Of a DNA stretch of 52,998 nt, positions 1-52,998 are shown in pieces; position 1 is the first letter of the stretch, and the number at the start of each line of letters is the position of its first letter. The stretch spans positions 1-52,998 of IMG/VR virus record IMGVR_UViG_3300031659_000011, one strand, 5' to 3'. The DNA comes from a virus. The position numbers were made by a program, and so were the translations under genes. A model generated the notes under the pieces. That model was not told the DNA's origin. It ran no database searches and saw nothing but the letters and a program-made list of their open reading frames with translations.

Positions 1-426
1 CGCCCTAGTTTTTACTACCTGTACATCTTCTACTTGCTGTAAAGAGTTTATATATCCAGAGGTAGCGGAAGTTGCGGTTAAAAGTACCGTATCGACGACC
101 TCTCCATTTACTGCTTGATCTACCTTGTGAGTCAAAGTACCAGTTATGTTGTTAATCCTTGTCTTGAATCTGTCTAGGTAATAGACCCATGCGGCACTCA
201 GCGAGGTAGCTGATGTATATGTACCTCGCTGGCTTACCAAGTGTGAACCGTTGATAATCAGATTCTTACGCCCACCAACGGCATTAACTCTGGTAGTCAA
301 AGCATTCGTTAAACCTGTGTCAGCCAGCGTACCGCCGCCAGTAGGCAACGTCAGCGTCTCATTCGCACTAGTTGTGCTATCCAACGTGACACCGCCACCA
401 TTGCTATTCTTGATGATTAAACTCAT
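1..426 (-). CDS. Tail fibre-type protein, 3' part cut off by left edge
   Basis: This reading frame starts at the ATG at 426 and runs off the left edge, giving 142 residues. The start overlaps the stop of the preceding fibre gene (ATGA), so the two are translationally coupled. It begins MSLIIKNSNGGGVTLDST, followed by a TLTLPTGGGTLADTG stretch and then KNLIINGSHLVSQRG. That N-terminal style, with a short beta strand, a Gly-rich turn and then a NLIINGS motif, is common in phage fibre or receptor-binding proteins that carry a C-terminal carbohydrate-binding or beta-sandwich domain. The receptor cannot be told, and the C-terminus is outside the window. Confidence 0.75.
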   Translation of the reverse strand, partial: MSLIIKNSNGGGVTLDSTTSANETLTLPTGGGTLADTGLTNALTTRVNAVGGRKNLIINGSHLVSQRGTYTSATSLSAAWVYYLDRFKTRINNITGTLTHKVDQAVNGEVVDTVLLTATSATSGYINSLQQVEDVQVVKTRA

Positions 427-2396
427 AGGATTACCCACGTTGAGCCAGATGCCACAGTTACCGTGTACCCGCTGTTGATTGTAATTGGGCCGATGCTAGA
501 GCCATTTTCAGACCCAGCAAAGGTGATGTTCTCAGCTATCACTTTAGCGTTAGTCCGTATTACTGAGTCAGTCCCAAGTGAAGGGCCACCACCTCCGATC
601 TCACCCCATCCTGCGGAGGTATAACCTTCAAAGGCCGCTTCCGTAGAGTTGTATCTGAGGCGACCTGTATTCGTTCCTGCTGGGCGTTGTGCCGTTGTGC
701 CTTGTGAAACTTGGAGAGAACCTGTGGATGTATTGCTTACATCGCCAGTTAGCGCACCGCCCGTCTTCGGTAGCGCCAAGGCATCTTTTGCATCTATCTG
801 CGCCTGAGTGTAGGTATCGGATAACTGAAAGAAGCTGAATGCGGATACTTCCAGTAAGTCTCCAGATAATGCTCCTGCCCCTAAAGTTACTGTGTTAGTA
901 CCCGTATTGACAGTGTAATCGGTCGTTAAGATTAGTTTTACACCATTAAGGAAAACGTGCATCCCTGTCTGTGAATCAAAAGCCATTGAAAGGGAGTTAG
1001 CGTCATTACCCGCAAACGCGGTCTGCCCTGCCGTGGCAACGTATTTAAATGTTTGAGTTAGCCCTGAGATCGCAGAAGAAACGCCAATCCACGAGGAACC
1101 ATCCCAGACTTGCATCTTGTCAGTCGTGGAGTTGAAGTACATGGCCCCTGTGAGGATAGCCGCACCATCATTGTCAACGGAGGGCGCTGAACTTTTAGCA
1201 CCTAGAAATCTGTCATCGAAAGCATCGTATGAGAGTTCTGCGGCCGCCTTTGCCGCCTCAGCAAGAACCACATCGGCATTCGTCAGTACAACATCTGCAT
1301 TAGTAATAACTACGTCTGCATTAGTAATAACTACGTCTGCATTAGTAGCAGTTTTATCATTGCCCGTGGCGGTGCGGTCTAATGCTGTTTGCACCTTATC
1401 TGCTTCTGCTAATACAACATCTGCGTGTGTAAGAACAACATCTGCGTGTGTAAGAACAACATCAGCGACTGTCAAAACGAGGTCGGCTGCAGTGTCTATT
1501 GTGTCTTGGTTAGTAGATACTAGGTCCGCTGCGGTATCAATAGTATCTTGATTAGTTAAAACTAAATCTGCCGCTACTGCTGTTCTATCCAGCCCAGTTT
1601 GGACTTTATCTGCCTCAGCAAGAACAACGTCAGCATGAGTTAAGACTACATCAGCGTGCGTAAGAACTACATCAGCGTTTGTTAGTACAACATCGGCGTT
1701 TGTTATAGCTGCTGTGGCTACTCTATCCAGCCCCGTGGCTACCCGATCAAGACCTGTTTGCACTTTATCTGCTTCAGCTAAAACTACGTCTGCGTTCGTA
1801 AGCACCACGTCTGCATTTGTAGCTGTTTTGTCGTTGCCAGTTGCTACCCTGTCTAATCCCGTTTGAACCTTGTCGGCTTCGGCGAGAACCACATCAGCGT
1901 GCGTAAGAACTACATCAGCGTGCGTAAGAACTACATCAGCGTTGGTTATAACTTTGTTAGCCTCAATCAACCCCACTACGTTAGGGGACATAGACATGAG
2001 CACATATCGGCCATTAACGCTTTCGTACCGCACGGCCACTGGCTGGTTCAGCACTATGGCGCCAGAGGCTAGTGAGGTACCGTCGGCATTCACAATGCTT
2101 TTAGCTCCTAAGGAGTTAAGATTTAGCGTGGTGGCCCCCGTGTTAGCGACCGCGGCTTTAAATACTAAGCTCATTCCGTCAGTTAACGTCAGAGTCTGGG
2201 GGAGGGAGGCTACATAAGCATTGGCGCTACCAGTGGCAACGGCGTAGTTATATCTGTTTTCGTCTAGCTCTAATTTAGAAGGCATCTTGTCGAAGCCTGT
2301 CTCTATTGCGAGAGCTACATTATTAATGTGACCAGCTACCGCGGTGGTGCCGGTAACTACTACATTGTCTGAGTGTATGAAATAATCGTTAGACAT
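423..2396 (-). CDS. Tail fibre protein with long ADVVLT heptad repeat
   Basis: A 657-residue virion fibre. The N-terminal ~150 residues look like a globular attachment part (NDYFIHSDNVVVTG start). Residues ~150-390 are near-perfect 7-residue repeats of the ADVVLTH/ADVVLTN/ADKVQTG/LDRVATG type, with hydrophobic residues at fixed heptad positions, as expected of a trimeric coiled-coil or rod shaft. After ~390 come a domain with SAPSVDNDGAAILTGAMYFNST and WDGSSWIGVS (common in marine phage fibres) and further beta-rich segments. The start overlaps the stop of the upstream gene as TAATG. Fibre function is inferred from composition and position after the tail nozzle gene. Confidence 0.82.
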   Translation of the reverse strand: MSNDYFIHSDNVVVTGTTAVAGHINNVALAIETGFDKMPSKLELDENRYNYAVATGSANAYVASLPQTLTLTDGMSLVFKAAVANTGATTLNLNSLGAKSIVNADGTSLASGAIVLNQPVAVRYESVNGRYVLMSMSPNVVGLIEANKVITNADVVLTHADVVLTHADVVLAEADKVQTGLDRVATGNDKTATNADVVLTNADVVLAEADKVQTGLDRVATGLDRVATAAITNADVVLTNADVVLTHADVVLTHADVVLAEADKVQTGLDRTAVAADLVLTNQDTIDTAADLVSTNQDTIDTAADLVLTVADVVLTHADVVLTHADVVLAEADKVQTALDRTATGNDKTATNADVVITNADVVITNADVVLTNADVVLAEAAKAAAELSYDAFDDRFLGAKSSAPSVDNDGAAILTGAMYFNSTTDKMQVWDGSSWIGVSSAISGLTQTFKYVATAGQTAFAGNDANSLSMAFDSQTGMHVFLNGVKLILTTDYTVNTGTNTVTLGAGALSGDLLEVSAFSFFQLSDTYTQAQIDAKDALALPKTGGALTGDVSNTSTGSLQVSQGTTAQRPAGTNTGRLRYNSTEAAFEGYTSAGWGEIGGGGPSLGTDSVIRTNAKVIAENITFAGSENGSSIGPITINSGYTVTVASGSTWVIL

Positions 2397-4453
2397 TAGC
2401 GTCTTAAACCTCGTATTGTATAGTGGTAGCTCGCGCCTAATAAACTATGGGGCCGCTCGTAGTTGGATTCGCCTCTGATTACCAGAGATATGTTTATGCC
2501 GCTGCCGTCTATGTAGCCCTCAGCCTGACCTACTATCTGAGCGCCCCATACAAATTCACCCCAGACTGCGCCTCCCCAAGTTCCGCCCCTAGCGTACATT
2601 TCATCCGAAAAAGCTACGGTGTTGGCTACCGGTTGGTCCCCTCCGCCATAGGAAAATTCAGAGGTAAAAGAAAGGGGAGGGGGTTCTATCGCGTCTATAT
2701 CTAATACAACTTTAAAGTACTTTTTACGGTTTCGGGGCTTACCCATGTTAGCGAAGGGTAGTCGGAGAAAGTAGGATATTAAGGCCCCATTAAACGAATC
2801 ACCTTTCTCCATCTGGTATATAAATCCGTCGGAAGACCCGAAAAATAACTCCTCTACACCCGATGCGTTCTCGACAGAGCAGGTAACCAGAGCGGCTATA
2901 GGGAACGAAAAGGGTATGAAAGAGGGTAGACCTTCGCTATCAAACATCGCGATAAGCCCAGATCCATCTGAAAAGAACAGACGGTATTGGTCTTTAGACC
3001 TGATCCTAATAGAGGACTGCACAAGAGCTTTTTTACTTTGAAGATAAGAGTTAACCAGTAGAGATAAAGTGTTGCCGGTGAAATCACCGAAGTCTTGAGT
3101 GGTGTTTAAATCGTTTATTCCTCGGTCGTCTAGGAACACGGTGCTCCTCATGTTTTGAACCGTCCACTCTATCGCACCAGTTTTTGCGCTGTGTTCTACG
3201 AGATTCCAGTCTACAGAGGAAGTACCATAAAGTAGATACACGTGTTGTCGGTTTAGTATGCTTAACACGTCTCCCGGAACCTTAGAAAAGGCCGCAACGT
3301 CATCTCCTGTGGATATCTCTGCCGCGCCTAATATAGCTGACCACGTGTAGGGGTCCCCCGCAACGGAGTGCTGTACCGAGCTAGAAAAAGAGTAAAACAA
3401 GTGTTTTTTGTGTTCGATTACGTGCTGAGGCTTATCAACCACCATGCCTGTGTGTACGTGGGAAAAATCAGTTCCATCATACGAAAAACCGTAGCCTACC
3501 CCATTCACCCCGTAGAGGGCCGTGGTGCCTGTAGCTCCGAAGAAATTAGTTGTTACAAATTCATACCGCCCAGCGGGTGGCAGGGTCACCACGGTCTGAG
3601 ACACCGTCACAGCTAAGGCACCGCCGGAGGCTAGAGCTCCCGTGGCAAACGTACCCCCTGTTAAGGATTTTACATACACCCTGCCAATGGCGTTATTAGT
3701 CGCAAAAGATCCTGAAATTATACCTACGCTAACTACTACTGCAGTTTGCGAGCCTCCATTGGCGGTTATCGTAGCGCCTACTGCGGGGGTTATAGTCCCT
3801 GTTGTATATGTTAAGTAGTGTCCGAGAGTAACAGCAACCCACCCTGAAGCGGTAGATTTGAACATAACTCCAGCGGTTTGACCCGAGTTGTCTCTGATGG
3901 CGTACTTAACCCCTAAAAAGGACCATACGCCCCTTATTGATCCTGCTCCGGGGACAGCAGCTATACTCACCCTAGTGGCCTCTCTAGCCGCCCTTAGGTG
4001 TACGTTCTCAACCGCGTGGCTTAGAGGCGGGCGTAACTCGCTAACTGCGGATGCAACCGCTCTTGTTGCTGATATGTTTAGATTTTCCCCGCTAGTGTAC
4101 AGACCCGAAGCCCCATACACTACTATGTATCCCGCGGCATCTGACCCCCAAGTCCCTGCGGTGGTCTCTACACTTAGTACTTTACTGGTTGTACCTGATG
4201 TGCCTCCGGTTATAGTTTCCCCGACTGCGGGTATAGTTCCACTTCCTGTAGAATAATACACGTACCAAAAAGTAGCGTCAGAAGGATTAGGTTGCCCATC
4301 AAAAGCCTCGTAGCCCTCAATTCGGCGGTATCCACCAGTTACGATAGGTTCGTAATTAGAGCCCGCTATAAGGGCCCCAGCGCTTATGGAGAGGGGAGGC
4401 GTGGCTTGATCTAACCCGCCCTTTAATGGAAAGCTATAAACGCGTTGGCCCAT
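2396..4453 (-). CDS. Tail nozzle / tail tubular protein B-like virion protein
   Basis: A 685-residue protein starting MGQRVYSFPLKGGLDQATPP, which is the style of podovirus stabilisation or nozzle proteins that sit below the portal adaptor. It is beta-rich, with repeated short strands (for example GVGYGFSYDGTDFSHVH, LFYSFSSSVQHSVAGDP, DGFIYQMEKGD), compatible with a beta-propeller. It lies directly after the adaptor-like gene (TAATG overlap) and before the fibres, the usual place for a T7 gp12-like nozzle. The role rests on order and general sequence style, not on a catalytic motif. Confidence 0.65.
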   Translation of the reverse strand: MGQRVYSFPLKGGLDQATPPLSISAGALIAGSNYEPIVTGGYRRIEGYEAFDGQPNPSDATFWYVYYSTGSGTIPAVGETITGGTSGTTSKVLSVETTAGTWGSDAAGYIVVYGASGLYTSGENLNISATRAVASAVSELRPPLSHAVENVHLRAAREATRVSIAAVPGAGSIRGVWSFLGVKYAIRDNSGQTAGVMFKSTASGWVAVTLGHYLTYTTGTITPAVGATITANGGSQTAVVVSVGIISGSFATNNAIGRVYVKSLTGGTFATGALASGGALAVTVSQTVVTLPPAGRYEFVTTNFFGATGTTALYGVNGVGYGFSYDGTDFSHVHTGMVVDKPQHVIEHKKHLFYSFSSSVQHSVAGDPYTWSAILGAAEISTGDDVAAFSKVPGDVLSILNRQHVYLLYGTSSVDWNLVEHSAKTGAIEWTVQNMRSTVFLDDRGINDLNTTQDFGDFTGNTLSLLVNSYLQSKKALVQSSIRIRSKDQYRLFFSDGSGLIAMFDSEGLPSFIPFSFPIAALVTCSVENASGVEELFFGSSDGFIYQMEKGDSFNGALISYFLRLPFANMGKPRNRKKYFKVVLDIDAIEPPPLSFTSEFSYGGGDQPVANTVAFSDEMYARGGTWGGAVWGEFVWGAQIVGQAEGYIDGSGINISLVIRGESNYERPHSLLGASYHYTIRGLRR

Positions 4454-5121
4454 TACTGAGGCCTAACTACCCACTGGCCCGCTCGGACTAGTTTGTACTT
4501 AGCCTGCAAAGACCGCAGTAGACTAGTGTACTCAGAATTAGCATATGAGTACACATCAGTGGTTTCTTCGTAGCCTGCGTAATCTAGCAGGGCCCTGTAT
4601 AATATAATGTCGTGGTACTGGGACGGGATGGCTGGAGTGTCTGCGTTAGCTGTTAACACTTGGGCATCTGTCTGGTACTCAAACCCGACGGTGTAGGGTA
4701 CATCAGGCGCGGGGTAAAAACGCAAGCCGCCACTAGGCATTCTAGTGACTACTGTGGGGGTGCCATCATCAGAGGTCACTGCCCCAAACTTTAGTTGAAA
4801 ACCCTTCCAGTCTTCATATCTTACTCGGTACTTAGCGGAGGGGCCTACCGAGGTTTTAAATAAGGTTATTGAGTCCGTGTGTATGACATCAACATTGGTT
4901 AGTACATAGTCGCTGGTCGAGGCTATGGTTTCAAAAGGGGTGTACTCAGCCCACATCCACGTCCAATCATACGGCAGTGTTTGTATCTTAACCCAAGCTT
5001 CTCTAACCCAAGTTACTATGCGCTGATACTCGCCCACTTGACCCGTAACAGCAACAGGGCCGGTACCTGCGATACCAGCCTTGCTTCTGAAATCTTTACA
5101 AATAGAAAGATAGTCGGCCAT
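4453..5121 (-). CDS. Head-tail adaptor / tail tubular protein A-like
   Basis: A 222-residue protein (MADYLSICKDFRSKAGIAG). An N-terminal helical part with VTWVREAWVKIQTLPYDWTW is followed by a beta region (YRVRYEDWKGFQLKFG, GLRFYPAPDVPYTVGFEY) and a C-terminal helical part with YHDIILYRALLDYAGYEE. This layout matches podovirus adaptor (gp11/gp4-like) proteins that join portal to nozzle. It begins one base after the stop of the preceding gene and overlaps the nozzle gene by TAATG. Confidence 0.65.
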   Translation of the reverse strand: MADYLSICKDFRSKAGIAGTGPVAVTGQVGEYQRIVTWVREAWVKIQTLPYDWTWMWAEYTPFETIASTSDYVLTNVDVIHTDSITLFKTSVGPSAKYRVRYEDWKGFQLKFGAVTSDDGTPTVVTRMPSGGLRFYPAPDVPYTVGFEYQTDAQVLTANADTPAIPSQYHDIILYRALLDYAGYEETTDVYSYANSEYTSLLRSLQAKYKLVRAGQWVVRPQ

Positions 5122-5364
5122 CTACTTAAATGAACCAGCGTCTTTATCAGCCTCTTTAGATGCAGCCATGGCCGCATTAAGAGCGGACTTAGCGGCTGCG
5201 GCGGCTTTGTCAGCTGCGTTTTTTAAAGCGTTTTGGTGCTTAGTTTTCTCGGCTGCGTTTGCGTAATCGCCTTCGTAAGAATACCGAACTCCGGCTTGTG
5301 AAAAACGAGCTCTGTCTTTAGTTACGCCGCGGATGACGCTGAAAGGTTTGCTTTTATCTAACAT
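5122..5364 (-). CDS. Small Ala/Lys-rich virion-region protein
   Basis: An 80-residue protein of unknown function. The second half is a low-complexity, strongly helical Ala/Lys/Asp segment (KNAADKAAAAAKSALNAA), probably one long amphipathic helix. Its start overlaps the upstream stop (TAATG) and it abuts the adaptor gene, so it is translated as part of the head-tail gene block. No family recognised. Confidence 0.6.
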   Translation of the reverse strand: MLDKSKPFSVIRGVTKDRARFSQAGVRYSYEGDYANAAEKTKHQNALKNAADKAAAAAKSALNAAMAASKEADKDAGSFK

Positions 5365-5573
5365 TACATAGGTTCCCGATCAGATAGACCTGATTTTGAG
5401 GCATCGGACTCTGTCCAGCTGCGCGTTGTTTCGTGATCATGGTCAACTTGACCCCTAATTATGCCTACGCCATTACGCGCCCGACCTCCAACACTGTGGT
5501 TCTTTGAGTTGGACATCTTGTTGCCGACGTGCTCTGAACTCTCTGGCATGATGCCATAAGCGCTGTATCGCAT
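5364..5573 (-). CDS. Small hypothetical protein in head-tail block
   Basis: A 69-residue polar protein (MRYSAYGIMPESSEHVGNK), with a GGAG ribosome site just upstream. It is rich in Ser, Gly, Asp and His, with no hydrophobic core evident, so it is possibly disordered. It follows the hairpin at 5593-5618. Function unknown. Confidence 0.55.
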   Translation of the reverse strand: MRYSAYGIMPESSEHVGNKMSNSKNHSVGGRARNGVGIIRGQVDHDHETTRSWTESDASKSGLSDREPM

Positions 5574-5587
5574 TTCTTTTCTCCAAG

Positions 5588-5618
5588 TGAAAAGGGGTCA
5601 GACTAATGTCAGACCCCT
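5588..5618 (-). terminator. Hairpin after capsid block, terminator-like
   Basis: On the minus strand AGGGGTC and GACCCCT pair, with inner GAC/GTC pairs across a T-T mismatch and an ATTA loop, followed by TTTTC. It sits between the stop at 5647 and the start at 5573, where transcription of the capsid genes could be partly ended or the capsid mRNA 3' end protected. The T tract is short. Confidence 0.5.
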
Positions 5619-5646
5619 CATATTAACACTCACGAACGTCAATAGT

Positions 5647-5847
5647 CTAGTCGCGACTTTTGAAAGTCCCACGGTCTGATGACACTGAGTTCATCGTCCC
5701 TACTGGGCGTTGCGTTCCTTCGCTAGTTTCGCTACGAAGTTTAGTGCTGTGGTTATGGGCTTCGCGTGAGCTAAGACCCAAATCGATAGGGTTACCACTA
5801 ATAGTAGCCTTATCGCCTTTTCCTAGTGAACCAATTGAGTTTCTCAT
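5647..5847 (-). CDS. Small polar protein after head decoration gene
   Basis: A 66-residue protein (MRNSIGSLGKGDKATISGNP) with a strong AAGGAG ribosome site. Ser/Thr/Gly-rich and hydrophilic. It resembles the neighbouring 69-residue product only in being polar. No known family recognised. The position immediately after the capsid-associated gene suggests a virion or assembly role, but this is inference. Confidence 0.6.
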   Translation of the reverse strand: MRNSIGSLGKGDKATISGNPIDLGLSSREAHNHSTKLRSETSEGTQRPVGTMNSVSSDRGTFKSRD

Positions 5848-5860
5848 AAATTAGATCTCC

Positions 5861-6235
5861 TTAAGACCATTCGACAGTAACAAGAACGTCACCATCACCA
5901 GCGGCTGCGCCGCCATTAGAACTGATCTGCCAAGCGTCGTCAGCAGCAATCTTGTTGCCTAGGGCGCCAGCGGTTACGCCAGTTGTGATAGTGCCGACTG
6001 AACTAGCCGGAACTGATAGGTACGCGTACCCATCTTGGTCGCCACCCGCAACACCAATTTCGATGATGGTAGGGTTAGTAGTTAACGCAACTGTACAGTA
6101 GACAGTGATCGAGGTTACTCGACCCGTGAGGCCAGCGATTGCTGGGATGTTCTCACCACCGACAAGGACAGCGTCAGTATCTAACGCGGCTCCATCGAAA
6201 AAATGAGTGGTTTGTATTCCGTTTGAATAGCTCAT
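5861..6235 (-). CDS. Putative head decoration / capsid-associated protein
   Basis: A 124-residue beta-rich protein starting MSYSNGIQTTHFFDGAALDT. An in-frame ATG at 6265 exists, but the ATG at 6235 has the strong AGAGGAGA ribosome site and avoids overlap with the capsid gene, so it is preferred. The composition (many Gly, Ala, Thr, Val; ends VLVTVEWS) and the position right after the major capsid gene fit a decoration or head-fibre protein. No motif proves it. Confidence 0.6.
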   Translation of the reverse strand: MSYSNGIQTTHFFDGAALDTDAVLVGGENIPAIAGLTGRVTSITVYCTVALTTNPTIIEIGVAGGDQDGYAYLSVPASSVGTITTGVTAGALGNKIAADDAWQISSNGGAAAGDGDVLVTVEWS

Positions 6236-6246
6236 AGTTATCTCCT

Positions 6247-7197
6247 CTAAGCTGCTGATGACCACTTCATGATACGGTTTTGAGCCGCGCCAGAAGCATT
6301 ATGAACGATCTTAAAGCCTTCAAGAGCATACCAAGCTACACCTTTGTCTCGGCCAAAATCTCCGGGAAGTTTACCACGGATTTCTGGAGGACAAACGATA
6401 GCTTCAATAACTGTGTCTTCGCCGAAAAAGAAAGCTTCGTCAGAAACAGCATTGCTCCAACCCTTAGAAGCAACACGAGTTTGCTCAAAAAAGCGGATGC
6501 CTTCAAAATGTCTACCAACTTCGCCGTTAAGAATCTGGTTAAAACCTTCAGCAACGTGCTGAACGATAGGCTCTAGGTCATCTTTAAAATCACGGAAAGT
6601 AGCAGGACGACCAATACAACGGTAAGAACCGTCTGAGTATACAGGTACGTCACGCTCTTTAAGCTCGTCAGAGATAAGCTTAACATGTACGTGGTTCATG
6701 GCTAGGTTGTTAGTTTGTGCTGCAGTGCCATCAGTCTCTACTGAAATAGCGGTAGCGCTGTTTCCTGAGTCTGGAGTTACTGTCAACAAAGTAGAAGCAA
6801 ATTCATTATAAGCTTCAGTCTCGAACGCTTTAGTACAGTCGTTCTTAAGTGCTTTGTGGATTATCTGCTTCACTGGGTGGCGAGCTGAGTCATCTAAGCG
6901 ACCGCTGTAAGGGACAGAGTTACCGAATTCATACACGGTACCTGAGTCTTGAGTGATAGTAAAACCAGTTTCAGGCATACGTTGGTTTTCAGCCAATCGT
7001 CCGCCTTGAGTGGCTACATCTGAATAATTGTTCCACTGAAATGCGTCACCAGCGTGCAGACCTTTATCAGTCTGATCATCGGCGTCACAATGTTGAACAA
7101 ATCGTGTCATTGGTTGAAGAGCGTTACGCAATACATCAGAGAGTTCCCCTGAGTACATGTAGCCGCCTTCTGCATTGGTTTCCCAAACTTGGCTCAT
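6247..7197 (-). CDS. Major capsid protein
   Basis: A 316-residue protein (MSQVWETNAEGGYMYSGELS), with an AGGA ribosome site. Features include FVQHCDADDQTDKGLHAGD and an internal VPVYSDGSYRCIGRPATFRDFKDD segment, followed by GFNQILNGEVGRHFEGIRFFEQT, which is typical of HK97-fold capsid proteins of podoviruses near the P-domain/A-domain. It lies between the scaffold-like gene and the decoration-like gene, in the usual capsid order. The size (~35 kDa) is normal for this class. Confidence 0.85.
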   Translation of the reverse strand: MSQVWETNAEGGYMYSGELSDVLRNALQPMTRFVQHCDADDQTDKGLHAGDAFQWNNYSDVATQGGRLAENQRMPETGFTITQDSGTVYEFGNSVPYSGRLDDSARHPVKQIIHKALKNDCTKAFETEAYNEFASTLLTVTPDSGNSATAISVETDGTAAQTNNLAMNHVHVKLISDELKERDVPVYSDGSYRCIGRPATFRDFKDDLEPIVQHVAEGFNQILNGEVGRHFEGIRFFEQTRVASKGWSNAVSDEAFFFGEDTVIEAIVCPPEIRGKLPGDFGRDKGVAWYALEGFKIVHNASGAAQNRIMKWSSAA

Positions 7198-7221
7198 TTT
7201 ATTAATTCCTATAAAAGTGTT

Positions 7222-8286
7222 TTATAACTGACCACGGCTCTGCGCTATTCGCTTGACGTACTCAGATCTAGTTTCATGCTGTGCAGGTGGGGTTCCTTGG
7301 AACCTGCCAGTGCCTGCCACAGGTCGTGCAATCACACGCTTCTCTTCTGCTTTGGTAGTCATAGATGCGGTGGGTCCTCTAGTTGTTCCTCTCCAATCCA
7401 TCACGTTTTCATACGCGGTGTCTAATATCTCTTGGGGGGTAAACTCAGGGTTAGCCCTTCTAACTACGTCAGTCTCCATGTCTACTAATTCAAATAGCCT
7501 AGGGTCGGACTTAACGTCGGGGTGTGCCGTAAAGAGAACGTCTCGCGCCTTATACACCTGCTTGGAGTACTCACGCGTTTCAATTAGTTGTGCAGCCCTT
7601 TCTGCAGCTCTGTATTCACGCGCATCAACTTCGTCTTTAGTTTCTTTGGTAGCTACTGGTGTAGCATCTCGGAGGGTAAGTAGTTGAGTCATCGCTTCAT
7701 CAGCAGCTTCATCATCGCCATCCAACAAAGCCTCGCGGTGATATTTCACCAGCTCGACCAGTTTCTTGTGATCGCCTGACTTGGCAGGTGGATCATTTCT
7801 TACAGGCTCATCAGGAGGAGGTAGGGCCTTTTTAGCTGCGATCTGATACTCTTGTGCTACAAGGGCTTCAGCTCGCCTATCTAATTCTTTTGTCCTAGCT
7901 GCGATATCTTGAAAGCCTTGGCTAACGGCCATTTCTTTCTGGTAAGCCTGTATTCCGCCTGCTTTATCGATTCGCTCTTGCTCGACTTCTCTGATCGTAC
8001 CATTAACTTTGACAGAAACCAAACCCGAATCCATTGTTTCTGGCCCTATATCACTATTTAATTCATTTTGGACACTTTCCTTGCCAAATTTTCGGTGTTT
8101 TTGGTCGTGCTTGGCAGCTATCGCCATTCTGGGGTCTTCAGTAATTACAGGGGGCGTGGGGCTTTCTGTTTCAGGTGCATCTACGGGGTCACTGGACTCA
8201 GCTAGTATTTCCTCAGTCTCAGGGGGGATGATGATGTCTTGGTCTTCTCGGACGTTTACAACTTTTGGTGCTGATGTTATTGACAT
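7222..8286 (-). CDS. Capsid scaffolding-like protein
   Basis: About 354 residues, hydrophilic and rich in Glu, Lys, Ala and Arg. It has a disordered Pro/Glu-rich N-terminus, a central helical coiled-coil region (ARTKELDRRAEALVAQEYQI) and a basic C-terminal tail (SEYVKRIAQSRGQL), the usual build of a scaffolding protein. It lies directly upstream of the major capsid gene. The ATG at 8286 is chosen because an AGAGG site lies 7 nt before it. An upstream in-frame ATG at 8322 has no ribosome site and would add 12 residues. Confidence 0.72.
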   Translation of the reverse strand: MSITSAPKVVNVREDQDIIIPPETEEILAESSDPVDAPETESPTPPVITEDPRMAIAAKHDQKHRKFGKESVQNELNSDIGPETMDSGLVSVKVNGTIREVEQERIDKAGGIQAYQKEMAVSQGFQDIAARTKELDRRAEALVAQEYQIAAKKALPPPDEPVRNDPPAKSGDHKKLVELVKYHREALLDGDDEAADEAMTQLLTLRDATPVATKETKDEVDAREYRAAERAAQLIETREYSKQVYKARDVLFTAHPDVKSDPRLFELVDMETDVVRRANPEFTPQEILDTAYENVMDWRGTTRGPTASMTTKAEEKRVIARPVAGTGRFQGTPPAQHETRSEYVKRIAQSRGQL

Positions 8287-8325
8287 TGTGGTGCCTCTAT
8301 AGTCGCCCCGCGGGGTGGACATTGG

Positions 8326-8637
8326 TTAGTAGTTATTTAGATCTTCTTCTTGCAGTTCCTGCATGGCTAGCTTGCCGGAATCGACAGCTTCGTTTAGCCA
8401 CTTAATCACGTTCATAGGCACTTGTATGTCCATTCGCGCTTCTATATTACCGCCTGTATCACTCGGCGACACTTTGAAAAGTTCGGTGAAGCCTTTTTCA
8501 ATCTCAGCCTCCGCGCGCTCTACTAAGTACCTTCCTAAGCTGGATCTAAGAAACCCCTCGGCCTCTAGGCCCAACTTAGCTCTGTCCATCGTTAAATCTT
8601 GGTTGCCACTCGGCGTGTACGGTTTTCTTCCCATCAT
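8326..8637 (-). CDS. Small hypothetical protein between portal and scaffold
   Basis: A 103-residue protein with a helical middle (LGRYLVERAEAEIEKGFTELF) and an acidic C-terminus (MQELQEEDLNNY). It overlaps the portal stop (TAATG), so it is co-translated with the portal. It is likely a small head-assembly factor, but no known family is certain. Confidence 0.65.
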   Translation of the reverse strand: MMGRKPYTPSGNQDLTMDRAKLGLEAEGFLRSSLGRYLVERAEAEIEKGFTELFKVSPSDTGGNIEARMDIQVPMNVIKWLNEAVDSGKLAMQELQEEDLNNY

Positions 8638-10772
8638 TAAATACCTGACCCTACTTTAAGTTTAATATTCATTTCGTCTACTTTGTTCTGCCGATCAGTT
8701 TCCATACCTTTAAGGTCTCGATCCAGTTGCGCTATAGATATGTTTTCTTCCATAGCTAGTCTCATCATCTGCGTCTCTCGCTCTTTATCGGCAATGTATA
8801 CCTTCATCTGGGCCATCGACTCGTTAGACTTTAATTTCATCTCAGCAATTTCACGCTCTTGAGCCAGCTTTGCCTGCTCAAACTCAGTCATAGGCTGCTG
8901 AGGTGGAGGCTCGGGTGCAGCTTCAGGGTCCGCGGGTGGGAAGAACCTTTCGGTGTCTTTGTAGCCTACCGCGCCTAGTATCTCCTTAATAACTTCCTGT
9001 TCGTTCCCTGACTGGGCCATTTGGGGCGCATAAGCCCCTATAGTACTGAAGGCCAACGCTAGTTTATTTATACGCTGTTGCGGGTTGGTAGCCCCAAAAC
9101 CTACGTTTACTTCAACAGTCATGTTTCCTTGAATCATTAGATCGGTAACTTTATTAACACCAAAGCGCTGCCACATCTTAATGTCTTCGCCTATTAGGGT
9201 TAGTAGACCCTCATCAGACTCGTGGCGCTGCTCTAATCTCACGATTTGTTTTAGGACTGGTTCCACCCACGTTTCTACCCACACGCGTAATTGGTACTCG
9301 GTTACCTCGTCAGCCGAGGCTGCCAGTAACTCCATCCCCCCTACGGTTTCGTTTAACTTTCTGTTTGTGTTTACCGAGCTTACATTAAAGCCGCCTGACA
9401 ACTCGTCAAAGTCAGCATTAACTCTGTCCTGCTCTTGGTAACTAGAGTTAGTGACGTCAGGTGGGGCTTCTACTCGAATGTCCTCTCTAGGGTTGTCCAT
9501 CTCGGTGACAGCTCCCGGAACATTACGGATCAGAGAAGAGTAGTCTATAGCTGCGTTGCGATTAACAAAATAGCGTCGGTTAAGGACCAAAGCTACGTTG
9601 TCTCTCCTCTGGTTGTTGATATCATTAGCTTCTTGCTGCACACCGCTTAGCATAGACACTGGTGACTCGGGGTACACCTTGTGAGCTTCTATGTTACAGA
9701 ACCCTAAAACGTAGGGGCGCTCTCCCGCCCGTAAGTGGGGATACTCCATCTCTAATGGTATTGGGTCGCTTAGTCTGGTGTGTATGTCTAACGTGTAATA
9801 CAACCAGTCCCGCCCATCCTGCCTTATTATGTTTCGGTGGACCCATACAGTCTGGAATCCCCTGTGCGTGTATCTTTGGTCCTTAGAATCCTCGCGCTGG
9901 CTCTCGCGTTGAGACCGAACAGCATCATAATCGGTAGTGGCGCCAATCAGTAGCTCTTCCTCGGTTAAGGTTAGCCATGGGATTTGTGTTTTTTGAGTTT
10001 GCTTTGATAGTAACATCACGTCGTCGATAGTCATCGGTAACCTGTCTATCAGGTATGCGGAAGTTCCTATTACATCTTCCCAGTTCGCGGAAGGAGAGAA
10101 TAGGAAGTTCTCGACAGGCCGCAGCTCTATAGCTGGGGTGTCTTTAACTACCGTAAAGCTTGTGGTCTTAGGCTTAATATCTTCGCCTTCAGCTGATAGG
10201 AGCTCGTCTTCATCATCTTCATCATCTTCATCAGGCATCTTGTCTTCAACTTCCCGATAGTTCCAATACTGGTGACTTATAGTTACACCAGTTACTAGGG
10301 CGTCTTGGTATGCTCCCATAGCTATGGGGAACCAAGGTATTGTGTTCTTCAGTCTGTAGTTAAGTAGCGCCTTATTGATCTCCGCGCTAGTGCGTTGGGA
10401 TTCATCCCTTCCGCGCTCGGCTGTTATGCTGACCGCGTCGGACGTACTGAACATAGCCTTAGCTGCTGCAGCTTCGTTCCTTCGTACCGTGGCGCGGGTC
10501 TTAGACCTAAATCCTTTAGCCCTGTGTTTGTATGATTCTGAGAAGTACTTAGATCCCGGAGCGTGATCGCTATTAAAGTGAGCTATATTCTTTTCCATTC
10601 CGCGTCGGATGTTGGCATCAAAATAGCTCTCAGACTGGGTGTAGGCGTCCTTGGCTAAGGATAGCCAGTAATCAGAACCTGTCGAGGTCGCACTCGCGGT
10701 CTCCGCTTGTGAGTCTAGTGAGGTGCTGGCATCCCTAAGGTTGTCACCAGCCGTATGCATTTTACTACCCAT
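8637..10772 (-). CDS. Portal protein
   Basis: A 711-residue portal subunit, which forms the dodecameric DNA channel at the capsid vertex. Visible features include an N-terminal helical part with YFSESYKHRAKGFRSKTRATVRRNE, a central region with PVENFLFSPSANWEDV, YVLGFCNIEAHKVYPESP and QQEANDINNQRRDN (the conserved clip/stem region of podovirus portals), and a long charged C-terminal helix (residues ~615-700), the likely barrel or crown. Length matches the 700-750 residues of P22-like portals. It overlaps the preceding gene by 8 nt. Confidence 0.87.
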   Translation of the reverse strand: MGSKMHTAGDNLRDASTSLDSQAETASATSTGSDYWLSLAKDAYTQSESYFDANIRRGMEKNIAHFNSDHAPGSKYFSESYKHRAKGFRSKTRATVRRNEAAAAKAMFSTSDAVSITAERGRDESQRTSAEINKALLNYRLKNTIPWFPIAMGAYQDALVTGVTISHQYWNYREVEDKMPDEDDEDDEDELLSAEGEDIKPKTTSFTVVKDTPAIELRPVENFLFSPSANWEDVIGTSAYLIDRLPMTIDDVMLLSKQTQKTQIPWLTLTEEELLIGATTDYDAVRSQRESQREDSKDQRYTHRGFQTVWVHRNIIRQDGRDWLYYTLDIHTRLSDPIPLEMEYPHLRAGERPYVLGFCNIEAHKVYPESPVSMLSGVQQEANDINNQRRDNVALVLNRRYFVNRNAAIDYSSLIRNVPGAVTEMDNPREDIRVEAPPDVTNSSYQEQDRVNADFDELSGGFNVSSVNTNRKLNETVGGMELLAASADEVTEYQLRVWVETWVEPVLKQIVRLEQRHESDEGLLTLIGEDIKMWQRFGVNKVTDLMIQGNMTVEVNVGFGATNPQQRINKLALAFSTIGAYAPQMAQSGNEQEVIKEILGAVGYKDTERFFPPADPEAAPEPPPQQPMTEFEQAKLAQEREIAEMKLKSNESMAQMKVYIADKERETQMMRLAMEENISIAQLDRDLKGMETDRQNKVDEMNIKLKVGSGI

Positions 10773-11145
10773 TATCGTGTACCGCCTCGCCAGAGAACTT
10801 GCGTTTCATATCATTTACCGCTGTAGATACCTCAACCCCTTTATCTCGAGCCACGTAGTATCTTTCAAATAGCTCTCCCGCGTGACGCACTACATTGCGC
10901 ATCTCGGAATCTATTTTAGCTATATGCATGTAAAACCCCATCTTCCCACTAATAAGCTGGTTGCGTATCATCACAACCCCTCCTCTAGTGTCGATAGTTA
11001 TAAGCCACGACCCTGTCCACTTAGGATAGGCCTTGTTTAGCGCTGTATATAAATTGTTGTGCAGGACTCTAACACCCGCTGGTACAGGATTTCCATCCTC
11101 ACCTTCAATAATGTCACTCACTTTTGTAAGCTCCTGTGTCATCAA
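10765..11145 (-). CDS. Hypothetical protein between terminase and portal
   Basis: A 126-residue alpha/beta protein (starts MMTQELTKVSDIIEGEDGNP). The middle is beta-rich (WLITIDTRGGVVMIRNQLISG) and the C-terminal half is helical (VVRHAGELFERYYVARDKG). Genes at this position are common in podoviruses of this gene order, but their function is not known to me. It overlaps both neighbours. Confidence 0.7.
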   Translation of the reverse strand: MMTQELTKVSDIIEGEDGNPVPAGVRVLHNNLYTALNKAYPKWTGSWLITIDTRGGVVMIRNQLISGKMGFYMHIAKIDSEMRNVVRHAGELFERYYVARDKGVEVSTAVNDMKRKFSGEAVHDNG

Positions 11146-11254
11146 ACTGGTAAAACGTGCGTCCGCTAAATATATAAGCGGGCTCGTCTATTGTTTCTTC
11201 GTATATAGACTCATTTTCTTCTATTAACGCTAGCCACTCTATTTGGGAAGCCAT
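11114..11254 (-). CDS. Small acidic 46-residue protein
   Basis: The reading frame is MASQIEWLALIEENESIYEE, followed by an aromatic C-terminal part (YIFSGRTFYQFDDTGAYKSE). The ATG shares bases with the terminase stop codon (TAATG), a strong coupling signal, and the end overlaps the next gene by 32 nt. Acidic. No family recognised. Confidence 0.6.
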   Translation of the reverse strand: MASQIEWLALIEENESIYEETIDEPAYIFSGRTFYQFDDTGAYKSE

Positions 11255-12633
11255 TAGTAATCCGCCGTATGTTCAGGTTCAAGTCGTCCCAAACTTGAAG
11301 CAAGTCGGAGTCGGCTGTGCCTCGGAGCGGCCATAGCAAACTGCTGGAAAGCGTCTGCACCGTTAGAGGCGTGATCGTGATGGGGAACGTGATGGTATAC
11401 ATCATCCTCATCTACATATCTATATCTGTAGTTTCTGAGAGTTTCAAAGCCTTTCTCCATCCGCAGATGTCGAGCCACCATGTTCTCAGCTACTAACCTA
11501 TCACTTAAAGGCTTATCCTTCCACAGCAAACTAGGGTCACAGTCACCAGCGTCGTGAAACCAACACTGAGCAAAGACCTCTCTAGCCGCCATTATTGACG
11601 TGTTTTTCTCTTTAACCCTAGGAATTATAACCACAGGCTTTATGCCTGCCTTAGCAAACTGCTTAGCTACGTTGTCTACCATACCAAGGCGATCTTGGTT
11701 TGCATCATGAGGCATATGGTGTTTGCCGTAGTTGTAACCAAGTTGTTTTAAAACAGTAACATAGTGCTCTACTTCTTGAAGTCTACATTCATAGTAATCG
11801 ATGAGGCGGCATTCTCGTCCCACACGCTGTACGAACCATATCGCAGATTCGTCCCGTTTACCGAGATCAAAATAGGTATCAACTTCACAGTTCTTGGCGA
11901 TAGGAATATAGAGTTGTCTATTTTGCTTGATGCAGTCCAAGACCTGCTCGCCAAAAATAGCGCCCTCTGCGAGGAGCTTAATTTCTCCGCCCCAGATGTG
12001 AAGATATTTTTCATAGTCTCTGTCTCTCATGGCCTCCATCTGTGTGCGTAACACATCTGGAAAAAAGGGGTTATCGGCGTAGCCAATGCGCTGTACCCAA
12101 GCATTCTTAGGGGCTTCATCTACCACAAAAAACTTATGAATGTAATCGTACTTAAATCTGGTGTTGTAGGTTATCCATATCTCTGACCCTTCTTTCCGCA
12201 CCGTGGGGTCAATTATATCAAATGAGTTCTGGGTTAGGTTATGAGCTTCCTCTATCCAACAGAGGTCAATACCTTCTGTACTCTTTATTTCTTGGGTGTG
12301 GTGTCTAGTACCCATGAACATAATTTCTGTACCATTCTTCCCGTATATACCCGCCTTTTGGATCTCGTAGAAGCCTTGTAGTCCCATGAGATATATCTGA
12401 TCGCTTAGGAGCTTGTGTACAGACTGACCTAAACTTTTCTGCAGTTCACGCGTGCAGAGTATGCGGGTTTCATTTAAGTACCCGCGTAGAAGTATTTTAC
12501 GGGCTACACTCCAACTCTTAGCGGAGCCTCGGCCTCCCCACATAACCTTATAGCGATATGGCTCGTCTAACGCCCGAAATATATCAGGCGTCTGGACTAT
12601 AAGAGCATCATCTCTATTTGGTTGGCTTGACAT
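11254..12633 (-). CDS. Terminase large subunit
   Basis: A 459-residue packaging motor ATPase/nuclease. The N-terminal ATPase has Walker A WGGRGSAKSWSVAR (residues ~32-45) and Walker B IDLCWIEEAH. The C-terminal RNase H-like nuclease shows DTYFDLGKRDESA (catalytic Asp) and HDHASNGADAFQ near the end. This arrangement matches the terminase_3/PBSX-type large subunit, usually linked to headful or pac-type packaging. It overlaps the small subunit gene by 20 nt. Confidence 0.93.
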   Translation of the reverse strand: MSSQPNRDDALIVQTPDIFRALDEPYRYKVMWGGRGSAKSWSVARKILLRGYLNETRILCTRELQKSLGQSVHKLLSDQIYLMGLQGFYEIQKAGIYGKNGTEIMFMGTRHHTQEIKSTEGIDLCWIEEAHNLTQNSFDIIDPTVRKEGSEIWITYNTRFKYDYIHKFFVVDEAPKNAWVQRIGYADNPFFPDVLRTQMEAMRDRDYEKYLHIWGGEIKLLAEGAIFGEQVLDCIKQNRQLYIPIAKNCEVDTYFDLGKRDESAIWFVQRVGRECRLIDYYECRLQEVEHYVTVLKQLGYNYGKHHMPHDANQDRLGMVDNVAKQFAKAGIKPVVIIPRVKEKNTSIMAAREVFAQCWFHDAGDCDPSLLWKDKPLSDRLVAENMVARHLRMEKGFETLRNYRYRYVDEDDVYHHVPHHDHASNGADAFQQFAMAAPRHSRLRLASSLGRLEPEHTADY

Positions 12634-13207
12634 ACTGTTCCACTATTAGCATTGGGGGAGCAAGTTCGCCGCCGTCTTTACCCGTGTGCTCTTGCTGTAT
12701 CTTATCCCCGTACTTCTTGGGGTTTTCTTTAGCAGCAAACCACTTGTAAGTGTCTAACTTTAACTTAGCCATACTAACTGATACCTGCGTAGGCGCTCTT
12801 ATAACTACGCCTAACACGTCCCTCATCTGCTCACCATTGGCTAGCATCACGGGTTGCATGACCGTGTCTTCTAGCTCCTCTACGAAGCCATCAAATTTGT
12901 AGTCAGCTGCTAACTTACGAGCGTCTACATACATTGCCATGAACTCAGAGTAGATAGCATCAGCCTTAGGGTCGCTAGCTTTGGCTAACCACGCGAATAT
13001 AGTCTTAACACTGGGCATATCATCTCCATCTCGGCATACCTTACGGGCAGAGCCTGTGTCTATTAACCTACTGCAGAATTCCTTTATCAAAGCGCGCGTT
13101 ATAAGCGACTTAGATACGGGCTTCTTTTTTATCTTCAAAGGTTTAATCTTTGTTTTAGGGGCTGCGTCCTTGCGGCTGCGCCCTTCTGGTGTTGTTTTTT
13201 TAATCAT
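12614..13207 (-). CDS. Terminase small subunit
   Basis: A 197-residue DNA-recognition subunit for packaging. The N-terminus is very basic (KTKIKPLKIKKKPVSKS). Next comes a helix-turn-helix-like region (residues ~38-80, with GSARKVCRDGDDMPSVKTIFAWL) and then a helical oligomerisation region with ELEDTVMQPVMLANGEQ and KLKLDTYKWFAAKENPKKYG. The KLDTYKWFAAKxNPKKYGD ending is typical of Sf6-like terminase small subunits. It overlaps the large subunit gene. Confidence 0.88.
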   Translation of the reverse strand: MIKKTTPEGRSRKDAAPKTKIKPLKIKKKPVSKSLITRALIKEFCSRLIDTGSARKVCRDGDDMPSVKTIFAWLAKASDPKADAIYSEFMAMYVDARKLAADYKFDGFVEELEDTVMQPVMLANGEQMRDVLGVVIRAPTQVSVSMAKLKLDTYKWFAAKENPKKYGDKIQQEHTGKDGGELAPPMLIVEQYVKPTK

Positions 13208-13211
13208 AGGA

Positions 13212-13301
13212 TTATGCTGCGTAATACGCCATTAGTATAATTAGTATTTCAAGCATATCAAAGCTGTCTTGCTCCTCATCGCTTGATTCCGTTGTGCTCA
13301 T
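13212..13301 (-). CDS. 29-residue peptide in lysis/packaging junction
   Basis: A short frame coding MSTTESSDEEQDSFDMLEIL then a hydrophobic end (IILMAYYAA). Its ATG shares bases with the upstream stop codon (TAATG), and it ends 4 bases before the terminase small subunit start. The acidic N-terminus and hydrophobic C-terminus suggest a tail-anchored membrane micropeptide. Supported only by coupling and composition. Confidence 0.4.
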   Translation of the reverse strand: MSTTESSDEEQDSFDMLEILIILMAYYAA

Positions 13302-13447
13302 TACTTCCGATCACGGTTATAGAGATCAAATAACGTCCTAATTTTATCTTGAATTATAGTTATATTGAGGTGCATTTTGCTTAGTATGATAACTAGCGTT
13401 ATTACCCCCATGATTAACGGCCAAAGATTAATTATCTGATCAATCAT
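13301..13447 (-). CDS. Small membrane protein (48 residues)
   Basis: Starts MIDQIINLWPLIMGVITLVI. One transmembrane segment (residues ~5-24) is followed by a charged tail ending LFDLYNRDRK. It starts at the base after the upstream stop (TAAATG). With its neighbours it makes a run of small membrane proteins before the terminase genes, consistent with a lysis module (holin or spanin-like partner). The exact role is unknown. Confidence 0.5.
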   Translation of the reverse strand: MIDQIINLWPLIMGVITLVIILSKMHLNITIIQDKIRTLFDLYNRDRK

Positions 13448-13726
13448 TTACTTAGTCATCCGATACAAATCCGTGATGTCACTTTCTATATCACGAGTCA
13501 AAGTCTCTTGTAATCGCATCCAGCTTTTAAGCTGCTCTATCTCTGTATCTCGAACTTTCAGTTCCAGCTCGATGGATTCGCGGCGAACAAGCATCTGCTT
13601 CAGTTCCTGTACATCGTCTTGAAGTGCTTGCATGCTGTGATAAAATGCAAAACCACTGGACACCCCTGCAAAACAAAGCATAAGAACAGGCCAGAACTTC
13701 AGCATTGACGTTAGCTTATCGGTCAT
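13448..13726 (-). CDS. Membrane-anchored coiled-coil protein, i-spanin-like
   Basis: 92 residues: an N-terminal transmembrane anchor (residues ~9-28, FWPVLMLCFAGVSSGFAFY) followed by a long coiled coil to the end, with heptad Leu/Val/Met and many charges (LQDDVQELKQMLVRRESIEL). An inner-membrane anchor plus periplasmic coiled coil is the layout of Rz-type inner spanins. No lipoprotein partner (Rz1) was found embedded in it, so the role is inferred. TAATG overlap with the upstream gene. Confidence 0.6.
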   Translation of the reverse strand: MTDKLTSMLKFWPVLMLCFAGVSSGFAFYHSMQALQDDVQELKQMLVRRESIELELKVRDTEIEQLKSWMRLQETLTRDIESDITDLYRMTK

Positions 13727-13935
13727 TAGCCGCTAGACCCCCTGCGGAGGGTTTTGGAGTCCTTATGCTTGTAGTACCAGTTAATACCTAGAGAAACTAT
13801 TGCGATAGCTATCGATACAATAGCGACCCATGGAATCTCAGCGGATGGTGCGGTAGCACTTGAAACAACAGCAACAGACGTGGCTGTGTACGTGGTTGGC
13901 TGGGTAACTTGAGCCACCATATCACTCATGCTCAT
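13726..13935 (-). CDS. Holin-like single-pass membrane protein
   Basis: 69 residues: a Thr/Ala-rich N-terminal part, then one hydrophobic helix (WVAIVSIAIAIVSLGINWYY) and a positively charged tail (KHKDSKTLRRGSSG). A hydrophobic helix followed by a NWYYK basic tail is the pattern of small phage holins. It lies between the 3TM holin-like gene and the spanin-like gene. Confidence 0.6.
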   Translation of the reverse strand: MSMSDMVAQVTQPTTYTATSVAVVSSATAPSAEIPWVAIVSIAIAIVSLGINWYYKHKDSKTLRRGSSG

Positions 13936-14456
13936 TTACTCTTTACGCCTCTACTTCCAAACCACCAAAGGACTGCAGTAACAGTGAGAAACACAGCTTG
14001 ATTGATAATGTGTGAGTAGAGTGCGTACAATTCTGAAACAGGTAATCCACCTAAGCCGCCGAGGAGGTTGCCTAGGTTGTAAGTTATGAGGGTAACAATA
14101 ACGAGTAGGTATATTGTGATTAAGGGGCGCATCGCTGAGCGAATCCCGTCTACCCATTTCGTACCCGAGGGCTGACTCGCCATCATTTGCGAAGCAGTAA
14201 AAGCTTCTCCTGCTACAATATCAGACTGTATGGCGCCTTCTGCTACTGCGTGTTCAATTTGTTTGTCTGCCATCTGCAGCGCTTGAGCGGATTCTGCCGC
14301 GTCCCGTTCCATATCCACCTTAGCCATGGACAGGGCGTGAGTGTTATTCATCTCATCGAGCTTACGTTGCTCTCGTTTAGCCATATAACTTCCAACTAAA
14401 CCAACAATTGCCCCTAATCCTGATGAACTCGCTATACCCAAAATCGCATCTAACAT
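13932..14456 (-). CDS. 3TM holin, gene-transfer-release (DUF3154) type
   Basis: 174 residues. An N-terminal hydrophobic segment (LGIASSSGLGAIVGLVGSYM) is followed by a basic/coiled stretch, a middle region ending SGTKWVDGIRSAMRPLITIY, and two C-terminal transmembrane helices. The KWVDGIRSxMRPLITI motif followed by TM helices is typical of the GTA/phage 3TM holin family. It would make inner-membrane lesions that release the lytic enzyme. An AGGA ribosome site precedes the ATG. Confidence 0.75.
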   Translation of the reverse strand: MLDAILGIASSSGLGAIVGLVGSYMAKREQRKLDEMNNTHALSMAKVDMERDAAESAQALQMADKQIEHAVAEGAIQSDIVAGEAFTASQMMASQPSGTKWVDGIRSAMRPLITIYLLVIVTLITYNLGNLLGGLGGLPVSELYALYSHIINQAVFLTVTAVLWWFGSRGVKSK

Positions 14457-14473
14457 CTGGTTATTCCTAATAA

Positions 14474-14746
14474 TTAAGCTGAGAGGGTGTTGATATCATC
14501 TACAATGCAGTCTGTAAAGGCACCTTCAGCAAGGGGCACCGCAGTGCAAACGTACTTAATACCAATGTTAAGCTGCTTATTTTTGCCGACGCAGCTAACC
14601 TTAGGTCCGTCTAGATCAATAGACCAGCACATATAAACATCATCGCCCATATTAAAAAAGTAACGAGCACCACTCGAGCCAATAAATTCAGCAGCATAGA
14701 AGCTGGTGCTTAAGAGCAAAAACAAAAGTCCTAACGCGAGCCTCAC
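14474..14746 (-). CDS. Secreted small Cys-containing protein
   Basis: 90 residues with a GTG start that shares bases with the upstream stop (GTGA). A clear signal peptide (LALGLLFLLLSTSFYAA, cleavage probably after residue ~19) is followed by a small domain with four cysteines (YMCWSI, VSCVGK, YVCTAV, TDCIV), suggesting two disulfides in the periplasm. It sits in the lysis block and could be a periplasmic partner or an exclusion factor. No family recognised. Confidence 0.6.
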   Translation of the reverse strand: MRLALGLLFLLLSTSFYAAEFIGSSGARYFFNMGDDVYMCWSIDLDGPKVSCVGKNKQLNIGIKYVCTAVPLAEGAFTDCIVDDINTLSA

Positions 14747-15285
14747 GGCGATGTTCCAACTATGTTAAGGGTAAAGCTCTGCTGTTTCATGATGCTATTA
14801 AACTTTCGCAGAGCCGTCTTTGACCCTAATACCGCTGGTTTCCCACCCAAAAATCCGCGTCTACTGCCTATTAAAGCACATCCTCTGGAATGTTCAACTA
14901 GATTTCCCGTATGAATTAGGATACCTAGCCGCGCTGGCACAGATTTAATGTGCCAAACCGCTTTGTACTTACCTGACGCGGACCGTGGTAAATAATCCAC
15001 CTCGTACATTCCAGCTGGTATGCAGCTAATATTAGATTTGTTGTTCTCCCAAGGTCTTTCTAGCACCGAAAAGACGCTACCATCGGGCAATAGGAGGTTT
15101 GACATAGTGTGGGAGGGGTAGTACTGGCGGGTTAGGATTAGCACAGCGCGCTGGGGGGTACTAGGAACGCTTGGAATTATAACTGGGGGCCTAATAGCCA
15201 CGGGCTTAGGCGTTTTAACAGGCTTAGGCGCGGGTTTTGCGGTGATTTTCTCTTTGAAAATACCTATAAGGTCTAGAAAACTCAT
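14743..15285 (-). CDS. DUF5675 family protein, candidate cell-wall acting enzyme
   Basis: 180 residues. A Pro/Lys/Val-rich N-terminal linker (residues ~15-42) is followed by a domain with FSVLERPWENNKSNISCIPAG, LGILIHTGNLVEHSRGCALIG and a C-terminal helix. The LERPWxNNxxxxSCIPAGxYE and IHxGN...SRGC motifs are hallmarks of DUF5675. The His and Cys arrangement recalls YkuD L,D-transpeptidases, so a peptidoglycan role is plausible but unproven. It is the first gene of the lysis/late operon. No separate classical endolysin was found. Confidence 0.7.
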   Translation of the reverse strand: MSFLDLIGIFKEKITAKPAPKPVKTPKPVAIRPPVIIPSVPSTPQRAVLILTRQYYPSHTMSNLLLPDGSVFSVLERPWENNKSNISCIPAGMYEVDYLPRSASGKYKAVWHIKSVPARLGILIHTGNLVEHSRGCALIGSRRGFLGGKPAVLGSKTALRKFNSIMKQQSFTLNIVGTSP

Positions 15286-15342
15286 ATCATAATCCTAAAA
15301 ATTGAAAAACAGAAATCGTTATAGCACATAGCTATGGGGTTG

Positions 15343-15356
15343 TACTAATATTAGTA
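15343..15356. promoter_or_regulatory. Perfect 14-bp palindrome upstream of the late/lysis genes
   Basis: TACTAATATTAGTA is a perfect palindrome about 58 bp upstream of the DUF5675 start. It is a plausible operator or activator site for the late minus-strand operon. No convincing -10/-35 pair was found beside it. The surrounding 15286-15570 shows no supported gene. Confidence 0.35.
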
Positions 15357-15569
15357 ATACCTTACTATCAGATTTGAAATCCCCGCTAGTACAACTGATG
15401 ATGGCTATGAGTATGCAAGGGTGCGTCCATGTGTCCGCGGAGGGTCCCCCCAAAGAAGTCCAGATGGGACCCTTTATCGCCGTCAGCCGGCGTGCACACC
15501 CCGTCATTTTGCTTTTCGTTTCGCATTCTAAACTTATCATTTAACTTTTATCTTTTAAGGTCCACATTA

Positions 15570-15863
15570 TCCCAGCCAATTAGCTATGAGCTATGAGCTC
15601 TGAGCTCTGAGCTATTAGCCCGCAGCCAATTAGCTCTGAGCTAATAAGGGTCAGGGTGTTAAAGGGTCAAGGTGTTAAAGGGTCAAGGTGTTAAAGGGTC
15701 AGGGTGTTAAAGGGTCAGGGCGTTAGCTGGTCCGCCGTTAGCTCTGAGCTCTGAGCTCTGAGCTATTAAGGGTCAGGGTGCTAGCTGGTCCACTGTTAGC
15801 TCTGAGCTATTAAGGGTCAGGGTGCTAGCTGGTCCACTGTTAGCTCTGAGCTCTGAGCTCAGG
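15570..15863. repeat. Composite tandem repeats (CTGAGCT heptamers, 16-bp and 44-bp units)
   Basis: The non-coding stretch holds three repeat classes. There are runs of the heptamer GAGCTCT (for example 15591-15613 and 15741-15764). There are five consecutive 16-bp units AAGGGTCAGGGTGTTA with one or two changes (15646-15725). There are two perfect 44-bp units (15760-15803 and 15804-15847). They are flanked to the right by a perfect 14-bp palindrome, AGCGCTGCAGCGCT, at 15879-15892. No supported gene is present. Such arrays often serve as origin, recombination or packaging sites. Confidence 0.8.
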
Positions 15864-15878
15864 GCTAATATAGGGGGT

Positions 15879-15892
15879 AGCGCTGCAGCGCT
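15879..15892. repeat. Perfect 14-bp palindrome AGCGCTGCAGCGCT
   Basis: A self-complementary GC-rich site directly after the repeat array. It may be a protein-binding site. The remaining bases to 16020 carry only a G-rich stretch and a repeated GTCGCTT motif. Confidence 0.4.
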
Positions 15893-16021
15893 TAAACCAC
15901 AGTGGAGCTCAGCAGTGGGCTAGTGGCTATTATAGAGCTAAAAGCCGTACACTAGGGTAGGGGTGGGGGTGAGATCGTCGCTTAGAGAGCAACTGAGAGC
16001 GTCGCTTTTAGCTTGAGTCAT

Positions 16022-16046
16022 AAAAAAAGGTCCGTTAGGACCTTTT
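16022..16046 (-). terminator. Rho-independent terminator of the early minus operon
   Basis: On the minus strand AAAAGGTCC, a TAAC loop and GGACCTTTT form a perfect stem followed by TTTTTTT. It lies about 50 bp after the last early gene (stop at 16092) and should end the operon that begins near 25 kb. The reverse strand has a shorter T tract. Confidence 0.85.
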
Positions 16047-16091
16047 GGGTAGTTGATCAGCGCCTCGCGTGCGCGTACTTGATCACTCGTG

Positions 16092-16241
16092 TTAGGGGGG
16101 AGGGGTCGGCTCAGCTAGTTTAGCCATATACTTTATAGCGTCGACTTGCTCGGGCCTTACCCATACTTTGAGCTCTACCAGCCCTGCCGCCAGTCTTGCA
16201 TCGCGCAGTCTTTTCATCATAACTTTTTTTGGTATCGGCAT
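16092..16241 (-). CDS. Small regulator-like protein (49 residues)
   Basis: The reading frame is MPIPKKVMMKRLRDARLAAG then LVELKVWVRPEQVDAIKYMA. The pattern of a basic helix, AGL, a V-x-V-W-V strand, P-E and a helix is a common small phage protein type, reminiscent of ribbon-helix-helix DNA-binding folds. A GAGGAGA ribosome site directly follows the upstream stop. Last gene before the terminator. Confidence 0.65.
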   Translation of the reverse strand: MPIPKKVMMKRLRDARLAAGLVELKVWVRPEQVDAIKYMAKLAEPTPPP

Positions 16242-16252
16242 ATCTTATCTCC

Positions 16253-16435
16253 TCAGTTAAATCCAAGCCCGCTATCGTTATATGTAAGGCCGTACTCATC
16301 TACGCCCATATAGCCGAGATCGTTGGCTTTATTTTCGACGGTGTTATTGCTGTCTCCTACGATAATTGCCACAATTACGTTCGTTTCTACGTTGTAAATA
16401 TAGCCCTCCACCGTACCTTTTTTTGGTATTGGCAT
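16253..16435 (-). CDS. Small hypothetical protein (60 residues)
   Basis: Starts MPIPKKGTVEGYIYNVETNV. Short beta-rich N-terminal half and acidic C-terminal half. It shares the AAGATATGCC(A/G)ATACC initiation region with the next gene, including the MPIPKK start, so the 5' ends appear duplicated. Strong AAGGAGA ribosome site. Function unknown. Confidence 0.65.
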   Translation of the reverse strand: MPIPKKGTVEGYIYNVETNVIVAIIVGDSNNTVENKANDLGYMGVDEYGLTYNDSGLGFN

Positions 16436-16446
16436 ATCTTATCTCC

Positions 16447-17139
16447 TTATTTAAATTTGATTTGATTTTTAGCGGCGCCATGGGCTGGGAACGCTATTAT
16501 TGTGCTACGCTGTTTGCTGCACATTTGACAGCTAGTGCACGTCACGTCGTCTTTATAAGTGGCAGGGCATATTACTACGTTGTGGCCCGCTGGACTCTTA
16601 AAGTTTGATGTTTGATCTACAGGCACAATAGCGACGACGGGCGCTATATTTAAAGCCATGAGGTCGTCGGCGTGATCTATGTTATTGCCCGACAAATTTA
16701 TCGTGAACCCGTCGCGATTTGCGGCAGCGACTGTGACCCTATTTGCCTTGATTGACATATCGTGATGAGTAAAGCTGATCACCCTGCGGCCTCCGTTTGC
16801 TCGCGTTAGCCGTCGGATCTGCCCTCGGTCCATTACTTCGTCTACGTGATAAAAATCCCCCGAGACATTATGTCTCCAAATAGGCGCGGTCATAGTTTCG
16901 ACTTTGTTAATGAGAGCGTCAAATGTGCCCCCACGCTCCCCCGAGTCTAGCTTATTCCAATTTAGTTTTGTGTGGAATCCCGACTCAGCATAGCAAGGGC
17001 TCTCGTATTTGCTAGTGCTGGGGTTCCACACTCGTTTTAAGGGACAGACTGCAGGACACGTGCTCCGTTGACTGTTAGTGGTGGGCATTGGCCCTGTTTT
17101 AGCGTTTGCTGACTTTTTAACAAATTGCACGAGTTGCAT
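16447..17139 (-). CDS. Cys-rich DUF7227-type phage protein
   Basis: 230 residues. The N-terminal signature NAKTGPMPTTNSQRSTCPAV continues to CPLK and later SPCYAESG, giving a C-x3-C...C set. The C-terminal part has VVICPATYKDDVTCTSC then QMCSKQR, another C...C-x2-C-x2-C set. In between are DFYHVDEVMD, ISFTHHD and INLSGNNIDHADD. This layout belongs to a widespread phage family of unknown function (DUF7227), related in style to the Gp37/Gp68 Cys proteins. Metal or Fe-S binding is likely but unproven. It is preceded by hammerhead ribozyme copy 1. Confidence 0.7.
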   Translation of the reverse strand: MQLVQFVKKSANAKTGPMPTTNSQRSTCPAVCPLKRVWNPSTSKYESPCYAESGFHTKLNWNKLDSGERGGTFDALINKVETMTAPIWRHNVSGDFYHVDEVMDRGQIRRLTRANGGRRVISFTHHDMSIKANRVTVAAANRDGFTINLSGNNIDHADDLMALNIAPVVAIVPVDQTSNFKSPAGHNVVICPATYKDDVTCTSCQMCSKQRSTIIAFPAHGAAKNQIKFK

Positions 17140-17169
17140 TATCTAATCTCCTATTTACTTATAGCTGAT

Positions 17170-17228
17170 GGTCTCATCAGTGCCGCAGAGAGCGGCAGAC
17201 TAAGGGCACTCTGCCCCTAGTTTCGACC
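17170..17228 (-). ncRNA. Type II hammerhead ribozyme, copy 1
   Basis: Read on the minus strand: GGTC (stem II 5'), GAAA, stem III CTAGGGGC/GCCCTTAG closed by AGAGT, then the UC cleavage site, stem I TGCCGC/GCGGCA closed by TCTCT, the CTGATGA core, and GACC (stem II 3'). Every invariant hammerhead nucleotide is present: C3-U-G-A-N-G-A9, G12-A-A-A15.1, U16.1-C17 and the C15.2-G16.2 pair. Stem II is the open one, hence type II. Predicted cut is between 17198 and 17197. It starts 4 nt after the upstream stop and ends 30 nt before the next ATG. Confidence 0.9.
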
Positions 17229-17232
17229 TGTG

Positions 17233-17406
17233 CTACTCTTCTGGGCTATCGCATTTAGTCTCTAACGCAACTAGTGCGTCGCGCTTAGCCAATATAGCTT
17301 CGAGCTCTGGGGTCGGACGCTTGCCCGTTATAATCTCTTCCAGCATGTAGCCCGTTATTAGCTTTTCTTCGATCTCCCAGTACAACTTGCCTAATGTTTT
17401 AATCAT
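17233..17406 (-). CDS. Small hypothetical protein (57 residues)
   Basis: Starts MIKTLGKLYWEIEEKLITGY and continues with a helical region ending LETKCDSPEE. Preceded by a GGAG ribosome site with 8-nt spacing. It lies between hammerhead copies 2 and 1, so after processing it would sit on its own small mRNA. No family recognised. Confidence 0.65.
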   Translation of the reverse strand: MIKTLGKLYWEIEEKLITGYMLEEIITGKRPTPELEAILAKRDALVALETKCDSPEE

Positions 17407-17436
17407 TATCTAATCTCCTATTTACTTATAACTGAT

Positions 17437-17495
17437 GGTCTCATCAGTGCCGCTGATAGCGACAGACTAAGGGCACTCTGCCCCTAGTTTCGACC
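17437..17495 (-). ncRNA. Type II hammerhead ribozyme, copy 2
   Basis: Same architecture as copy 1: stem II GGTC/GACC, GAAA, stem III CTAGGGGC/GCCCTTAG, UC cleavage site, stem I TGTCGC/GCGGCA with loop TATCA, CTGATGA core. Relative to copy 1, a stem I C-G pair becomes U-G and the loop changes from TCTCT to TATCA, while the core is unchanged. Predicted cut is between 17465 and 17464. It begins 3 nt after the upstream gene's stop codon and ends 30 nt before the next ATG. Confidence 0.9.
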
Positions 17496-17498
17496 TCT

Positions 17499-18209
17499 CT
17501 ACACAGATATGGTCAAGCGAGCGTCGGCTAGCACTGACTCTATTTGATCAGTCACGTCTAGCTCACTAGCTACTATTTTAACGATATCGTCTGCGTGACT
17601 AAATATGTCAAAGTCGTCAGCGGGCCTGTAGCCTCCTTCGTACAAAATGCTTACAACTGAGTCCTCAATCATACTCTCATCTATGACGTGATCGCCAAGC
17701 TCAAACTCTCTCGCGCGCTCGTATCCATTATCACTGAGTATGCCTAGCACTCGGTCCTCGAGCTCTTCATCTAGTCCATTATCGCTGATTATGCCTAGCA
17801 CTTGGTCCTCGATCCTTGCCTCTATGTCCTCCGCGTACTCCAGGCACTCGCAGCCGCATCCGTTAGCCTCAATTATACCTAGCACCGCCGCCTCACTGGC
17901 CCCATTAATATAGGGGGTGGTGCGAGGCTCTATAACTTTAAAGCTCAGACCAAAACTGCTGGGGTTAACATGGTCTAGAGTATCTGCGTGCCTGTTTCTA
18001 CGCCCGACCAACTTCCAGTCTTCCATTTTTCCGCCGTATATGCTTGTGTCTATGTCCATTATTATAAAGGGCAGCATAAGCTCACTGTCACTCGCAGAGG
18101 GCCCGCGGACTCCGTCCCCATAATTAAGCATCAAGCCGCTCTGAGTTACTAATGCAACTAGCACCTGTTGACCGTCGTCCTTCCTTAAAAATTTAGTTAT
18201 AGCGCTCAT
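17499..18209 (-). CDS. Acidic phage protein with internal repeats
   Basis: 236 residues, acidic. The N-terminal half is mixed alpha/beta. Residues ~120-225 hold repeated units such as IEDQVLGIISDNGLD and LEDRVLGILSDNGYE, with degenerate relatives (IEDSVVSILYEGGYR). A short Cys cluster, NGCGCECLEYAED, lies at the start of the repeat region. The ATG overlaps the stop of the preceding gene (ATGA). Function unknown. The repeats suggest a binding or scaffold role. Confidence 0.75.
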   Translation of the reverse strand: MSAITKFLRKDDGQQVLVALVTQSGLMLNYGDGVRGPSASDSELMLPFIIMDIDTSIYGGKMEDWKLVGRRNRHADTLDHVNPSSFGLSFKVIEPRTTPYINGASEAAVLGIIEANGCGCECLEYAEDIEARIEDQVLGIISDNGLDEELEDRVLGILSDNGYERAREFELGDHVIDESMIEDSVVSILYEGGYRPADDFDIFSHADDIVKIVASELDVTDQIESVLADARLTISV

Positions 18210-18421
18210 GACTGCACCTCCGCTGCAATAAAGTCCGCGGTATTTGTAGACGACTCGAGGCTCGGGCTGCTAAGTATCTCAGTGACGTCGCCAACACTCA
18301 TTAGACTTGTATATACATTGCTAGCATAAAAGCCGCCAAACATGTTTGGCGCTCCTTTGTATACCGTTCTCACTTTGTACTTTCCATCTTTCCGTTTGTT
18401 CCCGATTATTGATATTTGCAT
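18206..18421 (-). CDS. Small hypothetical protein (71 residues)
   Basis: Starts MQISIIGNKRKDGKYKVRTV: a beta-rich N-terminal half, then a Ser/Thr-rich acidic helix (SSPSLESSTNTADFIAAEVQS). It is the first gene after hammerhead copy 3, with a GGAG ribosome site, and is coupled to the 236-residue gene that follows. No family recognised. Confidence 0.65.
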   Translation of the reverse strand: MQISIIGNKRKDGKYKVRTVYKGAPNMFGGFYASNVYTSLMSVGDVTEILSSPSLESSTNTADFIAAEVQS

Positions 18422-18448
18422 TTTTCTAATCTCCTATTCATGGCTGAT

Positions 18449-18507
18449 GGTCTCATCAGTGCCGCAGAGAGCGACAGACTAGGGGCACTCTGCCCCCAGT
18501 TTCGACC
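18449..18507 (-). ncRNA. Type II hammerhead ribozyme, copy 3
   Basis: Minus strand: GGTC, GAAA, stem III CTGGGGGC/GCCCCTAG with loop AGAGT, UC site, stem I TGTCGC/GCGGCA with loop TCTCT, CTGATGA, GACC. Compared with copy 1, stem III has A-U changed to G-U and G-U changed to G-C, so pairing is kept. Core intact. Predicted cut is between 18477 and 18476. It lies 6 nt after the upstream stop and 27 nt before the next start. Confidence 0.9.
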
Positions 18508-18513
18508 TGTGGG

Positions 18514-18801
18514 CTATCTGGTGGCGGTGGGCGGTCCACCCTCCCATAAATCTAAATCAGCTATGCCCTGTATGTAGTCGGTGGGGTCCTCCATTATCTC
18601 CACCATTTGTCCGTCTTTTATGGCCCAGTATTCTAACTCGGCTGCTACTGCTTCAGCTATCGAGAGATCCCCGTACAGTTCTACCCAGTCCGATCGGTCG
18701 CGGCACTCTAGTGCGCACGCTGCTCCAAATGATACCTCGCGGCGATCAGTTGCTACCGCTTCCATAAATGCAATAAAACTAGATAAGTCATTGTTTTTCA
18801 T
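18514..18801 (-). CDS. Small acidic hypothetical protein (95 residues)
   Basis: Starts MKNNDLSSFIAFMEAVATDR. Helical N-terminal part, then ECRDRSDWVELYGDLSIAEA and an acidic C-terminus (TDYIQGIADLDLWEGG). Trp/Asp-rich, no catalytic motif. It is the most upstream gene of the ribozyme-punctuated cluster. Function unknown. Confidence 0.65.
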   Translation of the reverse strand: MKNNDLSSFIAFMEAVATDRREVSFGAACALECRDRSDWVELYGDLSIAEAVAAELEYWAIKDGQMVEIMEDPTDYIQGIADLDLWEGGPPTATR

Positions 18802-18836
18802 CGTTATATACCCTGTTGTTGTTATGTGAGATCTAA

Positions 18837-18864
18837 TTATTACATATAAAGGGTATGTGGTAAA
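18837..18864 (-). promoter_or_regulatory. Possible promoter for the ribozyme-punctuated cluster
   Basis: On the minus strand TTTACC (18859-18864), a 16-bp spacer and TAATAA (18837-18842) give a weak sigma70-like pair about 36 bp before the ATG at 18801. An ATACCCT/AGGGTAT inverted pair also flanks this region. Tentative. Confidence 0.3.
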
Positions 18865-19027
18865 GACTTACTATAGTTATTTATGGGCTGGCTGGGGCTG
18901 TTTATATATTGGCGTCGGATTAATGGCGTGCAATAAAGCCACTGGGGCTGCAGCGTTTAGCGCGTAGGTAAGTGGAGGCTCGGCTAGGGTTAGTAGGTTG
19001 GCGGCCCCTCTGTGTGAGCCTAGGACC

Positions 19028-19152
19028 GCTGTTGGGCTAATCGCTGTTGGGCTAATCGCTGTTGGGCTAATCGCTGTTGGGCTAATCGCTGTTGGGCTAA
19101 TCGCTGTTGGGCTAATCGCTGTTGGGCTAATCGCTGTTGGGCTAATCGCTGT
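19028..19152. repeat. Eight tandem 15-bp iterons
   Basis: The unit GCTGTTGGGCTAATC is repeated 8 times without change, plus 5 bases of a ninth. This is an iteron-like array in non-coding DNA. The unit length is a multiple of 3, so it leaves spurious reading frames open. It could be an origin binding site for the primase-helicase system or another control element. Confidence 0.85.
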
Positions 19153-19204
19153 CTGACAATTGATTGACAATTGCCTGACAGCTCTGAGCTCTGAGCTCTG
19201 AGCT
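19148..19204. repeat. Inverted repeat plus CTGAGCT heptamers next to iterons
   Basis: GCTGTC (19148-19153) and GACAGC (19177-19182) form an inverted pair around two TTGACAATTG-like direct repeats. They are followed by three GCTCTGA heptamers (19181-19204), the same heptamer seen in the array at 15570-15863. This links the two non-coding regions. Confidence 0.6.
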
Positions 19205-19337
19205 ATAAGCAAACATCAATAAGTCGGTCGCCCCCTAAAGCCCCATCCAATCATAAATCCACGTGAGAGCACACTCGCTATGTGCCTCTACTAACAAAAA
19301 GACTACAAGAGCCAGTGTGTCCTTTTTAAGGCCCTTT

Positions 19338-19374
19338 AATATAAATATCCGCCCCAAGGGCGGTATATATATAT
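19338..19374. repeat. GC hairpin inside an AT-rich tract
   Basis: CCGCCC-CAA-GGGCGG (19349-19363) is a perfect 6-bp stem flanked by ATATAAATAT on one side and TATATATATATG on the other. A GC hairpin within an easily melted AT tract is compatible with an origin-type structure. It is not followed by a T tract that would suit a terminator. No supported gene is present in 18830-19690. Confidence 0.4.
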
Positions 19375-19471
19375 GACACACACCACCGTTTTACTTAGTC
19401 TTTAGATTTCAATGACTTACGTTGGACTCCCGTAACTCCCGCACACCCACCCGCGTCATATAAATCAATGA

Positions 19472-19612
19472 CTTAAAATCAACTCCCGCATCAACAACCT
19501 ATTTTTGGAGGTACATTTACACGTGCGGAGGTTAAAACGTATATAATTCAACAGCTTAAAATCAACTCCCGCATTAAAAGGCCATCCAGCCGCATTAAAA
19601 GGCCATCCAGCC
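19472..19612. repeat. Direct repeats in non-coding region (20-bp and 21-bp pairs)
   Basis: CTTAAAATCAACTCCCGCAT occurs at 19472-19491 and 19555-19574. A 21-bp unit beginning GCATTAAAAGG is tandemly duplicated at 19571-19591 and 19592-19612. The motif ACGTGCGG also recurs (19521, inverted at 19643, and 19716). Function unknown. Together with the iterons this makes 19.0-19.7 kb the most repeat-dense interval. Confidence 0.7.
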
Positions 19613-19648
19613 GCACATATGAAGCTAACTACCGCAGTAGTTCCGCAC

Positions 19649-19680
19649 GTAAAAAAGCGCCTTTCTAGACGCCTTTTTAC
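19649..19680 (-). terminator. Terminator after the acyl carrier protein gene
   Basis: On the minus strand GTAAAAAGGCG pairs with CGCTTTTTTAC (11 bp, one G-T) around a 10-nt loop. The stem's 3' side contains the six-T tract. It lies 17 bp after the acyl carrier protein stop codon, so it should end the upstream part of the early operon. Confidence 0.7.
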
Positions 19681-19696
19681 CCATTTATGGCAGGAG

Positions 19697-20173
19697 CTAA
19701 ACACCTCGAACATACACGTGCGGCGACGCACTTTTACCCGCCGATTGACCAGCAGCAGCTGAGTTTATATCCTTGAGCACAGCTTTGAGCGTTAGCTCTG
19801 ACCTTTCTAAATCTGCTTCGAGCGCTATTATCTCAGCATGTACCCACGCGTGCACCTCTGAGTCGGGGCGGACCCGCTCGCTCAATAGCTCCTTAGACTT
19901 GACGCCGTCCTCACTGCCAAGACCAAGTTGGGTGGTTATGTAGTCGTGCACCTCGCCGACATTTTCAAAGCTACCGAGCCTGCCATCATCAACCTCGACG
20001 CCAAACTCGGCCTCTAGATCTAGTGTCAGCTCTATCTCATCGAGTGAGTCAGCGCCCAAATCGTCAGCAAAGCGGCTTGACCGAGTCACGTTGACAACTC
20101 CAAAACTGGAAATGATAATGTTGTCAATGGCTTGAATGACATCGTCCCTACTTCTGTGCAGTGCTTTACTCAT
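19697..20173 (-). CDS. Acyl carrier protein with C-terminal extension
   Basis: 158 residues. Residues 1-~85 are a type II acyl carrier protein. The phosphopantetheine site is the Ser in DDLGADSLDEIELTLDLEAE (Ser43), followed by FGVEVDD and a VHDYITTQL last helix. Classical ACPs are about 80 residues. Here a further ~70 residues follow, forming a charged helix (SEVHAWVHAEIIALEADLER) and a Gly/Ser tail. A holo-ACP synthase from the host would be needed for activation. A role in host lipid diversion or acylation of a phage product is inference. GAGGA ribosome site; terminator downstream. Confidence 0.85.
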   Translation of the reverse strand: MSKALHRSRDDVIQAIDNIIISSFGVVNVTRSSRFADDLGADSLDEIELTLDLEAEFGVEVDDGRLGSFENVGEVHDYITTQLGLGSEDGVKSKELLSERVRPDSEVHAWVHAEIIALEADLERSELTLKAVLKDINSAAAGQSAGKSASPHVYVRGV

Positions 20174-20177
20174 AATA

Positions 20178-20411
20178 TTAATCCTCGGTTATTACCTTTA
20201 ATTCGGTCTCGAGCCAGACTTTAGCGCCGCAAGGCAAAGGCTTATCTGGCCTGTACACTAACTTAGCGACGACGTCGCCTTTGCTGTCAATCAGTGATGC
20301 TGAGTTGCATTTACGATTATTTATGTAATCTTTAACCGTCAGCACTGGCATATTTGCGCCTTTTATATTAGCACGTATGTGGTGTTGATTGACATGCAAT
20401 TTAGTCTTCAT
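20178..20411 (-). CDS. Small hypothetical protein (77 residues)
   Basis: Starts MKTKLHVNQHHIRANIKGAN. Basic N-terminus and a beta-rich C-terminal part (SLIDSKGDVVAKLVYRPDKP). The ATG at 20411 has a GGGGAGGG ribosome site. An in-frame ATG at 20423 has none. It is coupled to the 22-residue frame just upstream. Unknown function. Confidence 0.6.
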   Translation of the reverse strand: MKTKLHVNQHHIRANIKGANMPVLTVKDYINNRKCNSASLIDSKGDVVAKLVYRPDKPLPCGAKVWLETELKVITED

Positions 20412-20476
20412 ATCCCTCCCCATTTACTGATTTGTGCTACTAGATCAGGTAGCAGCGCTTCTTTGTTTTCAATCAT
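20408..20476 (-). CDS. 22-residue leader-like peptide
   Basis: MIENKEALLPDLVAQISKWG then GI. It has an AGGGGAA ribosome site, and its TGA overlaps the next gene's ATG (ATGA). Coupling suggests it is translated and may set expression of the following gene. Confidence 0.4.
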   Translation of the reverse strand: MIENKEALLPDLVAQISKWGGI

Positions 20477-20494
20477 TTTAAACTTCCCCTAGAA

Positions 20495-20842
20495 TTAGGC
20501 GTATTTGGCCTGTAGTAATGTAGTCGCTCGCTTCTCGATAAAAAGAAGACAGCTTGCAGCAGCGAAAAAATCATCGTCGTCGATATAAAGGCCGAAATCT
20601 AAGCCTAATTCGCGCAATTCACTGTCATACGGGCCATCGTCACCGTCCATTAGTCGCGGGTCGTTTTTCCCGCAGGCACAGGTGGGCCAATCATTTGCCA
20701 TGAGGTTATGATGCTCGGAAAACTCGCCCTTAATCTCAGCTTTTATTATTGCTTCCCCCCAGTAGCTCTCATGTATACCATTTTTCCGTAAAAAAGATTC
20801 TGCTTGTTTAAGCACTTGTGCTGCCTTCTTGTTTGTTTTCAT
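20495..20842 (-). CDS. Hypothetical protein with CACG motif (115 residues)
   Basis: Starts MKTNKKAAQVLKQAESFLRK. Helical N-terminal half, then a segment with DWPTCACGKNDPRLMDGDDG and an acidic stretch (YIDDDDFFAAASCLLFIEKR). Only two Cys are close together, so a zinc site is uncertain. Ribosome site GGAGATAAG. Unknown function. Confidence 0.65.
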   Translation of the reverse strand: MKTNKKAAQVLKQAESFLRKNGIHESYWGEAIIKAEIKGEFSEHHNLMANDWPTCACGKNDPRLMDGDDGPYDSELRELGLDFGLYIDDDDFFAAASCLLFIEKRATTLLQAKYA

Positions 20843-20878
20843 AACTTATCTCCTGTTGCTGTTAGTGTACGTTGTTGC

Positions 20879-21070
20879 TCATGGTGTACGTTTAGTTGTG
20901 GGTCCAGCTTGCGTAAGCTCAAACCTCTCTACTATGTAAAACTCGTGGTTATCGCGAATAGCTGACTCATTGAGTTGATCGCTATAGGCCTGCGCCTGCG
21001 CTTGACTATCAAACACTTTAATAACTTTGTCGGCGAGATTATCGTGCCGCATAACTATGTATAGATACAT
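20879..21070 (-). CDS. Small hypothetical protein (63 residues)
   Basis: Starts MYLYIVMRHDNLADKVIKVF: one beta-alpha-beta unit with a helix DSQAQAQAYSDQLNE and a second strand EFYIVERFEL. The AGAGGATAA ribosome site precedes the ATG. Such compact alpha/beta phage proteins have no known role. Confidence 0.6.
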   Translation of the reverse strand: MYLYIVMRHDNLADKVIKVFDSQAQAQAYSDQLNESAIRDNHEFYIVERFELTQAGPTTKRTP

Positions 21071-21225
21071 CTATTTATCCTCTTTAATTAGTGCCTGTTC
21101 GTAAATATCGGAAAGTTTCGGCATGAATCGTCCCATCAAACAGGGCTTCGCTTATTACGATCCCAAACATCAGATCGGCATCTGGGCCAGCTCCAGTTCC
21201 CGCGTCCCTAGGTTCCGCGAATTTC

Positions 21226-21387
21226 TTAGACGGTACTTAAAGCCTCTTGGACTCGAGTAAGCCTACCGCTTAAACCATCTATAACATCAATAGCCGCGAT
21301 TATAGCCTCGCGGTGGACTTGGTCCTCGGCGTCCCGCATGTTAAAACTTATCTCATAAAGCGCTTGAGTTAATTGCTCAGTTGTCAT
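21226..21387 (-). CDS. Small helical protein, possible frameshifted longer product
   Basis: MTTEQLTQALYEISFNMRDA then two more helices, ending RVQEALSTV, 53 residues. A GGAGGA ribosome site supports the start. After the stop, the +1 frame stays open for about 46 further codons down to 21084 with plausible protein sequence but no good start of its own. This hints at a programmed frameshift or a frameshift mutation. Confidence 0.6.
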   Translation of the reverse strand: MTTEQLTQALYEISFNMRDAEDQVHREAIIAAIDVIDGLSGRLTRVQEALSTV

Positions 21388-21390
21388 GAT

Positions 21391-21690
21391 CTAATCCTCC
21401 TCAGATTGTAAAGTGTACAGCTCGTCGAAAACGTCAGGGTGGCACGGGTAAAAGTCACCGAGTGGCCCCCTAATTATCCACGAGCCAGTCGTAGCCTCCG
21501 CTACACCATTAAGCTTGTCTAGGTAAAATGTATTGGTCGAGTATCTAACTTTAGGAGCCTCAGCCCCCTCGGCCTCGAAAGGCTCAAAAGCCATCTCATC
21601 AAAAGCGTAAATCCAATCACAAACCTCACTGCCGTTGCCTTTAAACTGAATAGCATCTACGCCCACTGGGTTCATCGTGTATTTAGCCAT
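21391..21690 (-). CDS. PGDYG-type small phage protein
   Basis: 99 residues starting MAKYTMNPVGVDAIQFKGNG. The C-terminal motif GSWIIRGPLGDFYPCHPDVF is typical of a widespread small phage protein group (W-I-x-x-G-x-x-G-x-F/Y-x-P-x-x-P-x-x-F). Function unknown. Stop and next start are 3 bases apart. Confidence 0.7.
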   Translation of the reverse strand: MAKYTMNPVGVDAIQFKGNGSEVCDWIYAFDEMAFEPFEAEGAEAPKVRYSTNTFYLDKLNGVAEATTGSWIIRGPLGDFYPCHPDVFDELYTLQSEED

Positions 21691-21694
21691 CTGA

Positions 21695-21919
21695 CTACAC
21701 TCCGCGGCTCATGAGTATGTTATTTATTGCGACTATCTGCGCCCTTGTGCCTGCTATTTTCTGAGTTTTACTGGCAGAAAAGTTGTCAAGAATACTTGCC
21801 TTGTTTTTGTGAAACGCAAACATCTCAACCTCAAGCGGCTCAATAATACTGATCAACCACCTTTGGCGGTCCTTGAGTACCGCAGTACTCCTACCCTTTA
21901 AAACTGAATCGTATGACAT
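21695..21919 (-). CDS. Small helical hypothetical protein (74 residues)
   Basis: Starts MSYDSVLKGRSTAVLKDRQR. Two or three helices with a basic N-terminal half and a conserved-looking KTQKIAGTRAQIVAINNILM segment. No known family. Tight spacing to neighbours supports translation. Confidence 0.6.
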   Translation of the reverse strand: MSYDSVLKGRSTAVLKDRQRWLISIIEPLEVEMFAFHKNKASILDNFSASKTQKIAGTRAQIVAINNILMSRGV

Positions 21920-21940
21920 TAGTAGTCTCCGCTATTTAGA

Positions 21941-22249
21941 TTAGTAATTCTGCTTGACGAACGAGCCATTGACCCAGCTACCTTTACGCTTGGTAACTTT
22001 ATCAACAGCGCGTGATAGGCAGTCGACGGGGTTTAGCTTCTGCAGCCGAGCTTGAACGCATGCTGTAAATATCACGTCCCCAAGCTCATCGCCAATCTCA
22101 GAAATGCTGCCGCCATTGACTGCAGCTACAAGTTCTCCCACTTCCTCAGCCATTTTACCGAGCTGATCAAGCGGCGAGGAATTAGCCTCGAGATCTTTTG
22201 ATTCCATCCAATCGACTACCCTTCTATTTTCATGCTCAAAAGTGCCCAT
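21941..22249 (-). CDS. MazG-like nucleotide pyrophosphohydrolase
   Basis: 102 residues. The all-alpha NTP pyrophosphatase signature is visible: MAEEVGELVAAVNGG (E-E-x-x-E) and EIGDELGDVIFTACV (E-x-x-D), which bind Mg2+. Phage MazG proteins are thought to hydrolyse NTPs or alarmones such as ppGpp. The length is that of a single-domain form. Its ATG overlaps the upstream stop (TAATG). Confidence 0.85.
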   Translation of the reverse strand: MGTFEHENRRVVDWMESKDLEANSSPLDQLGKMAEEVGELVAAVNGGSISEIGDELGDVIFTACVQARLQKLNPVDCLSRAVDKVTKRKGSWVNGSFVKQNY

Positions 22250-22395
22250 TACTGCCCGCCTACGTTGATATCAACGGCGCCACAAATGTCCCACTGGGAT
22301 AGGTCGCGCTGGGTACCAAAACTGATGGTGCCCCCCGCGAACATGACGGTCACCAAAAATACGATGACAAGGCTCTGCATTACCACGCTAATCAT
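22249..22395 (-). CDS. Small membrane/secreted protein (48 residues)
   Basis: MISVVMQSLVIVFLVTVMFA gives a strong hydrophobic N-terminal segment, then SFGTQRDLSQWDICGAVDIN. Either a signal peptide or one transmembrane helix. The start overlaps the upstream stop (ATGA) and the stop overlaps the MazG start (TAATG), which supports a real coupled gene. Unknown function. Confidence 0.6.
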   Translation of the reverse strand: MISVVMQSLVIVFLVTVMFAGGTISFGTQRDLSQWDICGAVDINVGGQ

Positions 22396-22682
22396 TCGGC
22401 GGCAGCCTCAGCTTCGGCCTCAGCTTCGGCCTCAGCCTTCTCAGCGGCAGCCTTCTCAGCGGCAGCCTTCTTAGCATCATCATTTGCTTTTTTGATGGCT
22501 GCAAAACGCGCGTTTACTTCGATAAGAGCGGGTACATAATCGCAACCCTCTACCGCTGCGTCGCAAGTCCCGCCAAAGCGCATGCAGAGGTATCGAGTTT
22601 TAACTTGTTTATTATGCTTAGACGCCATTAAATATCCGCAATCTACGCATGCGTCGGGTGCTCCAGTTGTGTATGTATTCAT
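22392..22682 (-). CDS. Cys-rich N-terminus, Ala/Glu-rich tail protein
   Basis: 96 residues. The N-terminal ~50 residues contain CVDCGYL, YLCMRFGGTC and EGCDYVP, a likely zinc-binding knuckle. The C-terminal third is a repeated Ala/Glu/Lys helix (AEKAAAEKAEAEAEAEAEAA). The repeats arise from a short DNA repeat and may vary in length between relatives. Function unknown. Confidence 0.65.
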   Translation of the reverse strand: MNTYTTGAPDACVDCGYLMASKHNKQVKTRYLCMRFGGTCDAAVEGCDYVPALIEVNARFAAIKKANDDAKKAAAEKAAAEKAEAEAEAEAEAAAE

Positions 22683-22684
22683 TT

Positions 22685-24778
22685 TTAAGATTCCTCTGTT
22701 AGTGTGATGTCCGATCTCTGATTTCTATTATTGATTGTAACCTCAATTACTTTATCAATTCGTAATGTCTCCATGGCATGCACGTAATCCGACATCGTTA
22801 TACTCTCGAAGTCGGGGTACAGGCGCTGCAATGCAACAAATCTGCGGGGTGCATATCTATCACCCCCGTTACTCGATGGCCCAACTGTGTCTCCCTGCTC
22901 AGTTACTATTGCTAGCAACTCGAGAAACTGATCGCGAGCAATCTGGTGGTGCCCAAGATCTTCCACTTCTGCTGATGTTAGATTTCGCATAAAACCTTGT
23001 TGATTTATGAGCGTCAAATCTGGGTGCAAAGGCCCCTTGTTAGACTTCATATGCTGAAAAGTCAAAGTGGGGTCAGCGGACGATCTCGGGTCGTTCCATC
23101 TCATATAAATTCTAGATCTCGCTGAGTTGTTCCACCCCACGTTGCCTGACGTACCTAAGCCTGACGACATACCAGCCTGACTAGGGTGGGCCAACATAAA
23201 TACGGCGGTACTATTTCTGCGAGCCAGCGCGGTGAGGCTGCGAACATACTGCCTAACCTCTGATTTAATGATCTCATTGCCGCCAAAAGTATCTGCGGCA
23301 GTGTCTATCGTGACGGACGTATATGAGTGCTCGCGACATAGAGCGTCGACGTAATCATAAAACTTAGTGCGTCTGCCCTCATCTTTTTCAAAAGTCATCA
23401 GCATGCCATCCTCGACCGTAAGGATATGCACATCTGACAACTGGTCTCGAGTTACCATCATGTTCTTTTCAATATTTTCCAGCCTGCGGTGCAAATCACC
23501 TTTGTCGTCCTCGCACGATATAAATAGCACCTTCCCCTTTTTGGTCGGTACGCCAAACATAGGTTGACCCAAAGCAATCGAGCAAGCGAGCTGGAGAGCT
23601 ACCATTGATTTACCCGCTCCGCCATCCGCATACAGTAGAGTAGTTTCGCCAACTGGCATGTATTCGTGCCAGCCCCATTGCACCTCGGGTGCTTTACCCT
23701 TTAGATCCGCGAGCGAAAAAAGCTCTCTAGTAGACTCAGCGTACTGGTCTTTACTATCTCTGTCTGACGATTTAATCTCGCCTCTTATATCATTAGCTAG
23801 CTTATGCACGGTTGCAAAAGTAGTTGAGTTCTTGCTCCCGTCAAGCTTGAAAGAGTCCCAGCGATGCCGACAGTCACTCATGCCACCGTAGGCCTCACCT
23901 CCGTCGTAGGACCAGTCATTAAAGATATCAAAACCCTCTTCGTCGCCCTGATACTGATGGTGGATAGCCATCGCTATCTGCAGCCACTTTTCACGCGAGC
24001 AGTTAGATGATATTAGGTCAAGGTCGTCTAGCACCTCCTCTGACGTCCAATCACCAACCTGTTGAGCCTTAACCCGCGCTTCGAAGTCAGATATAGGCGT
24101 GATGCTCGCGCTGTCACTCCCCCGTGCAGAATGTTCTACCCAGCCACTGGCGACAGCGCTGTTCTCAAAGTAGTCAAATAATCTACCAATAAAGCTGCCA
24201 ATCTTAATCTTAGGTAGCTCAGGTATATCAGCTGCAGCTATGTCAAACACGCTATCACCCGTGTATACATACGGGCCTTTGGTCTCGACGTGCTCACCAA
24301 AGCATATCCACTGCTGACCGTCGCCCAGCATCTCTATTCGTTGGATCTTTGCCTCTCCATCTTTGGGTCCTGATGTATGTACTGGATCGGCGGGGTTGAT
24401 GAATGATTTAGATACTTGTTTAGTGAGTTTATCTACATTTCTAAATGCGAAAAGGTGCTTAGGTTTAAACCCAAAGCGGGCTATTGTTAGCTCGGGTGCT
24501 TCTTTTTTGATGAATTTATAAACAAGCAGGGCTAATCCTTTGTCGTAAACGTCAACATCCAGACCCCCGATTTCTTTGGCCTTGACACCCCAGCCTGAGT
24601 AGTGACCCGACTGTGCCCAAGATTTAACTCCAGCTGGGTCGGCATTAATGTCCTGCCACCCCGCCATATTGGGATGCTTAAGGCCCTTAGCTATAGGCAC
24701 GATTGGGTAACCTAGATCTAATAGCCTTAAACCCGCGTCTTCAAAGTCACTGCTGTCTATCTTATTAGCAGGCATCAT
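22685..24778 (-). CDS. Primase-polymerase / replicative helicase fusion
   Basis: 697 residues. The N-terminal bifunctional primase-polymerase (prim-pol) domain (residues ~10-200) shows GLKHPNMAGWQDINADP and the catalytic GGLDVDVYDKG. A PriCT_2-like domain follows (REKWLQIAMAIHHQYQGDEE). The C-terminal RecA/RepA-type helicase has Walker A ADGGAGKSMVALQLA, Walker B YTSVTIDTAAD and MLAHPSQAG. It makes primers and unwinds DNA at the fork, working with the family A polymerase on the plus strand. The ATG overlaps the HTH gene's stop (ATGA). Confidence 0.9.
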   Translation of the reverse strand: MMPANKIDSSDFEDAGLRLLDLGYPIVPIAKGLKHPNMAGWQDINADPAGVKSWAQSGHYSGWGVKAKEIGGLDVDVYDKGLALLVYKFIKKEAPELTIARFGFKPKHLFAFRNVDKLTKQVSKSFINPADPVHTSGPKDGEAKIQRIEMLGDGQQWICFGEHVETKGPYVYTGDSVFDIAAADIPELPKIKIGSFIGRLFDYFENSAVASGWVEHSARGSDSASITPISDFEARVKAQQVGDWTSEEVLDDLDLISSNCSREKWLQIAMAIHHQYQGDEEGFDIFNDWSYDGGEAYGGMSDCRHRWDSFKLDGSKNSTTFATVHKLANDIRGEIKSSDRDSKDQYAESTRELFSLADLKGKAPEVQWGWHEYMPVGETTLLYADGGAGKSMVALQLACSIALGQPMFGVPTKKGKVLFISCEDDKGDLHRRLENIEKNMMVTRDQLSDVHILTVEDGMLMTFEKDEGRRTKFYDYVDALCREHSYTSVTIDTAADTFGGNEIIKSEVRQYVRSLTALARRNSTAVFMLAHPSQAGMSSGLGTSGNVGWNNSARSRIYMRWNDPRSSADPTLTFQHMKSNKGPLHPDLTLINQQGFMRNLTSAEVEDLGHHQIARDQFLELLAIVTEQGDTVGPSSNGGDRYAPRRFVALQRLYPDFESITMSDYVHAMETLRIDKVIEVTINNRNQRSDITLTEES

Positions 24779-24999
24779 TTCAACCCCCGTAGGTGTTTAT
24801 GCGACGCGCTGTATGTCTGATGCGTCAGCTCGGTATCTAAGGCCAAATGGGCGTCATGCTTGACGGCGCCTGCACCCGAGTTATACCACCGAGATATGGT
24901 TGGTTGGGATACCCCGCAAAGTTTAGCGAGGTAGTCTTGTGGCACATTATATATTTCAATAAGCGCCCTGATGGTTTCATGAGTAGTCATAACCCCCAT
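24775..24999 (-). CDS. HTH regulator (Cro/repressor-like)
   Basis: 74 residues with an XRE-type helix-turn-helix: IYNVPQDYLAKLCGVSQPTI then SRWYNSGAG. The first three codons are followed by a second in-frame ATG at 24990. The predicted promoter would start the mRNA close to that second ATG, so the shorter form (71 residues) is likely. The gene reads away from the plus-strand replication genes, and a perfect inverted repeat lies inside its own promoter, so autoregulation is expected. It is first in the early operon and coupled to the primase gene. Confidence 0.75.
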   Translation of the reverse strand: MGVMTTHETIRALIEIYNVPQDYLAKLCGVSQPTISRWYNSGAGAVKHDAHLALDTELTHQTYSASHKHLRGLK

Positions 25000-25027
25000 A
25001 CTATCATTCGTAAACGAATAATGTAAA
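25000..25027 (-). promoter_or_regulatory. Promoter of the early minus operon
   Basis: On the minus strand TTTACA (25022-25027), 16-bp spacer, GATAGT (25000-25005). The expected start is 6-8 nt downstream, near the second ATG of the HTH gene, which would give a leaderless or nearly leaderless message. Confidence 0.5.
25006..25019. promoter_or_regulatory. Operator-like inverted repeat ATTCGT-AA-ACGAAT
   Basis: A perfect 14-bp inverted repeat that lies inside the spacer of the HTH gene promoter. The half-site ATTCGT recurs at 25187-25192, overlapping the plus-strand promoter spacer, with a weak second half. It is the natural candidate binding site for the adjacent HTH protein. Confidence 0.6.
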
Positions 25028-25171
25028 GTAATAAATAAAAGTACAAGCTATCCTCAACCCAGCCCCAGATATATACCCATACATATCATAGAGTTAACCG
25101 CGTCCTATAGTGTCCGATACCGTCCAGCGCGGTCCACCCTTTTAAAAAAGCATAGAGCGAGGATAAAATAG

Positions 25172-25199
25172 TTGCAGGACATATTCATTCGTGTATAAT
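25172..25199 (+). promoter_or_regulatory. Sigma70-type promoter for the replication genes
   Basis: TTGCAG (25172-25177), 16-bp spacer and a perfect TATAAT (25194-25199), about 43 bp upstream of the ATG at 25242. The ATTCGT half-site lies in the spacer just before the -10, so the HTH protein could repress it. Confidence 0.7.
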
Positions 25200-25241
25200 T
25201 CTGGGACTGACCAAATCGGCAGCAATTAGGAGATTAGATAA

Positions 25242-26006
25242 ATGTTAATGTACAACAGTAAGAACGAACGCCACCTTTCGGAACTTGAGCTAGGCTTTTT
25301 GCAAACCCCAAAAGCACTAGGAGCTTTCCACAAGCCCTATCCTTTCAGCTCTTATATGAATGACATTAAAGATGCGTTTGACCGCGAAGGCCTCATAGTA
25401 TCGAAGGAAGAGTACGTCGTATCTAAAGATGACAATAGATTCTTCGGCACCCTCGCTATCTCACCTCAGACTACCCACAGTAACTTAATAGAATCTCAGG
25501 ACTGGGAACTATTGGTGGGCGTGAGGGGGTCGCACGACCAGCGTATCCCTCGGGGGATGGCAATTGGTAGTCATGTATTTGTTTGTTCTAACTTGATGTT
25601 CTCGGGTAACATGAGCACCTTTGCTACCAAACAGACTACTAACATAGCCGCTCGCTTACCCCGTCTTATACGTGATTCAGTTGCCCGCATCCCCGCCCTC
25701 GCAGAGCTTCAGGAGAATAAATACAATCAATTTAAAGAGCGCATTATCACTGGCGGGGATGCTGACACACTACTACTAGACATTCACCGTCGGGGTGGTA
25801 TGTCGGCGGCCCAGCTAGGCGTAGCTGTTAGCGAGTGGGATGCCCCTAAATATGTAGAGCATGGCAGCTACGGGTCTTCTCTTTGGAGGCTAATGAATGC
25901 CTGCACTGAGGCTCTGAAACCTCGGGGCGACAACGCCAACCACCAAATAGTGGCTGATCGTAGCGCCATAATTGACCAGCGCGTATCTGCCTTCGCTACC
26001 TGCTAG
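25242..26006 (+). CDS. DUF932 family protein
   Basis: 254 residues, recognised as DUF932 (phage/plasmid-like protein) by features such as VGVRGSHDQRIPRGMAIGS, HVFVCSNLMFSGN and FATKQTTNIAARLP. The molecular role is not settled. These proteins accompany replication or recombination genes in phages and plasmids. An AGGAG ribosome site precedes the start. First gene of the plus-strand block and probably strongly expressed, since two hairpins follow it. Confidence 0.8.
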   Translation: MLMYNSKNERHLSELELGFLQTPKALGAFHKPYPFSSYMNDIKDAFDREGLIVSKEEYVVSKDDNRFFGTLAISPQTTHSNLIESQDWELLVGVRGSHDQRIPRGMAIGSHVFVCSNLMFSGNMSTFATKQTTNIAARLPRLIRDSVARIPALAELQENKYNQFKERIITGGDADTLLLDIHRRGGMSAAQLGVAVSEWDAPKYVEHGSYGSSLWRLMNACTEALKPRGDNANHQIVADRSAIIDQRVSAFATC

Positions 26007-26021
26007 ACCTCCAAACCCCTT

Positions 26022-26053
26022 GCGCCAACGCGACCTTCCTCCCGCGTTGGCGC
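26022..26053 (+). terminator. Strong GC hairpin after DUF932 gene
   Basis: GCGCCAACGCG and CGCGTTGGCGC form a perfect 11-bp stem with a 10-nt loop. There is no T tract directly after it, so it may mainly stabilise the mRNA end or act with the second hairpin. Confidence 0.6.
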
Positions 26054-26056
26054 CTT

Positions 26057-26094
26057 GCCTCGCCGCTCATAATCTTGGGCCGCGGGGCTTTTTT
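26057..26094 (+). terminator. Rho-independent terminator after DUF932 gene
   Basis: GCCTCGC (26057-26063) pairs with GCGGGGC (26082-26088), followed by TTTTTT (26089-26094). It could reduce read-through into the following replication genes. Confidence 0.6.
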
Positions 26095-26118
26095 GGTAAA
26101 CGAACAGGAGAATCCTAA

Positions 26119-26280
26119 ATGGTTAATGCGCCACCGCTCGACGGGAATGAGGGCCTCGATTACGAGACCTATGAAGAATATGCTGCGCGGGTTGCGGAGA
26201 GGCTCTCTAGGCCCTCTCTGAGGCCTGATCGCGAATCAAGTAAGCAAGAGGGCCATGAGACCCCAGAAGATGTCTCCTAA
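26119..26280 (+). CDS. Small acidic hypothetical protein (53 residues)
   Basis: MVNAPPLDGNEGLDYETYEE then a basic/acidic helix (EYAARVAERLSRPSLRPD) and an acidic tail. AGGAG ribosome site 8 nt before the ATG. Overlaps the next frame by 26 nt. No family recognised. Confidence 0.6.
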   Translation: MVNAPPLDGNEGLDYETYEEYAARVAERLSRPSLRPDRESSKQEGHETPEDVS

Positions 26281-26452
26281 GCCCCTACACTTCAGGCTGA
26301 AGCTATCTAAGCTAGCTTGTGGAGTGAGTCCCTCGCGCGGGGACGGGACTTCGGACCCTAGGGAAGTTACTTGCGTCAAGTGCAAGAAACACTACGCGTT
26401 TATAAAAGGGCTGCCACTTGCAGTTAAATATTCAGACAGAAAACAGAGGTGA
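26255..26452 (+). CDS. Small zinc-ribbon-like protein (65 residues)
   Basis: Contains KLSKLACGVSPSRGDGTSDP then REVTCVKCKKHYAF. The LACG...R...T(D)P..VTCxxC pattern is a small phage protein type with a likely three- or four-Cys metal knuckle. The start is in the overlap with the previous frame, and an alternative in-frame ATG lies at 26270. Function unknown. Confidence 0.6.
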   Translation: MRPQKMSPKPLHFRLKLSKLACGVSPSRGDGTSDPREVTCVKCKKHYAFIKGLPLAVKYSDRKQR

Positions 26453-26456
26453 AATT

Positions 26457-27635
26457 ATGTCAATAGAAGAAGCAGTACCCGAGCATTCGCTCCTATCCCC
26501 TAGTGGGTCCTCAACTTGGCTGCGGTGTGCGGGCAGTATTGAGGCTCAACAGGATATGCCTAATACTTCGAGTATATTTGCGGCTGAGGGCTCAGTAGCC
26601 CACGAGCTGGCTAGCTGGGCACTCATAAATTCTGATGACCCTTGCGCTCGGCTTGATGAAGTCTGGGTGCACGACTCATTTGAAGTCGAAATCGACATGG
26701 AAATGGTTGAATATGTCAGAGGGTACATTAAGTACTGCAAACTCTTGACTCATAATTATGACCCAGAAGACGTAGCTCTAGCCGTTGAGAAGAGAGTCTT
26801 CACTACAATAGATGAGTGCCATGGTACTGCGGATTACATGGCTTACATATATAGCGTAAAAACCCTACACGTCGTGGACCTTAAATACGGGAAGGGAGTT
26901 ACGGTAAGGGCGGCAAACAACACGCAGCTACTCATATACGGGTGGGGAGCAGCTTTACAGGCTTTAAAATTCACGGGTTTTATGCCTGAGAGTATGACGC
27001 TACACATATACCAGCCCAGACTAGGTAACTATGACACGGTTACTTACACTAGGGCCGAATTTGAGCCACTGATAGCAGAAATAGAACGTAGAGCATTACT
27101 CGCCCTACAACCTAATGCCCCTCGAAATGCGGGGGAGAAGCAGTGCCAGTGGTGCAGAGCCAAAGTGGAATGCCCTGAATTCAATAACCACGTCAACTCC
27201 ACAATATATGAGGAGTTTCCAATCGCGGTTATAGAGGCTGATAATGCCTTAGGTACCGATCTGGCTAATGCTCTAAGCAAAGTGGATATGGCAAAAGCTT
27301 GGATAAAAGCGGTAGAGGCTGCAGCTTTTGAGCGCCTAGAGTCTGGGCGGGAAGTGGACGGCTACAAACTCGTGCGAGGCAGAGGATCGCGCCAGTGGGT
27401 GTGTCCCGCTGAAGACCTTAAGCCTCTACTACGGGAGCGAAAGCTACTGGTGAGAGAAATAACTAAAGTCGAGATGCTTAGCGTTGCGCAACTCGAGAAG
27501 AAATTTGGTAAGAAGAAATTCGCTGAGAAGTTCGGTGACCTTGTTATCAATAAAGAAGGCAAGCCTGCTCTGGCTATTGAGACAGACAAGCGAGTCGAGT
27601 ACCAGCCCTCGGATCAATTCGAGAAATTAAACTAG
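26457..27635 (+). CDS. DUF2800 / Cas4-like PD-(D/E)XK exonuclease
   Basis: 392 residues from the ATG at 26457, which has an AGAGGTG ribosome site. An upstream in-frame ATG at 26418 has none. Features are FAAEGSVAHELASWA (conserved His), VVDLKYGKGVTV (D-x-K catalytic motif) and NNTQLLIYGWGA (Q-x-x-x-Y). One N-terminal Cys (STWLRCAGS) plus C-x2-C-x5-C (CQWCRAKVEC) could hold an Fe-S cluster, as in Cas4/AddB nucleases. Likely a recombination exonuclease that works with the ssDNA-binding protein next to it. Confidence 0.85.
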   Translation: MSIEEAVPEHSLLSPSGSSTWLRCAGSIEAQQDMPNTSSIFAAEGSVAHELASWALINSDDPCARLDEVWVHDSFEVEIDMEMVEYVRGYIKYCKLLTHNYDPEDVALAVEKRVFTTIDECHGTADYMAYIYSVKTLHVVDLKYGKGVTVRAANNTQLLIYGWGAALQALKFTGFMPESMTLHIYQPRLGNYDTVTYTRAEFEPLIAEIERRALLALQPNAPRNAGEKQCQWCRAKVECPEFNNHVNSTIYEEFPIAVIEADNALGTDLANALSKVDMAKAWIKAVEAAAFERLESGREVDGYKLVRGRGSRQWVCPAEDLKPLLRERKLLVREITKVEMLSVAQLEKKFGKKKFAEKFGDLVINKEGKPALAIETDKRVEYQPSDQFEKLN

Positions 27636-27651
27636 AAATAGGAAATAGAAA

Positions 27652-28257
27652 ATGTTATTAAAAAATGTACGATTATCATTCCCAAACATCTTTGTAGCTA
27701 ATGCTTTTCAAGCAGGCCAAGAACCTAAGTTTGGAGCTATGTTTGTCATGGACCCTAAGCACCCTCAGCTAGAAGAGCTTAAGGAGTCTATTGTGTCTAT
27801 CGGCACAGCAAAGTGGGGGAAGAAAATCCCAGCAGCGGTGGTCTTGTGTCTTCGCAATAATGAAGAGAAAGCGCACCTTGACGGTTTTGAATCTGGAGGC
27901 ATGTTTTTTAATGCCACTAACAAGAAGCGTCCTCTAGTGTTAGACAAGGGCCGCAACCCAACTACCGAGGCCGACGGTCTCATATACGCGGGGTGCTACG
28001 TCAATGTCATGGTGGATTTCTGGGCGCAGGATAATAACTATGGCAAGCGTATCAACGCTAGCTTAGCTGGCGTCCAATTCTCGGACGACGGGGACGCTTT
28101 TGGTGGGGGAGCTAATGCGTCAGTTGACGATTTTCCCGAGCTGGAACAGGACCCAACGTCTAGGCCTAAGGAGTTTAGTGATACAGCTGAGTCAGCGTCA
28201 AAAGACACTGGCAAATCTGCAGGGTCCGCCGATGTAGCTTCGCAGATGTTTGGGTAG
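27652..28257 (+). CDS. DUF2815 ssDNA-binding-like protein
   Basis: 201 residues. MLLKNVRLSFPNIFVANAFQ and PKFGAMFVMDPKHPQ, with VLCLRNNEEKAHLDGFE, are typical of DUF2815, an OB-fold-like phage single-strand DNA-binding family. The C-terminus is acidic and disordered (residues ~155-201), as in SSB tails. It sits between the nuclease and the DNA polymerase, where a replication SSB is expected. Confidence 0.82.
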   Translation: MLLKNVRLSFPNIFVANAFQAGQEPKFGAMFVMDPKHPQLEELKESIVSIGTAKWGKKIPAAVVLCLRNNEEKAHLDGFESGGMFFNATNKKRPLVLDKGRNPTTEADGLIYAGCYVNVMVDFWAQDNNYGKRINASLAGVQFSDDGDAFGGGANASVDDFPELEQDPTSRPKEFSDTAESASKDTGKSAGSADVASQMFG

Positions 28258-28263
28258 AGTCTA

Positions 28264-30246
28264 ATGACTGTCGTAATAGATATTGAAACGTATTCGGACG
28301 TAGATCTAAAGGCAGTCGGCTCTTTTGTTTACGCGCAGTCCTGCGAGCTTTTGCTCGTGGGCTACGCTGTAGATGACGGGGAGGCGGCGGTTTGGGACCT
28401 AATAACGTCAGGGCACAGCCCTACAAACAACACTATGCCCCCCGAGCTTCATGAGGCTTTGCAGCGTCGCGGGGACATTCGGATAGCCCACAACGCATCA
28501 GGCTTTGAGCGTTGGGTATTGGCGACCACCCTACCCGATTATGACTGGAGCATAGAAACTTGGTTTGACACTATGATTCTCTGCGCCGTTAATGGACTAC
28601 CTAGAGGCCTGTCAATGGCGTGCGACGCGGTAGACATGCGCGATGACTACGCCAAGTTGGGTAAGTCGGGCATGCAGCTAATCACCACCTTCTGTAAGCC
28701 AGCACCCTCCAACCACAAAGCTGGTCGCTACACACCTCACAACAAACCAGAGGAATGGGGAGAGTTTATAGAGTACTGCCGACGGGATGTTACTTCCTGC
28801 CGCGAGCTGTACGACACTCTGCCCCACCAGAATTATGAAAAGGAAAAAGAAAACTGGCGGGCTAACCTCCGCATGAATGACAGGGGTTTGCCTATGGACA
28901 CGTATACCTCACAGCTTTTAATACTTGAGATACGCAAAGCGGAAAAAGAACTAGTTAAGGAACTACCTTCGCTAACTAACAACGTGGTGTCCACTGCGTC
29001 TCAAGTAGCGTTAATACTAGGGTGGATACGGGGTCAGGGTTTTGCTATGCCTGATATGAGGGCGGCTAGCGTTGAGACCGCGTTGACTATGCGAGATAAG
29101 TTTACACCTGAGATACACAGGGTGTTAAGAATAAGGCAGCTAGTCAGTAAATCCTCGGTCAAAAAGTTAGACAAGGTGATACACGCCACCGCGATGGACG
29201 GTGCGCTGCACGGCGGCTTTGAATTCTACGGGGCGGGGCGCACGGGCAGAGAAGCTGGGAGATTATTCCAACCCCAAAACTTACCTAGACCTACTAAAGA
29301 ATTTAAAGACCCTGAGGTAATTGATTCAGTTATTAAAATGCTGCACGACGGTAAGTCCTTGAGGTCGGATAACGCCCATATAGTTGGGTCCAACTTGATA
29401 AGGTCAATGCTTAGTGCGCCTAAGGGCTATGAGCTGGTGGTGGCTGACTTAGCTAACATAGAAGGTCGCGTGCTTGCATGGCTGGCTGGGGAGACATGGA
29501 AGCTTAAGGCTTTTTTTGACTTCGATAAGGGTATAGGGGAAGACATATACAAACTGGCTTACTCTAAGAGTTTTGGCGTGGACGTAGTAGACGTCGATGA
29601 CGACATGCGCGCAGTTGGCAAAGTTCAGGAGTTAGCTTGCGGATTCCAAGGGGGCGTCGGCGCCTTCACTGTTATGGCCCAGAACTACGGGGTTCATTTG
29701 CCCGAAGAGCGTATCCTAGAAATAGTACGAGCTTGGAGGGGGGCCCACCCACTCACCGTATGCTTATGGTGGGACGCGCAGAACGCGTGTTTCTCAGCAA
29801 TGAATTCCCCCGACGAGCCTTTCTGGATAGGTCCTAAAGTTGTGGTGGCGTACCGCAAGGCCTTAGACCAGCTGGCTATCCGACTACCCAGCGGGCGCCA
29901 GTTGGTGTACCCGAGCCCATCAGTTACTGAAGTAATGGGTCGTAGGCGACTATGGTTTAAAGGCCTTGAGAACTACAAGTGGGCGCCTACTGAAACCTAC
30001 GGGGGGAAGTTAGTGGAGAACATTACACAGGCGGTAGCTAGGGATATCCTATTTAATGGGGTAATAGTGTCTGAGAAGAATGGAATGTCGCCAGTTGGAA
30101 CAGTTCATGACGAAATTATAAGCCTAGAAAAGAAGGGGGCATTTACCCATGAGCAGTTGTGTGGGTATATGACCGACCGCCCTGAGTGGATAAGTGGGTT
30201 ACCACTTGCAGCTGAAGGCTACACCGCAGGACGATACAGGAAATGA
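28264..30246 (+). CDS. DNA polymerase, family A, with 3'-5' exonuclease
   Basis: 660 residues. The exonuclease domain opens with TVVIDIETYSDVDLK (catalytic D-x-E) and RIAHNASGFERWV. The polymerase domain has motif A VADLANIEGRVLAWLAGE, a finger region with VQELACGFQGGVGAFTVM, and motif C GTVHDEIISLE. Length fits phage Pol I-like enzymes that lack a 5' nuclease domain. It is the main replicative polymerase. Its stop overlaps the next start (ATGA). Confidence 0.95.
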   Translation: MTVVIDIETYSDVDLKAVGSFVYAQSCELLLVGYAVDDGEAAVWDLITSGHSPTNNTMPPELHEALQRRGDIRIAHNASGFERWVLATTLPDYDWSIETWFDTMILCAVNGLPRGLSMACDAVDMRDDYAKLGKSGMQLITTFCKPAPSNHKAGRYTPHNKPEEWGEFIEYCRRDVTSCRELYDTLPHQNYEKEKENWRANLRMNDRGLPMDTYTSQLLILEIRKAEKELVKELPSLTNNVVSTASQVALILGWIRGQGFAMPDMRAASVETALTMRDKFTPEIHRVLRIRQLVSKSSVKKLDKVIHATAMDGALHGGFEFYGAGRTGREAGRLFQPQNLPRPTKEFKDPEVIDSVIKMLHDGKSLRSDNAHIVGSNLIRSMLSAPKGYELVVADLANIEGRVLAWLAGETWKLKAFFDFDKGIGEDIYKLAYSKSFGVDVVDVDDDMRAVGKVQELACGFQGGVGAFTVMAQNYGVHLPEERILEIVRAWRGAHPLTVCLWWDAQNACFSAMNSPDEPFWIGPKVVVAYRKALDQLAIRLPSGRQLVYPSPSVTEVMGRRRLWFKGLENYKWAPTETYGGKLVENITQAVARDILFNGVIVSEKNGMSPVGTVHDEIISLEKKGAFTHEQLCGYMTDRPEWISGLPLAAEGYTAGRYRK

Positions 30247-30533
30247 ATATGAGCATTGAAGATTTTGAAGATTTTGACGACCTAGAAGAATCAGAAGATG
30301 GGCCAATGGCTCTTACTTTTGTGGGTTATGATGACTGTATATTAGGTATGTGCGAGCGAGCGGGGGACTACCCCCGCGTAGCTTATAGTTACAACCGCAT
30401 CATAGCTAAGGTGATGACCAAGAAGGACTTGACCCGCGAAGATGCTGAAGAGTTTTTTGAGTATCACATAGCTGGATTGTGGCTCGGTGATGGCACTCCT
30501 TGGATTGTGTTTGAGAAACAAAAGAGTCATTAA
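30243..30533 (+). CDS. Hypothetical protein in replication cluster (96 residues)
   Basis: Starts MNMSIEDFEDFDDLEESEDG, followed by CILGMCERAGDYPRVAYSYN and AGLWLGDGTPWIVFEKQ. A small conserved phage protein that often lies near DNA polymerase genes, function unknown. Coupled to the polymerase by a 4-nt overlap. Confidence 0.75.
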   Translation: MNMSIEDFEDFDDLEESEDGPMALTFVGYDDCILGMCERAGDYPRVAYSYNRIIAKVMTKKDLTREDAEEFFEYHIAGLWLGDGTPWIVFEKQKSH

Positions 30534-30536
30534 GCC

Positions 30537-30812
30537 GTGCGCGAAAAGGATGTTGAGGCCTACCTAGTTAAGTCAGTTAACGCATCTGGCGGTTTGTGTT
30601 GGAAATGGACCTCCCCAAACTTAGCTGGCGTGCCCGACAGGATATGCATATTCCCAAGTGGCTCAGTCGTTTTTGTAGAGGTTAAAGCTACTGGCAAAAA
30701 GCCTAGGGCCATGCAGACTAAAAGAATGCTACAGCTCGGCGCTGTGAAGGCCAATGTACACTGGCTAGATTCACCATCCCAAATAGATATACTGATAGAG
30801 GAATACACCTAG
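30537..30812 (+). CDS. VRR-NUC domain nuclease
   Basis: 91 residues with a GTG start. The VRR-NUC core is GVPDRICIFPSGSVVFVEVK then ATGKKP, giving the catalytic P-D...E-x-K. Stand-alone VRR-NUC proteins act as structure-specific (Holliday or flap) nucleases in phage recombination. Its stop overlaps the next start. Confidence 0.88.
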   Translation: MREKDVEAYLVKSVNASGGLCWKWTSPNLAGVPDRICIFPSGSVVFVEVKATGKKPRAMQTKRMLQLGAVKANVHWLDSPSQIDILIEEYT

Positions 30813-31417
30813 TGTCTAAAGATAACTACACAATAGATTTAATAGATAAAGCGGACTGCGCTAGCGTGCTACTTAAGTGGCACTACTTGAAAGATATAAG
30901 TAAAGGTTTTAAAAGCGGGGTTAACTACGGGTTGTTTAATTGTGGGAAACTAGCTGGCGTGTGCATATACACAGGCCTGCCTGTGCCTGAACTTGTGCAG
31001 GGCATGTACGGGCTAAGTCGTGAAGACCAGAGCGGGTTTTTTGAGCTAAGCAGATTGTGTTTGACGCCTGAAGTGCAAGCGGTAGAGCACAATCTGGCTA
31101 GCTGGTTTGTAAGCAAAACAATTAAGAGACTAAGGAAACACACTAGAGTGCGCTCCATACTGAGCTACGCTGATAATGACCATCATAAAGGCACAGTATA
31201 TAGGGCGTGTAACTTCGGCTACTACGGGTTGTCTGCCGCTAAGAAAGACTTCTGGATACTGCAGAGTGACGGTAGTTATCTGAAGCACACTCGAGGAAAG
31301 GTAAAAGGCATAGCTGGCGAGTGGCGTGACAGAAGCCGAAAGCATAGGTTTGTTATAGAGTTTGATAACTCATTAAAATTAAAGTGGGATCTTACGCAGT
31401 ACGCAATAGGAGAATAG
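30812..31417 (+). CDS. Mom-like DNA modification enzyme (GNAT fold)
   Basis: 201 residues, GTG start overlapping the previous stop. Visible family motifs: WHYLKDIS, NCGKLAGVCIYTG, FFELSRLCLTPEV, NLASWFVSKTIKRL and SYADNDHHKGTVYRACNFGY. These match the phage Mu Mom group (GNAT-like fold), which adds a carbamoylmethyl group to adenine N6 and protects phage DNA from host restriction. The placement among replication genes fits. The substrate and exact modification here are inference. The Mu partner Com was not found. Confidence 0.82.
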   Translation: MSKDNYTIDLIDKADCASVLLKWHYLKDISKGFKSGVNYGLFNCGKLAGVCIYTGLPVPELVQGMYGLSREDQSGFFELSRLCLTPEVQAVEHNLASWFVSKTIKRLRKHTRVRSILSYADNDHHKGTVYRACNFGYYGLSAAKKDFWILQSDGSYLKHTRGKVKGIAGEWRDRSRKHRFVIEFDNSLKLKWDLTQYAIGE

Positions 31418-31421
31418 ACGG

Positions 31422-32759
31422 ATGAAGTTTGTACCACATAGCTACCAACAACGGGCTAGCGATCTTGTATTCAAAGGCGACAGCTTAATGCTCGCCATGG
31501 AGATGGGGCTAGGCAAAACAGTAACTACATTAACTGGCGTTCAGCAATTACTCCAGTCGGGTAGGGCCAACAACGTGTTGATAGTGGCCCCATTACGAGT
31601 GTGTGAAAACGTATGGCCCCAAGAGATCGATAAGTGGGACCACATAGATCTTAGTTACTCTATGGTGCTTGGCCCCCCAGCGCGCCGCGTGGCTGCACTC
31701 AAGAAAAAAGCTGACGTGTACATTATCAATATAGACAATCTAGTTTGGCTTATTAATCTACTGAAGAAGCCAGAAGACTGGCCCTTCGACACCATCATAT
31801 TAGACGAGAGTAGTAAGTTTAAAAACCAATCTAGTAAGCGCTTCCGAAAACTTAAAAGTGTTAGACGGTTTGCTATGAGGGTCATAGAGCTAACGGGTAG
31901 CCCGTCACCTAACTCGCTACTTGACTTGTGGTCTCAGGTTAATTTGCTCGACAGGGGCGAGCGCCTAGGCACTTCCTTCACCCGATTTAAAGATAGGTAC
32001 TTCCACGCTACTGATTACATGAGATACAACTGGGAGATTAAAGCGGGGGCGGATACCTTGATCATGGAAGCTATAGCCGATGTGTGTATATCAATGAGAG
32101 CGGTTGACTATTTAGACATGCCCTCCATATCCTATAACAACGTAGAGGTTAATCTACCACCCAAGGCAGCTAAGGCGTATTCGGATATGGAGAAGCATAT
32201 GATAGCTGCGTTAACAGAGGGGGTTATAGAGGCGGCTAATATGGCTGTCGTGAGTGGTAAGTGCCTTCAGCTATCCAACGGGGCCGTGTATGTGGATGAA
32301 GACCACAACTGGACAACCGTCCATGATCTGAAACTAGATGCTTTAGAGGAAATAGTGAATGAGGCGGGGAGTGGCAACCTCCTCATAGCTTATAGCTTTA
32401 AACATGATTTAAAACGCCTTAAGCACAGGTTCCCAGACATAAGAACCGTAGACGAAGTCGGGGCTATAGAAGCTTGGAACCGAGGGGAGATAAAGAAGTT
32501 AGCTTGCCACCCCGCCAGCGCGGGGCACGGGCTCAACCTACAGTCGGGTGGGTCCACCGTCGTGTGGTTTGGTCTGCCTTGGAGCTTAGAATTATATGAG
32601 CAACTCAACGCGAGACTGCACCGACAAGGGCAGACCAAGCCAGTTATGGTGCACCACATTATGACCCGCGGGACTTTAGATTTTGATGTGTTAGACAGGC
32701 TGTCTGGTAAGCGAACCATGCAGGAAATAGTAAAAGACTTTCTTAGGAGAAAAACATGA
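31422..32759 (+). CDS. SNF2-family DNA helicase
   Basis: 445 residues. Motif I LAMEMGLGKTVTTLTG, motif Ia VLIVAPLRVCENVWP, motif II TIILDESSKFKNQSS, motif III ELTGSPSPNSLLDLW, motif VI QLNARLHRQGQTKPV. A phage SNF2-like ATPase that moves on DNA in replication or recombination. It overlaps the next gene by 4 nt. Confidence 0.92.
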   Translation: MKFVPHSYQQRASDLVFKGDSLMLAMEMGLGKTVTTLTGVQQLLQSGRANNVLIVAPLRVCENVWPQEIDKWDHIDLSYSMVLGPPARRVAALKKKADVYIINIDNLVWLINLLKKPEDWPFDTIILDESSKFKNQSSKRFRKLKSVRRFAMRVIELTGSPSPNSLLDLWSQVNLLDRGERLGTSFTRFKDRYFHATDYMRYNWEIKAGADTLIMEAIADVCISMRAVDYLDMPSISYNNVEVNLPPKAAKAYSDMEKHMIAALTEGVIEAANMAVVSGKCLQLSNGAVYVDEDHNWTTVHDLKLDALEEIVNEAGSGNLLIAYSFKHDLKRLKHRFPDIRTVDEVGAIEAWNRGEIKKLACHPASAGHGLNLQSGGSTVVWFGLPWSLELYEQLNARLHRQGQTKPVMVHHIMTRGTLDFDVLDRLSGKRTMQEIVKDFLRRKT

Positions 32760-33025
32760 GTGCATTAGATACACAAGTAGGCGGCGGACACTACAAGAAC
32801 ATGAAGATACAGCCAGTTGAATTTATTCACGTCAACGGGATAGGCTTCCTAGAGGGCTGCGTTATCAAGCGGGTGTGCAGATACCGAGACAAGAACGGCG
32901 TGGAGGATTTGAAGAAGGCTCAGCATGAGTTGCAGCTCTTGATAGAGTATTTAGAGGGTAGGTCAGCGCCCACCGTAGACGCTAGCCCAGCTGGGCTGCG
33001 AAAGAAGTATGGGCCCAACACATGA
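32756..33025 (+). CDS. DUF3310 (SaV-like) protein
   Basis: 89 residues. VGGGHYKNMKIQPVEFIHVN, IGFLEGCVIKRVCRYRDKNG and EDLKKAQHELQLLIEYLE are diagnostic of DUF3310. Often placed in phage nucleotide-metabolism or replication blocks, with no proven activity. Its stop overlaps the next ATG (ATGA). Confidence 0.88.
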   Translation: MSALDTQVGGGHYKNMKIQPVEFIHVNGIGFLEGCVIKRVCRYRDKNGVEDLKKAQHELQLLIEYLEGRSAPTVDASPAGLRKKYGPNT

Positions 33026-33138
33026 GGTGGGGGAAAGTAATGGAGGTGGCGCTAGTCACTCTGGCGATGTTAGTCTTTAGCTTTGTAGCTGGGACCGACA
33101 CCGCCTTAGTTGAGATGCTGTTTAACTTTTTTGAGTAG
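33022..33138 (+). CDS. Small membrane protein (38 residues)
   Basis: MRWGKVMEVALVTLAMLVFS then FVAGTDTALVEMLFNFFE: one transmembrane segment. ATGA overlap with the DUF3310 gene. It ends exactly against the convergent 2456-aa gene (TAG then TTA), with no spacer. Function unknown. Confidence 0.5.
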   Translation: MRWGKVMEVALVTLAMLVFSFVAGTDTALVEMLFNFFE

Positions 33139-36100
33139 TTAATCCTCTAGAAAACGCTCGGACCCTTCCATCACTCGCTGCGCTACGCGGTTCATTCTCC
33201 TTTGTATTAGCTGCGATCTCTGCTGCTTAATCTCTGGACTATAATCGCTGCGCAGTACGGCTTCTCTTTCCTTCCGCAGATTCCTTAACGTCTTTTGTGT
33301 CTTCAGGAGAGCTGGGAGTGCACGCAATCTCTTCTTGTTATCACCATGGAGCTCCCTAGCGGCGTCAAGCCCTTGTCTGTCGGTCTTTGCTAACGCTTTT
33401 ATCGTAGTGCTTATCTCTTCGAGGTCGCCTAGTGTGTCATAAAAGTCAGTTACAAACTGCGAAGACTTAACCCTATCGCCTTTGAAGATGGCGCCAATCA
33501 ATGGCATATCAGGGAGGCCTATAGGGGTCTTAGTGGGGTTATCAGACGCCGCTCTTACCGCCATGTCTGCCGCTTTTAAAACGTAGGCCCCTAGCGTTCC
33601 AGTGTAACCCTTCCACAGGTGCTGCAATCTCTTAGGGGAAAGTCCGAGCCACTCAGCTAGGTCAGTGTCCCCTGCTGCCATGGCGAGATCGGAGGTGTAT
33701 GAGTTAAACCGTTGGCTACTAATCTTCCCTTGATCGGATCTACTCTCAATGGGCGTGTCAAAAAACACAGATCTGTTAGCAAACACTTCAGCAATAGGTA
33801 GAGCAAACTGAGGTATAGGGTTCAGCCCTAGCGTAGTTATAAGCCCGTGTACTATCGACCACGTCACTTTTTCGCTGGGTTGAGACTCAGATATCCAAGC
33901 CCGATACATACGCTCAGGTATTGTGCCAGCAATGATACCTATCTCAAAAGGCTTGGGAATTGCCCAGTGTTGTTCGCCCATAAATATGTGCCAGTAGGCA
34001 TCCTTCTCCCAGTCTTGTAGGTTTTTATAGCGCTCATCGTCGTCGTTAAGCGCAGCTAGAGCCACAGAGAATGCGGCTATCTTAGCCATTTGAAGTGCCA
34101 CTAGCGCTGGTCGGTTTGTACCCGCGCGACCTAACTTAGATAGACCCTGTAACCTAGCATTAAGGAAAGGGATCATATCCGTCAGGAATATCATAAGCGC
34201 ATAATTACCCCGAAGGCTGTAGTCCATTAAATCCTTAGACTCGAATAGCACTTGCGCCAAAGGCTTACCTTCCTCTATAGCTGAAGCAGCTGTGGCAATA
34301 CGACTTGAGTTTTCAACCTTGTCACCCGCAGACCTGTAGTGCTGCCAACCTCTGCTCACCGCGTCCTTGCCGTCGAGTAGCATGCTTGCCATCTTAGCTG
34401 GTGTGTCTACTCTGGCGTCCATATGGTCCCCAGCTTGCTGTCTACTTAGCCCGTGTTTTACGAGCTCTCTGCGCATTATCTCAGCGGAAGCCTCAGGGTC
34501 GGTACCGTGGACGTACCCGCCTTGGAAAGACGCTCCGCCAGCCATCAGCATGCGGTGTATTCCGTCTTCTTTAAAGGCGCTTTTTGCACCCTTAATAGCT
34601 GACAAACCGAAGGTCATTCCATCAGGGTTTATTGCCCAAGCGTGTGCCGCGTCACGTATAAAGTTCCTCAACATAAAGTCAGGGCTAGCGGTAACGCCCA
34701 CAGTTAGTAGACCTTTGAAGTATCTGCCTGCTCTCATCGCAACATTTTGAGACCCCTTATATCCTAGGTGGTTTATCGCGCTAATGACCGCTGGGTGGTC
34801 CTCACTCACTCGGTAGTACTCGGTCTTGCCATTCCGCTTAACGCTAAATACGTTAGCGTCGGTGGGGGTGGTGGCAGCCCAGAGCTGCTCATAACCCTCA
34901 GTGCTCAACTTGTTAACCGCGTTGACTATCTTTATTTCTTTAGATGTCTTATCCATACCTAGCCATTCAGCTACTTTAACCGCGTTTTTCCTATCCTTAT
35001 TTATGTAGGCGTTAATAGACGCCTTAGATATGTTTACCTTCTCGTATTCGATGCCTACTTCACTCATAAACTCCGTACCGTTTAGGTTCTCCACCATCTT
35101 TAAAGTGGCGCTGTTCTTTACCGACGCGTCAGTTAGTCTCATCCAGTTAGCTAGTACGTTCTCGAGTAGGTTGCCTGTAGACGCCTCGCTACCTGTTAAC
35201 ATCTTAATACCTGATGTCTGGTTAGCTAGGCCGCGGGCCGCGTTGGGGGATACGATACCCGCCCCATCTTCAGTCTGCCTAAAGAAAGGCACATACCATT
35301 CACTCTCCCATTCAGCTCTGGAATCTGGGTTTATTAACCCAGCCTCTTGGGCGAAGTCCAACATAGCTACATTGATTGCCATGTACTCTTCTTTAGCGGT
35401 CTCAAACTTAGCAGAGTTATCTGAGGTCTTCTTAGACTTTAGAACGTCTATATCCTCTCGGGTTAAATTGTGTTCTTTGCCCTCGCGCATAAGCTCTTCA
35501 GCTCGGTTTCCTGCCATCCACATGAACCAGCTATCCGCATCAGCGCCTAGGGAGGTTAGTACATCGAGCATCCCCTTAGTTTTGTAGTCCCCAACAGGTA
35601 CACCATCCTCCCACTTAAGGGCCCCGTGGTGCATGACGTGGGTCATCATGTCAGCAATACCTGTAGCTAGCCTGGCTGCCACGTAGGCGCTGCCCGCGAA
35701 ATCGTTAGCCGCAATGCCTTTACGCAAGAAGTCTTCAGCCTTCTTCAAACCGATGAGGCCATCAAATATGCCTTCGTACATACTGTCACCAACGTCGTCG
35801 ATGACGTTTATAACACCTGCGTCTATTATGTCGGCTATAGCCTTCACTAGACCACTACTGCGCCGCTTACCCATGCCCAGCTTATCTATCAGCTTACGGT
35901 TATCAGTATCTAGGACCCTATCCTTAGGGGGTTTGCGCGAGAATAATATATCAGGGCCCTCAGCATTATCTGCCTGAGTGTCCTTAGACCCTTCTGTATC
36001 AGACTTAGGACTACTCGATCTCATGAGGTCGAAGTTATCTGCGCTATCGGAATTGAACTCAGCGTTAATGGATCTTATGTCTGAGGGGTTAAACATTATG

Positions 36101-39100
36101 CGTTGAGGTACTTCCTCGCCAGCTAGAGCTACGCCTTCGTCACTTAAGGTGTCCACACCTATGTAACCTTCAGCAATGTACCCTTCTATCTCGGCCTGCA
36201 GGGCCTCAAGATCCGTGGTTTCATCTTGGAGTCGCTTGCCAAACTTGTTAGCTTCATTCCAACTTAGCTTTTTAAACTTACCCTCTTTTATATAGACGGG
36301 TATTACCTGACCGTCACCGTAGTCGGTTTGACCCGCGTATGCGCTGTTAACAGACTCTACATAGTTATTAAAGCTAGCGTCGGAGTCCGAGGGTTTAAGG
36401 TGGATCTTATCAAATTTGTAATCATAGTCTTGACTGTAGTCGGTTTCAGCGTTTGTCACAAAATCAAAACCTTGTTTTGTAAACTTGAAGACCCCTTCGT
36501 CCGTCGCCCAAATTCTGCCTACTGCGCGCTCATCGCCCATACTAATATCGTCGAGGACTCCGCTGTAGGAAACTTCGCTACTTGTTTTAGATTCAGGCAG
36601 GGTAGTCTTGCCTACCTTACCTAGCTCCTTCTCTAATCGCCTATTCATCTTAAGTTCATACATGCCGCCATACGATGAGGCTTCATCAGGCGAAGACGTT
36701 AGGAAGGTAAGGCCTCTAAAACCTTTGAAGTTGGTTTTAGTACCATGGTACCAAGTCTGACTGACATCAAAACCCATACTAACCGCTCGAGCCATGCGCC
36801 CTTTCTTAGACATGCCAAGGCGGCCTCTTCGGGAATGAGATACCTTGCGGCTGCCAGCGTTGTCAGTGTTAAATTCTGCAAAGATTGAACGTATAGTAGA
36901 TGTGTCGAATATAGCGTACTGATGGCTACCCTCTGCCATGTATTCGTTAAGTGCGCCAGACGAGCTCCACCTTCCGATGGGTCCAAGGTCTGTTATGTTG
37001 TTAAACTGCACGCCATCGACCCCGTGGCTGCGGGCTAACCTAGCTATCTGATTAGTGTCCATGCCTGCTGCAGATATCTCTGATCCGTCGGGCATTTCTA
37101 GGATTAGAAAGTCTTCTTTATCATTCCAGTTTGTGCTTCCAAAATCAACTACAGCAAACCCATCAGTCTTGAGGACAACAGGTACTACGGCTTTGTAGGC
37201 GTAAGTATTAGCCTGTAGAGTTTCACCCGCGGCCCACTGGCCCGTCCCTGCTCGGTGCATTTCACCCCTGTTAGGGTCAAACTCTTTTATATCAATACCT
37301 TCTCGCAACCCTATAAAGGCTTTAGCTACATAGCCCATCTCCGCTGCCCTAGCCATCCGAGAAGTCTTAGACATATAAGAGCTAGACTTTCTAGAATAAA
37401 CGGGGGCCGCCTTTTCAGGCTTCCGCATTTTATCAGGGGCGTACTCCATGTGGACGGTATCTGGTTTTCCTTTATTAAACTCTGAGAACACAGACTTATC
37501 CCACCCGATGGGCGCGTCACTTTGGTCCCAACTATCTCTACTTGACTCTACAAACCCTGCTGTTTTATAGATGTCGGGGAGCACAGTGTCAAAGGTATCT
37601 AGCTTGGTTCCGCCTTGCTCCACTGCTAGCGACATCATGCTGTATAAATTGCCACCGCCGTTTGTAAACACGCTGACAATAGTCCCGTCTTCCTTAATAG
37701 CAAAACCAGATGACTGATCCTTAGTTAAGAACACCTTCATATCGGAATACTCTTCTACTGAGTACACAGGTATTGATGCCCCAAACTCTAAATTGCTTTT
37801 AGCGTTTTCAATTTTATCTATAAACACCTGAGAGTTTTCTGGTGTTTGTTCAATTTCTACTAGCTCAACTGCTACGGCCTCCGCGGAGCCTAGTACGCCT
37901 TTGTAGTTGGTAGTTGGTTGGTGTATTAACCCCCGAATTCCTCCCAGAGTTCCTGCGTTCGCGGCCTTGTAAGTCCGTGTCTTGTTGACGCCTCCCCTAT
38001 CGGATCTATGCTCCCAGAGGATGTTTTGCTGGAGGAATTTCTCGCGTTGCTTGCCATCAAGTCCACTAGCTCCTGCTTGGACGCTGTCTTGCCCTGAGGT
38101 TGTGGCGTCTGGTCGTGCTGCTGTTGTGCGTCTTCTGGAATCATTTGTGTCTACCGCCTTGTTTATGGTTTTAGTATCTATGCCTTGATCTTTGGCTAAG
38201 CCAATTGCTGCGTTAGCATAGTCAGGGGCCTCATCATCTGTATAGCCCTCCTCTGAATCTTCCGCAGATTTAGCTGCGTCATATAATCTTTTCTCTGGGT
38301 ACCACAACAGTGCCTGCAAATCAGCCATAGTCATCTCGGCATTGCCGTCGCTCTGCATGTCAGCAAGAACGCCATCAAAAACCCCGCGCATCCACGATCT
38401 CTCTGAGCCATTCTGAGGGGCCTCTTTCTGCCCGTCGAGGTACCCAGCTAGTGAGTTTCCACTGGTTCGGATGCTCACGCCCGATTTAGACTGGTTAAAG
38501 ATGGTACGCAAAGCTTTAGACGTAGACATCTTCTGAATTTGCACAGCTACTTCTTCAATATTAGTTACCTTAAAAACCTCTTTACCCTTTGCGTTAACGC
38601 TGGGTTCTATCTTGAAATCCATGCGCAATGCTTTCTGAAATGAGGCTAACTTAGTAGGGGTTTTAGCTAACTTTAATATATGCTTCTCTAGCTCTTTTCC
38701 TTTAGACGCTACCATATCAGGCCTGCGCTCTATGAGACTACCTGTCCATCTGCCCCAAGTTCGCATCAGCCAACGGTCTATGGTCAATTGGTCAAAGTGG
38801 CCGTTCAGGTTGGCGAAGAAACCATTGCCAATCTTAGGGCCGAGAGTCATCGCCCCAAACACCTCAGTGCTCTGCAGCTCTCCAGTTACTTTAAACCCTA
38901 GTTTAGTTATTTGGCTAACTGAGAATTTACTTATCATGAATTCGCGGTAGGCGTCTATGCCATACTCAGCTGACTTCTCATTGAACTGAGCTAAGCTATC
39001 GTTGATTGCGCTCTGAGCCTTTCCCGCTTCTAAGTTAGTGGGCATCTGCCCTGTCTTCTTATAGTGGGAGTACACCCTTTCAGCTAGCTCAAAGTTTTTC

Positions 39101-40509
39101 TTAACCTTTAAGCCATTAGAGGTAACGGCCAGAGCAAATGTAAATGCGAACTTAGCATTCTCATCAGTAGCAATTTCGGGGTGGATCGTACTTAAAACTG
39201 CGAGGGCTTTGCTAACTGTGTTGTCATACCATCCGATAGCATTTGCGTTGCTTTTCAGGGCTTGCTTTGCGTCTTTGACCCCTAATTGTATGAGGAACTC
39301 CTTAACTTCAGGGGTAGTTTCAGACAGATTTATCCCTTGGCCTTCTACTCTTTGCTGCAGAATTTCTTTTAACTGTCGGATGTTTTTTAACTGAGTCTTC
39401 CCCGCCAGCTCGAATGATTTCTCAAGTGATGTTAGGCTTAGGTCGGAGGCGACAGGCTTGGCATCTGGAATTCGGCGGCTATTAACCACCATGGGTTTAC
39501 CCTTCGAGTCAAAGTCTCTAGTTGTGCGAAGCGCTAGAGTAACGGACCCGTCGCTGTTAACCACAGTTCCCGTGTATGTGTCTTGAGTAAACCTTGCTGC
39601 GGATATTAACAGACTATTAATTTCATTCTGGTCTAAGTCTCCCCCTAAACCGTGACGAGATAACCACAGGCGTAAGGCCTGAATGGCCTTCTTGAGTGGG
39701 CCATACTTGGCTGTTATCTCCGACATATGGGCTAGCACTTCTCGTGCTTCGGTTACTGGGTCGTTCTCTAACGCGTAAGACCCGTCCTCATTGGTGTATG
39801 CCTTTTTTAGAAAGGCGATTACGTCCATGGTAGGCTTGTGGTTAGTACGCTTTAGGTACGATATTTGGTTTACCAGCTGAGCGAAGGCGCGCTTCCCTAG
39901 CATAGTTTCTAGGCCTAAGTGGCCCACGACTTCGTGTCCCAATATTTCTATAGCTTCCTTACGGCCCTGTATAGAACCAGCTACTAGTATGATTACAGGT
40001 ACATTCTTGCCATCTTTATCTTTAATTATTGCGTATCCCCCTCCAACGTCATCGGGGTTTTTAACACCTGTTAGTTCGTCAAGATCTGCAACGGTTTGTA
40101 CTATCCTTATGTCTATCCACTTAGCTAGTTTACTCCTAGCCTTTTTAGTCCACTGACTGATTTCAACTATAGAGCTGCCGTTAGCTTTAGCCCTTTTGTA
40201 CACTACTTTAGTATCCTCAGGTTCCTTTTTTGCGGCAGGCTTAGCTTTAGTAGCTGACTTAGGTTTAAGGAGGCCTTTGACGGTTAGCTTATTTAGGTAT
40301 CCGCCTTGGCTCTTTACAAAACTAGCTAGGTCATTTCGCTCAGATAGGGCGACTTCAAACGCTGCGTTAGTGGCATGTATGTACATCTCCGCAGAGGATA
40401 TCCCTTCCGCAAAATCTTTTGCTTCCGACAGCGCTTCTTTAAACGCAGTACGGTCTGAGGAGTCAAGATTATTTAATAAATCAAAACACTTAGCTTTTGA
40501 TGACGCCAT
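33139..40509 (-). CDS. Giant polyvalent protein (ejected virion protein)
   Basis: 2456 residues. Residues ~185-200 hold an EILGHEVVGHLGLE metallopeptidase-like motif. Around ~870-1080 is an acetyltransferase-like polyvalent domain (EQGGTKLDTFDTVLPDIY). Two consecutive ADP-ribosyltransferase-like domains (ART-PolyVal style) follow. They open with MSKTSRMARAAEMGY and MSKKGRMARAVSMGFD and close with TSTIRSIFAEFN and PSDIRSINAEFN; the second has TWYHGTKTNFKGF. The C-terminal ~700 residues match large polyvalent associated regions (LPD38-like, with KVENSSRIATAASAIEEGKP). Such proteins are injected with the DNA and modify or degrade host factors. Confidence 0.85.
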   Translation of the reverse strand: MASSKAKCFDLLNNLDSSDRTAFKEALSEAKDFAEGISSAEMYIHATNAAFEVALSERNDLASFVKSQGGYLNKLTVKGLLKPKSATKAKPAAKKEPEDTKVVYKRAKANGSSIVEISQWTKKARSKLAKWIDIRIVQTVADLDELTGVKNPDDVGGGYAIIKDKDGKNVPVIILVAGSIQGRKEAIEILGHEVVGHLGLETMLGKRAFAQLVNQISYLKRTNHKPTMDVIAFLKKAYTNEDGSYALENDPVTEAREVLAHMSEITAKYGPLKKAIQALRLWLSRHGLGGDLDQNEINSLLISAARFTQDTYTGTVVNSDGSVTLALRTTRDFDSKGKPMVVNSRRIPDAKPVASDLSLTSLEKSFELAGKTQLKNIRQLKEILQQRVEGQGINLSETTPEVKEFLIQLGVKDAKQALKSNANAIGWYDNTVSKALAVLSTIHPEIATDENAKFAFTFALAVTSNGLKVKKNFELAERVYSHYKKTGQMPTNLEAGKAQSAINDSLAQFNEKSAEYGIDAYREFMISKFSVSQITKLGFKVTGELQSTEVFGAMTLGPKIGNGFFANLNGHFDQLTIDRWLMRTWGRWTGSLIERRPDMVASKGKELEKHILKLAKTPTKLASFQKALRMDFKIEPSVNAKGKEVFKVTNIEEVAVQIQKMSTSKALRTIFNQSKSGVSIRTSGNSLAGYLDGQKEAPQNGSERSWMRGVFDGVLADMQSDGNAEMTMADLQALLWYPEKRLYDAAKSAEDSEEGYTDDEAPDYANAAIGLAKDQGIDTKTINKAVDTNDSRRRTTAARPDATTSGQDSVQAGASGLDGKQREKFLQQNILWEHRSDRGGVNKTRTYKAANAGTLGGIRGLIHQPTTNYKGVLGSAEAVAVELVEIEQTPENSQVFIDKIENAKSNLEFGASIPVYSVEEYSDMKVFLTKDQSSGFAIKEDGTIVSVFTNGGGNLYSMMSLAVEQGGTKLDTFDTVLPDIYKTAGFVESSRDSWDQSDAPIGWDKSVFSEFNKGKPDTVHMEYAPDKMRKPEKAAPVYSRKSSSYMSKTSRMARAAEMGYVAKAFIGLREGIDIKEFDPNRGEMHRAGTGQWAAGETLQANTYAYKAVVPVVLKTDGFAVVDFGSTNWNDKEDFLILEMPDGSEISAAGMDTNQIARLARSHGVDGVQFNNITDLGPIGRWSSSGALNEYMAEGSHQYAIFDTSTIRSIFAEFNTDNAGSRKVSHSRRGRLGMSKKGRMARAVSMGFDVSQTWYHGTKTNFKGFRGLTFLTSSPDEASSYGGMYELKMNRRLEKELGKVGKTTLPESKTSSEVSYSGVLDDISMGDERAVGRIWATDEGVFKFTKQGFDFVTNAETDYSQDYDYKFDKIHLKPSDSDASFNNYVESVNSAYAGQTDYGDGQVIPVYIKEGKFKKLSWNEANKFGKRLQDETTDLEALQAEIEGYIAEGYIGVDTLSDEGVALAGEEVPQRIMFNPSDIRSINAEFNSDSADNFDLMRSSSPKSDTEGSKDTQADNAEGPDILFSRKPPKDRVLDTDNRKLIDKLGMGKRRSSGLVKAIADIIDAGVINVIDDVGDSMYEGIFDGLIGLKKAEDFLRKGIAANDFAGSAYVAARLATGIADMMTHVMHHGALKWEDGVPVGDYKTKGMLDVLTSLGADADSWFMWMAGNRAEELMREGKEHNLTREDIDVLKSKKTSDNSAKFETAKEEYMAINVAMLDFAQEAGLINPDSRAEWESEWYVPFFRQTEDGAGIVSPNAARGLANQTSGIKMLTGSEASTGNLLENVLANWMRLTDASVKNSATLKMVENLNGTEFMSEVGIEYEKVNISKASINAYINKDRKNAVKVAEWLGMDKTSKEIKIVNAVNKLSTEGYEQLWAATTPTDANVFSVKRNGKTEYYRVSEDHPAVISAINHLGYKGSQNVAMRAGRYFKGLLTVGVTASPDFMLRNFIRDAAHAWAINPDGMTFGLSAIKGAKSAFKEDGIHRMLMAGGASFQGGYVHGTDPEASAEIMRRELVKHGLSRQQAGDHMDARVDTPAKMASMLLDGKDAVSRGWQHYRSAGDKVENSSRIATAASAIEEGKPLAQVLFESKDLMDYSLRGNYALMIFLTDMIPFLNARLQGLSKLGRAGTNRPALVALQMAKIAAFSVALAALNDDDERYKNLQDWEKDAYWHIFMGEQHWAIPKPFEIGIIAGTIPERMYRAWISESQPSEKVTWSIVHGLITTLGLNPIPQFALPIAEVFANRSVFFDTPIESRSDQGKISSQRFNSYTSDLAMAAGDTDLAEWLGLSPKRLQHLWKGYTGTLGAYVLKAADMAVRAASDNPTKTPIGLPDMPLIGAIFKGDRVKSSQFVTDFYDTLGDLEEISTTIKALAKTDRQGLDAARELHGDNKKRLRALPALLKTQKTLRNLRKEREAVLRSDYSPEIKQQRSQLIQRRMNRVAQRVMEGSERFLED

Positions 40510-40528
40510 TATTTAATTACTCGTTTAG

Positions 40529-40783
40529 TTATACAGGGGTCACATCAACTTGAGATATCAAGCCTTCCTCATCTCGGTGGATGTCAAGGCGGATGGGCTG
40601 CAGCACACCCTTACCTTGCGACAGTGCTTCTACTAGATCTTGGATACTATCAATTAGCCCTGACGAGGGTTCCACGTCGGGCTTTTGAGAGGAGCCGTTT
40701 GCTTTAGTTTGTTGGGGATCTTTGACAGACGCCCCAGAAGACAAGGCGCGCTGCCTCATCTCTTTAGACATAGTTAGGTTCAT
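40529..40783 (-). CDS. Small protein before the giant polyvalent gene
   Basis: 84 residues (MNLTMSKEMRQRALSSGASV). Ser/Gln-rich, probably disordered N-terminal half, then a helix SGLIDSIQDLVEALSQGKGV and a short beta C-terminus. The ATG at 40783 overlaps the stop of the 1398-aa gene (ATGA), so it is preferred to an upstream GTG at 40795. Unknown function. Confidence 0.55.
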   Translation of the reverse strand: MNLTMSKEMRQRALSSGASVKDPQQTKANGSSQKPDVEPSSGLIDSIQDLVEALSQGKGVLQPIRLDIHRDEEGLISQVDVTPV

Positions 40784-43700
40784 GATAGTAAACACCCTCT
40801 CAGTTTATGTATGGCCTTAATACGTGAGTCGATATCAGCCAGCCAATCTCTAGCGCTTAAGCCTACCACTTCGTCGGGATTTTCGCTATCAACGACCTCT
40901 ATATCGCCTAGTGGGGTCACAGTGGAACCTTCTGGGGCCACGCTAGACGCACTAAGATTATCGTCTAGGTTTGAGGCACTATCCTCCGCACTGTCGGTCT
41001 TAGCTTCAGGCGTGACTCCACCTGAGCTATCATCTAGTAAGTTAGCTAACTCAGGGTAGTGCTTTTCAATATGAGCAACTACGTCCTCGGAGTTTGTAAA
41101 CATGCCCAGTTTGCGAGTAAGGTTGTGTATCTTACTCGGCATCTGGGATATGTCTAAGTTATTTGTCTTCCCGCTTTTTATAGTCTTAAGGTTTTTGCTA
41201 AGGGGTATAAGTGAAACAATCTCTATAAATTCACTACGCAGATCATTAACATATTTAGGGGCCATAGTGGTAGGGGCACTTAGAATATCAGCTAATGAGT
41301 ACCCTATATCCGCCGCACCTTCAATCACTTTGTTAACCAGCTTGAGGGCCGCTCCCTTAATTTCAGGGTCTATAAACTCAGGGAAGTACCCTTCGTTGAG
41401 CGAGGGTAGGCTTGCTAAATCAGTTACCAACTCGGGTCCTACAGCCTCCCGCTTAGGGTACGTGGCTTCAGCCGTGGCTTCAGCGGCCTTGGATCGAGCG
41501 CTTGAAGTTTCTTCCTGCTCTTTCTTTGGTATGCGCGAGGGAGAGGAACTACCCATCAACCCGTCAAGCAACCCAAGTATGGTCATGGTGTTGGTATCGG
41601 TTGCCATCTCCGAAGGGGTGGTAGACGACGTTTTAAGACCCGCAAAATTAGCTAGGTCTGCTCTGGTTATCTCTCCACTGCTAACGGCTTCCCTTATCTC
41701 CTTCTCAGTCTTATAGACCTTACCTACGCGCTCAAACAGTTCCCGAGCGAGGACTAACCGGTTAGCCACCGCCCTCTTGGTTCCTGCCTGTTTAACTCCC
41801 GCGTCTTTTGCAAGACTCTTTAGCTCGGTGTGGGACTTGCCCCTGAGCTTGCGTCTAAACTTAGCTAGTTTAGCTTTAATTCCTTCAAGGGAAGTGGTTT
41901 CTGGCTTAGCGGTTTCCGCTGTAGTTTCCTTAGTTTTTGCCTTCTTTTCTGTTTCGCTTTGCTTCGCATTACTTTCCTCAGTTTGTGTTGGGGTCTCTGG
42001 CTTCGGTTTAGTTAGCACCCAGCCATCGTCCACAGCCCTTGATGTGTATCCATCTAGGTCCTCCCTAGACGCGTGCATATCAGCTTCTAGCTTAGTTTTA
42101 AAGGATATTCCTTTGCCTTTGTTCTTACCGCGAGATCTAGTCCCTTTAAATACCACGTCCTCTTCTGGTCCCGCCTTTTCTACTGGGGCGACCTCAGTGT
42201 CGACCACCTCTTTACTCCCTTCTACAAAAGATGCTGAGGGTATAGTGTCGCCAGCTTGAAACTTATCTGGTGATGGAGACGTAGCTACGTCATTGTCGGT
42301 CTCTGACCCTAGTTTAATTAGTCTAGATTCTTGTCTCTGTTTTAGCTTAGATACAGGTTTAGCTTTGTACAGTATAAACCCGCCGTCCTCAGGGCGTACA
42401 GAGTACCCCTCTAGATCTTTGCTACTCGCATATATGTTGGCAGCCAACGCCGTTTTGAATGGGTATTTCTTACCTGAGTTGGCCCCTTTAGTTACCTCGG
42501 TTCGATAAACCAGATCCTCGGTAGCTGGTGCCTCGGGGGTCTCCTCTGCCTTAGGTGTTGGTAGGTTTAAGGGAGGAAGTACTTTCCCCGTTTCATCTAC
42601 TTCTGTACGGGTTCCGCTAGTCGCTGTTGGGGTGGTCGACCCTGCCTGCATGTCAAGGCGCGGCGAGCCAGCTACGGTGGTAGACCCCTCATTATTTGAG
42701 GGACCATAGTCTTTCGTTTTGGTTACGCCTGTCTCTGCTATTCGCCGCTGTTCCAGCTTAGATATAGATCGCTCTAGTACCCAGCCACTACCGTCGCTTT
42801 GAACTACAGATTTAAACTTATTTACATCTATACCTTTTTGGTTAGCGTAAAGGTCCGCAGCTTGCTTCGTTTCAAAGGGCACTCCCTCGCCCTTGTTTAT
42901 ACCTCGGTTGACCTTCCTTTGGTATATAGTTTCTTTAGTAGGATCGTCTTTAAACTTAACGGCTTTAGTGGGTTTGTCAGCCCTTGACTCAGTTACCTCA
43001 CCCGAGTCGCTGTCAATCTTAGTTGATATGTCAGTTTTAACAGGCGGGATAGCTTTACCCTGAGCGTCCACATCGACGCGCTCAACGCTAGTAGCCGTTG
43101 GCTCAGTGGCTGCGGGGGTTTGTGGGGTGTTCTTTACCGCGCTAGTAAAATCTTGAGGGTCGAACTGTAGAGCTATTAGCTCCCCGTCGGTTTTGCCCTT
43201 AGCAGTCTTTTTATCGTACTTAAATATACCAGCGTCAGAGGATACGGTTACTTCCCCCTTGTCTCTTGAAATCTTAACGTCTACATCTTCGCTACTCTTA
43301 GTAGCTACTGTGTATGTAGCGGGCGCGCCTATGCTCTCAGGCTCGCTCAGTTGTACTCTACTAGGTGTAATTAAGCTGTCTGATACGTCGCTGTATTGCT
43401 CAGACTTAAGCTTGTCAGCGGCGTTCTTAGCTATCTTAGCCCTGAAGTCGGTTGACGCGTCCATCGGCGTTTTAAGGGTGAACCCACCATCGTCGCCCTT
43501 AACGGGGACTAAGTCATCCTTGAGGCCTAGCTTCTCAGCTTGCGCCACCGCTGTGCCGCGGTCGGGGAAGGGACCTAAATCGTCTTGAGTTATGTTTGGA
43601 ACGTCAGGGCCGGTTAGGTCGTTAACGCCCTGTACAACATCCTGCCAGCCTATGCCTAGTCTTTCAGGCGCAGTTCCCTCAATATTGTTGCGGAAGTCTA

Positions 43701-44976
43701 GCTTCCCTTGACTTTTAGGGTCCATAGACACAAGCACGTCATCTATGACAGCTTGGTTTTCTTCTACGCTTTTAACCTCGGGACTAATAAACTGTATAAC
43801 AGGTTCAAAACCCTTTCCGATAATACTTTCTGAGCGCATGCCTTTTTGTAGCTCATGCTTAATCTGGTCGTCTATAGAGTACTGACGCCTGCCCACCGCG
43901 CCGGCCACCGCACCTACGGTGCCACCGCCAACTGCGCCTTGCAACCCACGCTCATGGGACTCGGCTAAATATTCTTCGGGGGTATATCTATCACCTACGG
44001 CGGTACCTATAGTTTCACCGCCAAATTCAACCTGCTCTTGGAGGTACTCAGATCCGGCCTCCGCCGTAATAGATTTAGCCATGCGAAGTAGCATTGGACC
44101 GCCTTGGGTAAACGCATCTATAACGTATTTACCACCGAAGCGCTCTGAGGCTGTGATGAGTAGGGCAGTTGCTCCGCCCACTGCAACATCGCTAGCGTTA
44201 GGTTTACCTTTTCGCCCGTCCATGGACGCGCGGTTTTGTGCAATTTCCTCAGTCCTACTGGTGAGGTATACTGGGGCCGCTAAGATAGCTGCTGCCATGT
44301 CGGGCAGGGATACTAACCCAGCCTCAACGCCAAAAGCGGCTAGAGTAGTTAGTCCATCTACGAACCCTTCAGTGTTTTTAAAATCGTCCCAGCTAGTTCC
44401 TTGCTCGTACCCTAAATCTATGTCAGTCACAGCGCTCTGAGCCTTGCGGAGTATCTTACCGCCACCGTCAGCGCTGTAGTCGGCCCACTCCTTGCCGTTT
44501 AAATATGTGAACCCATCCTTTTCACTGAGCGTAAATCCGCCGAGCCCCCCTGCGAAGGTATCACTTTCTTCTATAAGGTCGCCGACAGTGTCAACCGCGC
44601 CTACTAGGTTTCCAGCTAAGGTGGTCCCTCTGTCTACGAAACCAGCTAATATATTCCCTACGCTAAACCCTTCAAACCCCGTGTTAGAGTCTAAAGGGGA
44701 TAAGTCCCCCTCAAAGTTGAAGTTGTAGTCCTTATTTGAGCTCTCAGATTCTACAAGTGCGGGGACTTGCTGCTGCTCTTGCTCTTTTTGTTGTTCCTGT
44801 TGCTTATACTCTTCAGCTAACTGGACTTGCTGGGCCTTGTACTCCTCGGCTAATAAACTCTGTTCGCGCTTGTAGGCGTCCACAGCGTCCACGGGGGCCA
44901 CGGGCTCAGGTGTCTGTTGAATGATAGGTGCTACGTCTTCTTCTTCATCGCCTTCAAAAACTAAATTGTATCTCAT
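40780..44976 (-). CDS. Large internal virion protein with repeated small domains
   Basis: 1398 residues. N-terminal Gln/Glu-rich segment (EEYKAQQVQLAEEYKQQEQQ). Around residues ~210-370 lies a Gly/Ala-rich membrane-active region (AAAILAAPVYL and GLQGAVGGGTVGAVAGAVG), typical of ejected proteins. Four copies of a ~50-residue unit follow: a G-x-N-K/S-G start, an F-K/E-T-x-x-x-A stretch and a V/Y-x-x-x-D-x-G-W/F-x-L end. A SAP-like segment lies at ~1020-1075 (SHTELKSLAKDAGVKQAGTK). The position next to the polyvalent gene supports an ejected pilot-type role. Confidence 0.7.
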   Translation of the reverse strand: MRYNLVFEGDEEEDVAPIIQQTPEPVAPVDAVDAYKREQSLLAEEYKAQQVQLAEEYKQQEQQKEQEQQQVPALVESESSNKDYNFNFEGDLSPLDSNTGFEGFSVGNILAGFVDRGTTLAGNLVGAVDTVGDLIEESDTFAGGLGGFTLSEKDGFTYLNGKEWADYSADGGGKILRKAQSAVTDIDLGYEQGTSWDDFKNTEGFVDGLTTLAAFGVEAGLVSLPDMAAAILAAPVYLTSRTEEIAQNRASMDGRKGKPNASDVAVGGATALLITASERFGGKYVIDAFTQGGPMLLRMAKSITAEAGSEYLQEQVEFGGETIGTAVGDRYTPEEYLAESHERGLQGAVGGGTVGAVAGAVGRRQYSIDDQIKHELQKGMRSESIIGKGFEPVIQFISPEVKSVEENQAVIDDVLVSMDPKSQGKLDFRNNIEGTAPERLGIGWQDVVQGVNDLTGPDVPNITQDDLGPFPDRGTAVAQAEKLGLKDDLVPVKGDDGGFTLKTPMDASTDFRAKIAKNAADKLKSEQYSDVSDSLITPSRVQLSEPESIGAPATYTVATKSSEDVDVKISRDKGEVTVSSDAGIFKYDKKTAKGKTDGELIALQFDPQDFTSAVKNTPQTPAATEPTATSVERVDVDAQGKAIPPVKTDISTKIDSDSGEVTESRADKPTKAVKFKDDPTKETIYQRKVNRGINKGEGVPFETKQAADLYANQKGIDVNKFKSVVQSDGSGWVLERSISKLEQRRIAETGVTKTKDYGPSNNEGSTTVAGSPRLDMQAGSTTPTATSGTRTEVDETGKVLPPLNLPTPKAEETPEAPATEDLVYRTEVTKGANSGKKYPFKTALAANIYASSKDLEGYSVRPEDGGFILYKAKPVSKLKQRQESRLIKLGSETDNDVATSPSPDKFQAGDTIPSASFVEGSKEVVDTEVAPVEKAGPEEDVVFKGTRSRGKNKGKGISFKTKLEADMHASREDLDGYTSRAVDDGWVLTKPKPETPTQTEESNAKQSETEKKAKTKETTAETAKPETTSLEGIKAKLAKFRRKLRGKSHTELKSLAKDAGVKQAGTKRAVANRLVLARELFERVGKVYKTEKEIREAVSSGEITRADLANFAGLKTSSTTPSEMATDTNTMTILGLLDGLMGSSSPSRIPKKEQEETSSARSKAAEATAEATYPKREAVGPELVTDLASLPSLNEGYFPEFIDPEIKGAALKLVNKVIEGAADIGYSLADILSAPTTMAPKYVNDLRSEFIEIVSLIPLSKNLKTIKSGKTNNLDISQMPSKIHNLTRKLGMFTNSEDVVAHIEKHYPELANLLDDSSGGVTPEAKTDSAEDSASNLDDNLSASSVAPEGSTVTPLGDIEVVDSENPDEVVGLSARDWLADIDSRIKAIHKLRGCLLS

Positions 44977-44988
44977 GGACGTTCCTTA

Positions 44989-46326
44989 TTATTTGTTAAA
45001 CCTGCCGTCGATAACAGCTTTACTTACTTGCTCTTCAGCGTCCTTTATGGGTAGGCCAGATTCAAGGAGGAAGCTTAGGAAACTTGCCTCTGATTTCATA
45101 GCGGTTTTAGGTACTGTAAAGCCCCCTTCATTAACTGGGGCGGGGGTGGGTACCTCCGTCTCAGCGCTGGGGACAGCGGCGTTCGTGGCGGCAACTGGGT
45201 CAGTCGGTACTCCTTTCAGCATACCCATGGTTTTTAATTTAGCCTGTCCATCGGGGCTAAGTATCTTATTTAACACACTAAAATCTGCAACACGCGTGCC
45301 CTTAGCTGCCGTAAGCTGACCGCTAATCTCCTTCACCTTAGCTACCGCTTCCTTGTATTCAGATGCCCCCCACAAGAAGTGGGTCTTTGGGGTGTCAGCT
45401 AAATCGGACTCCGCCGCTGATAGGTCCATTATGAGGGTTTCTAATGGCATAGACTTATTATCTTCTACAAGCTGATATATTTTGTTCATAAAGGTATTAG
45501 GTGTTTCGCCCGTGATATCCCTATATATAGTACCGAGCGCAACCGCCTTCGCATGGTTAGCTTTGGAGTCCTCGTCAATAAACATTGAAATATTATTAGC
45601 ACCTACAGTTGAATAGTTGTCCTTAGAGGACGTGTATACGCTTTTGTAGTCGGCTTGTAGTTGTTTCTCTTCAGCCTTCTGAGCCTCAGTGAGAACTACC
45701 CTACCTGAGAATATCTTCTTGATGTTCCCACTCTCGAGGTCTTCCCCTACGAGTATTTGTCCGGGACTTAGAACCTTAGTCTGCTTGCGTATTACTTCTA
45801 GCGCGTTCTCATGAGCTTTCTTTGCCACAGATTCATCAGAAACAACTTTAGCCTCCGCAGTATCTATTTCCTGCATGTACTTAGTTGCGTTTTCGATAGA
45901 GTTACGGTTGAACTTCAGCGTTTCGGCTATCTTATTTACGTCGGCAAGAGTTTTTGCGGCGTTTATATTCGCGGTCACTGCCGCTGAGTTTTTATCTTTT
46001 TGACCAGCTAATAGCAGTAGGGCTGCGTCTTTAGCTGCTTTTACCGCGTCCTCTCCGAGCTGTATCTCCTGCATGTATCTGTCTGAATCCCTGACAACCT
46101 CACGGTTGTGACTTACTGTTGCGGCTGCTACCGAGTTCTCATTGGTGCGCTTATCAGAATCTATTTTCCACTGATTTAGCCTTACATCTCTTTTATTCTG
46201 CGCGATAGCCAGCCTCTCTTCAGCGGCTATTAGCTTAGCTTCTTCGCTGTTTTCTTTGTCAACCTCAATGTACTGATCAGCGGCGCCCTTGACTCCGCCG
46301 GCTAATGCCATTCCTAGCATACCCAT
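44989..46326 (-). CDS. Coiled-coil internal virion protein
   Basis: 445 residues. The first ~230 residues are almost all charged and helical with repeated YMQEIQLGEDAVKAAKDAA- and YMQEIDTAEAKVVSDESVAK-like units, predicted as long coiled coil. A short Gly/Ala start (MGMLGMALAGGVKGA) could insert in a membrane. Overlaps the upstream gene by TAATG. Likely part of the ejected or internal core, as in T7-like cores, but without a named family. Confidence 0.6.
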   Translation of the reverse strand: MGMLGMALAGGVKGAADQYIEVDKENSEEAKLIAAEERLAIAQNKRDVRLNQWKIDSDKRTNENSVAAATVSHNREVVRDSDRYMQEIQLGEDAVKAAKDAALLLLAGQKDKNSAAVTANINAAKTLADVNKIAETLKFNRNSIENATKYMQEIDTAEAKVVSDESVAKKAHENALEVIRKQTKVLSPGQILVGEDLESGNIKKIFSGRVVLTEAQKAEEKQLQADYKSVYTSSKDNYSTVGANNISMFIDEDSKANHAKAVALGTIYRDITGETPNTFMNKIYQLVEDNKSMPLETLIMDLSAAESDLADTPKTHFLWGASEYKEAVAKVKEISGQLTAAKGTRVADFSVLNKILSPDGQAKLKTMGMLKGVPTDPVAATNAAVPSAETEVPTPAPVNEGGFTVPKTAMKSEASFLSFLLESGLPIKDAEEQVSKAVIDGRFNK

Positions 46327-47009
46327 TAGACTACTCCCCCTGAAAGCATACCTTGAGAAGGCTGGCCCTGCATGGGTTGGCCCTGCATGGGTTGGCCCTG
46401 CATAGACTGAGTGGGTTGAACCTCTTGTCTCGGGGGTGGTGAACCGGCCATAGGACCAGCTAAGGCCTTCATGCCCTCTGTCACCTCAGCCATAATCTCG
46501 GGGGTAGCAATATGCGGATGAGACTTGGCGTACATATCCATAGTTGCCCCGAGAGCTTTAGATACGTGGTCTTGACTCATGCCTTCAATAGACTCACTAG
46601 TAAGCACATCTTCAATGAGCATACTGAATAGTTCCATGCCTACCTTTGTTATTACTAAGGGGTCTATGGCGCCTTGGTTCTCTGTCTCTAACTCTTTGAT
46701 TACAGTGTTGATGGCTGTAGCTACTGACTTATCGAATTTATCAAGACCGTTAGCTTCAAACATATTCATCAAGCTATCAAACCTTTCGTCGTATAGGAGC
46801 TTAACACCCTTCTTTATGAGCTCTTGCTCCTCGGGGGTGCCAGAATCCGTGGGTAGAGGTGCGTCTAATCCCCCTCCAGCCATACCTGCCAGCTGTCCTT
46901 CGACCGTAGAGGGCTCCCCCTCAGGCATAACCATACTTGGATCTACAGTCAAGGGGGAGGTGCTTCCTTCCCCTTCTTCGGGTAACATTCTGTCGTCTAA
47001 CATACCCAT
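46326..47009 (-). CDS. Virion-region protein with QPMQG repeats
   Basis: 227 residues (MGMLDDRMLPEEGEGSTSPL). Acidic/Pro-rich N-terminal ~55 residues, a helical core (residues ~65-190, with KKGVKLLYDERFDSLMNMFE), and a C-terminal tail of QGQPMQGQPMQGQP repeats. The repeats come from a tandem 15-bp DNA unit near 46366-46400. Likely a virion or assembly protein by position. Confidence 0.6.
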   Translation of the reverse strand: MGMLDDRMLPEEGEGSTSPLTVDPSMVMPEGEPSTVEGQLAGMAGGGLDAPLPTDSGTPEEQELIKKGVKLLYDERFDSLMNMFEANGLDKFDKSVATAINTVIKELETENQGAIDPLVITKVGMELFSMLIEDVLTSESIEGMSQDHVSKALGATMDMYAKSHPHIATPEIMAEVTEGMKALAGPMAGSPPPRQEVQPTQSMQGQPMQGQPMQGQPSQGMLSGGVV

Positions 47010-47012
47010 TAT

Positions 47013-47774
47013 CTATCTCCTATTAGGGTTAAACTGAGGGCTAGAGAGCATGCGAACCCCTCCCGTCCTAGGGTTAAAACCTCTCCACCTAGCCCTAGCG
47101 GCTTCGGCTTCGGCCTCTTTAGCCTCTTGTACTTTCTGAGCGGCGGAGCCCGTCATGTAACCATCGGCTAATCCTGATGCAGCCCCTGCGGCCACTCGCT
47201 TCATTCCGTCGCCGTCGAAGAAATCTTTCACACCGTCAAACATACCTGTATCTTTTGTAAGAGGGTCAACAGTCAAGTCCCCACCCGTCCTGTTTAATGA
47301 CAGGTCAGCAGCTTTTATAGTATCTAAGCTAGCACCCGCGGTTTCGTTTAGGCCAGCGACATCGACGCCCCCAGAAGCAACAGAGGAGGGGTCTGCCACA
47401 CCGCCGTAGTCTATAGGATCACCTGCGTGCATTGACCCTAAGTTAGACGTAGACGAACCCAGACCTCTGGTTATATTATTTGTCACGGGCGCCGATCTCC
47501 CTAGCCCAAGGTGGTCGGGCATACTGGACACGGGGGTGGGGCTGGTAACGCTGGGGGATATGCTCCCCCCTACATCCGCGGTTGTTGTAGGGGCCACCGT
47601 CGTCGTCGAGGCGCTGGCCGTCATAGACGCTTGCACCTGATAGCCGGCGTACATGCCCGCAGCCACGCCTAACATGTTGGCTATCTTAGGGTCTACACCT
47701 AAGGCCTCCGCAATCTTAGGGACAATTTTTGCCACTACCATTGAAACTACTACTTGTGCAACGTATGCTGCCAT
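47013..47774 (-). CDS. Virion-region protein with hydrophobic N-terminus
   Basis: 253 residues. The N-terminal ~50 residues are hydrophobic/helical (VVVSMVVAKIVPKIAEALGV, then MLGVAAGMYAGYQVQ), followed by a long Ser/Thr/Gly-rich region. Near the end come AAGAASGLADGYMTGSAAQK, an Ala/Glu helix and a basic tail (NPRTGGVRMLSSPQFNPNRR). Same style as internal virion proteins next to polyvalent genes. No enzymatic motif. Confidence 0.6.
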   Translation of the reverse strand: MAAYVAQVVVSMVVAKIVPKIAEALGVDPKIANMLGVAAGMYAGYQVQASMTASASTTTVAPTTTADVGGSISPSVTSPTPVSSMPDHLGLGRSAPVTNNITRGLGSSTSNLGSMHAGDPIDYGGVADPSSVASGGVDVAGLNETAGASLDTIKAADLSLNRTGGDLTVDPLTKDTGMFDGVKDFFDGDGMKRVAAGAASGLADGYMTGSAAQKVQEAKEAEAEAARARWRGFNPRTGGVRMLSSPQFNPNRR

Positions 47775-47776
47775 GA

Positions 47777-48202
47777 CTACTGTACCTCTATGTAATTTAA
47801 GCCTTGTGGCTTTAAGCCTATCTTGGTAAGGAGTTTACCGTATCTGTCCCCTTTTGAGAAATCAGTTAGCTGTATAACTTGAGCACCGTTCTCCTTGGAC
47901 CACCTAATAAAATCTTCTACTAACAATTTGGTGCCGCCTTTAGCGTACATAAGTATATCCGATGCGCACATGACCCCAACATAATTTTCGGCAATTATCC
48001 CGCACATACCACCTAACATAACCCCGTCCCTGACTGCCAGTTTGGCATAGCCCTTGTCAAAGGCCATCATAGTCACTGCGGTCCTGTGGGCCTTAGACTC
48101 ATCAAAAGGTAAGTCTTTAAATATAGACTCAGCGTGCACGTACCTAATGAGAGCCATAATGGCGGGCATGTCGGCATGGGTTGCGTCTTGGATAGTTATC
48201 AT
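47777..48202 (-). CDS. GNAT-like acetyltransferase
   Basis: 141 residues. N-terminal HADMPAIMALIRYVHAESIF resembles GNAT alpha1/alpha2; GVMLGGMCGIIAENYVGVMC fits beta2-beta4; MYAKGGTKLLVEDFIRWSKE is the region where the acetyl-CoA loop and alpha3 lie; IGLKPQGLNYIEVQ is the terminal beta. The canonical Q/R-x-x-G-x-G/A motif is degenerate (KGGTKLL). Such GNATs are frequent in podovirus structural blocks. The substrate is unknown. Confidence 0.7.
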   Translation of the reverse strand: MITIQDATHADMPAIMALIRYVHAESIFKDLPFDESKAHRTAVTMMAFDKGYAKLAVRDGVMLGGMCGIIAENYVGVMCASDILMYAKGGTKLLVEDFIRWSKENGAQVIQLTDFSKGDRYGKLLTKIGLKPQGLNYIEVQ

Positions 48203-48206
48203 TTAG

Positions 48207-50294
48207 TTATCCTACTGCCACCATATCCTCAGCTAAACTGTCGCTATATAAGGGTAGGTCATCTTGGTTATTAGCCGCGTTTACTTGTGCGGCTTTCCCG
48301 TTCAGGATTTCAAGCATCTCATCCCACGTTTCCTTAACATATGGCTTAGTGTGTATGGGGTGGTCAGAATCAAAAACTGCATCATCGCTGAATACTTCAC
48401 CATTAACGCCGTACAGACGATGGTTAGTGGTATCCATAGTGTAGTAAGTATCAAAAGGATCAACTAGCTCGGATCGGTCTGCTTCAAATACATACTTCCA
48501 AGTTCCGTCCTCTAAGACAAAATGCTCGTCTGTCATAATGGTGCCGTTGTAGTTATAAAAGTCTCTGCTACTTAGACCCGTTCTAGTTTTCAGAACCGTA
48601 CCCCCCTGCACCTTATCACCAACCTTAATATCTTCGACTACTTTGTAGGCGCCATCGGCCATGCAGAATAGAGTGCCTTTAGCAAAACAGCCTGAGCCAT
48701 CTCCGCCACCGACTCCACCACTGCCACCACGACCACCACCATAGTTGCCACCGCCTCCATTATCGTCTCCACCTCCATTATATCCGCCGCCCTCTCCATC
48801 TCCGCCGCCGCTATCACCGCCACCGCCCCCATTAGATGGAGGCGGTGGCGGAGGCGCAGGTGTGGGGTCCCCAGCTTCAGGGGGTCTAGGAGTAATATCC
48901 GTTCCGTTGCTAAACTCAAAAGTAGCGTTAGCTGAATATAACAGTGTAGCTATCATCTTAGACGCTACTTCAGGGTCGTCGCTGTTGGCTATGATAGTCC
49001 CCATATCAGCATACAGCTGCATAACTATATTGCCGTTTATTGAGTCCATGTTCCTGTCGCTAGCCCACTTAGCCTCTAAAGCTGCCACTTCTGCGGCTAG
49101 CTGAGAGTCCATACGCATTAACTGCGCATCTAAGTCGGCTTGGTAAGCCCCAAATTCTTGGTCGTTCATGGCCCCAGCGTATAGCTTAGCGGCGTTATTT
49201 TCAGCTTCTGCATTGAACTTATTAGTCGCGTTTATTTCCGACGCGTTAAAAGCTGCAGTGTCATTTTCTTCTGTAACATTAAACTTGTTAATGTCTGTTT
49301 CAGTATTGATATTGAACTGGTCAGTAGCGTTACCCTCACCAGCATTAAACTTATTCGTGTCAGTTAAAAGACCCGCGTTAAACTTACTGGTGTCTTGGTT
49401 AGCTAATGCGTTAACTCTGTCGGCTTCGTTAGTATATCCTAAGTTAGCTAAATCCATCTCAGCTATCATCTGCGCGTCTTGCTGCGCGATAGGTAGAGAG
49501 GCGTCGATAGCCGCACCATGTGCTGCGCCTACCGCCATACTTGAGTTAAGCATTCCCCTAGCGTTCGACTGCTGGTTAGCTGCGGCCTGAGCCCGTTGCA
49601 TATAAGCGCTGTCGGAGCTTAGCAGCCCCGTCATGCGGTCTTCAACGGTGCTAGATACGTTCCCTTGGGAGGCATCATATCCCGCGTACTCCGATACCCC
49701 TGCCTCCGCGGTGTTGACTTCTGCCGTGCTCGCGGGGTTTACCTGACCAGCTTCAACAGTCTGAGCAGGGGCTGAGGTTGTAACCTCAGCTTTAGTGGCG
49801 CTGGGGGCCTTGACTTGTACGCTTCCTGCATCTAGCTTTGGCACCTCGTACCTATTGCCACCACCTGAGTCAGGTGGGGGAGGCGCGGGTGGGGTGTCTG
49901 CTGGTCCGCTATCATATACAGGTCCCCAAGTGTAGGGCGGGTGACCTAAATCATTCCTAGGGATAGCCGGCATAGGATAACCCTTGCTAGGAGTAGCCGG
50001 CATAGGATAACTCTTAGGAGGATTATGGGGCAAAGGATAATTCTTATGGGGCATCTCACGGGGAGGTGGCGAAGGCCTCCCTACCGTGAACTCGTTAGTA
50101 AAGGTGGGGGCCTTAGGTTTAGCCGCCCGAACTGGCGCTGGAGCGGGAGCCGCAACAGCCTTAGGGGGCGATACGGGCGCATGTCTAGTCTTCTGAGATG
50201 GGCCCAATGGGCGCCCGTCCGGACTTTGGCGTCTCCCGTTACTGTTGCGGGGCGGCGACGGGGCTGCGTATGTTTCTTTAGGATGTCTAGGCAT
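48207..50294 (-). CDS. Virion protein with C-terminal Hint domain
   Basis: 695 residues. Residues 1-150 are Pro-rich and basic. Residues ~300-370 hold repeats of a NKFN/DTNKFNAG type (phage stalk-like). A Pro then Gly-rich linker spans ~480-535. From Cys536 the protein carries a Hint (Hedgehog/intein) module: GCFAKGTLFCMADGAYKVVE, IKVGDKVQGG, NGTIMTDEHFVLEDGTWKYV (the TxxH block) and MDTTNHRLYGVNGEVFSDD. Cys at the junction allows N-S acyl shift and autocleavage. About 100 residues between the block motifs fits Hint folds. Role in the virion is inference. Confidence 0.8.
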   Translation of the reverse strand: MPRHPKETYAAPSPPRNSNGRRQSPDGRPLGPSQKTRHAPVSPPKAVAAPAPAPVRAAKPKAPTFTNEFTVGRPSPPPREMPHKNYPLPHNPPKSYPMPATPSKGYPMPAIPRNDLGHPPYTWGPVYDSGPADTPPAPPPPDSGGGNRYEVPKLDAGSVQVKAPSATKAEVTTSAPAQTVEAGQVNPASTAEVNTAEAGVSEYAGYDASQGNVSSTVEDRMTGLLSSDSAYMQRAQAAANQQSNARGMLNSSMAVGAAHGAAIDASLPIAQQDAQMIAEMDLANLGYTNEADRVNALANQDTSKFNAGLLTDTNKFNAGEGNATDQFNINTETDINKFNVTEENDTAAFNASEINATNKFNAEAENNAAKLYAGAMNDQEFGAYQADLDAQLMRMDSQLAAEVAALEAKWASDRNMDSINGNIVMQLYADMGTIIANSDDPEVASKMIATLLYSANATFEFSNGTDITPRPPEAGDPTPAPPPPPPSNGGGGGDSGGGDGEGGGYNGGGDDNGGGGNYGGGRGGSGGVGGGDGSGCFAKGTLFCMADGAYKVVEDIKVGDKVQGGTVLKTRTGLSSRDFYNYNGTIMTDEHFVLEDGTWKYVFEADRSELVDPFDTYYTMDTTNHRLYGVNGEVFSDDAVFDSDHPIHTKPYVKETWDEMLEILNGKAAQVNAANNQDDLPLYSDSLAEDMVAVG

Positions 50295-50392
50295 TATATG
50301 TCTCCCACACCACTAGGTGCGTGTTGATCAAGCAGCTGCGCATGGCTAGCTACTGTTGTTGTATGCTTTAAAAAGATGTTAACTTCTTTCAT
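50294..50392 (-). CDS. 32-residue peptide between HNH and Hint genes
   Basis: MKEVNIFLKHTTTVASHAQL then LDQHAPSGVGDI. The ATG overlaps the upstream stop (ATGA) and the TAA overlaps the next ATG (TAATG), so it is tightly coupled on both sides. No family recognised. Confidence 0.4.
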   Translation of the reverse strand: MKEVNIFLKHTTTVASHAQLLDQHAPSGVGDI

Positions 50393-50895
50393 TGGTGATC
50401 TCTCAAGTAGCTTATGGCGCGCGTAAGCGAACTTACGTCATCGTCAAAATGACCTAAAGCTAGGTTACATCTTACGCATAGTAGCCCCCTAACACCACCA
50501 GATGCGTGATCGTGGTCTACCGCCAACTTCTTAGTTAGCTCATCTTCATGCTTATCGCATATTGAGCAAGAGTAATTTTGACTCTTTAGCATACTTTCAT
50601 AGTCTGAAAGGCTTATGCCGTACCGATTTAGGAGCTTAGCGTTTATAACCTTCGCGGGGTTAGCGCGACTCCAATTCCTAGAGCGCTTCCGAATCTTAGC
50701 CCTTTCTTCTTCGCCATGGCCGCGGACTTTGCGGTTATGGCAGCTAGAGCAAGTGTTTTTTCGCCCATACTTAGATGATTTATCCTTTAGGAAATCTAGC
50801 AAATCAGTTTCAGAGTATGCGTGTTTATCACAAAGAGGGCAGACTCTTAGCGCTTCCGCCCCTCCTACATTCACAGTGCGTTCATCAAGTGACAT
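50389..50895 (-). CDS. Endonuclease VII-like HNH protein
   Basis: 168 residues. N-terminal zinc knuckle (RVCPLCDKHAY and NTCSSCHNRKVRG) and a C-terminal recombination endonuclease VII domain: YGISLSDYESMLKSQNYSCS, ICDKHEDE, LAVDHDHASGGVRGLLCVRC, NLALGHFDDD. The D-H-D-H with C-x2-C pairs is the HNH/treble-clef active site. It may resolve branched DNA before packaging or be a free-standing homing endonuclease within the virion block. Confidence 0.88.
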   Translation of the reverse strand: MSLDERTVNVGGAEALRVCPLCDKHAYSETDLLDFLKDKSSKYGRKNTCSSCHNRKVRGHGEEERAKIRKRSRNWSRANPAKVINAKLLNRYGISLSDYESMLKSQNYSCSICDKHEDELTKKLAVDHDHASGGVRGLLCVRCNLALGHFDDDVSSLTRAISYLRDHQ

Positions 50896-50925
50896 TAAGG
50901 AATCCCTCGGTCAGCCTATTAATGA

Positions 50926-50954
50926 GGATAGCTCAGGTTAATAGCGAGCTATCC
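50926..50954. terminator. 9-bp inverted repeat before HNH gene
   Basis: GGATAGCTC pairs with GAGCTATCC around an 11-nt loop. It lies about 30 bp upstream of the HNH gene. No T tract on the minus strand, so terminator function is uncertain. It may be an mRNA stem or protein site. Confidence 0.35.
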
Positions 50955-50961
50955 GCCGATT

Positions 50962-50989
50962 AGTAATACCTCAATGTAGGGGTATTACT
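50962..50989. terminator. 9-bp inverted repeat after fibre block
   Basis: AGTAATACC pairs with GGTATTACT around a 10-nt loop, directly after the stop at 51001 on the minus strand. Together with the adjacent stem it fills the only notable gap in this block. No T tract follows on the minus strand. Confidence 0.4.
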
Positions 50990-51000
50990 TCTCCTAGGTT

Positions 51001-51210
51001 CTAAGCTGCCGCAGCCGTGAGTGAACTAAGGTCTTCATTAGTCCAGTAATCTTTAGCGATCATAATATCTAAGTGTTCCTTGTTACGAGCCAGCGTGTCA
51101 GCCCAATCTTCGTCGGACATACCGCTAGGTTTACCAGCGTTGATCAGGTCTACTGAATCAAGTGCTGCGCTGTAGTTTTGTGCTATTTCTTCTGCTGTTA
51201 AGTCGGTCAT
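51001..51210 (-). CDS. Small acidic protein after fibre gene (69 residues)
   Basis: MTDLTAEEIAQNYSAALDSV, then GKPSGMSDEDWADTLARNKE, ending in Ala repeats. A single helical acidic protein. Similar-sized proteins often follow S74 fibres in marine phages, possibly as fibre-associated or chaperone factors, but no function is known. Confidence 0.6.
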   Translation of the reverse strand: MTDLTAEEIAQNYSAALDSVDLINAGKPSGMSDEDWADTLARNKEHLDIMIAKDYWTNEDLSSLTAAAA

Positions 51211-51214
51211 TATA

Positions 51215-52998
51215 TTATCCTTCTAGTAAAGTTAAACGTGCTTCAAGGGCATCGTTCTTGGTTGAAAGTTCTTGTATGGCTTTTATCATTGACCAAAAGA
51301 TGGGGTCTGTATTGACTTGTTTTAGCCCGTGGTCATTCTCAGAAACTGCGTGGGGTAACACTAATTCTAACTCTTGTGCTATCACTCCTGTTTGCAATCC
51401 AGCAGCATCAGATGTAGTTAAACCTTCTATTGTGACTTCTTCTGGAGTTCTGAAAGTAAAGTCACGCACTTGGATAGCATCAATCTTCGCTAGACCATGA
51501 GGACTGTCTACAATGTTTTTCTTAATCCGTTCATCAGAAATAGTAGACCAAGTAGTTGTATTATCCCCCTGATAGCACCCACCTGCGGAACTACCATGTA
51601 TCCATACAGCGGCATTACCTACACCAGCATTACTACGCGCAATCCATAATTGAGTGTTCCCTACTGTTTCTGACCCACCTGCGTTGTACCCAATACGCAC
51701 GTTTTCTGACCCTGTTGTAACAGTCGAACCAGCTTGATACCCTACAAATGTATTATTATTTCCTGTTGTCGTAGCAACACCAGATAAATAGCCAACGGCG
51801 GTGTTGTTACCACCCGTGGTGGTGTAACGAAGTGCGTTATAACCATGAGCCGTGTTGCTAGATGCGGTGGTGGCTGTGGCTAATGCCCTTGAACCTGTTG
51901 AGGTGTTATAAGTTCCAGTGGTGTTGGCCTTTAAAGCCTCAAAACCAATACCCACATTCCAGCTTGCTGTGGTATTACTGAATAACGCGCTATGACCATG
52001 AGCAGTATTATTACTACCTGTAGTGTTGCTGTATAGGGAGTTTATACCTACGGATGTGCCGTTAGACGCTGTAGTGTTAGCACCTAAAGAACCTACACCC
52101 ACGCCTGTATTCTGCCCGCCTGTAGTATTTGCATCTAAAGACTGAAAACCTACCGCAACATTATAAGCACCCGTGGTATTCGCATACAAAGCTGTACGAC
52201 CGACTGCCACATTGTTAGACCCCGTGGTATTCAACTGTAATGCACTTGAACCAACTGCCACATTATAGTCAGCGGTAGTTGTTGCAGAACCAGCCCAGTA
52301 ACCTACAAATGTATTTTCCAATGCGGTGGTAGTTGCCTTTCCCGCTGAATAACCCACGGCTACGCTGTCTCCGCCAGTGGTATTTGCGGTCATTGCCTGA
52401 TAACCCAAGGCTACGCTACGTTGGCCTGTGGTATTGGTGGCTAAGGCACTTTGACCCACAGCAACATTACTGACCCCTGTTGTGTTATCTCTGCCAGAAG
52501 CATCTCCAACAAAGGTATTTCCGACTCCCGTTGTTGTTTGTTTTCCTGAGTCTGTGCCGATAAATGTAGATGAGTTTCCTGTGGTATGTGACAATCCTGC
52601 GCCATAACCGACCGCAGTCATGTTTTCCCCTGTAGTATTAGCTAATAGGGCGGAAGATCCCACGGCTACGTTCTTAGTACCTGTGGTGTTCGCCATTAAA
52701 GAGGAGTACCCAACTGCTGTATTGTTACTCGCGGTGGTGTTAGAGTTTAAAGCTTTTGCGCCAGACGCGGTATTATAACTTCCTGTGGTATTAGCAAGTA
52801 AAGCCCAACTACCAGACGCACTATTCCTCAACCCCGTGGTATTCACCGTTAAAGCACTTGAACCTACGGCGGTATTGTTAGCTCCAGTGGTGTTCGTAGA
52901 TAATGCTTCATTACCGACTGCGGTATTTAGGCTTGCGGTGGTATTTGAGCCAAGGGCGTGGCGGCCTACAGCTACGTTCTGATAACCCGTTGTGTTTG
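51215..52998 (-). CDS. Tail fibre with 17-residue repeats and S74 chaperone domain, 5' cut
   Basis: The frame is open to the right edge, so the N-terminus is missing. Most of the visible part is about 20 repeats of ~17 residues (51 bp), each like NNTAVGYSSLMANTTGT (TT(G/A)xxNTAVG style), with a few longer ones (NSSTFIGTDSGKQTTTG). This gives a trimeric beta-roll shaft. The last 107 residues are an S74 intramolecular chaperone: the SDERIKKNI site carries the catalytic Ser and Lys, and the chaperone is cut off just before the Ser (codon at 51536-51538). VIAQELELVLPHAV and a final coiled coil follow. Confidence 0.9.
   Translation of the reverse strand, partial: NTTGYQNVAVGRHALGSNTTASLNTAVGNEALSTNTTGANNTAVGSSALTVNTTGLRNSASGSWALLANTTGSYNTASGAKALNSNTTASNNTAVGYSSLMANTTGTKNVAVGSSALLANTTGENMTAVGYGAGLSHTTGNSSTFIGTDSGKQTTTGVGNTFVGDASGRDNTTGVSNVAVGQSALATNTTGQRSVALGYQAMTANTTGGDSVAVGYSAGKATTTALENTFVGYWAGSATTTADYNVAVGSSALQLNTTGSNNVAVGRTALYANTTGAYNVAVGFQSLDANTTGGQNTGVGVGSLGANTTASNGTSVGINSLYSNTTGSNNTAHGHSALFSNTTASWNVGIGFEALKANTTGTYNTSTGSRALATATTASSNTAHGYNALRYTTTGGNNTAVGYLSGVATTTGNNNTFVGYQAGSTVTTGSENVRIGYNAGGSETVGNTQLWIARSNAGVGNAAVWIHGSSAGGCYQGDNTTTWSTISDERIKKNIVDSPHGLAKIDAIQVRDFTFRTPEEVTIEGLTTSDAAGLQTGVIAQELELVLPHAVSENDHGLKQVNTDPIFWSMIKAIQELSTKNDALEARLTLLEG

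Follow-up and report, generated by a model that had tools for sequence, protein, structure and literature searches.

The window (the whole stretch of DNA analysed here, 52,998 bases) is a single virus record from an uncultured phage. Its genes include those for a large terminase (Terminase_3), a portal, a major head protein, a DNA polymerase, a primase/helicase and a SNF2-type helicase. A minus-strand cassette (18801-16120), situated between the genes for primase/helicase and those for lysis/packaging, encodes small proteins of unknown family, except for gene E, and carries three hammerhead motifs (S1, S2 and S3) between its genes (Table 1). A BLASTN search with the cassette against INPHARED phages yielded no match. 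In IMG/VR, the terminase and gene E had as relatives only near-identical contigs (L123, L124, L321 and L322), which provide no independent evidence, and one 50% relative (L125) without ribozymes.

Table 1. Genes, predicted ribozymes and candidate regulatory features of the cassette
Feature	Position	Strand	Description or basis
Promoter-like site	18836..18864	-	TTTACC-17-AATAAT, TG before second hexamer; directly upstream of gene A
Gene A	18514..18801	-	95 aa, no family match
Hammerhead copy S3, type II	18449..18507	-	between ORF 18514-18801 and ORF 18206-18421; predicted cut 18477/18476
S3 alternative hairpin	18444..18459	-	sequence, class covariation, folding
Shine-Dalgarno-like site of gene B, equivalent to that of gene E	18430-18435	-	sequence
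Gene B	18206..18421	-	71 aa, no family match
Gene C	17499..18209	-	236 aa, no family match; its start lies within the end of gene B, with no intervening ribozyme
Hammerhead copy S2, type II	17437..17495	-	between ORF 17499-18209 and ORF 17233-17406; predicted cut 17465/17464
S2 alternative hairpin	17432..17447	-	sequence, class covariation, folding
Shine-Dalgarno-like site of gene D, equivalent to that of gene E	17414-17419	-	sequence
Gene D	17233..17406	-	57 aa, no family match
Hammerhead copy S1, type II	17170..17228	-	between ORF 17233-17406 and ORF 16447-17139; predicted cut 17198 (C17)/17197
S1 alternative hairpin	17165..17180	-	CUGAUG (17180-17175) with CAUCAG (17170-17165), loop AGAC; sequence, class covariation, folding
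Shine-Dalgarno-like AGGAGA of gene E	17147..17152	-	sequence
Gene E	16447..17139	-	230 aa, DUF7227 (PF23872), E 2.5e-76
Intrinsic terminator-like element closing the unit	16022..16046	-	AAAAGGTCC-TAAC-GGACCTTTT-TTT; read from the sequence, consensus scan did not list it

The promoter-like site upstream of gene A constitutes weak evidence for a promoter, the number of such sites being at chance level. Two noncoding, tandem-repeat-rich stretches (15582-15852 and 19027-19204) flank the cassette and share AGCTCTG repeats; one contains 8.4 exact copies of the 15-mer CGCTGTTGGGCTAAT, the other 16- and 44-nt tandem repeats. They could mark the edges of an inserted cassette or serve as origin or regulatory repeats. 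Additionally, a second duplicated leader (16215-16262 and 16409-16456, 88% identity over 48 nt) was observed at two small genes downstream of the ribozyme genes, where it covers the Shine-Dalgarno sequence and the first codons (MPIPKK) and contains no ribozyme. Upstream of the cassette, an acyl-carrier-protein-like phage gene is located at 19697-20173 (minus strand). Elsewhere in the window, 33139-40509 (minus strand) encodes a large polyvalent protein of 2456 aa that contains an LPD38 domain. A sub-threshold match to the Xanthomonadaceae sRNA sX13 at 25978-26094 (plus strand; 36.7 bits, cut-off 50, E 0.002) displays C-rich loops and a terminator-like end.

Read along the minus strand, all three motifs have the element order GGTC - GAAA - closed stem III - UC - closed stem I - CUGAUGA - GACC. 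Stem I comprises 6-7 bp, stem III 9 bp (innermost pair counted) and stem II 4 bp, with loops on stems I and III and stem II left open. The motifs passed the test for the type II permutation, with the core CUGANGA, GAAA and a U-H cleavage site in the correct order. A base-pair-aware descriptor, which demands the core, the dinucleotide of the cleavage site and pairing in the stems, returned S1, S2 and S3 and nothing else from the 53-kb window, even when the stems were relaxed, and had no match in 200 dinucleotide-preserving shuffles of the window. The motifs are located 4, 3 and 6 nt from the preceding stop codon and 30, 30 and 27 nt from the following ATG, and the predicted 5'-OH nucleotides of S1, S2 and S3 are 17197, 17464 and 18476. 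These results bear out a first-pass annotation of this DNA, which had described three complete type II hammerheads at these positions in sense orientation to the genes, a stop codon 3-6 nt before and a start codon 27-30 nt after each, and the same 5'-OH ends. Each motif is part of a module of about 93 nt, consisting of ribozyme and Shine-Dalgarno leader, that is repeated three times with identities of 96% and 76%. Since the copies represent a duplicated module, S1, S2 and S3 do not stand for three independent origins.

At the gathering cut-offs of Rfam, the scan of the window gave no match; below them, RF02276 (Hammerhead_II) was reported for S1 and S3 with 23.7 bits each (cut-off 37), with the model aligned end to end, and S2 was not listed. 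Permutation, core and cleavage site of RF02276 are equal to those of S1-S3, whereas its consensus differs in the tail and in stem II, which is 2 bp long, compared with 4 bp here. RF02276 describes a different subclass than S1-S3.

A feature that the first-pass annotation had overlooked is the sequence AUCAG, which stands directly 3' of stem II in S1, S2 and S3. Together with the last base of stem II it gives CAUCAG, which is the reverse complement of CUGAUG in the catalytic core. The resulting alternative helix and stem II with the active core are mutually exclusive, in S1 as in the class of related sites described below.

We surveyed this class in a site set from IMG/VR pattern scans, with figures referring to the matches listed. 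The descriptor identified at least 487 distinct sites, distributed over 311 loci. Where a locus had more than one site, all of its sites lay on the same strand (85 of 85 such loci, among the matches listed), and the most sites in any locus were found in L122 (10, among the matches listed). L122, L075, L175 and L180 show 7 to 10 tandem intergenic hammerheads on one strand, with several tail types in L122. In an earlier set of 375 sites (among the matches listed), a stop codon abutting stem II combined with an ATG 5-60 nt downstream was present at 84% of the sites bearing the core-tail helix, 58% of the other sites and 4% of random positions. Across 70 diverse sequences, stem I showed compensatory variation at 6 of 6 pairs, and the core bases were fixed except for N7; counted among relatives, compensatory variation was present for stems I and II. 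The cleavage site of helix-bearing sites was always GUC or GUA. Taken together, the motif, the stem covariation and the conserved placement in hundreds of phage contigs provide good support for S1-S3 as predicted type II hammerheads.

Outside the viral contigs the class was scarce. The tail-bearing pattern had six matches in a collection of genomes from bacteria and archaea, and one record, a Rhodobacteraceae MAG contig with two sites, passed the descriptor. Consensus ribozymes searched against INPHARED gave chiefly short partial matches, and inspection of four records revealed a single type II hammerhead, belonging to the pseudoknot group. At its cut-off, Rfam recognized three sites among 12 tail-bearing loci and none among another 12 loci that contain sites. 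Rfam annotation misses many phage hammerheads, and the short pattern from this survey can find them. Two hammerhead-carrying viral contigs also contained Rfam tmRNA matches of 66-72 bases (L053, 8246-8317, and L022, 6081-6146), which are candidate tmRNA-like fragments or mimics.

N7 is the single free base of the core, and its partner in the alternative helix is the first base of the tail (N'). The final tally of this pair in viral contigs (among the matches listed) was U7-A in 108 sites, C7-G in 85, a U7-G wobble in three and U7-U in one. No purine at N7 was found together with a UCAG-type tail in the full-collection IMG/VR scan, and a U7 followed by a tail not starting with A occurred at four sites (three G wobbles and one U), compared with at least 120 sites in the scan for U7 with an A tail. 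With the partner of N7 unconstrained and N7 allowed to be A, C or G, solely C7-G was found among descriptor-positive sites (96 sites, 79 distinct). U7 sites with a GGTC stem II, searched with no constraint on the tail, had AUCAG in 26 of 140 and GUCAG in one (among the matches listed). Further, the sites not selected by any query pattern included eight with the full helix and none with a mismatched UCAG tail. Both types of pair coexist within single contigs (L161, L175, L178 and L207).

The pairing between core and tail is all-or-nothing, with a bimodal distribution, and shuffled tails pair in 0.4%. It also keeps a single register, with 123 sites at offset 0 and at most eight at any other offset (among the matches listed). 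In 70 distinct aligned sequences the six pairs of the helix were formed throughout, and both sides of the N7 pair had changed in 22 of the 70; the rows were chosen beforehand for the helix, so that the covariation and not the percentage paired is informative. The fixed core leaves five of the six pairs unable to vary, and the covariation rests on N7 and on the enrichment of UCAG. The surveyed sites are related by descent, and their counts do not equal independent events. At sites without UCAG the first tail base was mostly A irrespective of N7, and the covariation at N7 therefore belongs to the helix. Since most type II sites lack the tail, it is not needed for ribozyme function. A role of the tail in hiding the AUG within CUGAUGA was also considered and rejected, because C7 sites, which have no AUG at that position, still carry the tail. 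The motif, its placement and the covariation of the antagonist helix are direct observations. We read the core-complementary tail as a conserved antagonist helix that may serve as a product-release lock, a switch, or both.

Folding of the RNA, computed for secondary structure only, whereby tertiary contacts that could stabilise the active fold are ignored, favoured the alternative over the active fold in 120 of 123 sites, with a median difference of -1.9 kcal/mol (among the matches listed). In secondary-structure ensembles of the uncut RNA, the antagonist hairpin had a median probability of 0.97 and stem II of 0.02, and the hairpin dominated once the fifth tail base was present. In the folded downstream product of cleavage, the antagonist hairpin abuts stem I with 0 unpaired bases between them, and the Shine-Dalgarno sequence and the AUG are mostly unpaired.

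Type II hammerheads in bacteria, together with clustered arrays flanking genes in prophages, were described by Perreault et al. (2011, PMC3088659), who proposed that they process long phage transcripts into gene- or operon-length mRNAs; cleavage was demonstrated in vitro and also, with one triple array, in E. coli. A review describes the role of prokaryotic hammerheads as open and notes arrays that flank small ORFs as well as links to phages (PMC6155905). The likeness to S1-S3 is close: the prophage arrays consist of successive sense-strand hammerheads, of type II and other types, between small genes of phage-derived operons, and the cassette likewise has several sense-strand hammerheads between genes of one putative transcript. 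The cutting of a phage operon by hammerheads, which the first-pass annotation had considered unusual, is thus a known proposal, as it was published by Perreault et al. in 2011 (PMC3088659). The two groups differ in that the arrays are bacterial or prophage loci, whereas the class of S1-S3 is found almost solely in uncultivated viral contigs and has a 4-bp GGNC/GNCC stem II and the core-complementary tail.

The hammerhead of Streptomyces phage Puginator (L317, 10489-10538) is also of type II, intergenic and from a phage, but it has a 1-bp stem II and a pseudoknot between loop I and tail (UGGUU/AGCCA), with no core-complementary tail directly after stem II. Hammerheads of viroids and satellite RNAs serve RNA genomes that replicate by the rolling-circle mechanism, and their self-cleavage is modulated by alternative folds in competition with the active one; the class described here differs in that the competing structure is a short hairpin, formed locally in the mRNA leaders of dsDNA phages. 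No description of a core-complementary tail or antagonist helix was found in the open-access literature searched, where absence is not proof. The 3' tail complementary to the core appears to be the new part, and intergenic phage hammerheads are already known. S1-S3 are members of a widespread phage subclass with a conserved, predicted antagonist helix.

We think it probable, with some reserve, that the hammerheads split the cassette transcript and that the N'UCAG helix replaces the core and stem II after cleavage, while it may tune the cutting beforehand. We infer the catalysis and the processing of the mRNA, as well as the stage, before or after the cut, at which the helix chiefly acts. Segmentation of the mRNA by S1-S3 is plausible from the arrangement of the motifs. 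Cleavage of the cotranscript would yield four pieces (A, B+C, D and E+F+G). This departs from the monocistronic units that had been inferred at first. Some gene junctions have no ribozyme, as gene B (18206-18421) overlaps gene C (17499-18209) and the 11-nt spacer 16436-16446 lacks one; of the overall first reading, the hammerhead identity stands, its monocistronic products do not, and the idea is of a known kind. After each cut, the upstream mRNA would end in the stem III hairpin with a 2',3'-cyclic phosphate, and the downstream mRNA would start with a 5'-OH. The N'UCAG sequence after stem II, with the last base of stem II, would form a six-pair helix with the core CUGANG. By displacing the core and stem II it would let the products part and block their rejoining, and the downstream mRNA would be capped by two abutting hairpins (stem I and antagonist), leaving Shine-Dalgarno sequence and AUG free. 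Before cleavage, the same helix would rival the active fold and may set the extent or the timing of cutting.

Locking and release after cleavage seems the most likely role on the present sequence evidence, and its main rival, regulation before cleavage, can coexist with it. The rival in its full form, a translation-coupled switch with the antagonist hairpin as the default off fold, makes cutting depend on the state of translation: a ribosome finishing the upstream gene would cover the 5' strand of stem II, and the hairpin may be disturbed in its 3' strand by ribosomes on the downstream leader. The stop codon indeed abuts or overlaps stem II, the commonest gap being -1, where TAG shares the first G (51 of 113 helix-bearing sites), although compact phage genomes are expected to pack tightly and tail-less sites are nearly as tight. 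The uncut-RNA ensembles likewise favour the hairpin, but their probabilities leave out tertiary contacts. As the main explanation, we regard such a switch as rather unlikely.

The motifs could instead be plain processing ribozymes whose N'UCAG tail makes a tertiary contact in the active fold, such as a pseudoknot with loop I, as many type II hammerheads have (PMC3088659). Loop I is in fact conserved as UNANG in helix-bearing and other sites alike, with U as first base in 99%; in the window it reads UCUCU or UAUCA, and the tails read AUCAGC or AUCAGU. Complementarity between loop I and tail was within the permutation range, a weak test with a nearly constant tail, and the loops were then compared between classes: helix-bearing sites had no excess of Watson-Crick pairing over the other sites, and a loop I-tail pseudoknot is not supported for the class of S1-S3. 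Of the sites that lack the antagonist helix, 77% had A as the first tail base (among the matches listed), which together with the conserved loop I suggests a conserved loop I-tail contact in type II sites that would not be of Watson-Crick type. A tertiary contact leaves the strict covariation of N7 and N' unexplained, and we consider this reading improbable. Finally, the copies form a duplicated module that includes the leader, and CUGAUG...CAUCAG is palindromic, as might be expected of relics or of palindromic DNA or RNA elements (a protein site or a mobile leader module) with no ribozyme function. The compensated pairs of stem I and the core fixed except for N7 in 70 diverse sequences, together with the GUC or GUA kept at the cleavage site, argue against this, and make it very improbable.

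Locking of the cleaved products is our preferred reading, and a tail that covaries at the only free position of the core points to product release or to regulation of self-cleavage. More tentatively, and as a possibility that we would not yet rely on, these sequences may define a large group of phage hammerheads with a conserved switch, in which selection maintains pairing of the core with the 3' tail, so that the ribozyme turns itself off or locks its products, with ribosomes at the abutting stop codon setting the timing. If true, phage operons would contain, in tandem along their length, a natural mRNA switch that is self-cleaving and linked to translation.
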